Shown here: positions 1-51,060 of the stretch, piece after piece
Layout of the letters: each line of letters opens with the position of its first letter
Position numbering within the stretch: the first letter of the stretch is position 1
Assembly (NCBI GenBank): GCA_002798255.1
Contig: NWQQ01000027.1
Location: forward strand, 1-51,060
Origin: Lysobacteraceae bacterium NML95-0200
GTDB lineage: Bacteria > Pseudomonadota > Gammaproteobacteria > Xanthomonadales > Xanthomonadaceae
Direction of reading: 5' to 3'
DNA length: 51,060 nt
Translations under genes and position numbers: made by a program
The notes under the pieces: generated by a model
Seen by the model: the letters and a program-made list of their open reading frames with translations, nothing else
What the model was told of the DNA's origin: nothing
Databases searched by the model: none

Positions 1-138
1 CAGATGCGCCACATGGTCACGGATGAAGGAGAAATCCACCGTTGCGTCGATCTTGCGCAACAGGTGGTCTTGGGGCACCAGCATCTCAAGCGTCACCATC
101 TCAAGCTGCTGCTGCGCAGGCGTGGGCTCTTTCAGCAT
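1..138 (-). mobile_element. IS1182-family transposase, N-terminal part (cut by window edge)
   Basis: Read on the minus strand from an ATG at 138, 46 codons stay open to the left edge. The protein begins MLKEPTPAQQQLEMVTLEML and goes on with a VPxDHLLRKID segment. I recognise this as the start of IS1182-type DDE transposases, whose N-terminal domain (DUF772-like) begins this way. The rest of the element lies outside the window, so I cannot tell whether it is intact. I did not identify the terminal inverted repeat. It is the only insertion-sequence signal seen in the window. Confidence 0.75.
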
Positions 139-153
139 CTGTCTATGAAAACA

Positions 154-181
154 ACAAACCCAGGCCAAGGCCAGGGTTTGT
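154..181 (-). terminator. Hairpin terminator downstream of the POT transporter gene
   Basis: An 8-bp stem (ACAAACCC/GGGTTTGT) is extended inward by a GGCC/GGCC pairing. On the minus strand it is followed by TGTTTTC. It lies between the transporter stop at 236 and the transposase start at 138, so it could end transporter transcription. Confidence 0.5.
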
Positions 182-191
182 CAGCAGTCTG

Positions 192-215
192 CGCCGGGAC
201 TTGCCCGGCGTTTTT
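192..215 (+). terminator. Rho-independent terminator reading rightward
   Basis: The perfect 7-bp stem CGCCGGG/CCCGGCG has a 5-base loop and is followed directly by TTTTT on the plus strand. It faces the end of the minus-strand transporter gene and would block rightward read-through from the insertion-sequence side. Confidence 0.55.
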
Positions 216-235
216 GTTGGCATCACGGCAGCGGC

Positions 236-1747
236 TTATTTCACGCCGTGCATCAGCTTGTTGATCACCGGCGAGAGCAGGAAGAACACGACTGCGCAGC
301 CCAGCCCCAGCCAGAACAGCTGGTTGAAGGTGCTGCCGTAGTGCGCCAGTGCGCTGGCACGGTCGGCCACCTCACCGGCGCCACCGGAAGCGATTGCCGC
401 GATGCGTCCGGCCACGAAGTTGGCCATCGCAATCGACAGGAACCAGCCGCCCATGGCCAGCCCGGTTTCCTGCGGGCGTGCCAGTTTGGTGACCATCGCC
501 AAGCCAATCGGCGACAGGCACAGCTCACCCATGGTGTGAATCAGATAAGTCAGGGTCAGCCAGATCCAGGAAATGTTCTGGTTGGCATCGGCAGTGTTGT
601 TGATGGCAAACACCAGAATGTAGAAGCCCAATGCCGCGCCCAGGAGGCCGATGGCGAACTTGCGCGGAATCGACGGGTTCCAGTCAGCCTTGTCGAGCTT
701 GACCCAGAGCGAGGCAAACAGCGGCGCCAGCAGGATGATGAACACCGGGTTGACCGACTGGAAGATTTCAAAGGTGGGTTGCCAGCCAAACAGCGTGGTT
801 TCCGGCATCTTTACATGGTCTTGCGCCAGAAAGTTGAGCGAGGAGCCGGCCTGCTCGAACAGCGACCAGAACAGGATGTTGGCAAAGAACAGAATCAGCA
901 TGGCGATATAGCGATGCAGCTGCGCCTTCTCGCCGCTCTTGACGCCACTCCAGATGAAATAAAGCGCCAGTGCCGCCATCATCACGCCCAGCACCACGGC
1001 CAGCACTTCACTCTGGCTCAGCAGGAAATACACCGGCACCACCAGCAGGGCTGCGGCAATAGCGATTTGCAGCACCGGCCCCCAGCCTTCCTTGCCCTTG
1101 GGCGCAGTGCCGACATGCCCCAGCCAGCCCTTCAGTGCCTGGAAAATCATCAGCCCCAGCAGCATGCCCATGCCGGCGCTGAAGAAGCCCCAGCGATAGC
1201 CGTATTTCTGCCCGATCCAGGTGGCGCAGATAATCGGCGCAATCAGCGCACCGGCATTGATGCCCATGTAGAAGATGGTGAAGCCCGAGTCGCGGCGGGC
1301 ATCGCCCGGGGCGTAGAGCTTGCCGACCATCGAGGAAATATTCGGCTTGAACAGGCCATTACCGACCACCAATACCGCCAGGCCGATAATGAAGGTGGTG
1401 AGGTCAGGCGCCATCAGCATGAAGCTGCCGATTGCCATCAACACCCCGCCCAGCATGATCGAGCGCTGGTAGCCAAGAATGCGGTCGGCCACATAGCCAC
1501 CGGCGATGCCGGTCATGTACACCAGCGAGGTGAAGCCGCCATAGGTCAGGCTGGCCTGCTCGCGCGCCTCGGCGCCGGAGAGATGGGCAAAGAACTGTGC
1601 GGCAATGTGCACGGCCAGCATGGCGCGCATGCCGTAGTACATGAAGCGCTCCCAGAACTCAGTGCCAAACAGGTTCCAAAGCGCCCGGGGGTGGCCAAGA
1701 AATTCTCCGGCCGGTGGTGGCTGGAAAGCAGGTTGATTCGCACTCAT
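236..1747 (-). CDS. POT/PTR-family proton-dependent oligopeptide transporter
   Basis: Inner-membrane symporter of the POT (PTR2) branch of the major facilitator superfamily, which takes up di- and tripeptides with protons. Near the N terminus the protein has the family signature ExxERFxYY (seen as EFWERFMYYG), followed by a chain of hydrophobic segments typical of the 12-14 helix fold. With the ATG at 1747 it is 503 residues, the usual family length. The frame stays open upstream to 1834, but the extra 29 residues look like non-coding sequence, so the MSANQ start is preferred. The gene stands alone and is divergent from the RND pump operon. A hairpin terminator follows it. The exact peptide specificity cannot be read from the sequence. 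Confidence 0.9.
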   Translation of the reverse strand: MSANQPAFQPPPAGEFLGHPRALWNLFGTEFWERFMYYGMRAMLAVHIAAQFFAHLSGAEAREQASLTYGGFTSLVYMTGIAGGYVADRILGYQRSIMLGGVLMAIGSFMLMAPDLTTFIIGLAVLVVGNGLFKPNISSMVGKLYAPGDARRDSGFTIFYMGINAGALIAPIICATWIGQKYGYRWGFFSAGMGMLLGLMIFQALKGWLGHVGTAPKGKEGWGPVLQIAIAAALLVVPVYFLLSQSEVLAVVLGVMMAALALYFIWSGVKSGEKAQLHRYIAMLILFFANILFWSLFEQAGSSLNFLAQDHVKMPETTLFGWQPTFEIFQSVNPVFIILLAPLFASLWVKLDKADWNPSIPRKFAIGLLGAALGFYILVFAINNTADANQNISWIWLTLTYLIHTMGELCLSPIGLAMVTKLARPQETGLAMGGWFLSIAMANFVAGRIAAIASGGAGEVADRASALAHYGSTFNQLFWLGLGCAVVFFLLSPVINKLMHGVK

Positions 1748-2038
1748 GCGTGATTCCCGTAGCTGTTGAATGAATGCCACCCAAACGGACGGCGACCCAC
1801 GAGGATTACGGAGCATCCGCTTGCCGTCAATCAAAAAAGATGCTGCGGCGCAGCATGAGTGTGTTGTTTTGTGAAGTTAAGCGCGCTTTTCCGTTCGTGG
1901 TTGGGCCTCATGCAGTGCGCTGTCAACAGCTTTATGTCGCATGCGTTGATCTTGGGTTATCCATGTCCAATGGCAGGGGGTATTGGGCTTGGGACTGGAT
2001 AAAATTTCCCATTCGCCAGCCGTTGAATGCCAGCCATC

Positions 2039-3118
2039 ATGATACGCAAATCCCGTTTCGCCGTTACCGCCGCACTGCTGTTGGCGACCTTGTTGAGTGC
2101 CTGTGGCAAGTCCGAGCCTGCCGGGCGGCAAGGCCGGGGGCAGCCGCAGGCAGTGCCGGTGGTGATTGACAGCGTGCAGCCGGCTACGGTTTCGGAAAGC
2201 CTGGCGGCGGTGGGCACGGTCAGTGCGCGCGAGTCAGTGACCTTGACGGCCAAAGTCAGTGAAACCGTCGAGCGGGTGCATTTTGAAAGTGGTCAGCAGG
2301 TGGCGCGCGGTGCGGCGCTGGTCACGCTTTCCGGGCAGCAGCAGCGGGCGGCCTTGCAGGCGGCCGAGGCCAATGCCGAGGAGGCCGAGCGGCTGTATCA
2401 ACGCAACCGGCAGCTGGTCGAGCAGCAATTGATTGCCCGCGCCAGTTTCGATGCGCAAGAAGCCAGTCGCAGTGCGACACGGGCGCAGGTGGCGCAAATC
2501 CGCGCGCAACTGGCCGACCGGGTGATTCGCGCACCGTTTTCCGGGGTGCTGGGGCTTCGTCAGGTCAGTCCCGGTGCACTGGTCACGCCGGGCACGGTGA
2601 TTACCACGCTGGACGACATCAGCCGTGTGTATGTGGACTTCCCGCTGCCTGAGTCGCAGCTGGCATTGCTGGGGGTTGGGCAGCGCCTGATTGGCACTAC
2701 TGCGGCCTGGCCGGGGCGCAGTTTCGAGGGCGTGGTCACGACCATCAATACCCGCATTGATCCGGATAGTCGCGCGATCATGGTGCGCGCCGACTTTGCC
2801 AATCCCGACCGCGCCTTGCGCCCGGGCATGTTGTTCAATGTGCAATTGCAGCAGGCTGAAAGAAAGGCGCTGATGGTGCCAGAGATTGCCCTGACGCAAG
2901 TGGGGCGCGAGAGCTTTGTGTGGAAGGTGGATGCCGAAGACAAGGTGCAGCAAAGCGCAGTGGTGACCGGCTATCGTGAGGCGGGCAAGGTGGAAATCGT
3001 GCAGGGTCTGGAGGCGGGCGAGCGCATCGTGGTCGAAGGCGTAGGCAAGCTGCGCGCCGGACAGCGCGTGGTGCAGGCCGGGGCAGCGGCTGAAAAATCC
3101 GGCGCAGCAAAACCATGA
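2039..3118 (+). CDS. RND efflux periplasmic adaptor (membrane fusion lipoprotein)
   Basis: Adaptor of a tripartite RND multidrug efflux pump. It would bridge the inner-membrane permease and an outer-membrane channel. The N terminus is a lipoprotein signal (MIRKSRF, hydrophobic run, lipobox LSAC), so the mature protein is anchored by a lipidated Cys in the inner-membrane outer leaflet. The order of beta-barrel and lipoyl half-motifs around a coiled hairpin rich in Ala, Gln and Arg (about residues 95-165) matches the HlyD/AcrA family. The frame also opens with an ATG at 2027. Neither start has a clear Shine-Dalgarno, and I chose 2039 because it gives a compact signal peptide. Its stop overlaps the permease start (ATGA at 3115-3118). 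No outer-membrane factor gene is adjacent. Confidence 0.88.
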   Translation: MIRKSRFAVTAALLLATLLSACGKSEPAGRQGRGQPQAVPVVIDSVQPATVSESLAAVGTVSARESVTLTAKVSETVERVHFESGQQVARGAALVTLSGQQQRAALQAAEANAEEAERLYQRNRQLVEQQLIARASFDAQEASRSATRAQVAQIRAQLADRVIRAPFSGVLGLRQVSPGALVTPGTVITTLDDISRVYVDFPLPESQLALLGVGQRLIGTTAAWPGRSFEGVVTTINTRIDPDSRAIMVRADFANPDRALRPGMLFNVQLQQAERKALMVPEIALTQVGRESFVWKVDAEDKVQQSAVVTGYREAGKVEIVQGLEAGERIVVEGVGKLRAGQRVVQAGAAAEKSGAAKP

Positions 3119-6100
3119 AGCTTTCCGATATCTCCATCCAGCGGCCCGTATTTGCCACGGTGATGAGCCTGTTGCTCATCGTGCTTGGCATCATGTCGTT
3201 CCAGCGTCTGACGGTGCGCGAGCTGCCGGCCATCGACCCGCCGGTGGTTTCGGTGGATGTCAGCTATCCGGGCGCGTCAGCGGCGGTGGTGGAAACCCGC
3301 ATCACCCAGTTGCTGGAAAGCGCGCTGGCCGGGATTGAGGGCATCAATACCATCGAGTCGAGCAGTCGCAACGGGCGCGCCTCGGTGACCATCGAGTTCA
3401 ACCTCAACCGCGATATCGAAGCCGCTGCCAATGATGTGCGCGATGCTATCAGCCGGGTTGTGGGGCGCTTGCCACAGGAGGCCGATGCGCCACGGGTGGC
3501 GAAGGTGGAATCCGATGCCGATGTAATTCTTTGGTTGAACATGCGCTCCACACAGATGGACACGCTGGCGCTGACCGACTATGCCAACCGCTATATCGTT
3601 GACCGGCTCTCGGCGCTCGATGGCGTGGCGCAAGTGCAGGTGGGTGGCGGGCAGAACTATGCCATGCGCATCTGGCTGGATCGTGACGCATTGGCCGCAC
3701 GCGGTCTGGCACCAGCCGACGTGGAGGCGGCGTTGCGTGCGGAGAATGTGGAGCTGCCTGCCGGGACGCTGGAATCGGCGCAGCGTGATTTCACCCTGCG
3801 CATGCAGCGCGATTACACCAGTGCCGAAGCGTTTGCCCGCCTGCCCATCAAGCGCGGCGCAGATGGCTATGTGGTGCGACTGGATGATGTTGCCGATGTA
3901 GAACTGACCGCGGCTGAGCGCCGTTCCTATCTGCGCAGCAATTTCCAGCCCAATGTCGGCCTTGGCATCGTGCGCACCTCCACCGCCAATGCGCTGGAAG
4001 TGGCGCGCGCGGCGCGCGCCGAGGCCGAGAAGATTCAGGACAGCCTGCCCGAAGGCACGGAAATCTTCGTCGCCTATGACAGCACCATCTTCATCGATGC
4101 CTCCATCAAGCGTGTGTACTGGACGTTGGTCGAGGCTGCCATTTTGGTGGTGGCGGTCATCTGGCTGTTCCTTGGCAGCCTGCGCGCGGCGATCATCCCG
4201 GCGGTAACCGTGCCGGTGTGTCTGGTCAGCGCCTTCATCGCCCTGTATGCGTTTGGCTATTCCATCAACCTTCTGACGCTGCTGGCGCTGGTGCTGTGCA
4301 TTGGCCTGGTGGTGGACGATGCCATCGTGGTGCTGGAAAACATCCAGCGCCGTACCGATTTGGGTGAGCCCGCCCTGTTGGCCGCCAAGCGTGGCACCCG
4401 GCAGGTGGCATTTGCGGTGATTGCCACCACCGCCGTGCTGGTGGCGGTGTTCCTGCCGGTGGGCTTCATGGAAGGCAATACTGGCCGCCTGTTCCGCGAA
4501 TTGTCGATTGCACTGGCAGGGGCGGTGGCGATTTCCGCCTTCGTGGCGTTGACGCTCACGCCGATGATGTGTGCGCAAATGGTGCGTGCCCACGGCAAGC
4601 AGAGCGGCTTCAATGCCTGGATGAACCGTCAGCTCGCGCGCTTGGGCGATGCTTACGGGCGCAGCATCACGCGCATGCTGGCGCTGAAAACAAGCCGGAT
4701 TGGCCTGCTGGTCGGGCTGGTGATGCTGGGCTGCCTGGCACTGGCGGCGCTGCTGTATCCGCGGGTGCCCAGCGAGCTTGCCCCCAGCGAAGACCGTGGC
4801 CGCTTTTTTGTCAGCATCAATGCGCCTGAAGGCGCCGGCTTTGACTACACCGTCTCGCAAGTGCAGCAAGTGGAAGAAGTGCTGCGCCCACTGATTGGCG
4901 AGGACAAGCCCATCGTGCGCGCCAATTCGCGTGCGCCCGGCTGGGGCGGCGGTGAAGACATGCACACCGGCAATGTCATCGTCTTCATGCAGGATTGGGA
5001 CAAGCGCGAAGTCAGCACCGAAGAAGTCGTCAATCAGGTGCGCCGCGAGCTTGGCAAGCTGCCCGGCGTGCAGGCGCGCGCCTCTGCCCCTGGCGGTTTG
5101 GTGGGCGGGCGCAGCGGTGGCCGCTTCAGCTTGGTGCTGGGCGGGCCAAACTACGAAGAACTGGTGCAATGGCGCGACCGGATGATGGCGCGCATGGATG
5201 AGTACCCCGGCCTTCTGGCACCGGATTCGGACTACAAGGAAACCCGCCCGCAAATGCGGGTATTGATTGATCGTGCGCGTGCTGCTGACCTGGGCGTGTC
5301 GGTCACCGAGATTGGCCGTACCCTGGAAACCCTGATGGGCAGCCGCCGCGTGACCACTTTTGTCGATGATGGTCGTGAGTACGACGTCATCATGCAGGGC
5401 GAGCGCGACAAGCGCATGACCCCGGCCGACCTTGGCCAGACTCAGGTGCGCGGACGCGGCGGCAGCCTGGTGCCGCTGTCGAATCTGGTGACACTCGAAG
5501 AACTGGCCGAGCCGGGGCGCTTCAACCGCTTCAACCGCCTGCGTGCCATCACCGTGACCGCAGACCTGGCACCGGGCACCAGCATGGGCGAGGCGATTGC
5601 CTGGGCACAGCAGACTGCCCGCGAAGAACTGCCCGGCCACGCACAGATTGACTGGAAGGGCGAAACCCGCGAATACCTGCGCAGCGGCAGCGCCGTGTTG
5701 CTCACTTTCGCCATGGCACTGATGATTGTCTATCTGGTGCTCTCGGCGCAGTTCGAGAGCTTCATCCACCCCTTGGTCATCATGTTCACTGTGCCGCTGG
5801 CCGTGCTGGGGGCGCTGATTGGCCTGTGGGTGACTGGCAGCAGCTTCAACCTGTTTTCGCAAATCGGCATCGTCATGCTGGTCGGGCTGGCAGCCAAGAA
5901 TGGCATCCTGATTGTCGAGTTTGCCAACCAGTTGCGCGATGAAGGCCGCAGTGTGACAGCGGCCATTGCCGAGGCCAGCGCGGTGCGCCTGCGCCCGATT
6001 CTGATGACTTCCACCGCCACCGTGGTCGGTGCCCTGCCACTGGTGATTTCCGGTGGCCCCGGCTCGGCCAGCCGCGCGGCCATTGGTATCGTCATCATCT

Positions 6101-6246
6101 TCGGCGTGTCCTTCGCCACCTTGCTGACCCTGTTCGTGGTGCCGGCCTTGTACGCCCTGCTGGCACCCTTTACCCGCTCTCCGGATGCCCTGAGGCACGA
6201 ACTGGAAGCACTGGAAGCCGGCACCCCGCATGTGCAGGGGCATTAG
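3115..6246 (+). CDS. RND multidrug efflux permease (HAE1 type)
   Basis: The 1043-residue inner-membrane proton/drug antiporter of the pump, of typical AcrB-family length. It begins KLSDISIQRPVFATVMSLLL, the usual first helix. The proton-relay pair of aspartates is visible in helix 4 (GLVVDDAIVVLEN, near residue 401) and the matching lysine in helix 10 (GLAAKNGILIVEF, near residue 928). Two large periplasmic loops follow helices 1 and 7, as expected. It is translationally coupled to the upstream adaptor. An unlinked TolC-like channel is presumably recruited. Drug specificity cannot be predicted. The sequence type is nearest to the MexK-like branch, from memory only. Confidence 0.92.
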   Translation: MKLSDISIQRPVFATVMSLLLIVLGIMSFQRLTVRELPAIDPPVVSVDVSYPGASAAVVETRITQLLESALAGIEGINTIESSSRNGRASVTIEFNLNRDIEAAANDVRDAISRVVGRLPQEADAPRVAKVESDADVILWLNMRSTQMDTLALTDYANRYIVDRLSALDGVAQVQVGGGQNYAMRIWLDRDALAARGLAPADVEAALRAENVELPAGTLESAQRDFTLRMQRDYTSAEAFARLPIKRGADGYVVRLDDVADVELTAAERRSYLRSNFQPNVGLGIVRTSTANALEVARAARAEAEKIQDSLPEGTEIFVAYDSTIFIDASIKRVYWTLVEAAILVVAVIWLFLGSLRAAIIPAVTVPVCLVSAFIALYAFGYSINLLTLLALVLCIGLVVDDAIVVLENIQRRTDLGEPALLAAKRGTRQVAFAVIATTAVLVAVFLPVGFMEGNTGRLFRELSIALAGAVAISAFVALTLTPMMCAQMVRAHGKQSGFNAWMNRQLARLGDAYGRSITRMLALKTSRIGLLVGLVMLGCLALAALLYPRVPSELAPSEDRGRFFVSINAPEGAGFDYTVSQVQQVEEVLRPLIGEDKPIVRANSRAPGWGGGEDMHTGNVIVFMQDWDKREVSTEEVVNQVRRELGKLPGVQARASAPGGLVGGRSGGRFSLVLGGPNYEELVQWRDRMMARMDEYPGLLAPDSDYKETRPQMRVLIDRARAADLGVSVTEIGRTLETLMGSRRVTTFVDDGREYDVIMQGERDKRMTPADLGQTQVRGRGGSLVPLSNLVTLEELAEPGRFNRFNRLRAITVTADLAPGTSMGEAIAWAQQTAREELPGHAQIDWKGETREYLRSGSAVLLTFAMALMIVYLVLSAQFESFIHPLVIMFTVPLAVLGALIGLWVTGSSFNLFSQIGIVMLVGLAAKNGILIVEFANQLRDEGRSVTAAIAEASAVRLRPILMTSTATVVGALPLVISGGPGSASRAAIGIVIIFGVSFATLLTLFVVPALYALLAPFTRSPDALRHELEALEAGTPHVQGH

Positions 6247-6312
6247 GGCAGCTGACTACAGACAGTCTCAATGAGACTGGAATACCCGGATAGTGCAAAT
6301 GAAGGCATGACC

Positions 6313-7470
6313 ATGTACGAATTGAATAACATGCAGCGCCGATATTTCGGCCTTGACCCCATTGAGCCACATTGGCACAGAATGATTCTGGGTGCAGATG
6401 CCCATCGTCCGGAGAGCATCCTGTATTTCGACGGAGACACCATCAAGCGCCAGATTATTTCCAGCAACAAGGAGTACAGGGAATATCACTACAACGAGCC
6501 AACCCGCAACCGGGAAGTGCTTTTGCCAAAGACCTCACGAGGCAAGGAACAACGACTCAATGCTGCCAATTTTGAAAGGCGGACACCCCTGGGGGTTTAT
6601 CTGCTGGCCTCCGAATACGGGAGTCTCACGGTAGGTAGTTTTACTTCGCAGACATCCTTCTATCAGCGGCTATGGGAGCAGCCTGTGCAAAAAGGCCAGT
6701 CTCCAGCCGACTTGATTGATGAATTCATTCGCAACTCCCCGGAAGACCATTTCGAAGAAATTGAAGCCTTCAAGCAACAGAGGCGGAGAAACCTTAAATT
6801 CAAAAAGGGGGATTATTTCCGCTTCAAGCTGAATCGCACAGAGTTCGGTTTCGGCAGGGTGCTACTTGATATTGGCAAGCTCCAAAAATCAGGCGCTCTT
6901 CCGGCTGAGCATAAATTGTTTGCCCTGATGGGCAAGCCAGTGCTGGTGCAATTGTTTGTTTTTGCATCTGAAGACAAGGCCGTATCCATCGAAACACTGG
7001 AAAAACAGCCTGTACTGCCCTCTTCAGTGATGATGGACAATGCGCTCGTCTACGGTGAGTACGAAATTTTCGCCCAGCAAGCCATCACTGATGAAGCCTA
7101 TGACTTTCCCATGTCGTTTTATAGCCCCTCGCTTTATGGTGGCGACCATGAGAGCTGTATCCTGCAATGGGGACTGATTCATCTTGAAATGAGTGCGGAT
7201 GTTTTTAATGGTCGCGCCTCTGCAGCACTGCAAACAACAATCGCGCAACATGAGCTCAAACACAACACCATCGGCTTCTCACCGGCCTATGACAATTTCC
7301 ATGTCCTGAATGCACTGAAGGGCATGGAAATTGCACCTGATGACCGGGCATGGAAAAAGGATTTGCGCAATCCGAAGTGGCAGCAGGCCCGGGATGAAAT
7401 CATGAGCATCTTCGGACTTGATTCGGCCTGGAGCTATGTTGAAAAAACTGGGGCTGATGCTGCCCGGTGA
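6313..7470 (+). CDS. Imm26-domain protein (orphan immunity-like protein)
   Basis: Protein of 385 residues, no signal peptide, probably cytoplasmic. From about residue 168 it carries KKGDYFRFKL then EFGFGRVL, followed by PSSVMMDNALVYGEYEIF. This pattern matches the Imm26 family, which is known from immunity genes beside polymorphic or contact-dependent toxins. The first 160 residues and the last 90 are unfamiliar. The start at 6313 has GAAGG seven bases upstream; in-frame ATGs at 6271 and 6307 are less well spaced. No toxin gene is adjacent: the left neighbour is the RND pump and the right one a symporter. Codon use is visibly less GC-rich than in the neighbours. The family call is by eye and the function is inferred. 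Confidence 0.6.
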   Translation: MYELNNMQRRYFGLDPIEPHWHRMILGADAHRPESILYFDGDTIKRQIISSNKEYREYHYNEPTRNREVLLPKTSRGKEQRLNAANFERRTPLGVYLLASEYGSLTVGSFTSQTSFYQRLWEQPVQKGQSPADLIDEFIRNSPEDHFEEIEAFKQQRRRNLKFKKGDYFRFKLNRTEFGFGRVLLDIGKLQKSGALPAEHKLFALMGKPVLVQLFVFASEDKAVSIETLEKQPVLPSSVMMDNALVYGEYEIFAQQAITDEAYDFPMSFYSPSLYGGDHESCILQWGLIHLEMSADVFNGRASAALQTTIAQHELKHNTIGFSPAYDNFHVLNALKGMEIAPDDRAWKKDLRNPKWQQARDEIMSIFGLDSAWSYVEKTGADAAR

Positions 7471-7685
7471 ACTCTGATAGCCAGACTCGCATACGGCACA
7501 TGCGCAACGGAGCACGGGCAGCAAACCCCGTCTTTCTTGTCTTTCAGTGAGAGCGATAGGGCGCTACTTGTAGCAAGCCCAAAGTGCTGCCGCTCATGGA
7601 GACTGAAGCGGTACGGCACGCCGGGGAAGGCAAACTGGCAAAAATCCGTCACAATCAGCGCTTCGCTCGTCACCGGGGAACGGTT

Positions 7686-9146
7686 TTGGAAGATTTCATC
7701 AAAGATTTCAATTCGCTGGTCTGGAGCCGGCCGCTGATTTGGCTGTGTCTTGGCGCGGGGCTGTACTTCTCGCTGCGCACCCGCTTCGTGCAGCTGCGGC
7801 AGTTGAAGGAAATGGTGCGGTTGTTGCTGAGCGACAAGCGTTCGGAAGCGGGCGTGTCCTCATTCCAGGCATTGGCGGTTTCGCTGTCCGGGCGGGTGGG
7901 CATGGGCAATATCGCCGGGGTGGCCACCGCCATCGGTTTTGGCGGGCCGGGGGCGGTGTTCTGGATGTGGATCGTGGCCTTTCTGGGCGCGTCCACGGCC
8001 TATGTGGAATCCACGCTGGCGCAAATCTACAAGGAAAAGGACGAAGACGGCCGTTACCGCGGCGGGCCTGCGTATTACATCGAAAAGGCCATGGGGCAGA
8101 AGTGGTATGCATGGCTGTTTGCCATCGTCACCATCATCGCCACTGGCTTCCTGCTGCCGGGGGTGCAGGCCAATGGCATCGCCAAGGGGATGGCAGAAGC
8201 CTTTGACTTCAAACCGGAGCTGGTTGCTACCGTAGTGGTAGTGCTGCTTGGCTTCATCATCTTTGGTGGCGTCAAGCGTATCGCCCGGGTGGCCGAAGTG
8301 GTGGTACCGTTCATGGCGCTGGCCTATGTGCTGGTGGCGATGGTGATTATGCTGCTCAATGCCGAGCTGCTGCCACAGATGTGGCTGATGATTCTCAAGA
8401 GCGCCTTTGGCCTTGATGCGGCGTTTGGCGCGGTGGTCGGGCTGGCGGTGGAATGGGGCGTCAAGCGCGGCATCTATTCCAACGAGGCCGGGCAAGGCAC
8501 GGGGCCGCATGCGGCGGCGGCGGCGGAAGTCTCGCATCCGGCCAAGCAGGGGCTGGTACAGGCATTTTCGGTGTATGTCGATACCCTGCTGCTGTGCACA
8601 GCGACGGCTTTCATGATTCTTTCCACCGGCATGTACAACGTGCTGCGCCCGGACAAGGCCGGGATGATTGTTGAATATCTGCCCGGTATTGACCATGAAG
8701 GCCCGGCCTTTGCCCAGCGTGCGGTGGAAGTCATCCTGCCCGGTTACGGTGCCGGCTTTGTGGCGCTGGCGCTGTTCTTCTTTGCCTTTACCACACTGAT
8801 GGCCTATTACTACATGGCCGAAACCAATGTCGCCTATCTCAACCGCAGGCTGCATGCGCCATGGCTGACTTTTGTACTGCGTCTGCTGCTGTTGGCCGCG
8901 GTGACCTTTGGCGCGGTGCGCAGCGCCGAGATGGCCTGGACGCTGGGCGATATCGGCGTGGGGCTGATGGCATGGCTCAATATCATCGCCATCTTGATTT
9001 TGCAAAAACCGGCACTGGCCTGTCTGTACGATTACGAGATGCAGAAAAAGGCGGGTATCGAAGAGCCGCAGTTCGACCCGGATGCATTGGGCATCAAAAA
9101 CGCGAACTTCTGGCGTGAACGCAAGGCATCCCGCCATGCAGATTGA
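7686..9146 (+). CDS. AGCS-family sodium:alanine (amino acid) symporter
   Basis: Inner-membrane sodium- or proton-coupled uptake of alanine, glycine or related amino acids. Recognised from the N-terminal LVWSRPLIWLCLGAGLYFSL and RTRFVQLRQLKEM, then GRVGMGNIAGVATAIGFGGP, GGPAYYIEKAMG and SNEAGQGTGPHAAAA, all hallmark AGCS (AlsT/YaaJ) motifs. About ten or eleven hydrophobic segments follow. An ATG exists far upstream at 7584, but the extra residues are polar and low-quality. A TTG at 7686 has GGGGAA six bases upstream and gives a 486-residue protein of normal length, so I use it. The 3' end overlaps the methyltransferase gene by 11 bases. Confidence 0.9.
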   Translation: MEDFIKDFNSLVWSRPLIWLCLGAGLYFSLRTRFVQLRQLKEMVRLLLSDKRSEAGVSSFQALAVSLSGRVGMGNIAGVATAIGFGGPGAVFWMWIVAFLGASTAYVESTLAQIYKEKDEDGRYRGGPAYYIEKAMGQKWYAWLFAIVTIIATGFLLPGVQANGIAKGMAEAFDFKPELVATVVVVLLGFIIFGGVKRIARVAEVVVPFMALAYVLVAMVIMLLNAELLPQMWLMILKSAFGLDAAFGAVVGLAVEWGVKRGIYSNEAGQGTGPHAAAAAEVSHPAKQGLVQAFSVYVDTLLLCTATAFMILSTGMYNVLRPDKAGMIVEYLPGIDHEGPAFAQRAVEVILPGYGAGFVALALFFFAFTTLMAYYYMAETNVAYLNRRLHAPWLTFVLRLLLLAAVTFGAVRSAEMAWTLGDIGVGLMAWLNIIAILILQKPALACLYDYEMQKKAGIEEPQFDPDALGIKNANFWRERKASRHAD

Positions 9147-9924
9147 AAAACCCAGCCCCTGGCAGCGCGCCGGGCAGGCCACGGGCGATAGTGTCGCGCC
9201 ACGCCGCGAACTGCGCCTGTATGGCGTGAATGCCGTGCGGGCGATGTTTGCCCGCCGTCCCCAAGCCCTGCGCAAGCTGTATCTGTCGCATGGCCGCGCT
9301 GGCGCTTTTGCCGACCTGATGAGGTGGTGCGCGGCCAATCGCATCGGTTACCGCATTGTGGACGAGGACGACCTGCGCCGCCTTGCTGCCAGCAGCCATC
9401 ACGAAGGCGTGGTGGCCGATGTCACCCGCGAGCCATCGCAGCCGCTGCCGGAATGGCTGGCCGCTCTGCCCGAAGGCCCGTGCTGCGCCATCTGGCTGGA
9501 CGGCGTGGGCAATCCGCATAACCTGGGCGCGATTTTGCGCAATGCCGCGCATTTTGGCGTCAGTGCCGTACTGTTGCCCCGGTACAGCCCATTGCAGCTT
9601 TCCGGCGCGGCCGCGCGTGTGGCCGAAGGCGGTGCCGAAGCCGTGAGCTGGGTGCAGATGAGTGATGCGGCCATCGCCATGCAGGCACTGCGTGCAGCGG
9701 GCTTTACCCTGGCCGCCACTTTGGTTGCGGGCGGCGATGATGTGTTTGCCACGGCTTTGCCCGAGCGACTGGTTTACGTGCTGGGCGCAGAGCAAACCGG
9801 CATGAATCGCACACTGGCGGAGAATTGCGACTTGCGGCTGTCGATTCCCGGCAGCGGCAAGGTGGAAAGCCTGAATGTCGCCAGTGCCACGGCGGTATTG
9901 CTGGCGGCCTGGGCGCGGCGCTAA
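9136..9924 (+). CDS. SpoU/TrmH-family RNA 2'-O-methyltransferase
   Basis: S-adenosylmethionine-dependent methyltransferase acting on ribose 2'-O of rRNA or tRNA. The N-terminal substrate-binding domain starts RLYGVNAVRAMFARRPQALR. The SPOUT knot domain shows motif 1 (DGVGNPHNLGAILRNAAHFG), motif 2 (VYVLGAEQTGMNRT) and motif 3 (LSIPGSGKVESLNVASATAV), which together form the deep-trefoil cofactor site. At 262 residues it is close to RlmB and to the YfiF-like group; I cannot tell which RNA it modifies. The start at 9136 lies inside the end of the symporter gene. The gene converges on the Mrp operon with only three bases between stops. Confidence 0.88.
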   Translation: MQIEKPSPWQRAGQATGDSVAPRRELRLYGVNAVRAMFARRPQALRKLYLSHGRAGAFADLMRWCAANRIGYRIVDEDDLRRLAASSHHEGVVADVTREPSQPLPEWLAALPEGPCCAIWLDGVGNPHNLGAILRNAAHFGVSAVLLPRYSPLQLSGAAARVAEGGAEAVSWVQMSDAAIAMQALRAAGFTLAATLVAGGDDVFATALPERLVYVLGAEQTGMNRTLAENCDLRLSIPGSGKVESLNVASATAVLLAAWARR

Positions 9925-9927
9925 CTC

Positions 9928-10281
9928 TCAGCTTTCGCTGTTGTCTGCCGTGTCCTGTCCCGGTGGTAGCGGTACCGGGGCGTCGGCTTTTTGTGCCAGA
10001 TGCAGGGCGGCTTTGCCCATCATGTGTGCGCTGACCGGGGCGGTGAGGAACAGGAATACGGCAATCAGCAGCTCACGCGGATGGAAGCCATCGCCGTAAA
10101 CGCTGTGGTAGAGCATCGAGGCGAGCAGGATGCAGCCTACTCCCAGGGTGCTGGCTTTGGTCGGGCCATGGATGCGCTGGAAGAAACTGCGCAATTTGAC
10201 CAGCGAAAAGCCGCCAAGAAAGGTGAAAAACACGCCCACGGCAAGCAGGGCGATGAGCAGGATGTCGATGAGGATTTTCAT
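9928..10281 (-). CDS. mrpG: Mrp Na+/H+ antiporter subunit G
   Basis: Small membrane subunit (117 residues) of the multi-subunit monovalent cation/proton antiporter. Three hydrophobic segments are visible: ILIDILLIALLAVGVFFTFL, a central one after TKASTLGVGCILLAS, and LLIAVFLFLTAPVSAHMMG. The phrases RSFFQRIHGPTKASTLG and TAPVSAHMMGKAAL are typical of MnhG/PhaG. It is the last gene of the operon and starts inside the stop of mrpF (ATGA at 10278-10281). A hydrophilic C-terminal tail of about 20 residues is not needed by the family. Confidence 0.88.
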   Translation of the reverse strand: MKILIDILLIALLAVGVFFTFLGGFSLVKLRSFFQRIHGPTKASTLGVGCILLASMLYHSVYGDGFHPRELLIAVFLFLTAPVSAHMMGKAALHLAQKADAPVPLPPGQDTADNSES

Positions 10282-10547
10282 TCCACGATGTCCCGACGGA
10301 TGACGTATTTGGTCAGCACCAGGGTGCCGAAGAAGCCGAGCATGGCGATGATCAGCGCCGCCTCGAAATAGATTTCGCTCTTGATATACATGCCCAGCAG
10401 CATCAGCTGGGCGATGGCGCTGACATACAGGGTGTCGAGCGCCAGGATGCGGTCGGGTGCGGTGGGGCCGCGCAGCAGGCGCCACAGCGAAAGCAGCATC
10501 GCCACCCCGACGATATGCATGCTGGCCAGGATGATGGCATCAATCAT
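10278..10547 (-). CDS. mrpF: Mrp Na+/H+ antiporter subunit F
   Basis: Three-helix membrane subunit, 89 residues, the normal size for MrpF/MnhF. The motif LLRGPTAPDRILALDTLYV is diagnostic of this subunit. It contributes with E and G to the cation-handling half of the Mrp complex. It overlaps both neighbours by four bases (ATGA), a sign of strict translational coupling in the operon. Confidence 0.9.
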   Translation of the reverse strand: MIDAIILASMHIVGVAMLLSLWRLLRGPTAPDRILALDTLYVSAIAQLMLLGMYIKSEIYFEAALIIAMLGFFGTLVLTKYVIRRDIVE

Positions 10548-11032
10548 GGGAACACCTTCTTTATCGGCGCTTCGTAGCGGGTCTTGATTTCAGCAATCAG
10601 CGCCTCGGGGTCGTCCACGTTGAGGCAGTGAATCAGCAGGTATTTGCGGTCTTCCGACAGCTCGGTGCTGAGCGTGCCGGGGGTCAGGGTGATGATGCTC
10701 GCCAGCGCCGAGATGCCGTGGATATTGGTCAGCTCCAGCGGCACCCAGACAAACCGCGATTGCAGCTGGTCGTTTGGCCCCAGCACCTGGCGGGCGACGG
10801 TGATATTGGCCTTGACGATGTCCCAGAGCAGCATCAGCACGACTTTCGGCAGGTGGCGCAGCTCGCCCAGCCGCGCAAATTCGCGCTCCAGCCGTTCGGA
10901 AACCCAGGGCAGCAGGATGGCCAGCAGCAGTGCCATCAGCACATTGGCCACGTCCACCACATCCACCAGCAGCAGCCAGAACGCAAATACCGTGATGCTT
11001 TGCGGAATCGAGGGCAAAAAACGTCTTCTCAT
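10544..11032 (-). CDS. mrpE: Mrp Na+/H+ antiporter subunit E
   Basis: Subunit E (162 residues) of the Mrp complex. It has two N-terminal hydrophobic segments (FAFWLLLVDVVDVANVLMAL and the following LLAILLPW) and a cytoplasmic part with the family sequence TLTPGTLSTELSEDRKYLLI. The ATG at 11032 overlaps the stop of mrpD (11029-11031). The frame is open further upstream, but that stretch is the shadow of mrpD. MrpE is needed for full antiport in known systems. Confidence 0.9.
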   Translation of the reverse strand: MRRRFLPSIPQSITVFAFWLLLVDVVDVANVLMALLLAILLPWVSERLEREFARLGELRHLPKVVLMLLWDIVKANITVARQVLGPNDQLQSRFVWVPLELTNIHGISALASIITLTPGTLSTELSEDRKYLLIHCLNVDDPEALIAEIKTRYEAPIKKVFP

Positions 11033-12585
11033 CGCATCGGCTCCCGCAGCAGTGGCAGGGTATCGCGCACCGCCTGCAAATAATCCGCAGGTTGCAGGAT
11101 TTGCGCGGTGGTGGCCTGGGCGTAATCCAGCAGTGGCTGTGCGAGCAAGGTCATGGCCAGGATATAGCCGAGCAAAATCACCACGGCCACAGTTTCCTGG
11201 CGGTGCAGCGGGGGAGGCGCATAGTTTTCCGGATTGGGTTCGATACGCCAGAACAGCTGCGTGCCCATCCGGGCGATACCGATGATGGCGAGCAGGCTGC
11301 TGGCGAGAATCACCGCCCAGGTGACCCAGCGTGCATCTGCTGGCACAGCCATCAACAGTGCCAGTTTGCCGATGAAGCCCGACAGCGGCGGCAGGCCGGA
11401 AATGGCCATGGCCGCAATCAAGAACAGGATGCTCATCACGGTCTTGTTGGCAATCGGCGCGATTTTGCGCAGCAGCTCGCCGGTATCGCCGCGCAGGCGC
11501 AGGATCAAATCGGCCAGCAAAAACAGGGAGGCGGCGGCAAAGGTGCTGTGCGGCAGATAGTACAGGCCGGCGCTGAGTGTGCCGGGGGTATCGAGCGCAA
11601 AGGCCACAAACAAGGTACCTGCCGAGAGCAGTACCAGATAGGCAATCGCCGCACGCAGACGTGCCGCACCCAGCACGCCCAGCGCGGCCAGCACGATGGT
11701 GATGAGTCCGGCCAGCCACAACCACTGCCGGGCGAAACCGGCCAGTTCACCGGCGTGCTCGCCAAACATCAGCGTGCCGGTGCGCAGCGCGGCATACAGC
11801 CCCAGCTTGGTCATGATGGCAAACAGTGCGGCCACTGCCGCCGGGGCACGCGAATAGCTGTCCGGCAGCCACATATACAGGGGCAGCAGCGCCGCCTTGG
11901 CGCAGAACACCAGCAGCAGCAGGCCGCCGCCGGTGCGCAGCAAGGTGGCCTGGGTGGGGGTGGCAGCGGCGATGCGCGCGGCCATCTCGGTCATGTTCAG
12001 CGTGCCGAGCACCGCGTACAGCACGGCCAGGGCAATCAGGAACAGGGTTGATGCGGCGATATTGAACACCACATAGTGCATCCCGGCGCGCAGACGCGGG
12101 CCGCGGGCGCCGGAGAGCATCAGGCCGTAGGAGGCAATCAGCAGCACTTCAAAAAACACGAACAGGTTGAACAAGTCCCCGGTCAGGAAGGCGCCGTTCA
12201 AACCGGCCAGCTGAATCTGGAACAGGGTGTGGAAGTGCAGCGCACGCCGATCCCAGCCTGCGCAGGCATACAGTAGAACCGGAGTCGCCAGCAGGTTGAC
12301 GGTCATCACCATCAGTGCGGCCAGACGGTCGAGTACCAGCACGATACCGATTTGCCCCGGCCAGTCGGCCAGCAGATAGACATCGATGTCGCCTTGCAAG
12401 GCGCGCCGCAGCAGGGCAACGCTGGCCAGGGTGAGCAGTGCCATGCCCATCCAGGCGACCACACGCAGGATGCGCACTTCGTGCTTGCGCTCCAGCAATA
12501 GCAGCGCAGCGCCAGTCAGAATCGGGATCAGAATCGGCGCAATCAGCAGATGTTGCGACAGGCCTTGCAGCAGGGTTTGCATCAT
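11029..12585 (-). CDS. mrpD: Mrp Na+/H+ antiporter subunit D
   Basis: Large membrane subunit (518 residues, about 14 helices), homologous to NuoM/NuoN of complex I and forming one proton or sodium half-channel. Seen directly: the conserved membrane glutamate context FNLFVFFEVLLIASYGLML, lysine-containing FCAKAALLPLYMWLPDSY, and PLSGFIGKLALLMA. Length and motifs fit MrpD rather than MrpA, whose gene lies further upstream. It overlaps subunits C and E by four bases on each side. Confidence 0.92.
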   Translation of the reverse strand: MMQTLLQGLSQHLLIAPILIPILTGAALLLLERKHEVRILRVVAWMGMALLTLASVALLRRALQGDIDVYLLADWPGQIGIVLVLDRLAALMVMTVNLLATPVLLYACAGWDRRALHFHTLFQIQLAGLNGAFLTGDLFNLFVFFEVLLIASYGLMLSGARGPRLRAGMHYVVFNIAASTLFLIALAVLYAVLGTLNMTEMAARIAAATPTQATLLRTGGGLLLLVFCAKAALLPLYMWLPDSYSRAPAAVAALFAIMTKLGLYAALRTGTLMFGEHAGELAGFARQWLWLAGLITIVLAALGVLGAARLRAAIAYLVLLSAGTLFVAFALDTPGTLSAGLYYLPHSTFAAASLFLLADLILRLRGDTGELLRKIAPIANKTVMSILFLIAAMAISGLPPLSGFIGKLALLMAVPADARWVTWAVILASSLLAIIGIARMGTQLFWRIEPNPENYAPPPLHRQETVAVVILLGYILAMTLLAQPLLDYAQATTAQILQPADYLQAVRDTLPLLREPMR

Positions 12586-12944
12586 TTGAAATGCTCCGGC
12601 CGGTCGCAGTCTTCCACGCCATCGACGTGGTCGCTGTGCAGGTCGTGGTGCTCGCGCATCGCCACCACCACGGTGACCGCGGTCATGGCGAAGGCAATCA
12701 CGATGGCGGTCAACACCAAGGCCTGCGGCAGCGGGTCGGCACTGTTGGCCAGCGTGCTTTCAATGCCATCGCGCAGTACCGGCGGTGCACCGGGGCGCAG
12801 GCGGCCAGAGGCGAATATCAGCAGATTGGTCGCATAAGAGAGCAGGGTCAGCCCCAGAATCACGTCAAACGTGCGCGCCCGCAAAATCAGATAAGCGCCG
12901 CTGCCGGTCAGTACACCGATGGCGCTCGCCATTGCCCATTCCAT
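12582..12944 (-). CDS. mrpC: Mrp Na+/H+ antiporter subunit C
   Basis: Three-helix subunit (120 residues) homologous to NuoK. The family motif TFDVILGLTLLSYATNLLIF is clear, as is DPLPQALVLTAIVIAFAMTA. The ATG at 12944 shares one base with the TGA of the mrpAB gene (TGATG), and its stop overlaps mrpD. A hydrophilic C-terminal tail rich in His and Asp (about residues 97-120) is longer than the minimal domain; its role is unknown. Confidence 0.9.
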   Translation of the reverse strand: MEWAMASAIGVLTGSGAYLILRARTFDVILGLTLLSYATNLLIFASGRLRPGAPPVLRDGIESTLANSADPLPQALVLTAIVIAFAMTAVTVVVAMREHHDLHSDHVDGVEDCDRPEHFK

Positions 12945-15712
12945 CAATTATCCCTCGCCGCTTGACGTTGTTTGACCGTGCCCATGGTGGAAAGCATCAG
13001 CAAGGCGCTACAGAACACCACCAGATAAACGCCGGTATCAAATACCAGTGCGCTGGCCAGCGAGAGCTTGCCAATCACCGGCAGTTGCAGGTCGATATGG
13101 CCGCTGGTCAGGAGCGGATAGCCAAACAGCAGCGAGCCCAGCCCACCGGCGGTGGCGATAATCCAACCAAAGGCGATGCCGCGCAGATAGTCAAAGCCGA
13201 AAGTCGCTTCCACCGTGCGTGCGCCCTGCAAAACGTACTTCACCAGCACCGGCACGGCGATGGCCAAGCCCGCAATAAAGCCGCCGCCAGGCGCATTGTG
13301 GCCGCGCAGGAACAAAAACACCGAAACGGTCAGCGTCAGCGGGAACAACAGCTGGGTCAGGTCGGCCGGAATCGGGTATTTGGCTGGCGGCCCGGGGATG
13401 ATTTCATCCGGGGTCAGACGTGTCCATTTCAGCAGGGCATGCACCACCAGCGCGGCAACGCCGAACACGACGATTTCGCCATAGGTATCAAAGCCGCGGA
13501 AATCCACCAGAATCACGTTGACCACATTGCGGCCATGCCCCTCGGGCAGCGCACGCGCCAGGAATTCATTGGAAATGGACTGCTCGGGCTGGGTCATCAT
13601 CGCCAGCGCCAGTGCGGTGGCGGCGATACCGACAACCACGGCAACAATGATGTCGCGCCATTTGCGAACCAGACTAGGGGTAGGTGGCGACTGCTTGGGC
13701 AGATAGTTCAGCGCCATCATCATCAGCGCGATGGTCACCATTTCCACCATCAACTGGGTGAGGGCAAGGTCGGGCGCGGACAGGTACACGAAAATCAGGC
13801 TGACCATCAGCCCGACCACGCCGATGATGATCAGTGCCGTCAAACGCTTGCTGTGGATTGCCACCGTGCCCAGCGTGCCGCCGACCAGCAGCGCCCACAG
13901 CAGCCAGCCCAGCGGCGGCATGGCCTGCACGTCATGGACATTGGCAAGATAACTGCCCGGTGCCATGAGGAATGGCAGCATGCCCACCGCCATTGCGGCG
14001 AGCAGCAGCCACAGCAGACTGCGCCGCAGGCCGCCGTTGGCCACACGCTCGGTAAAACCATTGGCGAGCATGAACAGCACTTCGATATTGCGATGAAACA
14101 GATTGCGACCAATGGTTTTTTGCACCACTGCGTGCAGGTCGAGCATCCGCCGCAGGCCGAAATACAGCAGGCAGCCAAATACCATGCCGCCAAAGCTCAT
14201 CATCAGCGGCAGGTTGAAGCCATGCCAAAGCGCCAGGCTGTATTCGGGCGTGCTCTCACCCAGCACGCCATGCACGGCCATTTCCAGCACCGGTGCTACG
14301 GTCAGTGCCGGGGCAATGCCCACTGCCAGACACAGCAGCACCAGGATGATGACCGGTGCACGCATGAACAGCGGTGGCTCGTGCACTTCGCGGTTGACCT
14401 TGCGCGGCCCCTCGCCAAAAAAAGTGTCATGCACAAAACGCAGGCTGTAGGCCACCCCGAAAGTACCGGCCAGAAATGCCGCAATCACGGTGATCAGGCG
14501 CGGCGTGTCGTTGCCGATTTCCAGCACTTCGGCAAAGAACATTTCCTTGGAAAGAAAGCCGTTCAAGAGCGGAATCCCGGCCATCGCCAGACTGGCGATG
14601 ATGGCCAGCGTACTGGTGATGGGCATCAGCCGCATCAGCCCGCCCAGGCGGCGCATGTCGCGGGTGCCGGTTTCGTGGTCGATGATGCCGGCGGCCATGA
14701 ACAGGCTGGCCTTGAAGGTGGCATGGTTGATGACGTGGAACAGCGCCGCCACCACCGCCAGCGGCGATGACAGCCCGAGTAGCAACACAATCAGGCCCAG
14801 ATGGGAGATGGTGGAATAGGCCAGCAGTCCTTTCAGGTCATGCTGGAAAATCGCACTCCAGGCGCCGAATACCAGCGTGGCCGCGCCCGCCATGCTGACC
14901 AGAAGGAAGAACAGGTCAGTACCGGAGAGCACCGGATGCAGGCGCAGCAGCAGGAACACCCCGGCCTTGACCATGGTGGCCGAATGCAAATACGCCGAGA
15001 CCGGCGTGGGCGCAGCCATCGCCTGCGGCAGCCAGAAATGGAACGGGAACTGCGCGCTCTTGGTGAACACGCCCAGCAGCACCAAGGCCAGAATCGCCGG
15101 ATACCAGGGGCTGGCACGCACCACATCGCCCGCCGCCAGCACGGCATCGAGCTGGTAACTGCCAACCACCTGCCCCAGCAATATCATCCCGCCCAGTAGC
15201 GCCAGCCCCCCCATGCCGGTAATCGCCAGCGCCATGCGCGCGCCCTGCCTTGCATCCTGACGCTTGGACCAGAAACCAATCAGCAGGAACGAGCTGATGG
15301 AAGTCAGCTCCCAGAACACCGCCATCAACAGGATATTGCCGGCCAGCACCAGCCCCAGCATCGCGCCCATGAACAGCATCAGATAACTGAAAAACCGCGG
15401 GGCACTGTCCTTGGGACTGAGGTAATAGGCCGCATACAGCACCACCAGCGCGCCGATGCCCAGCACCAGAAGCGCAAACAGCCAGGCAAGCCCATCCAGC
15501 CGCAAAGTGAAATCCAGCCCAAGGCTCGGTATCCACGCATGGCTCAGCAGCGGAATGCTGCCCTCATGCACCGCCGGGGTTTGCATGCCCAGAAGCGCCA
15601 GTCCCAGTAACGGGGCCATGCCTGCAATCCATGCCACCTGTTTTCGGGACAGGCCGGAAATCAGTACCAACAGCGCGGCAGCAAATGGAAGCAGCAGGGT
15701 CAGGCCAAGCAT
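12944..15712 (-). CDS. mrpA: Fused Mrp Na+/H+ antiporter subunits A and B
   Basis: First gene of the six-gene antiporter operon; 922 residues. The N-terminal two thirds is a NuoL-like channel subunit (ELTSISSFLLIGFW, FPFHFWLPQAMAAPTPVSAY and LHSATMVKAGVFLLLRLHPV are the classical MrpA signatures). It continues with the MrpA C-terminal domain (DLALTQLMVEMVTIALMMMA). The last part, about residues 760-920, is the MrpB domain (LFLRGHNAPGGGFIAGLAIA). This A-B fusion defines group 2 Mrp systems such as PhaAB and is not an error. The start at 15712 has CGAGG five bases upstream and begins directly with a membrane helix. The complex probably supports sodium and alkali tolerance. Confidence 0.93.
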   Translation of the reverse strand: MLGLTLLLPFAAALLVLISGLSRKQVAWIAGMAPLLGLALLGMQTPAVHEGSIPLLSHAWIPSLGLDFTLRLDGLAWLFALLVLGIGALVVLYAAYYLSPKDSAPRFFSYLMLFMGAMLGLVLAGNILLMAVFWELTSISSFLLIGFWSKRQDARQGARMALAITGMGGLALLGGMILLGQVVGSYQLDAVLAAGDVVRASPWYPAILALVLLGVFTKSAQFPFHFWLPQAMAAPTPVSAYLHSATMVKAGVFLLLRLHPVLSGTDLFFLLVSMAGAATLVFGAWSAIFQHDLKGLLAYSTISHLGLIVLLLGLSSPLAVVAALFHVINHATFKASLFMAAGIIDHETGTRDMRRLGGLMRLMPITSTLAIIASLAMAGIPLLNGFLSKEMFFAEVLEIGNDTPRLITVIAAFLAGTFGVAYSLRFVHDTFFGEGPRKVNREVHEPPLFMRAPVIILVLLCLAVGIAPALTVAPVLEMAVHGVLGESTPEYSLALWHGFNLPLMMSFGGMVFGCLLYFGLRRMLDLHAVVQKTIGRNLFHRNIEVLFMLANGFTERVANGGLRRSLLWLLLAAMAVGMLPFLMAPGSYLANVHDVQAMPPLGWLLWALLVGGTLGTVAIHSKRLTALIIIGVVGLMVSLIFVYLSAPDLALTQLMVEMVTIALMMMALNYLPKQSPPTPSLVRKWRDIIVAVVVGIAATALALAMMTQPEQSISNEFLARALPEGHGRNVVNVILVDFRGFDTYGEIVVFGVAALVVHALLKWTRLTPDEIIPGPPAKYPIPADLTQLLFPLTLTVSVFLFLRGHNAPGGGFIAGLAIAVPVLVKYVLQGARTVEATFGFDYLRGIAFGWIIATAGGLGSLLFGYPLLTSGHIDLQLPVIGKLSLASALVFDTGVYLVVFCSALLMLSTMGTVKQRQAARDN

Positions 15713-15894
15713 GAAGCCTCGGAAGTATTTGACTTGGAAAGGAAATCCGCCAAGGCGGCGCAACATTCTAGCGGATGGTTGTCAAGTCCGCGTACAGGAT
15801 TACGCTGCAACAGGTTGCAGAGGGCATCTGCTGGGGGTGGCAAATAGTCACGATTTGAGCTGCCCTGCATTGGCAGCTATCACGTGAGAGGCGA

Positions 15895-16713
15895 TTACAG
15901 GTCTTGCTGGTAGCGCACGTAAGGCACCGTGCCTTCGTCCTCGCCCTTGCCGGGGGAGGCAAATGGGCTGCGGCCACGAGAGACGACATTCTCGGCGCCG
16001 ACGCTGAGCTGTCCACTCCAGGGCGTGCGCCAAGTAAGTCCGACACCAAAGCCCTCCCATTTGCCCGGCTGGCCGGGGATATCCACTACACGACCAAATA
16101 CATTGGCACGAAAGTTGCCGATGCCTGCACCGAGAGAAAGACCCAGGCTGTTCCAGTGGCCGGAAGTCTGCGGGAGCTCTGATGCGGTCATCAGGCGTGC
16201 CTTGGCCGTAGTGCCGGCAATGGAAACCACGCCGTTGCGTCCCAGGTTGTATTCGGCAAACAGGGCAAAGTCGGTTTGCTCACTGCGGGCGTACCGGCTT
16301 TGGGCCAGCCAGCCGGGAAGATGATTCTGGCTGCGGCCAACGGCCACACCTACGCGGCCATTACGGTTGCCAAAACTGGCGCTGGCCGGGCCAATGGCAC
16401 CCAGCGCACAGCTGGCAGAGAGCCTGTCCATGCGGTTGGGAATCCCGCCCGGACCATCGCACAGCAATGCCAGTGATTGGCCGGAAGAAAGCCCGAAAGC
16501 TGACTCCAGTGTATTGCTGCCAAAGCGCCAGCGGGCATTGCTGGCAGGCCGGCCTGCCGGCTCCAGTGCAATGGCGCCCTCAACTTTGCCACTCTTGCTG
16601 TTGACGATGGGCAGCACAGTCAAATCGCCCTGCCGCACTTGCGCAGCAGCGCTCGCTACTGTCAGAACAGCAGCAAGACTTGTCAGCAGCAGTGGCAGGC
16701 GACGTTTGCTCAT
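15895..16713 (-). CDS. Exported beta-rich protein of unknown function (possible outer-membrane barrel)
   Basis: Not recognised as a named family. It is a 272-residue protein with a clear Sec signal peptide (KRRLPLLL and a hydrophobic run, cleavage after ASAAAQ or nearby). The mature part has alternating short strands rich in Gly, Ser and aromatic residues (SASFGNRNGRVGVAVGRSQN, GLSLGAGIGNFRANVFGRVV, GFGVGLTWRTPWSGQLSVGA) and ends VPYVRYQQDL. This pattern suggests an outer-membrane beta-barrel or surface beta-domain. A well-spaced minus-strand promoter candidate lies just upstream. The hslO gene precedes it on the same strand, 173 bases away, so it is probably transcribed on its own. Confidence 0.6.
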   Translation of the reverse strand: MSKRRLPLLLTSLAAVLTVASAAAQVRQGDLTVLPIVNSKSGKVEGAIALEPAGRPASNARWRFGSNTLESAFGLSSGQSLALLCDGPGGIPNRMDRLSASCALGAIGPASASFGNRNGRVGVAVGRSQNHLPGWLAQSRYARSEQTDFALFAEYNLGRNGVVSIAGTTAKARLMTASELPQTSGHWNSLGLSLGAGIGNFRANVFGRVVDIPGQPGKWEGFGVGLTWRTPWSGQLSVGAENVVSRGRSPFASPGKGEDEGTVPYVRYQQDL

Positions 16714-16766
16714 GCACTATGGACTTCGTTGGTGACGAAAAGTTCCCACTCCCAAGCAGGAGTTAC

Positions 16767-16795
16767 AACATACCGGATTTATGTTTGTTTAACAA
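16767..16795 (-). promoter_or_regulatory. Sigma-70-like promoter for the exported beta-rich protein
   Basis: On the minus strand TTGTTA (16795-16790) is separated by exactly 17 bases from TATGTT (16772-16767). The intervening DNA is AT-rich in an otherwise GC-rich region. It points toward the gene starting at 16713. Confidence 0.5.
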
Positions 16796-16886
16796 TCAAT
16801 TCCGGGTCGAAACAGCAGGACAGGCGGGTGACGGGCAGGTGAGGGTTCAGCTGCGGCCGTCCAGCCCCACGGCAGGCGCTTTGGCA

Positions 16887-17807
16887 CTACTGCAGTCTGG
16901 AGGGTGCGTGGCTGGTCGCGGCAGGTGCAGTGAACAGCGCGTCCACATCATTGAGACTGAAGTAATAGCGCTCGGCGCAGAACTCGCAGCGGACTTCAGC
17001 CTGGCCATTACGTCCGGCGGCAACGGCCGCCTCGGCTTCTTCGCGCCCCAGACTGCGCAGCATCTCCTCGACCCGTTCACGCGAGCAGGAGCAGCCAAAG
17101 TCGAGTGTGCGCTGACCCAGAAGCTGCAGGCTCTCCTGATGAAACAGCCGGTGCAGCAGGGTGGCCGCATCCGTGGCTTGCAACTCTTGTGCGCCGAGGG
17201 TGGCGAACAATTGTTGAGCGCGCTCCCAGCCATCCACATCGGCAGCGGTCTCACCCGGCAGCTTCTGCAGCAACAGGCCACTGGCGTGCTGTGCATCGGC
17301 AGCCAGCAGCAGGCGGGTGGGGAGCTGCTCGGAGCGCTGGAAATAATGCTCGAAGGCTTCGGCCAGTGTCGGCCTTTCCAGTGGCACCAAGCCTTGATAG
17401 CGCATCGGCTCACCGCTGGGGCTTGGGTTCTCGATGGTGATGGCAATGAGCGCGCCTTCACCTGCAAGGCGCAAGTCTTGGGCAATGGCCTCAAGCTGTG
17501 CGGGCTTGGCGTCTTCGGCACTGCGAATCAGCCCGCGCAAGGTGCCTTGTGCCGTGCATTCGGCAAACAGGCTGCGTAAATCACCGGGGGCGCGCAGTTG
17601 TACCGAAAGCCTGCCGTCGATTTTGATATGCGCGGTCAAAAGTGCAGTGGCGGCAATGGCCTGCCCCAGTAGCTCAAGGGTTTTGCCGTTTGCATCGTTC
17701 TTGCCGGCAATACTCTGCCAGGCGCTGTCCAGGCGCACATGCGCGCCGCGCACACCCGCTTCGGGCAGCAGAAAAACGGTCATCGGGTTCTGGAGGCTGT
17801 TATTCAT
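16887..17807 (-). CDS. hslO: Hsp33 redox-regulated holdase chaperone
   Basis: Cytoplasmic chaperone activated by oxidative unfolding. It binds unfolded proteins during oxidant stress. The C-terminal zinc switch is intact: C239-S-C241 and C274-E-F-C277, the CxC...CxxC arrangement that forms disulfides on activation. The core has the family pattern LDSAWQSI, then TALLTAHIKIDGRLSVQLR, and GLVPLERPTLAEAFEHYFQR. With the ATG at 17807 it is 306 residues, near the usual 290-300. An ATG at 17783 would also work. It is divergent from mtgA with only 33 bases between starts, so the promoters must overlap coding DNA. Confidence 0.92.
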   Translation of the reverse strand: MNNSLQNPMTVFLLPEAGVRGAHVRLDSAWQSIAGKNDANGKTLELLGQAIAATALLTAHIKIDGRLSVQLRAPGDLRSLFAECTAQGTLRGLIRSAEDAKPAQLEAIAQDLRLAGEGALIAITIENPSPSGEPMRYQGLVPLERPTLAEAFEHYFQRSEQLPTRLLLAADAQHASGLLLQKLPGETAADVDGWERAQQLFATLGAQELQATDAATLLHRLFHQESLQLLGQRTLDFGCSCSRERVEEMLRSLGREEAEAAVAAGRNGQAEVRCEFCAERYYFSLNDVDALFTAPAATSHAPSRLQ

Positions 17808-17840
17808 CGGAGTATTGAGCCGGCAGCGGCATAATGAGTC

Positions 17841-18593
17841 ATGGTCAAGCTTTATGGGGGCATGGTGGGCAAACTGCAAGCGGGCAAAAAACGCCTCTGG
17901 CTGCGGCGCATGCTATGGCTGCCGGTGTTTGCACTGGCCTTTCCGGTTGTGCAGGTGCTGGCGTTGCGGGTAATTGAGCCGCCGTTTTCCAGTTTCATGC
18001 TGATTCGTCAGATGGATGCCTGGCGTGCAGGTGATTGGCGCTTTCGTTTTGCCTATGACTGGCGCAATTTGCAGGATATTTCGCCGCACCTGCCCGTGGC
18101 GGTGATTGCCGCCGAAGATCAATTGTTTGCCGAGCACAGGGGCTTTGACAGGGGCGCGATTGAAAAAGCCATGCAAACCAATCAGCAAGGCAAGCGTATC
18201 CGTGGCGGCAGCACTATCAGCCAGCAGACGGCCAAAAACTTATTTTTATGGCGCGGTAGTGGCTGGAGTCGCTGGCTGCGCAAGGCGCTGGAGACCTATT
18301 ACACCTTCTGGATGGAGCTTTTCTGGCCGAAAACGCGCATTCTGGAGATGTATGTCAATGTCGCCGAGTTCGGTGATGGCGTGTATGGCGCACAGGCAGC
18401 GGCACGAGCTTATTACCGTAAAGAGGCCATGGCGCTACAGTCTGCCGAGGCGGCGCGCATGGCGGCGGTACTGCCCAATCCCAGGCGCTACAGTATTGCC
18501 AACCCCGGCTCTTACGTGCAGCGGCGTAGCCGCGCCATCCAGCGACAGATGGGCAATATCGGTGGCAAGGCTTATTTGGAAAAGTTGCAATGA
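17841..18593 (+). CDS. mtgA: Monofunctional biosynthetic peptidoglycan transglycosylase
   Basis: Inner-membrane enzyme that polymerises lipid II into glycan strands (GT51 family) without a transpeptidase domain. One N-terminal helix (about residues 24-46) anchors it. The catalytic glutamate motif is AAEDQLFAEHRGFD, followed by IRGGSTISQQTAKNLFLW and RKALETYYTFWMEL with the second motif KTRILEMYVNVAEFGDGVYG. The 250-residue length is normal. Its stop overlaps the start of the glycosyltransferase gene (ATGA at 18590-18593), so the three genes to 19995 look like one operon. Confidence 0.93.
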   Translation: MVKLYGGMVGKLQAGKKRLWLRRMLWLPVFALAFPVVQVLALRVIEPPFSSFMLIRQMDAWRAGDWRFRFAYDWRNLQDISPHLPVAVIAAEDQLFAEHRGFDRGAIEKAMQTNQQGKRIRGGSTISQQTAKNLFLWRGSGWSRWLRKALETYYTFWMELFWPKTRILEMYVNVAEFGDGVYGAQAAARAYYRKEAMALQSAEAARMAAVLPNPRRYSIANPGSYVQRRSRAIQRQMGNIGGKAYLEKLQ

Positions 18594-19576
18594 CTGAATG
18601 TTTGACCGTCGTGGTAGCGGCTTTCAATGAAGCAGAATCTCTGCCGCTGCTGCATGCCAGGCTGCGGCCAGTGCTGGATGGCTTGGGTATCAAGACCCGG
18701 GTGTTGTACGTCGATGATGGCAGCAGCGATGACACCTGGGCGGTGATGCAGCGGCTGGCCACAGAAGATGCGCAAGTGGCGCTGCTGCGCTTGTCGCGCA
18801 ATTTCGGCAAGGAAGTCGCGCTGACCGCCGGGCTTGACCAGGTGCACGAGGGGGCGGCGATGATTCTGGATGCCGATGCCCAGGACCCGCCGGAGCTGAT
18901 TCCGCAGTTTGTCGGCAAATGGCGTGAAGGCTTTGACAATGTTTATGGCAGGCGCGAGGCGCGCGCCGGAGAAACCATCGCCAAGCGCGCCAGTGCGTCC
19001 ATGTTTTACCGGGTGATGGCACGGCTCTCGCCTACGCCGATTCCCGAGGATACCGGCGATTTTCGCCTGCTTTCACCACGTGCATTGGCCGCACTCCGCC
19101 AGCTGCGCGAGCGCCATCGCTTCATGAAAGGCCTGTTTGGCTGGGTGGGCTTCAATAGCGTGGAAATCCGCTATCAGCGCGAAGCCCGCGTGGCGGGCAG
19201 GAGCAAATTCAATTTCTGGCGGCTATGGAATTTCGCGCTGGAAGGCATCACCAGTTTTTCCACCATCCCACTGCGGGTGGCCACTTATCTGGGGCTGATG
19301 ACGGCTGTGCTGGCGATGGGTTACGGCCTGTTCGTGGTCGGCAAGGCGCTGTTGTATGGCGACCCGGTAGCCGGCTGGCCAACGATGATGGCGGTGATTT
19401 TGTTCCTGGGCGGCGTGCAACTGACGGCGCTGGGCACGATAGGCGAGTATCTTGGCCGCATGTATCTGGAAGTCAAGCAGCGTCCGCTGTATCTGCTGGC
19501 GGATTGGCAACCGGCAGCCGAACCGGCGTATGCTGAAGACCTGTCCCCAGCCGAGGAGCCGTTATGCGCCAGATGA
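18590..19576 (+). CDS. GT2 family polyprenyl-phosphate glycosyltransferase (DPM1/GtrB-like)
   Basis: Transfers a sugar from a nucleotide donor to a polyprenyl phosphate at the inner membrane. The GT-A domain shows VVVAAFNEAESLP, YVDDGSSDDTW and LDADAQDPPELI (the metal-binding DxD-like region), then a conserved DTGDFRLLSPRAL. Two C-terminal helices (about residues 225-250 and 262-290) resemble those of GtrB/ArnC-type enzymes. There is no flippase or ligase gene next to it, so the final glycan is unknown. Length is 328 residues. It overlaps mtgA by 4 and the CBS gene by 13 bases. Confidence 0.85.
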   Translation: MTECLTVVVAAFNEAESLPLLHARLRPVLDGLGIKTRVLYVDDGSSDDTWAVMQRLATEDAQVALLRLSRNFGKEVALTAGLDQVHEGAAMILDADAQDPPELIPQFVGKWREGFDNVYGRREARAGETIAKRASASMFYRVMARLSPTPIPEDTGDFRLLSPRALAALRQLRERHRFMKGLFGWVGFNSVEIRYQREARVAGRSKFNFWRLWNFALEGITSFSTIPLRVATYLGLMTAVLAMGYGLFVVGKALLYGDPVAGWPTMMAVILFLGGVQLTALGTIGEYLGRMYLEVKQRPLYLLADWQPAAEPAYAEDLSPAEEPLCAR

Positions 19577-19995
19577 AACAACTGCTCGAAGCCAAGGCAA
19601 ACAAGGACGTAGCCTGGATAGCCCCGGATGCGCCTGTCATTGATGCCTTGAGGATGATGGCTGAAAAACATATCGGCGCTGTGCTGGTGATGGATGCAGG
19701 CAAGCTGGTCGGGATTTTTTCCGAGCGCGATTACGCCCGCAAAGTAGTGCTGCTGGGGCGCGCCTCGGCCAATACCCCGGTCAGCGACATCATGAGCCGC
19801 CAGGTGCTGTGCGGGCGGCTGAGCGACAGCGTGGCACACTCCATGCAGCTGATGACCGAAAGACGCATCCGCCACCTGCCCATCGTCGAGCACAAGGCGG
19901 TGGTAGGTCTGGTGTCGATTGGCGACCTGGTCAAGGCGGTCATCGAAGACCAGCAGCAAGAGTTGCGCCATTTGCAGGACTATATCTACGGTTGA
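19564..19995 (+). CDS. Stand-alone CBS-domain pair protein
   Basis: Protein of 143 residues made of two CBS motifs (Bateman module): residues about 8-65 (APVIDALRMMAEKHIGAVLV then GIFSERDYARKV) and 74-132 (SVAHSMQLMTERRIRHLPIV then GLVSIGDLVKAVI). Such modules bind adenosine nucleotides and regulate partners. No enzyme domain is attached. It starts inside the last codons of the glycosyltransferase gene, after AGCCGAGGAG. The partner is unknown; the upstream cell-wall genes are candidates by context only. Confidence 0.85.
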   Translation: MRQMKQLLEAKANKDVAWIAPDAPVIDALRMMAEKHIGAVLVMDAGKLVGIFSERDYARKVVLLGRASANTPVSDIMSRQVLCGRLSDSVAHSMQLMTERRIRHLPIVEHKAVVGLVSIGDLVKAVIEDQQQELRHLQDYIYG

Positions 19996-20123
19996 TTTGC
20001 GGGACTTTCTGCGTTGCCAACATATCCGATGATGGGCAGGTGAAGTGGGCGCTTGTTGACTGGCTCCGTCACCGGCTGCGGAGGTGCGTAATCCAGTTTT
20101 GGAACAATTTGCAAAGCGCGGGC

Positions 20124-20152
20124 TTGGCAATACGGCAGCAAGCGGCTAGTTT
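20124..20152 (+). promoter_or_regulatory. Sigma-70-like promoter for the amidohydrolase pair
   Basis: TTGGCA (20124-20129), a 17-base spacer and TAGTTT (20147-20152). It lies 24 bases upstream of the ATG at 20177, which has GGGAG seven bases before it. The 180 bases between 19995 and 20177 contain nothing else I can support. Confidence 0.4.
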
Positions 20153-20176
20153 TGCCTTTCCATCGGGAGTCCAAGT

Positions 20177-21577
20177 ATGCATAAAACCGCACTTGCCGCA
20201 GCCTGCGCAGCATTGTTGCTGTCGGCCTGCGCCAGCACTTCATCCAGCAAGCCTGCCGCCTCTGCAACGGAAGGCAGCAAAAAAGTCGCCGCGCTCACTG
20301 CGGATGCCTATCCCAGTACCTACCGGCCAATTCCTTCGGCGCCAGTATTGCTTGCCGGCGCCACTGTGCTTGATGGCCTTGGCAAACGCCTTGAAAATGC
20401 CGATGTATTGATGGCCGAGGGCAAGATTGTCGCCGTCGGCAATGGCATCAGTGCGCCGGAAAATGTCATCCGCGTGGATGCCCGCGGCAAGTGGGTCACG
20501 CCCGGCATCATTGATGTGCACTCGCATCTGGGCGTGTATCCAAGCCCGGCGGCATCTGCGCACAGCGATGGCAATGAAATGACCGCGCCGGTCACGGCCC
20601 AGGTCTGGGCTGAGCATTCCATCTGGCCGCAAGACCCGGGCTTTGCCACCGCGCTGGCCGGTGGCGTGACCAGCCTGCAAATCCTGCCCGGCTCGGCCAA
20701 CCTGATTGGCGGTCGGGGCGTGACCTTGAAGAATGTCTATAGCACCAGCTATCAGGGCATGAAGTTCCCCGGCGCGCCATGGGGTCTGAAAATGGCCTGC
20801 GGCGAAAACCCCAAGCGGGTGTATGGCAACAAGGGCGGACCTTCGACGCGGATGGGCAATATCGCCGGGTTCCGTGCGGCCTTCATTGAGGCGGCCGAAT
20901 ATCTGAAAAAACAGGAAGCAGGCAAGGACAGCGGCAAGCGTGACTTGAAGCAGGAAACCCTGGCCGCCACCCTCAATGGCGACATCCTGGTGCATAACCA
21001 CTGCTATCGCGCCGATGAAATGGCCATCATGCTCGATTTGGCAAAAGAGTTCGGTTTCCGTATCAGCGCCTTCCATCACGGCGTCGAGGCCTACAAGCTG
21101 GCTGACCGGCTGGCGGCCGAAGGCGTTTGTGCGGCGCTCTGGGCCGACTGGTGGGGCTTCAAGATGGAATCTTTCGACGGTATCCAGGAAAATCTGCTGC
21201 TGGTTGACCGCGCACCGGGCGGCTGCGCCATCGTGCATAGCGACTCGGGCGAAGGTATCCAGCGCCTCAACCAGGAGGCCGCCAAAATCATCGCCAATGG
21301 CCGCCGCATCGGCATCGACATCACGCCCGAGCACGCTATCCGCTGGTTGACCAGCAATGCCGCAAAATCCATGGGCATCGACCACCTGACCGGCTCGCTG
21401 GAGCCGGGCAAGATGGCCGATGTGGTGCTGTGGAACGGCAATCCGTTCTCCAGCTATGCACTGGCCGAACAGGTGTATATCGACGGCGCCAGGCTGTATG
21501 ACCGCGCCGATGTACGCCTGCAACCCCAATCCGACTTCCTGCTGGGGCAGGAGCTGATGCAAGGAGACGCCCGATGA
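20177..21577 (+). CDS. Exported amidohydrolase-family lipoprotein
   Basis: Metal-dependent hydrolase of the amidohydrolase superfamily (466 residues), probably anchored in the envelope. The lipoprotein signal is clear: MHKTALAAACAALLLSACAS with lipobox LSAC. The composite metal site is visible as GIIDVHSHLG (HxH), a later His in LVHNHCYRADEM, another in SAFHHGVEAY, and the Asp in IVHSDSGEG. The C-terminal LEPGKMADVVLWNGNPFSSY is the standard closing strand of imidazolonepropionase or dipeptidase-like members. The substrate is not known. Its last codons overlap the next gene (ATGA at 21574-21577), which encodes a related but metal-site-deficient partner. Confidence 0.85.
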   Translation: MHKTALAAACAALLLSACASTSSSKPAASATEGSKKVAALTADAYPSTYRPIPSAPVLLAGATVLDGLGKRLENADVLMAEGKIVAVGNGISAPENVIRVDARGKWVTPGIIDVHSHLGVYPSPAASAHSDGNEMTAPVTAQVWAEHSIWPQDPGFATALAGGVTSLQILPGSANLIGGRGVTLKNVYSTSYQGMKFPGAPWGLKMACGENPKRVYGNKGGPSTRMGNIAGFRAAFIEAAEYLKKQEAGKDSGKRDLKQETLAATLNGDILVHNHCYRADEMAIMLDLAKEFGFRISAFHHGVEAYKLADRLAAEGVCAALWADWWGFKMESFDGIQENLLLVDRAPGGCAIVHSDSGEGIQRLNQEAAKIIANGRRIGIDITPEHAIRWLTSNAAKSMGIDHLTGSLEPGKMADVVLWNGNPFSSYALAEQVYIDGARLYDRADVRLQPQSDFLLGQELMQGDAR

Positions 21578-22857
21578 ACCGCCACCCCGTCAAGACCGCC
21601 CTCGCCGCCGCCTTGTTGTCCACGCTGTCCCTTGCCGCCAGCGCGCAGAACCTGCTTATCCGCAATGCCACCGTGCATACCGCCAGTACACAAGGCACGC
21701 TTGCCAATACCGATGTGCTGGTGCGCAATGGCCGCATCAGCGCCGTGGGGCAGAACCTCTCTGCGCAAGGCGTGGAAGTGATTGACGCGGCAGGCCGTCC
21801 GCTGACCCCGGCGTTTTTTGCCGGCATCACCGATATCGGCGTTGAAGAAGTCAGCGGCGAGTCGCATACCGTGGACAGTCATGTGTCCTTCGGGCAAAAC
21901 GCCAAAGACTTGCATATCCGCCCGGAATTCGATGTCACCCTGGCGTATAACCCCGAGTCGGTGCTGATTCCGGTTGCCCGCGTGGAAGGCTTTGGCTGGA
22001 GCATGGTGGCGGCCTCCCCCACCAGCGGCGGCTCGTTCATTGGCGGTCAGGGCGGCGCCTTCCGTTTTGATGGCAGTCTTGACCCGCTTGGCAAGCGTGT
22101 GCTGTTCATGCGCCTGGGCGCTGATGGCGCGCAACTCAGTGGCGGCTCGCGCGCCGCACAATGGATGTTGCTCGACCAGATGCAGGACGAAACCCGTGGC
22201 CGCATCGCACAGGACTCGCATTTCGCCCTGCTCACCCCCGCCGGTCGCGCCACCATGTCGCGCTATTTCGATGGCGAGCGCATCGTCATCAGCGTGCATC
22301 GCGCCGCCGACATCCGCCGTACCCTGCGCTGGGCACAAAGCCGCAATCTCAATATCGCCTTGCTGGGCGCCAGCGAAGGCTGGAAGGTCGCCGCAGAAAT
22401 CGCTGCCGCCGGTGTGCCGGTGTTCATCGATGCACTGGCCAACCTGCCGGCGGATTTCGACCAAATCGGCGCGACCTTGGAAAACGCCGCAAAAATGCGT
22501 CAGGCCGGAGTCAAAGTGGCCTTCTCGCAGGGCAATGATGCCTCGCATTCGGCACGCAAGCAGCGCCAGCTGGCGGGCAATGCCGTGGCTCATGGTTTGC
22601 CCTGGGAGGACGCACTGGCAGGGCTGACCCGCATCCCGGCCGAAGCCTTTGGCCTGGGCAATGAAGTTGGCCGCATCGCCCCCGGCCTGCGCGCCGATCT
22701 GGTGCTGTGGAGTGGCGACCCGCTGGATGTGGCGCATACCGCCACGCAGGTGTGGATGGATGGCCGCGCCACCGGCATGAAGTCACGCCAGACCGAACTG
22801 CGTGACCGCTATCTGCACCGCAACAGCAGCCCGCTGCCACCGGCGTATTCCAAGTGA
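21574..22857 (+). CDS. Exported amidohydrolase-like protein lacking the HxH metal motif
   Basis: A 427-residue relative of the preceding protein with a Sec signal peptide (cleavage near LAASAQ). It keeps the N- and C-terminal beta-sandwich parts of the amidohydrolase fold (NLLIRNATVHTASTQGTLAN, NEVGRIAPGLRADLVLWSGD). Where family members have PGxIDxHxH it reads RPLTPAFFAGITDIGVEEVS, so the first metal ligands are absent. Other histidine motifs also look degraded. It is therefore probably not a hydrolase by itself and may be a structural or regulatory partner of the protein from 20177. It is translationally coupled to that gene. The C terminus ends in a short disordered tail. Confidence 0.8.
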   Translation: MNRHPVKTALAAALLSTLSLAASAQNLLIRNATVHTASTQGTLANTDVLVRNGRISAVGQNLSAQGVEVIDAAGRPLTPAFFAGITDIGVEEVSGESHTVDSHVSFGQNAKDLHIRPEFDVTLAYNPESVLIPVARVEGFGWSMVAASPTSGGSFIGGQGGAFRFDGSLDPLGKRVLFMRLGADGAQLSGGSRAAQWMLLDQMQDETRGRIAQDSHFALLTPAGRATMSRYFDGERIVISVHRAADIRRTLRWAQSRNLNIALLGASEGWKVAAEIAAAGVPVFIDALANLPADFDQIGATLENAAKMRQAGVKVAFSQGNDASHSARKQRQLAGNAVAHGLPWEDALAGLTRIPAEAFGLGNEVGRIAPGLRADLVLWSGDPLDVAHTATQVWMDGRATGMKSRQTELRDRYLHRNSSPLPPAYSK

Positions 22858-22869
22858 ATTTTCATCTCG

Positions 22870-22888
22870 CGCCCCGGCTTGCGGGGCG
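22870..22888 (+). terminator. Hairpin after the amidohydrolase pair
   Basis: Perfect 7-bp GC stem (CGCCCCG/CGGGGCG) with a 5-base loop, 13 bases after the stop codon. Only a weak T-run follows (TCTGTT), so termination may be partial. Confidence 0.4.
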
Positions 22889-22956
22889 TCTGTTGACAGC
22901 CTGACGACCGCCACAAGGCCATACTTGACTTCAACAAACCGCATAGGAGCCACAAT

Positions 22957-23298
22957 ATGCGCACCCGTTATTTCATCTCCCTGCCCGAGCCGGAAAAAGC
23001 CCGTGGCCATGAAGCCTGGAGCTTCAAGTCACATGGCGCCGAAGGCTTTGCCGAAGAACTGCAAAACGCACTGCACAGCACCCGCCTGTTCCAGAGCTGG
23101 CTGGCCGTGCAGGACGACCCGGACGCGATTGACCCGGCACTGGCCGATACCGACCCGGAAGCCCAGGTCATCGGCAAGATGGACGATTTGCATATCGACC
23201 TTGAGATATTGACCCGCCTGTCCGGTGATGTGCTCAAACACCGCCTGCGCCTGCTGGCGGGCAGCCACTGGCAACTACGCGACGTGCGCGCGGGGTGA
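22957..23298 (+). CDS. Small protein of unknown function
   Basis: A 113-residue soluble protein that I do not recognise. It begins MRTRYFISLPEPEKARGHE, is rich in charged residues, and has no signal peptide or membrane segment. The central part is acidic (DDPDAIDPALADTDPEAQ) and the C-terminal half is likely helical. AGGAG lies eight bases before the ATG. It is followed by a strong hairpin and faces the minus-strand gene at 23398. Coding is supported by codon usage like that of the neighbours. Confidence 0.6.
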   Translation: MRTRYFISLPEPEKARGHEAWSFKSHGAEGFAEELQNALHSTRLFQSWLAVQDDPDAIDPALADTDPEAQVIGKMDDLHIDLEILTRLSGDVLKHRLRLLAGSHWQLRDVRAG

Positions 23299-23321
23299 GT
23301 CATTAGGCTTCCCAGATTGCA

Positions 23322-23353
23322 ACAAACCCCGTCCAGCAGCGGGCGGGGTTTGT
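23322..23353. terminator. Bidirectional terminator between converging genes
   Basis: The 9-bp stem ACAAACCCC/GGGGTTTGT is extended by one more G-C pair around a 12-base loop. It lies between the plus-strand gene ending at 23298 and the minus-strand gene ending at 23398 and is positioned to serve both. Confidence 0.65.
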
Positions 23354-23397
23354 CATATTCGCGACTGCTATCAGGCAGGGTGCGTCAAGCCAGAAAA

Positions 23398-23907
23398 CTA
23401 TTTCACCTCACTCCAGTGACCACGGCCATCGCGGCGTATGCGAACCTGTTTCTTCACCGTGGGGCAGCAGTTGGCATCGCGCGGGCCGTGCTCCAGGGTT
23501 TCCACGGTGATGCTGTCGCGGCTGTGGCGCAGCACCCGGGAAAAGCGGGCGGGCAGATAGAACGTGACCATGGGTGAAGACTCCTGCACGTCCACCATAT
23601 AGGTATCGCCCATGCCGATTTTCACAGTCAGGATATTGTCGTTGCCGGTTCCTGGACCTTCGCCACAGCCGATATCGCCCTGCCAGATGACGGCGTACAG
23701 CGCCTCGAAGCGGTTGTCCATGTCGGTATAGGGCACCAGCGGCACGATGTTCTGCGGATTTACCTGTGCATCACAGGCGATGGCGCTGGCATAGGCAATG
23801 GCCGCGCGCGCCACTTTTTGCCGGATTTCTGCCGCAGCGGGCTGCTGGGCATGGGCAAGCAGTGGCAAAGACAAGAGACCAAACAGCATCAGGGAACGCA
23901 TTTTCAT
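23398..23907 (-). CDS. Exported protein of unknown function
   Basis: Protein of 169 residues with a Sec signal peptide (MKMRSLMLFGLLSLPLLAHA, cleavage before QQPAAAE). The mature part is periplasmic or secreted. It has cysteines in IACDAQ, DIGCGEG and ANCCPT, which could form disulfides, and a stretch LTVKIGMGDTYMVDVQESSP that looks like beta-strands. I do not recognise the family. The start at 23907 has GGAGGT just upstream; the frame is open to 23955, but the signal peptide fixes this start or the ATG six bases on. It is a single-gene unit. Confidence 0.65.
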   Translation of the reverse strand: MKMRSLMLFGLLSLPLLAHAQQPAAAEIRQKVARAAIAYASAIACDAQVNPQNIVPLVPYTDMDNRFEALYAVIWQGDIGCGEGPGTGNDNILTVKIGMGDTYMVDVQESSPMVTFYLPARFSRVLRHSRDSITVETLEHGPRDANCCPTVKKQVRIRRDGRGHWSEVK

Positions 23908-24024
23908 GGAACCTCCAGTGTTTTTTAGGGTGAGGTGCTTCGGGTTTGCTTCCAATGTCCTGGCAGGCAGGCGCTTGGTGAGTTAGATGGTCGACTGGTG
24001 GGTAGGTCACAAGTATTTCATGGC

Positions 24025-24052
24025 TTGCTAACAAATGACACTTTGGTAAGAT
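24025..24052 (+). promoter_or_regulatory. Possible promoter for the small membrane protein
   Basis: TTGCTA (24025-24030), 16-base spacer, TAAGAT (24047-24052) in AT-rich DNA, 32 bases before the ATG at 24085. AT-rich sequence gives such matches by chance, so this is tentative. Confidence 0.35.
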
Positions 24053-24084
24053 TAACAGATGTTAAGTAAGATTGAGGTTGGGGT

Positions 24085-24342
24085 ATGAGTGATGAAAAAG
24101 ATAACCCTTTGATGCATGGGGCATGGGGTACGGCAATTTTTTCATTTTTTGCCACTTGGATAGCAGCTGTTGTTGTCTTTAATTTTTTTGGTTTGGTGTT
24201 TGGCTGGATTCCGGCTTTGCTGGTGGCAGTGGTTTTATACTTTACGGCGCCATTTCTTTACGCATTTATCTGGGCAGCTTTTATTGCAATTGGGGTTCTT
24301 CTCTTGGTTATTGGAGGAATTTTATATTTTATAGGCCTCTGA
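24085..24342 (+). CDS. Small two-helix membrane protein of unknown function
   Basis: 85 residues. After a short charged N terminus (MSDEKDNPLMHG), nearly the whole protein is hydrophobic, with about three blocks: residues 15-37, 40-58 and 60-84. It ends ILYFIGL. It probably sits in the inner membrane with two or three helices. GAGG and GGGG precede the ATG. No family is recognised. Codon usage (many TTT, GTT, TTA) is far more AT-rich than in flanking genes, which suggests acquisition by transfer. It could be a small immunity or superinfection-type protein, but nothing in the sequence proves that. Confidence 0.6.
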   Translation: MSDEKDNPLMHGAWGTAIFSFFATWIAAVVVFNFFGLVFGWIPALLVAVVLYFTAPFLYAFIWAAFIAIGVLLLVIGGILYFIGL

Positions 24343-24586
24343 GTGATTCGAGTCAAAGATCCTGGTGAGCCATGGAACGCTGCGTAAAGCTGATAGTGGC
24401 CAATATGTTGTTGTGGCCTGAATGGTGTGATGTTGGTTGGAATCTGGCTTGGGTCTTATTTAAATGTGTAGGGGGGATGAATGAAGGGCTTCATGCCAAA
24501 TTCATGATTTTTCTATTTTAAAAATAGGTCGTGATGAAATTTAAGTTGCTTAAGCTGTTTTCATTGGTTTGCTGGGAGGTTGAGAC

Positions 24587-25243
24587 ATGAGACTTATTGT
24601 CTTTTTGTTGGTTGTTTGGTTGTCTTGTTTTGTGGGATTTGTGGAGATAGGGGGTCGTTTCTCTGAAGCGCCCATGGTATATGATAGATGTATAAATGGA
24701 TTTGCCTACTTGGATGTGGCATCAAAAGAACAATATTGTTCATGTAAGACGGATGTGTTGATTTCCAAACGTTATGAGTACATGTGGGATAAGTACGTGT
24801 GGGGGAGTCTTCCGAGTTTTTTGGGTGGAAAAGAAAAATCCTTCAAGGTATCGGATTTGCCTGGATTTCATCAGTGCGTCGCGATTGAGCAGCGTGCAGT
24901 GAAGGAAAAAATTGGAAGCCATTTAGAGAGTGATATGCGGGAGCAGGTTGTCAAATGGCTTCCTCGGCAAACACGTCAAAACTTGCGCGGCATCATTTTG
25001 CGGCGTTATGAAATTAATGCTGATGGGGGTGATGGTATGCGTCCATATGTGGCTGATGTTTATTTTACTGTTTCCGATGGTGGTTTTGGTTTAATTAAGC
25101 ATACTGAGTATCAAGGAAAGTTTTACTATTATCGGGATGGCAAGCCCGCCGGTTCGGAATGGGCGTCAACGGGTTCGCATATAAATGCGGATGGCTTGTT
25201 TGAAGGTGTCAAGAGAGTCATGGATTTGTTTGGTGAAAACTGA
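24587..25243 (+). CDS. AT-rich orphan exported or anchored protein
   Basis: 218 residues with an N-terminal hydrophobic segment (LIVFLLVVWLSCFVGFVEIG) that is either an uncleaved anchor or a signal peptide. The remainder is hydrophilic, with Cys in DRCINGF, QYCSCKTD and HQCVAIE, and a C-terminal region with strands (YVADVYFTVSDGGFGLI, KFYYYRDGKPAGSEW). No family is recognised. GGGAGG lies eight bases before the ATG. Like the preceding gene it is clearly AT-rich in codon choice. The 244 bases between the two genes are AT-rich, and I see only a weak CTATTT/AAATAG hairpin there and no gene. Confidence 0.6.
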   Translation: MRLIVFLLVVWLSCFVGFVEIGGRFSEAPMVYDRCINGFAYLDVASKEQYCSCKTDVLISKRYEYMWDKYVWGSLPSFLGGKEKSFKVSDLPGFHQCVAIEQRAVKEKIGSHLESDMREQVVKWLPRQTRQNLRGIILRRYEINADGGDGMRPYVADVYFTVSDGGFGLIKHTEYQGKFYYYRDGKPAGSEWASTGSHINADGLFEGVKRVMDLFGEN

Positions 25244-25331
25244 ATTTATGGCGTATTGACAAGAAATTCAGCGGGTTCATATTTTGTGCTGCATACAGCA
25301 TTCGGCTCTTTGCTGTATTCGGTGCGATAGC

Positions 25332-25360
25332 AACAAGGCCGCCCTAAAGGCGGCCTTGTT
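25332..25360. terminator. Bidirectional terminator between the AT-rich patch and ettA
   Basis: Perfect 12-bp stem (AACAAGGCCGCC/GGCGGCCTTGTT) with loop CTAAA. It lies between converging genes ending at 25243 (+) and 25382 (-) and marks the right edge of the AT-rich patch. Confidence 0.75.
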
Positions 25361-25381
25361 GTGTGTGAAGCACGTTTGCGC

Positions 25382-27046
25382 TTACTTCAACGCCTTGAAG
25401 CGCAGGCGTTTGGGGGCGGCGTCATCACCCATGCGGCGTTTCTTGTCTTCCTCGTATTCGCGGTAATTGCCCTGGAAGAATTCCACATGGCTGTCGCCTT
25501 CGAAGGCGAGGATATGGGTGGCGATACGGTCGAGGAACCAGCGGTCGTGGCTGATGACAAAGGTATTGCCGGGGAATTCCAGGAGGGCATCTTCCAGCGC
25601 GCGCAGGGTTTCGATGTCAAGGTCGTTGGACGGCTCGTCCAAGAGCAGCACATTGCCGCCCTGCAGCAGGGTCTTGGCCATGTGCAGGCGGCCGCGTTCG
25701 CCGCCGGAGAGGGTGCCGACCAGTTTCTGCTGGTCCTGACCCTTGAAGTTGAAGCGGCCAATGTAAGCACGCGACTGGATTTCCACGCCGTTGATATTGA
25801 GGATATCGAGGCCGCCGGAGATTTCCTGGAACACGTTGTGGTTGCCTTCGAGCTTGTCGCGGCTCTGGTCCACATAGGAAAGCTTCACCGTCGGGCCGAT
25901 GATGATTTCGCCGGAATCGGGTTTTTCCTGGCCGGTAATCATCTTGAACAGCGTGGATTTGCCCGCGCCGTTGGGGCCGATGATGCCGACGATGGCGCCG
26001 GGCGGGACAATCATCGACAGATTGTCGATAAGCAGGCGGTCGCCGAACTTCTTGCTGACGTTCTTGAATTCGATGACCGAGTTGCCCAGGCGCTCACCCG
26101 GCGGGATGAAGATTTCGTTGGTTTCGTTGCGCTTCTGGTATTCCTGCGATTGCAGTTCCTCCAGCCGCGCCAGACGTGCCTTGCCCTTGCTGCGGCCGCC
26201 CTTGGCATTCTGCCGCGACCATTCCAGTTCTTTCTGGATGGCTTTCTGGCGTGCCTTTTCCTGATTTTCTTCCTGCTTCAGGCGCTCGTCCTTCTGCACC
26301 AGCCATTCGGTGTAATTGCCCTTCCACGGAATGCCACGGCCGCGGTCGAGTTCCAGAATCCACTCGGCGGCATTGTCGAGGAAGTAGCGGTCGTGGGTGA
26401 CCGCCACCACGGTGCCGGGATAGCGTTGCAGGAACTGCTCCAGCCATTCCACCGATTCGGCATCCAGGTGGTTGGTGGGTTCGTCCAGCAGCAGCATGTC
26501 CGGCTTTTGCAACAGCAGCCGGCACAGCGCCACGCGGCGCTTTTCGCCACCGGAGAGGTTACCGACCTTGGCATCCCAGGGCGGCAGGCGCAGCGCATCG
26601 GCGGCGACTTCCAGCTGCTGCTCCAGGGTGTGGGCATCGCCCGAGGCGAGGATGGCCTCAAGTCGCTCCTGTTCCTTGGCAAGCGCATCAAAGTCTGCGC
26701 CTTCTTCGGCATAGGCGGCGTACACCGCCTCCAGCGCGGCCTGGGCTTGCAGCACTTCGCCCACGCCTTCTTCCACCGCCTGACGCACGGTGTGTTCCGG
26801 GTCGAGCTGCGGTTCCTGTGGCAGATAGCCGACCTTGATGCCGGGTTGCGGGCGGGCTTCGCCTTCAAAATCGGTATCCACACCGGCCATGATTTTCAGC
26901 ACAGTGGATTTGCCCGCGCCGTTCAGGCCGAGCAGGCCGATTTTCGCGCCGGGAAAGAAGGACAGCGAGATGTCCTTGATGATTTGCCGCTTGGGCGGCA
27001 CCACCTTGGACACCCGGTTCATGGTGTAGATGTATTGCGAGGACAT
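25382..27046 (-). CDS. ettA: Energy-dependent translational throttle protein EttA (ABC-F)
   Basis: Soluble ABC-F protein that binds the ribosomal E site and gates the first elongation step according to ATP/ADP. Two ATPase cassettes are complete: first Walker A GLNGAGKST, signature LSGGEKRRVALCRLL and Walker B LLLDEPTNHLD; second GPNGAGKST, LSGGERGRLHMAKTLL and LLLDEPSNDLD. The long charged linker between them (KDERLKQEENQEKARQKAIQ onward) is the P-site tRNA-interaction motif. The start MSSQYIYTMNRVSK at 27046 gives 554 residues, almost identical to the E. coli protein. It lies 69 bases beyond the ABC exporter operon, with a hairpin between. Confidence 0.95.
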   Translation of the reverse strand: MSSQYIYTMNRVSKVVPPKRQIIKDISLSFFPGAKIGLLGLNGAGKSTVLKIMAGVDTDFEGEARPQPGIKVGYLPQEPQLDPEHTVRQAVEEGVGEVLQAQAALEAVYAAYAEEGADFDALAKEQERLEAILASGDAHTLEQQLEVAADALRLPPWDAKVGNLSGGEKRRVALCRLLLQKPDMLLLDEPTNHLDAESVEWLEQFLQRYPGTVVAVTHDRYFLDNAAEWILELDRGRGIPWKGNYTEWLVQKDERLKQEENQEKARQKAIQKELEWSRQNAKGGRSKGKARLARLEELQSQEYQKRNETNEIFIPPGERLGNSVIEFKNVSKKFGDRLLIDNLSMIVPPGAIVGIIGPNGAGKSTLFKMITGQEKPDSGEIIIGPTVKLSYVDQSRDKLEGNHNVFQEISGGLDILNINGVEIQSRAYIGRFNFKGQDQQKLVGTLSGGERGRLHMAKTLLQGGNVLLLDEPSNDLDIETLRALEDALLEFPGNTFVISHDRWFLDRIATHILAFEGDSHVEFFQGNYREYEEDKKRRMGDDAAPKRLRFKALK

Positions 27047-27067
27047 GGATGACCTGTAAAGCGTGAA

Positions 27068-27083
27068 GCCCCCGGCGGGGGGC
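27068..27083 (-). terminator. GC hairpin at the end of the ABC exporter operon
   Basis: 6-bp stem GCCCCC/GGGGGC with a 4-base loop, followed on the minus strand by TTCACGCTTT. It sits between the last permease (stop at 27116) and the ettA start, so ettA is probably expressed separately. Confidence 0.45.
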
Positions 27084-27115
27084 GAGGCGGGCATTATAGG
27101 CGAGCGTTACCGGAC

Positions 27116-28432
27116 TTACCCGGTGCGCAAGGCTTCGGTAATGGGCATGCGCGCGGCGCGCAGTGCCGGTAGCAGGCCGCCGACAAGGCCGATGCCGAGC
27201 GCCCAGTGCAGGCCGGTGAGCAGCAGGCCGGGCGTAACCTGGAACTGGAATACCACCTGGCTGAAGTTGCGCCCCAGTGTGTTGACGCTATAGCCATTGA
27301 ACAGCAGCCAGGCGATGCAGCCGCCCAGCAGGCCGCCGAGGAGCGCCAGCAGCAGGGTTTCCAGCATCACCGCAGCCACCACCGGGAAGGGGGGAAAGCC
27401 GATGGCGCGCAGCGTGCCGATTTCCTGGCGGCGACCGGCCACCACGGCGTACATCGAATTCAGCGCGCCGAACACCGCGCCCACCGCCATAATCGCGCCG
27501 ATGATGCGGCCGAGTACATCCAGCAGGGTTTTGAGCTGTTCGGATTGCTTGCCGTAGTGGTGCAGCGTGGTTTCGGCATCGAGTTTCAGGCGCGGGTCGG
27601 CGGCCAGTGCCTGACGCAAGGGCTCGAGCATTTCCGGGTGCACAAGGCGCAGCATCACCGCCTGCCAGATGCCGTAGCGGTTCAGCTCGCCCATGGCATC
27701 GGCATCGGCCCAGAGTTCCGATTCGTGGGCATCATCGCTGGCGAAATGCCCGACCACCGTCCAGGACTGCCCGGCGATGCGCAGGGTATCGCCGATGGCG
27801 CTATGCGCGAATTGCCGCGCCGCGCCCTGGCCGACTACCAATTCCTGCTTGCCGGGGGTGAAGCTGCGCCCGGCGATGATGCGTAGCTGCGGGCGGATTT
27901 CCCAGCCTGCGGCGCTGATACCGCGCATCTGCACATTGGCATCGCCGCTGCCATCGCGGCTGGGCAGGGCGATGACCTGGGTGATTTCCGGCGACACCAT
28001 GGGCCGCCCCTGGGCGTTGCGGGCGATGCCCGGCAGCAGGGCGGCCAGCTGCGCCTGTTCGCGGGTGATGACCGAGTTGATTTCGGTCTGCGAGCCGCCG
28101 CGCAGCAAAATCACCGTGCTATCGCTGCCGGTGCGTTTGAGCGTGCTGGCAAAGCCCGTGCCCATCGCCAGCATCGCGGTCAAGACGCCGGTAACGCCGG
28201 CGATGCCGATGACAATCACCAGCGCCGCGCCCCAGCGTTGTGGCAGCCCGGCAAGCCCCATGCGCAGCACGGCCAGCGCCAGTTGTCCGCTGCGGCCAAG
28301 CCCCAGCCACAAGGCGATGAGCACCGGCAGTAGCAGCAGCGCCTGCCAGGGCAGAGTCATCCACAGGCCAGCCAGCAATCCGGTCAGCAGCCAGAAACCC
28401 AGGGTGAGGCTCATCTTTTTAAGGCGGTTCAT
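27116..28432 (-). CDS. FtsX-like ABC permease D (second pair)
   Basis: MacB/FtsX-type permease without a fused ATPase, 438 residues. It has an N-terminal helix pair (LTLGFWLLTGLLAGLWMTL and the following segment), a further helix near residue 85, a large periplasmic domain, and the conserved three-helix end with AGRRQEIGTLRAIGFPPFPV, the cytoplasmic coupling region of this family. It starts one base after permease C. The periplasmic phrases RGISAAGWEI and ESELWADADAM match RGIDATGWQL and DSEIWADLSAM of permease B, so these two look like paralogs. The start at 28432 is preferred over 28456 because it avoids a low-quality N-terminal extension. Confidence 0.85.
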   Translation of the reverse strand: MNRLKKMSLTLGFWLLTGLLAGLWMTLPWQALLLLPVLIALWLGLGRSGQLALAVLRMGLAGLPQRWGAALVIVIGIAGVTGVLTAMLAMGTGFASTLKRTGSDSTVILLRGGSQTEINSVITREQAQLAALLPGIARNAQGRPMVSPEITQVIALPSRDGSGDANVQMRGISAAGWEIRPQLRIIAGRSFTPGKQELVVGQGAARQFAHSAIGDTLRIAGQSWTVVGHFASDDAHESELWADADAMGELNRYGIWQAVMLRLVHPEMLEPLRQALAADPRLKLDAETTLHHYGKQSEQLKTLLDVLGRIIGAIMAVGAVFGALNSMYAVVAGRRQEIGTLRAIGFPPFPVVAAVMLETLLLALLGGLLGGCIAWLLFNGYSVNTLGRNFSQVVFQFQVTPGLLLTGLHWALGIGLVGGLLPALRAARMPITEALRTG

Positions 28433-28433
28433 G

Positions 28434-29597
28434 TCAGCGTCCGGCCAAAGCATCAACGATATGGATACGCATGCCGCGCAGCGCCGGTAGCAGCCCGACC
28501 GCGAGCGCCATCAGCAGCATCAGGCCAAGGCCGGTCAGCCAGGTGTGTGGCTGGAGTTGCCCCATCTGCACCATGCCCTGGCTGGCGCGGCTGATGGCCT
28601 CGATGGAAAAATTGGCAAGGCCAAGCCCGAGCAGGCCGCCAAGGCCGATGAGCAGCAGCGCCTCGGCCAGCAGCATCCACAGGATGGCGCTGCGGGTAAA
28701 GCCCAGGGTTTTCATCACCGCAAGCTCCGGAGTGCGCTCGCGCACCGACTGGCTGATGGTATTGCCGGTGAGAATTACCAGGGTGAAGAACACCGCCGCC
28801 ATGATGGCGCTGACGATCAGGCCGACATCGGCGAATTGCTTGACGAATTCCTGGTTGAAGGCCTGCTCGGTCTGGGTTTTGGTTTCGTGCGCGGAATTGG
28901 CGCTGAGCTGGTCGATGGCGCGCGCCACCTGGGCGGCATCGGCGCCGGAGGCCAGCTCCACCACATAGATGCCGACCTGGCCGTTGACGTACTGGTTGGC
29001 CTCATCGAAATACTCCCAGTGCAGCCAGAGCTGGTTTTCCTCGTTGCGGCGCTTCTCGTCGTTGATGCTGAAAATGCCCGCAAGTTTCAGCGGCCAGGCA
29101 TTGCTGCCGTCTTTTTGCGGAAAGATGGTGGCTTGCAGCGGAATCACATCGCCTACTTTCCAGCCATGACGTTCGGCCAGGGCGCGCCCCACCAGCGCGC
29201 CATCGCGGCTGGCAAGCCAGTTCTCGCGCTCGGCGGCGGGTAGCTGGAACTCCGGGTAGAGGTCGAGAAAATTGCGCTTGACCGAGAAGCTCGGGAAGAA
29301 CCGGCGATTGTCCTGATACACGCCGCCGAACCAGGTGGAATGGCTGAGCTTGCCCACCCCCGGCACTTGCGCGATGCGCGATTCCAGCGCCAGCGGCAGG
29401 AACTGGGTCATGGAAATCCTGGACAGTACTACCAGACGTTTGGCACCGGCGACGCTATTGCCTGCGGAATTGAAGGCGATGCGTACCGAATCGAGCAGGC
29501 CAAACAGCAGGAAGGCGGTGGCGATGGAAAGCAGCGTCAGCCAGGTGCGCAGGCGGCTGCGAAACAGCGAGGCCCAGATGAGTGGCAGGTATTTCAT
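28434..29597 (-). CDS. FtsX-like ABC permease C (second pair)
   Basis: 387-residue MacB/FtsX-type permease. The first helix follows MKYLPLIWASLFRSRLRTWL, then a periplasmic domain of about 210 residues, then three C-terminal helices with RERTPELAVMKTLGFTRSAI, the ATPase-contact segment. GGAG precedes the start. With permease D it should form a heterodimer powered by the ATPase at 29613. MacB-type transporters do not pass substrate through the membrane; they move periplasmic substrates by mechanotransmission through an adaptor. Overall layout resembles permease A, suggesting duplication of the permease pair. Confidence 0.86.
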   Translation of the reverse strand: MKYLPLIWASLFRSRLRTWLTLLSIATAFLLFGLLDSVRIAFNSAGNSVAGAKRLVVLSRISMTQFLPLALESRIAQVPGVGKLSHSTWFGGVYQDNRRFFPSFSVKRNFLDLYPEFQLPAAERENWLASRDGALVGRALAERHGWKVGDVIPLQATIFPQKDGSNAWPLKLAGIFSINDEKRRNEENQLWLHWEYFDEANQYVNGQVGIYVVELASGADAAQVARAIDQLSANSAHETKTQTEQAFNQEFVKQFADVGLIVSAIMAAVFFTLVILTGNTISQSVRERTPELAVMKTLGFTRSAILWMLLAEALLLIGLGGLLGLGLANFSIEAISRASQGMVQMGQLQPHTWLTGLGLMLLMALAVGLLPALRGMRIHIVDALAGR

Positions 29598-29612
29598 CGC
29601 AGCTCCGTCAGC

Positions 29613-30287
29613 TCAGTTGACCAGCACGCCCTTGTCCAGATGAATCACGCGCCGGGCGTATTCGGCGGCCTTCGGGTCATGGGTGACCATGATGATGGTC
29701 TTGCCATGCTCGCGGTTGAGCATCTGCAAAAGATTCAGCACATCCTCGGCAGACTGGCGGTCGAGGTCGCCGGTGGGCTCGTCGCAAATCAGGAACATCG
29801 GGTCGGAAACGATGGCGCGGGCAATGGCCACGCGCTGCTGCTGGCCGCCGGAAAGCTCATTCGGCCGATGCCGGGCGCGCTCGGCCAGCCCGACCAGTTG
29901 CAGGGCAATATCGGCATTGCGCTGACGCTGGCTGGCCGAAAGCCGGGTCAGGAGCAGCGGCAGCTCCACATTCTTTTGTGCGCTGAGCGTGGGCATCAGG
30001 TTGTAGAACTGGAACACGAAGCCGACATGCTCACTGCGCCAGCGCGCCAGCTCGGCTTCACGCATGGTTTCGATGCGCTGGCCGTGGATTTCGATGCTGC
30101 CGTGGCTGGGCGTATCCAGTCCGCCAATCAGGTTCAGCAAGGTGCTCTTGCCCGAGCCTGATGGCCCCATCAGCGCCACGAAATCGCCTTCGGCAATGTC
30201 GAGGCTGATGTCATGCAATACTTCGACCGTTTCCGCACCGCGATGGTAGGACTTGGCCAGGTTGCGGATGGAGACCAGTGTGCTCAT
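29613..30287 (-). CDS. ABC transporter ATPase of MacB/LolD type
   Basis: 224-residue cytoplasmic ATPase and the only one in this nine-gene block. Walker A is [11 protein letters not shown], the signature [15 protein letters not shown], and Walker [16 protein letters not shown]; the H-loop is [11 protein letters not shown]. The sequence type ([20 protein letters not shown] at the N terminus) is that of the MacB/LolD exporter-lipoprotein group. AAGGAG lies just before the ATG. It probably serves both permease pairs, as four permease genes share it. An ATPase elsewhere on the chromosome for pair A/B cannot be excluded. Confidence 0.93.
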
Positions 30288-30316
30288 GACAGCTCCTTGA
30301 GATTAGCGGGACAGGT

Positions 30317-31552
30317 TCAGCGGGGGGATTGGATTTTCATGCCGTCTTCCAGCCCAGCCGGGGCATTGAGTACCACCGTATCTCCGGCGGCGAGCCCCTG
30401 GCTGACGTGGATATGGCCGGCTCCGGAGGTAGCCGCGGTTTGCACCGGCACCTTGTGGACGCGCTGCTCGCCATCCACGCGGAAAACATAGGCGGCCTCG
30501 CCGTCCTTGCGTAGCGCCGACTCCGGCAGTAGCACGCCTTCACGGCGCGGGCTATCGGGCGTGGCGGGCTTTTCCAGAAAGCTCACCTTCACCCCCATGT
30601 CCGGCACGATGCGCGTATCGCGCACATTCAGGCGGATGCGTACCTTGACCGTGGCCTTGCTGCGGTCGGCGGTGGGGATGATGGCGATGACCTCTGCCGG
30701 GATGCGCCAGTCCGGATAGGCATTGAGAATGGCCTCCACCGGCATGCCCGGCGCCACCCGGCCGATATGCGCCTCGTTGACATCGACTTCCACTTCCAGC
30801 GAATCCATATCGACGATGGTGCCGATGCCGGTGCGGGTAAAGCCGCCGCCTGCGGCCATTGGCGAGACGATTTCGCCCGGCTGCGCGGCCTTGGCAATCA
30901 CCACCCCGGCAAACGGCGCGCGCACCACGGTATTGTCCAGCCCCTGGTTGGCGATGGCCAGTTGCCGCTGGCTGACCTCGTTTTGCCGCCGCTGGCTGGC
31001 AAGCTGTGCCCGCAGGGTGTCGCGCTGGGTCTGCGCAGCCTCGTATTGCGCCCTGGAAGCCAGTTGCTGCCCGGCCAGCTCGCGGTAACGGCTGGCATTG
31101 GCCTCGGCCTCGCGCAATTGCGTTTCCAGCCCGGCCAGCTGGCTCTGGCTGGCGGCCAGTTGCGCGCGCGCCAGCGCCTGATGCTGCGCGGCATCCACCG
31201 GGTCAAGCCGCGCCAGCACCTGACCTTCGCTGACTTGCTGGCCTTCTTCAATCAGCACTTCCAGCACCCGCCCCGGCACCTTGGCCGAAACGGTCGCCAT
31301 GCGCCGCGCCACCACATAGCCGGAGGCATCCAGCACGGAGGCACTGCTGCTACTGGCCGGGTTATCCAGCGGCTGGGCGATGGCGGTTTCTACCGCAATC
31401 GCGGCTGTCTGCGCGCGGTACCAGAAAAAGCCGGCCACGGCAGCCGCCGCCAATACTAGCAGTGCCACACCCCAGAGCCAGCGCCGGGACGGTGGCGGCG
31501 CGCTCTGGCGCTCGATACGCAATTGCTTGAGAAGTTCAGCGGAGTGGCTCAT
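30317..31552 (-). CDS. Periplasmic adaptor (HlyD/MacA-like) of the ABC exporter
   Basis: 411-residue membrane fusion protein with one N-terminal helix (about residues 26-45, LWGVALLVLAAAAVAGFFWY). It then has a lipoyl half (SAKVPGRVLEVLIEEGQQVS), an alpha hairpin (about residues 118-205, alternating Ala, Gln, Leu, Arg), a second lipoyl half (VRAPFAGVVIAKAAQPGEIV) and barrel domains. It would link the permeases to an outer-membrane channel, none of which is encoded nearby. It stands between the two permease pairs in the operon. No good Shine-Dalgarno precedes the ATG at 31552. A 66-base gap separates it from permease B. Confidence 0.9.
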   Translation of the reverse strand: MSHSAELLKQLRIERQSAPPPSRRWLWGVALLVLAAAAVAGFFWYRAQTAAIAVETAIAQPLDNPASSSSASVLDASGYVVARRMATVSAKVPGRVLEVLIEEGQQVSEGQVLARLDPVDAAQHQALARAQLAASQSQLAGLETQLREAEANASRYRELAGQQLASRAQYEAAQTQRDTLRAQLASQRRQNEVSQRQLAIANQGLDNTVVRAPFAGVVIAKAAQPGEIVSPMAAGGGFTRTGIGTIVDMDSLEVEVDVNEAHIGRVAPGMPVEAILNAYPDWRIPAEVIAIIPTADRSKATVKVRIRLNVRDTRIVPDMGVKVSFLEKPATPDSPRREGVLLPESALRKDGEAAYVFRVDGEQRVHKVPVQTAATSGAGHIHVSQGLAAGDTVVLNAPAGLEDGMKIQSPR

Positions 31553-31618
31553 GGCGATAGAGGCAGGTGGTTGGGTGGAAGGTTAATGGACAGGCACCGG
31601 AGGGCATAGTGACACTCG

Positions 31619-32791
31619 TCATGCCGCGCGCAGGGCATCCATCAGTTTGCCGTAGCTCAAGCGGCGGATGGGCAGCAGTGCCGCCAGCAATCCCAATAGC
31701 AGGGTATAGCCCAGTACCGCCAGACCCACCTGCCAGCCCAGATGCAATTGCGCAAAAATCATATGGTTGCCGGAGGACGTGCCAAACTCGCGGCCATTGA
31801 GCGCCAGATACAGCAGCCCCCATACCGCAAGGCTGGTGAAGGCGGCCATCAGCAATACCTCGGCGAGGCTGGCCAGCGCGATGCTGGCATTGGCAAAGCC
31901 CAGTGCGCGCAGGGTGCCAGCCTCACGGCGGCGGCGCTCCAGCGCCGTGCCCAGGGCATTGCCGATGGCAAGCGCCGCGCCTGCCCCCAGCAGCAGGGAA
32001 ACCCCCCAGGCCACCCGTGTCATGATGCGTCCCAGCCAGCCACTTTGGCGCTGGTAATAATCGCTTTGCCGGTGCGCTTTCAGCCCGGCCAGTCGCGGCT
32101 CGGCCTGTATTGCGGCATTGAGGGCATCCAGATCACCGGGCTGTTTCAGCTTCAGGAGTGCCACGGAATAACCCGATGGCGCCTGGAATGCGGCCTGCAT
32201 GGCCGACAAGTCTGCCCAGATTTCAGAGTCCCACAGGTTGCCGCCATGATTGATTTGCCCTTTCTGGCGCCAACTGCGCCCGCGGATGGGCAAACGGTCG
32301 CTGCTGGCAAGTTTGGGGAACTGTTGCCGCGCCAGATAACCGGCCAGAAACTCACGCCGGCCTTCTTTGGGGATATCGCCCTGTATGGCTGCGCCGCCCA
32401 GCAATTGCCAGCCGGTGGCATCTATCCCGCGGACCTGTATGCTGAATTTCTCGCCATCGGCTTTTTCCAGCTTGATTGTGCGTATCAACTGGGCACTGGC
32501 AAGCGGTTTGCCGCCGGCATCCCGTGCGGTTTGTGGCAGCACCGAAAGCAGGTTGAACTGTGCCGGGGTGATGTTGCTGCTGCCTTCGCCAAGGCCGGTA
32601 TCTCCGCTGACAAGGGCAATATCGTCATGGCCGGTGCCCTGGCCTATGCGCTCAAGTCCGGCCGGGATGGACAGCAATACCATCAAGGTAGCGGCGGCCA
32701 GGATGAAGCCTGCTACCAACAGCAGGGCATCGCGCGGCCGGGCAATATGGATGCCTGCAAAGAGCTTCAGCAATGCCAGGGTCTGTTTCAT
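31619..32791 (-). CDS. FtsX-like ABC permease B (first pair)
   Basis: 390 residues. One N-terminal helix (ALLLVAGFILAAATLMVLLS), a periplasmic domain of roughly 220 residues and three C-terminal helices with ERRRREAGTLRALGFANASI, the coupling region of the MacB/FtsX family. Similar in periplasmic sequence to permease D (for example GIDATGWQL and DSEIWADLSAM), but shorter and more diverged. GAGGA precedes the start by six bases. It follows permease A after nine bases. I infer that A and B form a heterodimer. Confidence 0.82.
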   Translation of the reverse strand: MKQTLALLKLFAGIHIARPRDALLLVAGFILAAATLMVLLSIPAGLERIGQGTGHDDIALVSGDTGLGEGSSNITPAQFNLLSVLPQTARDAGGKPLASAQLIRTIKLEKADGEKFSIQVRGIDATGWQLLGGAAIQGDIPKEGRREFLAGYLARQQFPKLASSDRLPIRGRSWRQKGQINHGGNLWDSEIWADLSAMQAAFQAPSGYSVALLKLKQPGDLDALNAAIQAEPRLAGLKAHRQSDYYQRQSGWLGRIMTRVAWGVSLLLGAGAALAIGNALGTALERRRREAGTLRALGFANASIALASLAEVLLMAAFTSLAVWGLLYLALNGREFGTSSGNHMIFAQLHLGWQVGLAVLGYTLLLGLLAALLPIRRLSYGKLMDALRAA

Positions 32792-32800
32792 CGGGCGTCC

Positions 32801-33946
32801 TCACATGCCATCGCGTTCACGCGGGTGGCTACGGTGCAGCGCATAAACCGGGAAAATGGCCGAGACTATCCCCAGTGCGATAACGCCAATGCCCAGCCAC
32901 AACCAGCTACTTGCCGGGATGGCAATCAGGCCGATATAGGTTTGTACCTGCGGTGCCAGCCAATACAGCAGGCCAAGGCTGGCGATTGCGCCGATGAGCG
33001 CGCCTGAGAGCAGAATCAGTACAAGCTCGATGGTGAACCCGGCCAGCAACGTATCAAAGCGGAAGCCCAGCCCCTTCAGCGTGGCGGTGCTGCTGCGCCG
33101 CTCGGCGGCGACATGGGCAAAAGTGCTGATGAACACCAGCAAGGTGCAGGCGGTGATAGCGCCGGTGACCAGCCACAGCAGGCTGCGGATATTGCCAAAA
33201 CGCGCCAGCGTGTTTTCGGCATTGGCCGAAGTCGATGCCGTGACCGGGACGGCTTCACTGGCAAGCAAAGCCTCGATGCGATTGGCAATGGCAGGCAGCT
33301 CGGCAGGGTTGTGTGCGGTGACATTTATCAGTTGCGCCCTGTTCTGCTCTGGCTCGGGCAGAAAGCGGTTGAAATAGTCATAGTTGCCAAAGGCCACCAG
33401 GCCGGAAAAACCGCTATCGTCGTCTTTGCGTGTGGCAAGTTTTCCGGCGATGTAAACCGGGATGACGGCTTTGGAAAAGAAGCTCTCATAGGGTTCCAGG
33501 TGCGTGCCGGTTTGCCAGTTGCATCTGTCGGCAATGGCCTCGCCTATGAATATGTTTTTTTCATCCTGCATCAGGATGCCGATTTGTCCGGCATCAATGC
33601 CGTTGACCGGGGACGGGGTATCAGGGCTGAAATTCCAGGCATTGACAGTGACAAACGTTTTTTCCTTGCAGCCCAAGGGAAAGATATTCATGTGGCTGAC
33701 CGATTTCACTCCGGACAGCGTCCTGATTTTCTCGGCATAGGACAAAGGCATGCGCTGGCTGGTGTTCTCCGGCATGACCGTGATGCTGTCAAACTGGCGT
33801 GCAGTACCGGCAGAAAAGCGGGCGGCAAAAGCCGACAGCAGTAGCCATGCCAGCGTGGCAATGGCCAGTGATGCCAACAGATAAAGTGCGCGGAATGACA
33901 GCTCGCCAAGGCGCATCCTGGCGAGCTGGCGGGCAGCGGTCAGCAT
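32801..33946 (-). CDS. FtsX-like ABC permease A (first pair)
   Basis: 381 residues. First helix about residues 20-42 (ALYLLASLAIATLAWLLLSA), then a periplasmic domain with two cysteines (FPLGCKEKT and ADRCNWQTG) that could form a disulfide, then three C-terminal helices with AERRSSTATLKGLGFRFDTL as the coupling segment. The layout matches permease C but sequence similarity is low by eye. It begins six bases after the second lipoprotein gene, which ties the transporter to the lipoproteins and peptide upstream. Codon usage is slightly less GC-rich than in permeases C and D. Confidence 0.82.
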   Translation of the reverse strand: MLTAARQLARMRLGELSFRALYLLASLAIATLAWLLLSAFAARFSAGTARQFDSITVMPENTSQRMPLSYAEKIRTLSGVKSVSHMNIFPLGCKEKTFVTVNAWNFSPDTPSPVNGIDAGQIGILMQDEKNIFIGEAIADRCNWQTGTHLEPYESFFSKAVIPVYIAGKLATRKDDDSGFSGLVAFGNYDYFNRFLPEPEQNRAQLINVTAHNPAELPAIANRIEALLASEAVPVTASTSANAENTLARFGNIRSLLWLVTGAITACTLLVFISTFAHVAAERRSSTATLKGLGFRFDTLLAGFTIELVLILLSGALIGAIASLGLLYWLAPQVQTYIGLIAIPASSWLWLGIGVIALGIVSAIFPVYALHRSHPRERDGM

Positions 33947-33952
33947 TCGCGT

Positions 33953-34504
33953 TCAGCCCTGGAAGTCGAGAGCCAATGAAACGGTTTGTGCATTCAATGC
34001 ATTGCCGGCTTCGGCCAGCAATGCCTGGATAGCCTTGCATTTCTCATCGGCATCACATTCTTCCGGGATGGATTTGTCGGAGATGAAAACGGCAAGCCCT
34101 TGCCCGGCTGGCATGTCAGGCATGGGGGCATCTGCAATCTCGTTCCAGGTGTTGCGGAAAACCTCCAGTGACAATGCCGTATCGCCCGCTTCCGGCCAGG
34201 TGCCTGGCACGGATGGATTGTTTTCATCCAGCACCGCCACGCGCTTGCCATCCGGGGCAAATAGCCATACCGCAGGGAAGTGCAATTCACTGCCCAGGGA
34301 CTGGTTCTGGCTGCTGGCGCTTTTGCCAAGCTGGGTGAAAAACGTCCGCAATGGGGCGGTGGGCAAGTCCTCCTGCTCACTGGCCTGTATTTGTGCCGTA
34401 GCAGAAGGCTGAGGGGAATTTTCCGCTTCAGAGCCTTGGCCGTTGCAGGCCAGTAGACCCAGGCTGATAAAGAACAGTAAAGCGGTTTTGGTGGTCATGT
34501 TCAT
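33953..34504 (-). CDS. CX5C lipoprotein 2 of the ABC exporter block
   Basis: 183-residue lipoprotein: signal MNMTTKTALLFFISLGLLAC with lipobox LLAC, and Asn at +2, compatible with outer-membrane sorting. The mature part has a low-complexity linker (about residues 22-48). The folded domain then begins with ELHFPAVWLFAPDGKRVAVL and carries CDADEKC (a CX5C motif) near residue 155. Both elements also occur in lipoprotein 1. The VWLFxxDGK strand recalls thioredoxin-fold proteins, but the CxxC active site is not present, so the fold is only a guess. AAGGA lies seven bases before the ATG. It is coupled to permease A by a six-base gap. Confidence 0.75.
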   Translation of the reverse strand: MNMTTKTALLFFISLGLLACNGQGSEAENSPQPSATAQIQASEQEDLPTAPLRTFFTQLGKSASSQNQSLGSELHFPAVWLFAPDGKRVAVLDENNPSVPGTWPEAGDTALSLEVFRNTWNEIADAPMPDMPAGQGLAVFISDKSIPEECDADEKCKAIQALLAEAGNALNAQTVSLALDFQG

Positions 34505-34535
34505 GGGGGTGTCCTTGCAGTCGGGTTGGGTCGAT

Positions 34536-35033
34536 TTATTTGGGCGCTACATGCAAGGTGATGCCGGGCACGGTCAATGCGCCGGTTTGCAATGCATCAA
34601 ACCGCTGTTTGACTTGGGTGCAGGTGTCGTTGCTTTCACAGCCGGTTTTGAAGGTAGAGATGAATACGGCTACTTCCTTGCCTTGCTCGAATGTCGGAAA
34701 AGGCTGCTGGCTGAGTGCTGCCCAGGATTCCTGGAGCAGCGAAATCGGCATGGCATTGCTGGCGGCCGCAGGCAAGGCTTGCGGCAAGGGACTGGCCTCG
34801 GTCAGTTGTGCTACCAGCTTGCCGTCCTTGTTGAATAGCCAGACGGCGGGAAACTGCATTCTTGACTCAAACTGGTAGCCGGATTTTTGTGATTTTTCCA
34901 CCACCATGCCGATGAATTTGCCCAGCGCAGGGTCCTGGCTGTTATCCGCCTCGGGACTTGCGGCGCTTTCCGTCTGGCAGGCAGTCAGTGCCAGTAAAAG
35001 CAGGGGCAGGATGAAGGGGATTTTGGTTTTCAT
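34536..35033 (-). CDS. CX5C lipoprotein 1 of the ABC exporter block
   Basis: 165 residues. Lipoprotein signal MKTKIPFILPLLLLALTAC with lipobox LTAC and Gln at +2. The mature domain is a paralog of lipoprotein 2: MQFPAVWLFNKDGKLVAQL aligns with the corresponding strand there, and CESNDTC gives the same CX5C spacing. AGGA precedes the start at 35033 by eight bases; the frame extends upstream to 35102, but the signal peptide fixes the start. No known family was recognised. The pair may be substrate-binding or accessory proteins for the exporter, or may protect the cell from its product. Confidence 0.75.
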   Translation of the reverse strand: MKTKIPFILPLLLLALTACQTESAASPEADNSQDPALGKFIGMVVEKSQKSGYQFESRMQFPAVWLFNKDGKLVAQLTEASPLPQALPAAASNAMPISLLQESWAALSQQPFPTFEQGKEVAVFISTFKTGCESNDTCTQVKQRFDALQTGALTVPGITLHVAPK

Positions 35034-35074
35034 GGCGCTGTCCTGTGCTGTGGGTTTCAAAGGCGTGAAAGCAA

Positions 35075-35100
35075 GCACGCCGGGATTTCTCCCGGCGCGC
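35075..35100 (-). terminator. Hairpin between the peptide gene and the lipoprotein genes
   Basis: An 11-bp stem with one mismatch (GCACGCCGGGA against TCCCGGCGCGC) and loop TTTC. It lies just after the peptide stop at 35109 and just before the lipoprotein start. On the minus strand TTGCTTTC follows, a weak T-run. It could be a partial terminator or an mRNA 3'-end stabiliser that keeps the peptide transcript more abundant than the rest. Confidence 0.5.
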
Positions 35101-35108
35101 AAAGCGGA

Positions 35109-35252
35109 TTAGCAGGCAATAACGATGTAAACCCCATTGATGCGGGCTGCGACAGAACCCTGTGGCACCGGCGTGATATCTGGTTGTGCCATGGACGCGG
35201 GGGCGAGGCTCATGGCGCTGGCGAGCAACAAACCACTTACAGCACTTTTCAT
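35109..35252 (-). CDS. 47-residue exported peptide ending in cysteine
   Basis: First gene of the ABC exporter block. Residues 1-22 form a Sec signal peptide (MKSAVSGLLLASAMSLAPAS, then MA), with likely cleavage before Gln23. The mature 25-residue peptide begins QPDITPVPQG and ends NGVYIVIAC, with its single Cys as the last residue. AAGAAG lies seven bases before the ATG. There is no double-glycine leader, and no radical-SAM, lanthionine or protease gene nearby. I recognise no family. It could be a secreted signal, a bacteriocin-like peptide or a small envelope factor. Coding is supported by the signal peptide, its position, and the hairpin after it. Confidence 0.6.
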   Translation of the reverse strand: MKSAVSGLLLASAMSLAPASMAQPDITPVPQGSVAARINGVYIVIAC

Positions 35253-35295
35253 GTGAAAGCTTCTTTGGGGGTGAAGTGGGGGTAGTCCCTGCAAC

Positions 35296-35310
35296 ATTCA
35301 TTTCATGAAT
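35296..35310. promoter_or_regulatory. Inverted repeat upstream of the peptide gene
   Basis: ATTCAT-TTC-ATGAAT, perfect 6-bp arms, 44 bases before the peptide ATG on the minus strand. The flanking DNA is AT-rich for this region (minus strand TAACATTAAGTATTGATTC). It could be an operator over the promoter of the exporter block. The region 35253-35477 also holds the glyA upstream sequence, where a TAGAAT (35444-35449) could be a -10 box. Confidence 0.35.
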
Positions 35311-35477
35311 CAATACTTAATGTTACAGGAGTGCTTCTTTTATCAAACTTGTTTTCAGGGTGTCAAGCCGGGCGCGCAGGAGTCTTGGGGCTGAATGCGG
35401 GGCGGCGGTGGCAGTTTTGCGCTTTCCAATGCGCCGGATGGCTTAGAATCGCGGTTTTCCCTGCCCCGGAGTGTGCC

Positions 35478-36731
<1,254 letters not shown>

Positions 36732-36749
36732 TCGCTGAAAGTCGCCCTC

Positions 36750-37265
36750 ATGCACTGCCCGTATTGCCAGCATAGTGATACCCGCGTGGTGGATTCGCGG
36801 GTCAGCGAAGACGGCGCGACCATCCGCCGCCGCCGCGAGTGCGAAGCCTGCGGCGAGCGTTTTTCCACGCTGGAAACCATCGAGCTGAAACTGCCGACCA
36901 TCGTCAAATCCGATGGCCGGCGGCAGCCCTTTGACGGACTGAAGCTGCGGCAGAGCTTTGACCGCGCCCTGCAAAAACGCCCGGTATCCGAATCGCAGGT
37001 GGAGGCGGCCGTGCGCGCGGTGGTGCATCAGGTGCGCATGACTGCCGAACGCGAACTGTCCACCCGCCGTGTCGGCGAGTTTGTGCTGGCCGAGCTGCGC
37101 AAGCTCGACCAGGTGGCCTTTGTGCGCTTTGCCTCGGTGTATCGCTCGTTTGAGGATGTCGAAGACTTCCGACAGGAGCTTGACCGTCTGGTGCGCGACC
37201 CGGTGGTATCCGGCGCGCAACAGGCGCTGCCGATTACAGAGCCTGAAAAAACGCGGCGCAAATGA
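36750..37265 (+). CDS. nrdR: Transcriptional repressor NrdR
   Basis: Repressor of ribonucleotide reductase genes; senses ATP/dATP. The zinc ribbon is complete (C3, C6, C31, C34 in MHCPYC and CEACGERF) and is followed by an ATP-cone domain ([20 protein letters not shown] onward). Length is 171 residues; the C-terminal tail after about residue 150 is a little longer than the minimum. It overlaps ribD by four bases (ATGA). Confidence 0.96.
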
Positions 37266-38359
37266 GCGCGGGCTTCAGTACTTTCGACCAGGCCGCCATG
37301 CAACGCGCACTGGCATTGGCCGAGCGTGGCGCTTACAGCACCCGCCCCAATCCGATGGTCGGCTGCGTGCTGGCGCAGGGCGAGGTCATCGTGGGCGAAG
37401 GCTGGCACCAGCGCAAGGGCGAGCCGCATGCCGAAATCTTCGCCCTGCAAAATGCGGGCGAAGCCGCGCGCGGCGCCACTGCCTATGTGACGCTGGAGCC
37501 CTGCGCGCATACCGGCAGCACCGGGCCGTGCGCCGATGCGCTGATTGCCGCAGGCGTGCACCGCGTGGTGGCGGCGATGCGCGACCCGTTTCCGCAAGTC
37601 AACGGAGCCGGTTTCGACAGGCTGCGCCATGCCGGTATCGCCGTGCAGTCCGGGCTGATGGAGACTGAGGCGCGCTGGCTCAATCGCGGTTTTCTCTCGG
37701 CTATCGAGCGTGGTCGCCCGTGGCTGCGGGTCAAGATGGGCACGAGCCTGGATGGCCGCACGGCGCTTGCCAATGGCCAGTCGCAATGGATTACCGGCGC
37801 GGCCGCGCGCGCCGATGTGCAGCGTTACCGCGCCCGCAGTAGCGCCATTCTGACCGGCAGCGGCACGGCGCTGGCCGATAATCCGCGCCTGACCGTGCGG
37901 CTGGACGAGGAGTGCGACTTCATCGCGCCGCTGCGCGTGGTGCTCGATAGCCGCTTGCAAACGCCAGCGGGCTCGCACCTTCTGGATGGCAGCGCGCCGA
38001 CCCTTTTCCTGCACCGGGCGGGTATCACCCCGGATGCGCGTTTTGCCCGCGTTGAGTGTGCTGCTGTTGCGCGTGATGAGGCCGGGCTGTCACTGCCGCA
38101 GGTGATGCAAGCCCTTGCCGCGCGCGGCGTGCAGGAAATACAGGTGGAAGCCGGTGCGCAATTGGCAGGGGCGCTGCTGCGCGCCGGGCTGGTCGATGAG
38201 TTACTGCTGTATTTGGCGCCCAGTGTGCTGGGGGACGAGGGGTGCGGTTTGTTTGCCGGGCTGGGGCTTGAAACCTTGGCCGACGCACCACGCTTTGCCT
38301 TTCACGATGTCACACGCCTGGGCGATGACCTGCGCTTGACACTTCTCCTAACGAGGTAA
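37262..38359 (+). CDS. ribD: Bifunctional pyrimidine deaminase/reductase of riboflavin synthesis
   Basis: Catalyses the second and third steps of riboflavin synthesis: deamination, then NADPH-dependent reduction of the ribosyl side chain. N-terminal deaminase domain with the zinc site [10 protein letters not shown] and [17 protein letters not shown] (about residues 50-90). C-terminal reductase domain from about residue 148 ([20 protein letters not shown]). Length 365 is typical. The start overlaps nrdR. ribE follows after four bases. Confidence 0.96.
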
Positions 38360-38363
38360 ACCC

Positions 38364-38963
38364 ATGTTCACCGGCCTGATACAAGGCGTTGGCCGCCTGC
38401 AAAAAACCGAAAACCTGCAAGGCGATGTGCGTCTGCATATTGATGTCGGCTCGCTGCCATTTGCCGATGTTGCGCTTGGCGAGAGCATCGCCGTCAACGG
38501 CGTATGCCTGACCGTTGTGGCTTTCGATGCGGCCAGCTTTGCCGCTGATGTCTCCACCGAGACGCTGGCGCTCACCACGCTGGGCGGGCTGGCCGCAGGC
38601 GCAGCGGTCAATCTGGAGCGCGCCCTGCTGCCGACCGACCGCCTGGGCGGGCATCTGGTCAGCGGCCATGTCGATGGCGTGGGAAAGGTGCTGGCGATTT
38701 GGCCCGATGCCCGCGCCGCGCGCTGGCGTTTCTCGCTGCCGCAAACGCTTGCCCGTTACGTCGCCAAAAAAGGCTCGATTTGCGTCGATGGCGTCAGCCT
38801 CACCGTCAACGAAGCAGGCGAAGATTTTTTTGAAGTCGCCCTGATTCCGCATACCGTCGCGCATACCGCCTTTGCCGAAAAAACCATCGGCGATGCGGTG
38901 AATCTGGAAATCGACCTGATGGCGCGTTATGTGGAGCGCCTGCTGGCAAGCCAGAACGGCTGA
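38364..38963 (+). CDS. ribE: Riboflavin synthase alpha chain
   Basis: Dismutates two 6,7-dimethyl-8-ribityllumazine molecules to riboflavin. Two tandem lumazine-binding barrels are visible: first MFTGLIQGVGRLQKTE, IAVNGVCLTVVAFDA; second GHLVSGHVDGVGKV with KGSICVDGVSLTVNEA. Length 199 is normal. ACGAGG precedes the ATG. Its stop lies two bases from the end of the zeta-like toxin gene on the other strand, which interrupts the usual rib gene run. Confidence 0.96.
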   Translation: MFTGLIQGVGRLQKTENLQGDVRLHIDVGSLPFADVALGESIAVNGVCLTVVAFDAASFAADVSTETLALTTLGGLAAGAAVNLERALLPTDRLGGHLVSGHVDGVGKVLAIWPDARAARWRFSLPQTLARYVAKKGSICVDGVSLTVNEAGEDFFEVALIPHTVAHTAFAEKTIGDAVNLEIDLMARYVERLLASQNG

Positions 38964-39611
38964 TTACGGCGTATGGCCTGATTCGGCCAGCGACAGTGTG
39001 GCTTCCATGATGGGTTTGGCCCAGTCGGGCGTTTTGCGCAGCGCCTGTGGCGTGTCGGGATGAACGATGCGCCCAGCGTCAAGCCATAGCAGCAAACGCG
39101 GGTCAGGGCTGGGCTGGCCGATGACCGCCTCGGCGCTGTTGTCATAGACATGCAACTGGCGCAAATGCGGCAGCAGTGTAATCAGGTTGGTAAGCGAGTG
39201 ATGCCAGCGTTCGCGGATTTTCTCCTCCGGGATATCGTGGCCGCCATGGCGTACCCGCTGGCGTACACGGGCGATATGGCGCTCGACCGAGTCCAGCCCG
39301 CAGAACCACATCACCACATCATGGCTGCCCGTGGCCTGCCGCAGTCTGGCCGCAATGGTGTTGCCGCCCAGCGTGGTTTCAAAAGCGTAATGGCGATGAT
39401 GGGCAATGGCCGCATCCAGCATTCGTACACCTTCGTGCCAGGCCGCCGCATTGGCGGCATCCAGCGGCATGCCCGTGGCAGCGGCAAGCTCACGGGCAAA
39501 TGTGTCGGGGTTGAACCAGTCAAGACCGCACTGCCGCAATGCCGCGCCGCCAAGGCTGCTCTTGCCTGCGCCATTGACACCGGCCAGAACCAGCAGGCGA
39601 GGGCGGGGCAT
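38964..39611 (-). CDS. Zeta-toxin-like P-loop kinase (toxin of a TA pair)
   Basis: 215 residues. P-loop AGVNGAGKSS at residues 10-19, then FNPDTFA with Asp36 in the position of the catalytic Asp of zeta kinases, and FETTL at 77-81, a zeta/AAA_33 hallmark. Zeta toxins phosphorylate UDP-N-acetylglucosamine or similar sugars and block cell-wall synthesis; that this protein does so is inference. The start at 39611 is four bases after the antitoxin stop. It converges tail-to-tail with ribE. Confidence 0.8.
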   Translation of the reverse strand: MPRPRLLVLAGVNGAGKSSLGGAALRQCGLDWFNPDTFARELAAATGMPLDAANAAAWHEGVRMLDAAIAHHRHYAFETTLGGNTIAARLRQATGSHDVVMWFCGLDSVERHIARVRQRVRHGGHDIPEEKIRERWHHSLTNLITLLPHLRQLHVYDNSAEAVIGQPSPDPRLLLWLDAGRIVHPDTPQALRKTPDWAKPIMEATLSLAESGHTP

Positions 39612-39615
39612 GGGC

Positions 39616-39969
39616 TTAATAGTCCTTGCCGGTGAAAACCTTGCCGTGCAGCTGCAACGGCTGCGCGAAAAGCGCGTCAATTTTTTCTCCGGTATCCGGG
39701 GCGTTCAGGCAGGCCAGGCGCTGGTCAAACTCATGGCGCAGCCTTTCCAGTGCGTGCTGGTCGCGCTCGGCCTTGCTGCGCAGCGCAGCAAGCATCGCCT
39801 GATACTCGGCCACCGACAAAATCACCGCCTCGGGCTGCGCGTGATTGGTCACCAGCACCCGGCCATCGCGGGCCACATTCCGCATCACTCCGCGCCAGCC
39901 CAGCTTTTTCACATCGGAAGCCGGCGTGCGCGGCAGGCTGTCAACATCGGCAAGTGCAGCGGTGTTCAT
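39616..39969 (-). CDS. Phd/YefM-family antitoxin
   Basis: 117 residues. The N-terminal DNA-binding domain is seen as GWRGVMRNVARDGRVLVTNH and QPEAVILSVAEYQAMLAAL, the Phd/YefM pattern. The C-terminal part (from about residue 65, charged helix) would bind and neutralise the toxin. GGGAGG lies six bases before the ATG. The toxin gene follows in the same operon. Phd/YefM antitoxins usually accompany RelE/Doc-type toxins; a zeta partner is less familiar to me, although I believe similar pairs occur in Xanthomonadales. Likely autorepressor acting at the repeats upstream. Confidence 0.85.
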   Translation of the reverse strand: MNTAALADVDSLPRTPASDVKKLGWRGVMRNVARDGRVLVTNHAQPEAVILSVAEYQAMLAALRSKAERDQHALERLRHEFDQRLACLNAPDTGEKIDALFAQPLQLHGKVFTGKDY

Positions 39970-40003
39970 GGCAAGCCTCCCAGGGGAATAGGTATCCATT
40001 ATG

Positions 40004-40034
40004 CCCAAATGGGGAAATTTACCCTGAATGGGGA
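40004..40034 (-). promoter_or_regulatory. Repeated operator-like sites upstream of the antitoxin gene
   Basis: AATGGGGA occurs at 40008-40015 and again at 40027-40034, 19 bases apart. Each copy has CCC a few bases before it (CCC-AAAT-GGG and CCC-TGAAT-GGG), giving two small inverted repeats. A -10-like CATAAT for the minus strand lies at 40003-39998. The arrangement fits an autoregulated toxin-antitoxin promoter. Confidence 0.45.
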
Positions 40035-40144
40035 TTTGTCGGCACTCACCATGTTGCGTCATGGCTTCGCCATTGCCCTGCCGTGTCCGGGGCTTCATCA
40101 TGTATGGCTGTTGGTTTGCCAATGCCCAAGACAAGGGGGCTGAA

Positions 40145-40747
40145 ATGACTGTCGGAAAGAAAGTATTCGTCGTGCTGCTATTGCTGTTGATGGCGCCGGG
40201 TGCGTGGGCGCAGCGCGCGGTGGATGCGGCCCAGTTCAGCGTATCCGGGGTGAAGCTCGGCATGGAGTGGGAGCAGGCGCAGCGTGTGGCCAGCAGTTTC
40301 ATGCAGGTGCCGCCCAGTGCCGTCAAACCGTTTACGCTCAATAATCAAATTACCGGCAGGCGGCAGCCAATGGGGTTTGAAATCAGTGCGCCCAATGGCT
40401 CATTGCGGGTCAGGTTTGCGGCGGAGCCGGATTTGAATGGCGCTATCCGGGTCAGCGCGGTGGAATATGAAATCCCCTGGTCACAGGAAAATGCCGAGCG
40501 CCTGCGTCAGGCTGCGCTGGAAAAATACGGCTCGCCCTCCAGCGCGCTTGAAAGCGTGAATCTGCAATGGTGCGCCCATCCGAATGAAAACCCTGGGTTG
40601 GGTTGCGCCAATATGGGGCATCAAGGTCAGGCCGAGCAGGCCGTGCTGGAAGCCGTCGGCAATAAATTGTCCCTGCAAGACAGGGGCGCGCATATCCGCA
40701 TGCAGCGCTATCTGGACAGCAAACGCAGCACCACACCCCGCTTTTGA
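40145..40747 (+). CDS. Exported protein of unknown function
   Basis: 200 residues with a clean Sec signal (MTVGKKVFVVLLLLLMAPGA, cleavage after WAQ or nearby). The mature part starts AVDAAQFSVSGVKLGMEWEQ, a pattern seen in many small periplasmic proteins of Xanthomonadales with a GVxLGM segment; no function is known to me. Two cysteines (QWCAHP and LGCANM) could form a disulfide. GGGGG lies six bases before the ATG at 40145; the longer frame from 40028 would remove the signal peptide from the N terminus. It ends nine bases before ribBA. Confidence 0.65.
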   Translation: MTVGKKVFVVLLLLLMAPGAWAQRAVDAAQFSVSGVKLGMEWEQAQRVASSFMQVPPSAVKPFTLNNQITGRRQPMGFEISAPNGSLRVRFAAEPDLNGAIRVSAVEYEIPWSQENAERLRQAALEKYGSPSSALESVNLQWCAHPNENPGLGCANMGHQGQAEQAVLEAVGNKLSLQDRGAHIRMQRYLDSKRSTTPRF

Positions 40748-40756
40748 GAGTAATCC

Positions 40757-41857
40757 ATGTCTTTTGCCTCCATCCCCGAATTGCTTGAAGAAATCCGTGC
40801 CGGGCGGATGGTGGTCATCGTCGATGACGAGGACCGCGAGAACGAGGGTGACCTCATTATGGCCGCAGAGCTGGTCAAGCCTTCGGACATCAATTTCATG
40901 GTCACGCATGCGCGCGGGCTGGTATGCCTGTCGCTGACCCGCGAGCGTTGCCGGCAGTTGGGCTTGCCGCCGATGGTGCGCGACAACACTTCGCCGCATC
41001 ACACCAATTTCACGGTTTCCATCGAGGCCGCCGAAGGCGTGACTACCGGCATCAGTGCCTATGACCGTGCGCATACCATCCGCACGGCGGTGCGCCCGGA
41101 TGCCAGTGCGCATGACCTGTCGCAGCCGGGGCATATCTTTCCGCTGATGGCGCAGCCCGGCGGGGTGCTGAACCGCGCCGGACATACCGAAGCGGCCAGC
41201 GACTTGTCCCTGCTGGCCGGGCTGGAGCCTGCCGGGGTGCTGGTGGAGATTCTGAATGCCGATGGCAGCATGGCGCGCCGCCCGCAGCTGGAAGTTTTTG
41301 CCCGCGAGCATGGCCTGAAAATGGGCTCGATTGAGGCGCTGATTCGCTACCGGCTGGAAACCGAACACACCATCGAGCGCATCGACAGCCGTGAAATCGA
41401 CACCCCGCATGGCCGCTTCATGCTGCACAGCTACCGTGACCGCATCAGCCACGGTCTGCATTTTGCCCTGCAAAAAGGCGAGGCTAATGCCGCCGTGCCG
41501 ACGCTGGCGCGCATCCAGATGCAGAACGTGCTGGCCGATGCGCTGCAATGGCAGCGCGAAGACTTTGGCCCGCTGACCGGCCAGACGCTGGCGGCCATCG
41601 ACAAGGCCGGGCAAGGCGTGCTGCTGCTGCTGGCCGACAACGCCAGCCCGGAGACACTGCTGGCGCGGCTGCGCAATGAGGCCGCTGCCACGCCCGCCGC
41701 GCCGGTGGCCGAGTGGCGGCGCAATGGCGCGGGCAGCCAGATTCTGGCGGATCTTGGTTACGGCAAGCTGCGGGTGATCGGCACGCCGCGCAAGCAGGTG
41801 GGTCTGGGCGGCTTCGGGCTGGAAGTGGTGGAATATCTTTCGCTTGCGGAGCATTGA
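40757..41857 (+). CDS. ribB: 3,4-dihydroxy-2-butanone-4-phosphate synthase with degenerate GTP cyclohydrolase II domain
   Basis: Makes the four-carbon precursor of riboflavin from ribulose 5-phosphate. The N-terminal domain (about 1-205) has [40 protein letters not shown] and [18 protein letters not shown], all standard RibB motifs. The C-terminal domain (about 208-366) is shaped like GTP cyclohydrolase II but contains no cysteine at all, so the CxD...CxC zinc site needed for catalysis is gone. A true RibA must therefore be encoded elsewhere. Such RibBX fusions are known in proteobacteria. The next gene is tsaB, not the usual ribH. Confidence 0.92.
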
Positions 41858-41859
41858 AG

Positions 41860-42573
41860 ATGCGGCTGCTGGCACTGGAAACCTGTACCGAGGCCTGCTC
41901 GGTGGCGCTGGTCAATGAGGGTCTTGTGCACGCGCGTTACGAGCTGGCGCCGCGCCGTCATGCCGAGCTGGTGCTGCCCTGGATAGAGGCGCTGCTGGCA
42001 GAAAACGGCCTTGCACGCAGCGACCTGGGCGCGATTGCCGTGGGGCGCGGCCCCGGCGCGTTTACTGGCGTGCGGCTGGGCATTTCGCTGGCACAGGGGC
42101 TGGCGCTGGCGCTTGAGCGGCCATTGATTGGTATTTCCACGCTGGCGGCATTGGCGATGCGCGCGGGCGCGGATGAAGGCGCGCGCGTGCTGGCCGCGAT
42201 AGATGCGCGCATGGGCGAAGTGTACTGGTGCAGTTATCAGATACGCGATGGCGAGCCGGTGGCGCTTGGCGGTGAGCAGGTTGGCACGCCACAGAGCGTC
42301 AGGATTGAAGGCGAGGGCTGGCATGGCGTGGGTAGCGGCTTTGCCGCAGAAAAAAGCGCCTTGCCGAGGTTCCTGTATGAGCAGCTTGCCGCTGTCGATG
42401 CACTGGCCTTGCCGCATGCGGCGGATATTGCCCGGCTTGCCGTTCGCGCCCATGCCCGTGGTCAGGCGCTACCGCCCGAGCAGGTGGAGCCGGCTTACTT
42501 GCGCAACAATGTGGCGCTGACGATTAAGGAGCAGCAGGCGTTGCGCGCCGCCAAGGCGGATTCTGGGGGCTGA
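41860..42573 (+). CDS. tsaB: tRNA threonylcarbamoyladenosine biosynthesis protein TsaB
   Basis: Partner of TsaD and TsaE in making the t6A37 modification of ANN-decoding tRNAs. It is 237 residues and begins RLLALETCTEACSVALVNEG, then RRHAELVLPWIEALLAENGL and GRGPGAFTGVRLGISLAQGL, the TsaB signature. The ATG at 41860 is two bases after the ribBA stop; GCGGAG precedes it. Its stop converges on the tonB-like gene, which ends at the very next base. Confidence 0.95.
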   Translation: MRLLALETCTEACSVALVNEGLVHARYELAPRRHAELVLPWIEALLAENGLARSDLGAIAVGRGPGAFTGVRLGISLAQGLALALERPLIGISTLAALAMRAGADEGARVLAAIDARMGEVYWCSYQIRDGEPVALGGEQVGTPQSVRIEGEGWHGVGSGFAAEKSALPRFLYEQLAAVDALALPHAADIARLAVRAHARGQALPPEQVEPAYLRNNVALTIKEQQALRAAKADSGG

Positions 42574-43443
42574 TTATTCGTCCGTGAACTGCCCGCCGGG
42601 ACGGAAATTCCAGGTGCGCACCACGTTCAGCACATCTACCGGCTCATCGGTCCTGGGTAGTGGCGGATAAGGCTCGGCGAGGCGGGCGATGCGCAGCGCC
42701 GCCTGGTCGATGAGGTCGATGCCGCTGGAGCGCACGATGGAGGCCGACTCCACCGAGCCATCGCGGCGGATGCCGATGCTGACCACCACCTGCCCGTACA
42801 GGTTGCGGCTGCGCGCGGCTTCCGGGTAGTTCAGGTTGCCGATGCGCTCCACCCGATCGACCCAGCGGCGCAGATATTCGGCATAGACATATTCCTTGGT
42901 GCTGGCAGAGACAAACTTGCGCTTGGGGCGCTGCGCATAACGCTCGGAGTTGAGGTGGATTTCTGCGGCCAGCCGCGCCATCGCCAGATCATGATTGATT
43001 TTGCGCTGCCCCTGCGGCGAGGGGGCAGCCGGGTTTTCCGGGGTATCACGGGCTTCGGGCAGGCGGCGGGTGTCATCGCCGCCGCTGACCACGCGCGCCT
43101 CCGGTGGCGGCGAGACTTGCGGGCTTTCGGCGCGCATCGGCTGCGGGGCAATGCCGGACTCGGGCAGTGGCAGCTCGCCGCTTTGCGGGTCGGTGGGACG
43201 CGCGGATTTGTCATGCTCGCCGCCGCCCTGGTTGCTGACCTGAGCCAGGAATTCGGCTTCTTTCGGGGTGAGCGGAGTGCGGGTTTCCGAAAGCATCACA
43301 TCCAGCATTGGCGTCAGCGGCGCCGAATCGCTGGCTGCCCAACCCACGCCCAGAATCAGCAGTGCATGCAGCAAGGCCGAAAGCGTCAGGGTGGCACCCA
43401 GACGGTCGTGTTCACCGGGTTTGCGGGCTTTGCGTTCAGTCAT
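42574..43443 (-). CDS. TonB-like energy transducer
   Basis: 289 residues: short cytoplasmic N terminus, one helix (LGATLTLSALLHALLILGVG), a periplasmic linker rich in Pro, Glu and Ser, and a C-terminal TonB fold (YPEAARSRNLYGQVVVSIGI, RRDGSVESASIVRSSGIDLI). TonB proteins couple the proton gradient to outer-membrane receptors, but this type, next to gshB and the Pil-Chp operon, has a long helical spacer and may serve another outer-membrane partner. It is coupled to gshB (four-base overlap), which is upstream in the operon. No exbB or exbD nearby. Confidence 0.85.
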   Translation of the reverse strand: MTERKARKPGEHDRLGATLTLSALLHALLILGVGWAASDSAPLTPMLDVMLSETRTPLTPKEAEFLAQVSNQGGGEHDKSARPTDPQSGELPLPESGIAPQPMRAESPQVSPPPEARVVSGGDDTRRLPEARDTPENPAAPSPQGQRKINHDLAMARLAAEIHLNSERYAQRPKRKFVSASTKEYVYAEYLRRWVDRVERIGNLNYPEAARSRNLYGQVVVSIGIRRDGSVESASIVRSSGIDLIDQAALRIARLAEPYPPLPRTDEPVDVLNVVRTWNFRPGGQFTDE

Positions 43444-44399
43444 TCGCCTTGGCCTGCCAAGCGTTTTTCGATGGCATCAAACAGCCGTCCCACGATATTG
43501 ATGCCGAACTGTTTTTCCAACTCGCGCACGCCGGTGGGACTGGTGACGTTCAGCTCGGTCATCCACTCGCCAATCACATCCAGACCGACGAACAACATGC
43601 CACGGCGCTTCATCTCCGGCCCCACGCGCGCGGCGATTTGTCTCTCGCGCGGGGTGAGCGCGCGGCCTTCGCCGCGACCCCCGGCAGCCAGATTGCCGCG
43701 AAACTCATCGCCTTGCGGAATGCGTGCCAATGCGTATTCCACCGGCTCGCCATCAATCAGCAGCACGCGCTTGTCGCCATCGACAATCTCCGGCAGATAA
43801 CGCTGTGCCATGGCCAGATGCTGGCCGCCCTGGGTCAGAGTTTCCAGGATGACATTGAGATTGGGGTCTTGGGCGCTGGCGCGGAAAATCGAGCGCCCGC
43901 CCATGCCGTCCAGCGGTTTCAGCACGGCGTCCTGGTGCGCATGCACGAACGCCTTGAGTGCCGCGGCATCGCGGCTCACCAGAGTGGGCGGGCAGCAGTC
44001 CGGGAACAGCAGTGCCGCCAGCTTTTCATTGAAATCACGCAGCCCGCGCGGGTCGTTGACCACCAGCGCCCCCTGCTGGCGGGCAAAGTCCAGCAGCTGG
44101 GTATCGTGCAGGTAATTGGCATCCACCGGCGGGTCGGTTCGCATCAGCACCGCCTGCCCGGCAGCAAAGCGCAGCTCATACGGCTCGCCCAGACTGAACC
44201 AGTCGCGGGCATCATCACGCACTTGCAGTGCGGCAGCACGCGCCAGCAGCACGCCATCGCGCAGGTACAGCCCGCCGGGCAGCACATAATGCAGGCGGTG
44301 ACCACGGCGGCCAGCCTCCAGCAACATGGCGAAGCTGGTGTCCTTGGCGGGGTTGATGGACGCAATCGGATCCATCACCACCACGACGTCGTACTGCAT
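43440..44399 (-). CDS. gshB: Glutathione synthetase
   Basis: ATP-grasp enzyme adding glycine to gamma-glutamylcysteine. 319 residues, typical. Motifs: VVVVMDPIASINPAKDTSFA, MRTDPPVDANYLHDTQLLD, LKPLDGMGGRSIFR and EFRGNLAAGGRGEGRAL. The start is an ATG at 44399. It is divergent from pilG with about 200 bases between, a promoter-bearing region. The frame order gshB-tonB is well known upstream of pilG in this order of bacteria, from memory. Confidence 0.96.
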   Translation of the reverse strand: MQYDVVVVMDPIASINPAKDTSFAMLLEAGRRGHRLHYVLPGGLYLRDGVLLARAAALQVRDDARDWFSLGEPYELRFAAGQAVLMRTDPPVDANYLHDTQLLDFARQQGALVVNDPRGLRDFNEKLAALLFPDCCPPTLVSRDAAALKAFVHAHQDAVLKPLDGMGGRSIFRASAQDPNLNVILETLTQGGQHLAMAQRYLPEIVDGDKRVLLIDGEPVEYALARIPQGDEFRGNLAAGGRGEGRALTPRERQIAARVGPEMKRRGMLFVGLDVIGEWMTELNVTSPTGVRELEKQFGINIVGRLFDAIEKRLAGQGE

Positions 44400-44522
44400 G
44401 GGTCGAAATTCCTGCTTATGGTCGTGCTGTGGATGGTAGAGCCTTCAGGCGCGTATTTCGATTGTTTTGCGCGCTGGCTTGTGCCGATAGCCACTGATTT
44501 GGGTGTTGCAATCGCTTTTTGC

Positions 44523-44551
44523 TTGACAGTCTGCCACAGTAATTGAAAGAT
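44523..44551 (+). promoter_or_regulatory. Possible promoter of the Pil-Chp operon
   Basis: A perfect TTGACA at 44523-44528, a 17-base spacer and AAAGAT (44546-44551) as a weak -10. It lies about 50 bases before the pilG start in AT-richer DNA. The -10 is poor, so another sigma factor or an activator could be involved. Confidence 0.4.
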
Positions 44552-44600
44552 GGATTTTTTAGAAACTGCAAGGTTCCAGTCAATTCTGGGGACGATGTCT

Positions 44601-44993
44601 ATGCAAGCAACAAACAACGGGAGCAATGGCCTCAAGGTGATGGTGATTGACGACTCCAAGACGATTCGTCGTACCGCCGAGACATTGCTCAAGCGGGAAG
44701 GCTACGAGGTGGTGACTGCCAACGACGGTTTTGAGGCGTTGGCGCTGATTGCCGACCAGCATCCGCACATCATTTTCGTGGACATCATGATGCCGCGCCT
44801 GGACGGCTACCAGACCTGCGCGCTGATCAAGAACAATCAGGCGTTCAAGTCCACGCCAGTCATCATGCTCTCTTCCAAGGACGGGCTGTTTGACAAGGCG
44901 CGGGGGCGGATTGTGGGCTCGGAGGAATATCTCACCAAGCCCTTTACCCGCGAAGAATTGCTGGATGCCATTCGCACTTATGTGAACGTTTGA
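44601..44993 (+). CDS. pilG: Twitching motility response regulator PilG
   Basis: Single-domain CheY-like receiver (130 residues) of the Pil-Chp system; phosphorylated by ChpA, it promotes pilus extension through the c-di-GMP and cAMP pathways. The start of the domain is GLKVMVIDDSKTIRRTAETL, which is nearly invariant in PilG. Phospho-acceptor Asp61 in IIFVDIMMPRLDGYQTCALI, and the switch lysine in EYLTKPFTREEL. The long run PVIMLSSKDGLFDKARGRIV is diagnostic of PilG rather than PilH. ATGs at 44595 and 44601 both fit; the second has better Shine-Dalgarno spacing (GGGGA, eight bases). Confidence 0.93.
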   Translation: MQATNNGSNGLKVMVIDDSKTIRRTAETLLKREGYEVVTANDGFEALALIADQHPHIIFVDIMMPRLDGYQTCALIKNNQAFKSTPVIMLSSKDGLFDKARGRIVGSEEYLTKPFTREELLDAIRTYVNV

Positions 44994-45040
44994 GGGCAAG
45001 ACTGATGTGTCGTGCCTGAATTCACGCAGGGGAAGAGCCA

Positions 45041-45583
45041 ATGAATGCCGTGTCGATGACACCCTTTGAGCGGTTGCAAGATTATGAACGCCGGAGCCTG
45101 ACGCATGTGGCGGGTAACCCGTTGCAGGCAGGCGAGGGGGCGCAGTGGCGTGGCCTGGCCTATCGCATCGGCCAGCGGCGGCTGGTCTCGGATCATACCC
45201 ATGTGGTCGAGATTCTTGGCGTGCCTTCGGTGACGCCGGTGCCCGGCGCGCAGCCGTGGCTGCTGGGGCTTGCCAATGTGCGCGGCAACCTGCTGGCCGT
45301 GGTGGATCTCAAGCACTTTCTGGAAGGTCAGCGCAGTGTCCAGCATGAGCGGCAGCGGATGCTGGTCATCCGCCAGCCTGGTGGCGATGTCGGCGTGCTG
45401 GTGGATGAGCTGTATGGTCAGCGCGGCTTTGACGCCGAACAGCAGACAGAGGCCGGTGATCTGGCGGAAGGCCGTTATGCCACGTTGGTTGAGCAGGTCT
45501 ATTGTCAGCAGGATGAACGCTGGGCAGTATTCAATCTGGAGCGTTTGGCGCGCATTCCGGAGTTTCGTCAGGCTGCGGCCTGA
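45041..45583 (+). CDS. pilI: Chemotaxis coupling protein PilI (CheW-like)
   Basis: 180 residues with one CheW domain (about residues 30-175). It links the receptor PilJ to the kinase ChpA. The stretch PGAQPWLLGLANVRGNLLAV with DLKHFL is the typical PilI pattern, and ERWAVFNLERLARIPEF closes the domain. It follows pilG directly with a 47-base gap; pilH is not in between. Confidence 0.92.
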   Translation: MNAVSMTPFERLQDYERRSLTHVAGNPLQAGEGAQWRGLAYRIGQRRLVSDHTHVVEILGVPSVTPVPGAQPWLLGLANVRGNLLAVVDLKHFLEGQRSVQHERQRMLVIRQPGGDVGVLVDELYGQRGFDAEQQTEAGDLAEGRYATLVEQVYCQQDERWAVFNLERLARIPEFRQAAA

Positions 45584-45660
45584 TTCTTAACACCTGCCTG
45601 GTGGCCGGTTTGCTGTCAGCCAGGCGCAGTATTGATTCAATCTAAATCGAGGTCTTGAAA

Positions 45661-47685
45661 ATGAGCGCAGCCAGCGGTTCGACGAATGGCAAAGCCCGTG
45701 AAGGCGGCAGCAATTTCTGGTTGATTTTGCTGACCGTTTCCATTTTGGTGTTCGCGGCCAATACCGTGGCCTCAGTCTGGCGGGCAACCCGGCTGGGGGG
45801 GGCAACAGCGGCTGTGGCTGAGTTACAGGTGCTCTCGCAGCAGCTGGCAAGCCAGGCGCTGGCGGCCACCGGGGGAGATGCTGAAGTATTCAGTGACTTC
45901 AAGGCAACGCATGGCAAGATTGAGGAAAACCTGAATCTGGTGAGCAATGACTACGGCAAGGATCTTTCCGTGGCGGCGCCCATCAGCCAAATCAGGAAGA
46001 CCTGGGCGCCGCTGGCGCAAAGTGCCCAGCAGATTATCGACAGCGAGCCGGTGGTCACCAGCCTGGGCAGTAATGCCGAGCGTTTCAATGCTGCCGTGCC
46101 ACAGATTCAGGCGCATCTGGATGAAATGGTGCGTGCCATGTCCAGCGCCGGGGTGCCTTCCAGCCAGCAGTACATCGCCATGCGCCAGTCGATTCTGGTG
46201 TCTTCGATGGCGCGCCGGATTGCGGAAATCCGCGCCGGTGGCAGTGCTGCGCCGCTGGCAGGACAGGGACTGCGCCAGGACGTGCTGATATTCGAGCAAG
46301 TAATGGCCGGGCTTGCCGATGGCGCAGAAAATGCGCAAGGCGCCCAGCGCCTGACTGTGGGCAGAGCCGTACAGGCATTGAATCAGGCCAGAGAGATTTG
46401 GGGGGGCATGAGCAAGGATCTGGCGGCTGTCCAGAGTGGCCTGGAGCGCCTGTTCCAGGCGCAGGCGGCATCCAGCAAGATTGCAGGCAATTCCGAGCAA
46501 ATGCTGAAGGATTCACGTCAATTGTTCAGTGCATTTACGGCGTCCGGTTCGCTCAAGGACACCAGCCTGGTTGGCAATATCTGGATTTCCATCATTTCCG
46601 GTGTGCTCACCCTGCTGGCGATTGGTGGCCTGCTGCGCAGCCTGTACCGCGCCCAGGCGGCGCGTCGTGTCTCGGCAGAAGAGCTGACCACCCGCAACCA
46701 GGAAGCGATTATGCGCTTGCTGGACGAAATGGGCTCGCTCGCAGAGGGTGACCTGACCGTGAAGGCCACCGTTACCGAAGACATGACTGGTGCGATTGCC
46801 GACTCCATCAACTTCGCTATCGAGCAACTGCGCACACTGGTGGGCACCATCAACGACACCTCGGTGCGGGTGGCATCTTCGGCACAGGAAACCCAGGCCA
46901 CCGCCATGCATCTGGCCGATGCGGCCGAGCATCAGGCGACGGAAATCACCTCGGCGACCGACCGCATCAACCAGATTGCCGACAGCATTAACCAGGTATC
47001 GCGCAATTCTGCACAGTCGGCGGAAGTGGCGCAGCGTTCGGTGGAAATCGCCACCAATGGTGCGGACGTGGTACGCCAGACCATTCGCGGCATGGACAAT
47101 ATCCGCGACCAGATTCAGGAAACTTCCAAGCGAATCAAGCGTCTGGGCGAGTCTTCGCAAGAAATCGGCGCCATCGTGGAACTGATTAACGACATTTCCG
47201 AGCAGACCAATATCCTGGCGCTGAATGCGTCGATTCAGGCCGCTTCTGCCGGTGAAGCAGGCCGCGGCTTTGCCGTGGTGGCCGACGAAGTGCAGCGCCT
47301 TGCAGAACGCACCTCCGGTGCGACCAAGCGAATTGAAGGCCTGGTGTCCACCATTCAGGCAGATACCAACGAAGCGGTCAGCTCGATGGAAGAAACCACC
47401 AGCGAAGTGGTGCAGGGCGCACGTCTGGCCGAAGACGCAGGTACGGCGCTGGGCGAAATCGAGCGCGTATCGAATGACCTGGCGCAATTGATTCAGGACA
47501 TTTCCAGGTCGGCGGCGCAGCAGTCGAATGCAGCATCCGATATTACCGGCACCATGAACACCATCCAGGCGATTACCCAGCAGACCACGCAAGGCGCAGG
47601 TCAAACCGCACAGTCGATTGGCAACCTGGCACAGCTGGCGGCCGACCTGCGCCGCTCGGTCGCTGACTTCAAGCTGCCGGCCTGA
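45661..47685 (+). CDS. pilJ: Methyl-accepting chemoreceptor PilJ
   Basis: Inner-membrane chemoreceptor for the Pil-Chp system, 674 residues. Helices at about 20-42 (FWLILLTVSILVFAANTVAS) and 303-325 (WISIISGVLTLLAIGGLLRS) enclose a periplasmic PilJ-type domain. Then follows a HAMP-like region and the MCP signalling hairpin with tip LINDISEQTNILALNASIQA and GRGFAVVADEVQRLAERTSG (about residues 505-560). No C-terminal methylation pentapeptide tether is seen. An ATG at 45661 with GAGG eight bases upstream is chosen rather than the TTG at 45655. Confidence 0.95.
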   Translation: MSAASGSTNGKAREGGSNFWLILLTVSILVFAANTVASVWRATRLGGATAAVAELQVLSQQLASQALAATGGDAEVFSDFKATHGKIEENLNLVSNDYGKDLSVAAPISQIRKTWAPLAQSAQQIIDSEPVVTSLGSNAERFNAAVPQIQAHLDEMVRAMSSAGVPSSQQYIAMRQSILVSSMARRIAEIRAGGSAAPLAGQGLRQDVLIFEQVMAGLADGAENAQGAQRLTVGRAVQALNQAREIWGGMSKDLAAVQSGLERLFQAQAASSKIAGNSEQMLKDSRQLFSAFTASGSLKDTSLVGNIWISIISGVLTLLAIGGLLRSLYRAQAARRVSAEELTTRNQEAIMRLLDEMGSLAEGDLTVKATVTEDMTGAIADSINFAIEQLRTLVGTINDTSVRVASSAQETQATAMHLADAAEHQATEITSATDRINQIADSINQVSRNSAQSAEVAQRSVEIATNGADVVRQTIRGMDNIRDQIQETSKRIKRLGESSQEIGAIVELINDISEQTNILALNASIQAASAGEAGRGFAVVADEVQRLAERTSGATKRIEGLVSTIQADTNEAVSSMEETTSEVVQGARLAEDAGTALGEIERVSNDLAQLIQDISRSAAQQSNAASDITGTMNTIQAITQQTTQGAGQTAQSIGNLAQLAADLRRSVADFKLPA

Positions 47686-47711
47686 TAGCAAAACAAGGAA
47701 TTACACCTGAA

Positions 47712-47756
47712 ATGAGCCGTACTTCCTTCGCCAAGATTACCGGGGGGCAGCCATGA
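47712..47756 (+). CDS. 14-codon mini-ORF overlapping the chpA start
   Basis: ATG at 47712, encoding [14 protein letters not shown], with its TGA sharing the ATG of chpA (ATGA at 47753-47756). AAGGA lies 11 bases upstream. It could be a leader that couples chpA translation, or a chance open frame; no homology is recognised. Confidence 0.2.
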
Positions 47757-50700
47757 ACATGCTGCGCGAAGCGATTGACCATGCCACATTGGGTTGGATT
47801 AAGCCCGAGCTTGACTCCAGCCTGTTGCAGGTGCGGCAGGAAGTGGAAGCCTATGTTGAAGACGGCGCCGATCCGGAGCGGATGCGCAAGGCTGCAACCT
47901 TGCTGCACCAGGTACAGGGCAGCCTGCGCATGATTGAGCTGTATGCCCCGGCCATGGTGTCCGGGGAAATGCAGCAGCTGGCAGTAGCCATCGAGCAAGG
48001 CCAGGTGACAGCGACCAATGAGGCTTGCGCCGCGCTGATGCGTGGGGCGCTACAGCTACCGGACTATCTGGAACGTTTGCAGGGCGGGCACCGGGATATT
48101 CCCGTGGTACTGATGCCGCTGGTCAATGAATTGCGTGAAGTGCGCGGGCTCAAGCCGGTCAGTGAAGGTGTGTTCTTCAGCCCGGATTTGGCGTTGCCCG
48201 CCACGGCCATCCCCGATGCGCGCGAGGAGGCGGCCGATCCGCCAAGCACGGTGCAGTTGCAGCGGCTTGGCAAGGCGCTGGCAGCGTGGGGCGACGGACA
48301 GGCGGATTTTGCCGCCATGCACCAGGCGTTGCGCGCCCTGTCAGAAGAACCGGGCTCAGCAGAAGCACGCCGCCTGTTCTGGGTCGCCAGCCATGTGGCT
48401 GAAGCCGCAGCCGATGGTGCGCTGGAGGCCGATAGCGCATTGCGTACTGTGTTTGCCAGTGTGGAGCGCGAAGCGCGCAGCCTGTTTGGCAATAGCGATG
48501 AAGCCCGCCCGCTGCCGGTTTCCTCACTTGTCGAGCCGACCCGGCAGCTGCTGTATCAGGTTGCCAATAGCAAGGCCGAGCATCCGGCGCTTGCGCTGCT
48601 TCGCAACAGCTTCAGCCTGGATGCGCAGGCGCATGTGAGCGATAGCGAATATGCCAGCGCCAGGGGCAGCGTGACCGGCATCAACCGCGCATTGCTGGAT
48701 ACGGTTTCTGCGGCACTCAAAGAAGATGTGCTGCGTGTCAAGGACGCGCTGGATCTGTTCCTGCGCATGGGGCGCAAGGATGCGGAGGCGCTGGCGCCGC
48801 AGGCCGATGCCCTGGGACGGATTGCCGACACCCTGGGCATGCTGGATTTGGGGGTGGCGCGGCAAATCGTTATCACACAGCGTGATACCGTGGCCGACCT
48901 TGCCGCAGGGCGTATCCCGATGGACGAGAATGTCCTGCTGGATGTGGCCGGAGCACTGCTGTATGTCGATGCTTCCCTGGATGACCTGCACGAGCAAGTG
49001 ACCAGGGGGAGTGGCCGTACGGAGGAGAACCAGGACATGCTGGCCGCTTCCGAGCTGCGGCAGCTGATGGAGGCCTTGAGCCGTGAGGCCATTGCCAATT
49101 TCGACAATGCCCGCCAGGCGTTTGTGGCGTTTGTGGAAACCGGCTGGGATCACGCCCAGCTGCTGGATGTACCGGCGCTGCTGGAACAAGTGGTCGGGGC
49201 GCTGAAGATACTGGAGCTGCCTGAGGCGGCTGAATATCTGGCCGCCATTGGCCGCTATACCCAGGTGGAGCTGCTCACGCGCAAGCGCATCCCCGGCAAC
49301 CAGCAGCTCGACACGCTGGCCGATGCACTTTCCAGTATCGAGTATTACCTTGAAGCCCTGCGTGACCAGCGCGGCGGGCGCGAAAACATCCTGGCGATTA
49401 CTCGCAGCAGCCTGGAGGCACTGCATTACTGGCCGCTGCCGCCGGAAGAACTTGCCACAGATTTTGCACCGTTTGCCAACAGCCATGAGGACAGTTACGA
49501 GGACTGGCTGAGCGAGGCCAGCAAGCCGCAGGTCATGGATACCGAACCTGCTGCTGCGCAAGCGCAGCCTGAAGTCGAGACTGCCGGGCAAGTCTCGGTC
49601 GCGCAGTTCCTGGGTGAAGCACCGCAGGCCGAATCACTAACGCTGGCCGCCGCGTCTGCCGCAAGTGATGAGCTGCCTGCGGGCGTGCTGCCTGTTGAAG
49701 CCGGTGGCTTTGACCTTGGCAGCGATGAAATCGATGATGAAATCCGGGAAATCTTCCTGGAAGAAGTCGAAGAAGAAATCCGTAATCTGGATGAGCTGCT
49801 GCCGCAGTGGCGGCAGGCTCCCGATGACCTGGAACAGGCGCGCTCCATCCGGCGCGTATTCCATACCCTGAAGGGCAGTGGCCGCCTGGTCGGCGCGCGT
49901 TTGCTGGGCGAGTTCAGCTGGAAAGTGGAGAACATGCTGAACCGGGTGCTGGATGGCTCGCGTCCGGCCACGCCCGCCGTGCTGGCGCTGGTCACGCATG
50001 CCCATGAGGCGTTGCCTGCCCTGCTTGCTGCCCTGACCGGAACGCCGATTGCGCGGGATTTGGCAGGTATCGAGGCCGCCGCCGACCGCCTGGCGGCAGG
50101 TGAAGAAGTCCATTATCAGCCTGCCCTTGTAGCCGCGCAGCCGCCAATACAGGTGGCCGGGCAAGCGCCTGCCGAGACTGCTGCCGACGAGGACAGCGTG
50201 GCGGTGGAAGTCGATGCGGTATTGCTGGAAATTCTGGATGCCGAAGTCGCCGGTCACCTCAAGACCATCGACACCTGGCTGGCAGACCCGCAGGCGGCAG
50301 AGCATATGCCATCCAGCGAGTTGCTGCGCGCGGTGCACACCATGAACGGCGCTTTTGCGATGGCGGAAGTGCCGGAAATCACCCGTGCGACCGGGCCGAC
50401 CGAGAGCTGGCTGAAGCGTTCGCTGGCTGCCGGTGCTGTGGCTGGCGTTCAGGGCGTGGCGCTATTGGCCGAGCTGGCCAAGCAGATTCGCAGCACCGTC
50501 ACCGGCCTGAGCGGGCAGACACAGCGTGTGCCACTGCAAGACGCTTTGGCGGCACAGGCAGAAAGCCTGCGTGATGCCTTGCCAGAGGCCGTACTGCCTG
50601 ATGTGCATGAGCAGGCGCATGAAGCGCAGCGGTTGGAAGCCGAACGCCTCGAAGCCGAACGCCTCGAAGCCGAACGCCTCGAAGCCGAACGCCTCGAAGC

Positions 50701-51060
50701 CGAACGCCTCGAAGCCGAACGCCTCGAAGCCGAACGCCTCGAAGCCGAACGCCTCGAAGCCGAACGCCTCGAAGCCGAACGCCTCGAAGCCGAACGCCTC
50801 GAAGCCGAACGCCTCGAAGCCGAACGCCTCGAAGCCGAACGCCTCGAAGCCGAACGCCTCGAAGCCGAACGCCTCGAAGCCGAACGCCTCGAAGCCGAAC
50901 GCCTCGAAGCCGAACGCCTCGAAGCCGAACGCCTCGAAGCAGAACGCCTCGAAGCAGAACGCCTCGAAGCAGAACGCCTCGAAGCAGAACGCCTCGAAGC
51001 AGAACGCCTCGAAGCAGAACGCCTCGAAGCAGAACGTATCGAAGCAGAACGTATCGAAGC
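47753..51060 (+). CDS. chpA: Hybrid chemotaxis kinase ChpA/PilL, N-terminal part (cut by window edge)
   Basis: Open from the ATG at 47753 to the right edge (over 1,100 codons) with no stop; the kinase core, CheW-like and receiver domains expected for this family must lie beyond. Start chosen because GGGGGG lies five bases upstream. Within the window: a first Hpt-like helix bundle with His52 in [10 protein letters not shown], a ChpA-type helical region (about 80-560), an acidic low-complexity linker (570-660), a clear Hpt domain with His704 ([20 protein letters not shown]) and another Hpt-like domain with His862 ([12 protein letters not shown]). From residue 960 the protein becomes a pure RLEAE repeat. 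ChpA phosphorylates PilG and controls twitching motility. Its unusual linker is described under findings. Confidence 0.9.
50630..51060 (+). repeat. 15-bp tandem repeat encoding (RLEAE)n in chpA
   Basis: One founder-like copy (CGG TTG GAA GCC GAA) is followed by 19 identical units CGCCTCGAAGCCGAA (50645-50929), seven with GCA for GCC (50930-51034), then one with CGTATC (RIEAE) and a partial copy reaching the edge. That makes 28 complete copies plus 11 bases; the array continues beyond the window. The unit length keeps the reading frame. Confidence 0.95.

Follow-up and report, generated by a model that had tools for sequence, protein, structure and literature searches.

The gene for the Pil-Chp kinase ChpA of Lysobacteraceae bacterium NML95-0200 contains a near-perfect array of 15-bp units, which we interpret, with a probability of roughly 0.65, as a fast-evolving coding minisatellite that would specify an SAH-like spacer arm between the distal Hpt domains and the kinase core. 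As read from the assembled sequences, the array is in frame on both sides of an assembly break, at a site where most of the family members examined carry one.

The chpA gene and its neighbors

The window, that is, the whole stretch of DNA that was analyzed, comprises all of contig C7 (51,060 bp), and the array abuts the contig end. Three genes of a pil-chp cluster lie directly upstream of chpA on the plus strand: a response regulator (44550..44993; Pfam Response_reg, 1.5e-28), which we take from its position to be PilG/PilH-like; a CheW-like adaptor (45041..45583; Pfam CheW, 2.7e-26), named PilI-like by position; and a methyl-accepting chemotaxis receptor (45655..47685; Pfam MCPsignal, 1.2e-42), named PilJ-like by position. 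NCBIfam gave nothing over its cut-offs for the genes of this cluster among the matches listed. The 5' half of chpA is an ORF that is open to the contig end (47753..51060, plus strand); its continuation, the 3' half, is found on contig C12 (L027, 8799-5656, minus strand) as an ORF open from the contig end. Three Hpt domains were identified on the plus strand of the window: Hpt1 (47807..48082, motif HQVQG; Pfam Hpt, 1.7e-6), Hpt2 (49739..50014, motif HTLKG; 1.8e-15), and Hpt3 (50222..50491, motif HTMNG; 1.9e-8), the last domain before the array. The C12 half matches Pfam Hpt, H-kinase_dim, HATPase_c, CheW, and Response_reg. The histidine is kept in Hpt2, Hpt3, and the core-proximal Hpt4, and the array separates Hpt2-Hpt3 from Hpt4.

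The initial annotation had assigned the gene to ChpA and placed the array behind a third Hpt-like domain; the latter is indeed the third Pfam Hpt match. Over the two contigs the domain order (several Hpt, dimerization, HATPase_c, CheW-like, and C-terminal receiver domains) is that of ChpA or a Tfp-class CheA, and, taken with the response regulator, CheW, and MCP genes next to it, identifies the gene as chpA, encoding the Pil-Chp kinase of a member of the Lysobacteraceae (Xanthomonadaceae). Among the best 80 of 588 loci matched by the C-terminal half are named relatives in Lysobacter, Xanthomonas, Stenotrophomonas, and Pseudoxanthomonas. Genome G032, placed in the same family as ours, encodes a ChpA protein identical to that of Pseudoxanthomonas beigongshangi (L037), which is classified in the Lysobacteraceae; Xanthomonadaceae is the family name in other schemes. 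Papers on ChpA from Pseudomonas aeruginosa (PMC10542144, PMC12632253, PMC5812489) likewise describe multiple Hpt domains, a kinase core, and a C-terminal REC domain, encoded with CheW-like, MCP, and response-regulator genes; unlike that protein, for which they give eight or nine Xpt domains, ours has four Pfam Hpt matches, three in the window and one on C12. The word "repeat" is absent from the main text of PMC10542144.

A coding tandem array that continues on a second contig

TRF placed the array at 50636-51060, with a period of 15 bp, 28.3 copies, and a 99% match; at the same score cut-off one further row was found in the window, at 20337-20372, with 1.9 copies. Direct reading gave 28 full units followed by 5 nt, all in the frame of the ORF from 47753. 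A degenerate edge unit, EAQRL (GCG CAG CGG TTG; 50621..50635, plus strand), precedes them and is identical in the sister genome G006. The units themselves are near-identical and fall into homogeneous blocks on the plus strand: block 1 (50636..50935) holds 20 identical GCC/CTC units, GAAGCCGAACGCCTC, read as GAA GCC GAA CGC CTC (EAERL); block 2 (50936..51025) holds 6 identical GCA/CTC units, GAAGCAGAACGCCTC, read as GAA GCA GAA CGC CTC (EAERL); and block 3 (51026..51060) holds 2 ATC units, GAAGCAGAACGTATC, read as GAA GCA GAA CGT ATC (EAERI), plus the 5 nt at which the contig end cuts it. At least 28 in-frame copies, in blocks running from GCC through GCA to ATC, had been claimed before, and both the count and the order were reproduced. 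The suggestion that the array had expanded block by block was borne out as well, in that none of 2000 shuffles gave neighboring window units as similar as the observed order does. A phase-variable on/off (contingency) locus was considered for chpA and rejected because the 15-bp unit is divisible by three.

A pattern search of the same genome with two units, allowing at most 2 mismatches in 30, hit two places, C7 and the end of C12, and no other. Read from its end on the minus strand, C12 opens with the same ATC unit and carries 8 EAERI units and then, at the far end, 5 EAEGI units with Gly in place of Arg, in a frame that stays open for 1047 codons. A stop or frameshift right after the window's edge, which the initial annotation had named as a result that would count against it, is therefore absent. 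Counting two ATC units as common to C7 and C12, the array contains at least 28 + 13 - 2 = 39 units (195 residues), a lower bound because the assembly breaks inside the array. In G006 a single 2115-aa ORF spans both halves and contains 30 EAERL units as well as the edge unit seen here. Compared with this protein, ours is 95 to 96% identical in its C half; in the N part identity is 89% when all 955 residues are counted and 95% for the 310 that precede the array.

Breaks at this place recur. In 5 of the 17 genomes of the genus, G000 (our own), G001, G008, G009, and G011, chpA is split by contig ends. The split coincides with the array except in G009, where it comes just ahead and the C half was not found; about 0.3 splits are expected for a 600-bp stretch, which gives a Poisson P of about 2e-5 from rounded contig counts. 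Tandem repeats can break or shrink assemblies (PMC6868369), and the window array stops at a contig end while the terminal perfect period-15 run of C12 measures exactly 127 bp, which suggests the word length of the assembler. On these grounds the assembler might have produced the array or its connection to the gene, a concern also raised by the initial annotation. We consider this next to impossible: arrays at the same site lie inside contigs in other assemblies, including the single-contig genomes G003, G012, and G013, the frame is kept in both halves, and the halves are contiguous in G006. An artifact was accordingly rejected for the existence of the array and kept as a doubt on copy number, since the resemblance of the 127-bp run to a word length makes the copy numbers of long perfect blocks doubtful. 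In draft genomes of this group, chpA can thus be broken or mis-sized, as in those 5 of 17.

The Hpt3-Hpt4 linker as a site of coding repeats

Sixty genomes were searched, our own included (36 of the family and 24 of other families of the order), and all 60 gave a match. Stretches of chpA were taken from 40 relatives and then also from G023 and G030, and an array was scored where a tandem array of at least 90 nt lay in the Hpt3-Hpt4 linker; for several genomes whose automatic anchoring was classed as open, the linker was taken as the last 450 residues before Hpt4, and G027 and G034 were read directly. By this rule 29 of the 36 family genomes (own included) carry an array, 26 of them found by script over 33 genomes and three by individual reading, namely G023 (15 bp, 72% matching), G030, and G027. 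G009, whose contig ends before the array, lay outside judgment in this tally, and the linker of G001 could be read for 13 residues up to the contig end. Shorter arrays are present in G032 (74 nt) and G017 (63 nt), and two shorter 6-bp arrays in G034; G018 and G022 have no array in this linker by the same rule. In the other families of the order, 2 of the 8 genomes fetched have such an array (G039 and G046).

The rest of the gene is different: the same rule gave no array there in 38 of the 40 fetched relatives, some of them partial. The two exceptions are G034, an anchoring failure, and G027, with an array in the next linker, from Hpt4 to the kinase. Among the named loci, 3 of the 77 with a usable frame (L077, L087, and L108) have an array of at least 5 copies elsewhere in the ChpA frame. 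The best periods of the family arrays are 15, 18, 30, 36, 45, 90, or 105 nt, with one exception in G033, where a 98-nt row stands beside a 54-nt one and adjoins an N. Periods are otherwise nearly all multiples of three; frame changes, possibly errors, occur within or next to the arrays of G039, G033, and G027. The linker is net negative and Ala/Glu-rich in nearly all genomes. No relative was found on viral contigs, and a literature search gave, among the papers listed, no report of repeats in ChpA and no match for EAERL-type peptide strings. On these readings, the Hpt3-Hpt4 linker of this known kinase is a genuine repeat hotspot, and such coding repeats are common across the family.

Predicted structure of the repeat region

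AlphaFold2 was run in single-sequence mode on the translation of 50201-51058 (P0001). The model contains a single uninterrupted α-helix, residues 132 to 285 (154 residues; 50594..51055, plus strand), with a pLDDT of about 97 in the middle; 10-residue means are 62 and 86 at its start, 91 to 97 over residues 151 to 270, and 84 and 71 at its end. Confidence is low for Hpt3 in this model (10-residue means of 43 to 59). As a control, the 443-aa linker of Pseudoxanthomonas beigongshangi (G032) was predicted to be disordered, with a mean pLDDT of 42. The long helix proposed from the repeat pattern was therefore recovered, as a prediction.

The helix has no lasting hydrophobic stripe because the repeat period is five residues. 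For (EAERL)28 the hydrophobic moment at 100 degrees is 0.010, versus 0.344 for GCN4, which agrees with the earlier statement that Leu forms no such stripe; at 3.5 residues per turn the values are 0.000 and 0.372, the best 18-residue stretch reaches 0.165 versus 0.448, and the moment does not exceed 0.030 anywhere over 95 to 106 degrees. Every Arg in an EAERx unit has Glu at -3 and +4 (E1-R4 and R4-E8), the exception being the EAEGI units of C12. In PMC5347031 (section 6), E→R(+3) and R→E(+4) take first and second place in the ranking of Glu-Arg pairs preferred in helices, in support of the proposal that the Arg/Glu spacing favors a helix. Arg-rich helices designed de novo on a 7-residue repeat aggregated, according to the same source. 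This, together with the length of the unbroken predicted helix, could be taken to mean that the segment forms a coiled coil or an oligomerizing rod instead of a single helix. Given the moments at both periodicities, that arrangement is very improbable, and the coiled coil was rejected on this analysis.

Helix rise is 0.15 nm per residue. The region is predicted to form one long, charged, non-amphipathic α-helix of the SAH kind, about 29 nm for 39 units; it is continuous in the model, pairs its charges at i/i+3 and i/i+4, and lacks a coiled-coil seam. SAH (ER/K) domains such as those of myosins, as described in PMC4183817 and PMC5347031, are also long, Glu/Arg-rich, and stripe-free, with i+3/i+4 Glu-Arg pairs, and join two domains; they occur from bacteria to humans (PMC4183817). 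The ChpA array differs from them in its strict period of five, its one aliphatic residue per unit, the lack of Lys in the window units, and its near-perfect DNA repeats, and its helix is predicted.

Other linkers of the family are built differently. G022 and G017 have acidic, Pro/Gly-containing linkers in place of the EAERx helix, and the EAEAI units of G026 and the PVVAEE units of G039 have no Glu-Arg pairing. With disordered, Pro/Gly-containing, or unpaired linkers in relatives, rigidity cannot be a family-wide need, and since the helix is not conserved family-wide, a length-tolerant spacer is favored.

A putative spacer in the phosphorelay

In a review on P. aeruginosa (PMC5812489), ChpA is described as autophosphorylating on Hpt 4 to 6, its REC domain as exchanging phosphate with Hpt 2 to 6, and Hpt2 and Hpt3 as the chief phosphodonors of PilG and PilH. 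The array appears to lie at the match of the boundary between these Hpt2-Hpt3 donors and the core, where a one-to-one correspondence of Hpt domains is inferred from their order only. We propose that the arm spaces the distal Hpt2-Hpt3 module from the core (Hpt4-kinase-CheW-REC) and would set the reach of that module. Because the array sits at this apparent relay boundary, its length would change the reach of the relay. Slippage or recombination would alter the length in steps of five residues and leave the frame intact. According to a 2025 review (PMC12632253), the reason for the large number of phosphotransfer domains in ChpA is poorly understood. A site that repeatedly varies the distance from distal donors to core would be a natural experiment on this question, with many ready-made lengths.

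Turnover of array length and unit type

Among the 12 relatives of the genus with an uncut linker, the linker varies in length from 139 to 390 aa and the number of 15-nt units from 9 to 53, a range that includes other unit types in G003 and G012 and an interruption within the span of G013; the window genome has at least 39 units and its sister G006 has 30. A copy number that is fixed in all relatives, which had been listed among the results that would speak against the initial annotation, was not what we found: length and units differ from relative to relative, and copy number varies between species, one genome having been taken per species. Units of EAER plus Leu, Val, Ile, or Ala prevail in most of the genus and recur in G019, G021, G028, and G029. 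G012 has nearly pure AAEQA, G003 and G031 have AAEQAEAER, G026 has EAEAI, G020 and G030 have AAAEA-like units, and G024 has a 12-residue type; 18-bp unit types occur in G025, G027, G033, and G039, the last of which belongs to another family and uses PVVAEE. In the tree, G003 and G012 are sisters, and the array-bearing G026 stands beside genomes with non-repetitive linkers. Over the C half, 0.05 changes per column separate our genome from G006; the two have the edge unit in common and differ in the interior, where G006 has its EAERL units in a CGC/CGT pattern with none of the GCA, ATC, or GGT variants. These comparisons show rapid turnover between species, in the length of the array and in the sequence of its units.

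The E. coli tolA repeat offers the closest precedent for such variation. It is likewise in frame, variable in number, and part of a long α-helical region that joins two functional parts (PMC3477136); according to that study, it has 8 to 16 copies among 234 isolates, contracts in a clonal population at 6.9e-5, largely dependent on RecA, and changes stress phenotypes with copy number. The two differ in setting and in sequence: the 13 repeats of TolA are imperfect, and that protein connects the cytoplasmic membrane with the periplasm, whereas the ChpA array lies in a multi-Hpt kinase and consists of near-perfect pentapeptides whose unit types differ between species. A stronger version of the spacer proposal would make the array a length dial, with copy number varying within a clone, altering how the core receiver recharges Hpt2-Hpt3, and so spreading pilus behavior, and with the family reinventing the dial with new units at the same spot; we think this version distinctly unlikely.

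The repeated surface might instead serve as a docking platform, a charged helix that binds partners in the pilus machinery or at the pole and is repeated for avidity. A motif, EYxRLExEY, does follow the array in 11 of the 40 fetched relatives, and in one of these (G018) it is present without an array. However, three members of the window's own clade, G001, G006, and G010, gave no match to the motif, and the unit sequence has been replaced between the close species G003 and G012 and the array interior rebuilt between our genome and G006, so that we regard docking as quite improbable. A separate idea is that the array may have been seeded from the RLEAE inside EYARLEAEYAE.

Changes among units

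Units were compared within arrays by pN/pS. Residue-filtered values are biased by the filter, and the relatives were therefore scored on unfiltered TRF spans; pN/pS was below 1 in all 18 of their arrays (0.00 to 0.59, median 0.30). The window units gave 0.11 (C7) and 0.14 (C12), both from the residue-filtered run only and subject to its bias. Homogenization lowers both pN and pS. On these counts, changes among units are shown to be mostly synonymous. EAERx arrays mostly keep Glu, Ala, and Arg, with the fifth position varying among Leu, Val, Ile, and Ala; G016 and G004 also vary at Ala/Thr, and Glu and Arg are nearly fixed in most of these arrays. Adjacent units were more alike than shuffled ones (at 0.05) in 8 of 15 residue-filtered sets (the window, C12, L139, L144, L147, L150, L152, and L161) and not above shuffled at that level in the other 7 (L140, L143, L145, L149, L151, L155, and L168). 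These unit statistics are descriptive, as pairs of units drawn from one array depend on each other.

The null adjacency in those seven sets fits a plainer account, in which the linker need only be long, acidic, and soluble, slippage in Ala/Glu codons makes the arrays, and helix, stiffness, and exact length are irrelevant. Much of the family comparison fits it too: one and the same site holds arrays in some members of the family and disordered linkers in others, a neighboring family has a Pro-containing array, length ranges widely among the uncut linkers of the genus, nearly all linkers are alike in charge and composition, and L077, L087, and L108 have arrays in other linkers. That the array is such a tolerated by-product is a possibility to be taken seriously, if an unlikely one, for three observations speak against it and are consistent with the spacer arm: no comparable array occurs in the rest of the gene in nearly all fetched relatives; pN/pS is below 1 throughout, with Glu and Arg close to invariant in most EAERx arrays; and the EAERx unit keeps both of the Glu-Arg pairings that are preferred in helices (PMC5347031).

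Sequence motifs flanking the repeat array

The motif EYxRLExEY lies 3' of the chpA array in 11 of the 40 relatives whose chpA stretch was fetched and in 2 of the 11 loci tested from named organisms; the linkers bearing it are L146-L152, L157-L159, L165, L029, and L033. One of these 11 relatives, G018, has the motif without an array, and in most cases RLEAE is contained within it. EYxRLExEY may represent either the seed from which the array arose or a functional motif. Past the array, the clade of the window's own genome (G000, G001, G006, and G010) has a further charged segment, located on the minus strand at about 8000-8600 of L027, the locus that holds the 3' half of the same gene; it contains two similar stretches, EFEDFM and EFRDFM. 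Inspection by eye did not find this segment in the other genus linkers compared.

The bin of G014 contains two chpA 5' parts, L151 (contig C129) and L204 (contig C211), with 86% identity, and may therefore be a mixture of two related species; the array starts differ between the two.

Repeat arrays in other ChpA proteins

Repeat-bearing ChpA linkers are spread beyond one family, since unrelated interdomain tandem arrays are found in ChpA from other Gammaproteobacteria, with units of 51 bp (L087, 5640-5957), 21 bp (L108, 4889-5048), 15 bp (L060, 5800-5908), and 6 bp (L059, 1-162; L093, 5841-5964).

In L209, from the single-contig genome G039 (contig C1) of another family, chpA carries a PVVAEE array of about 46 copies of an 18-bp unit, and the reading frame shifts close to the 3' end of the array (frames 975-5736 and 4592-6200, minus strand), reflecting either a sequencing error within the repeat or a broken gene. 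The frame also shifts within the chpA repeat array of L210 (G033, contig C12), at a single N at base 1076 that is probably an assembly gap, and at a 6-bp array in the Hpt4-kinase interval of L172 (G027, contig C20; 2064-2173).
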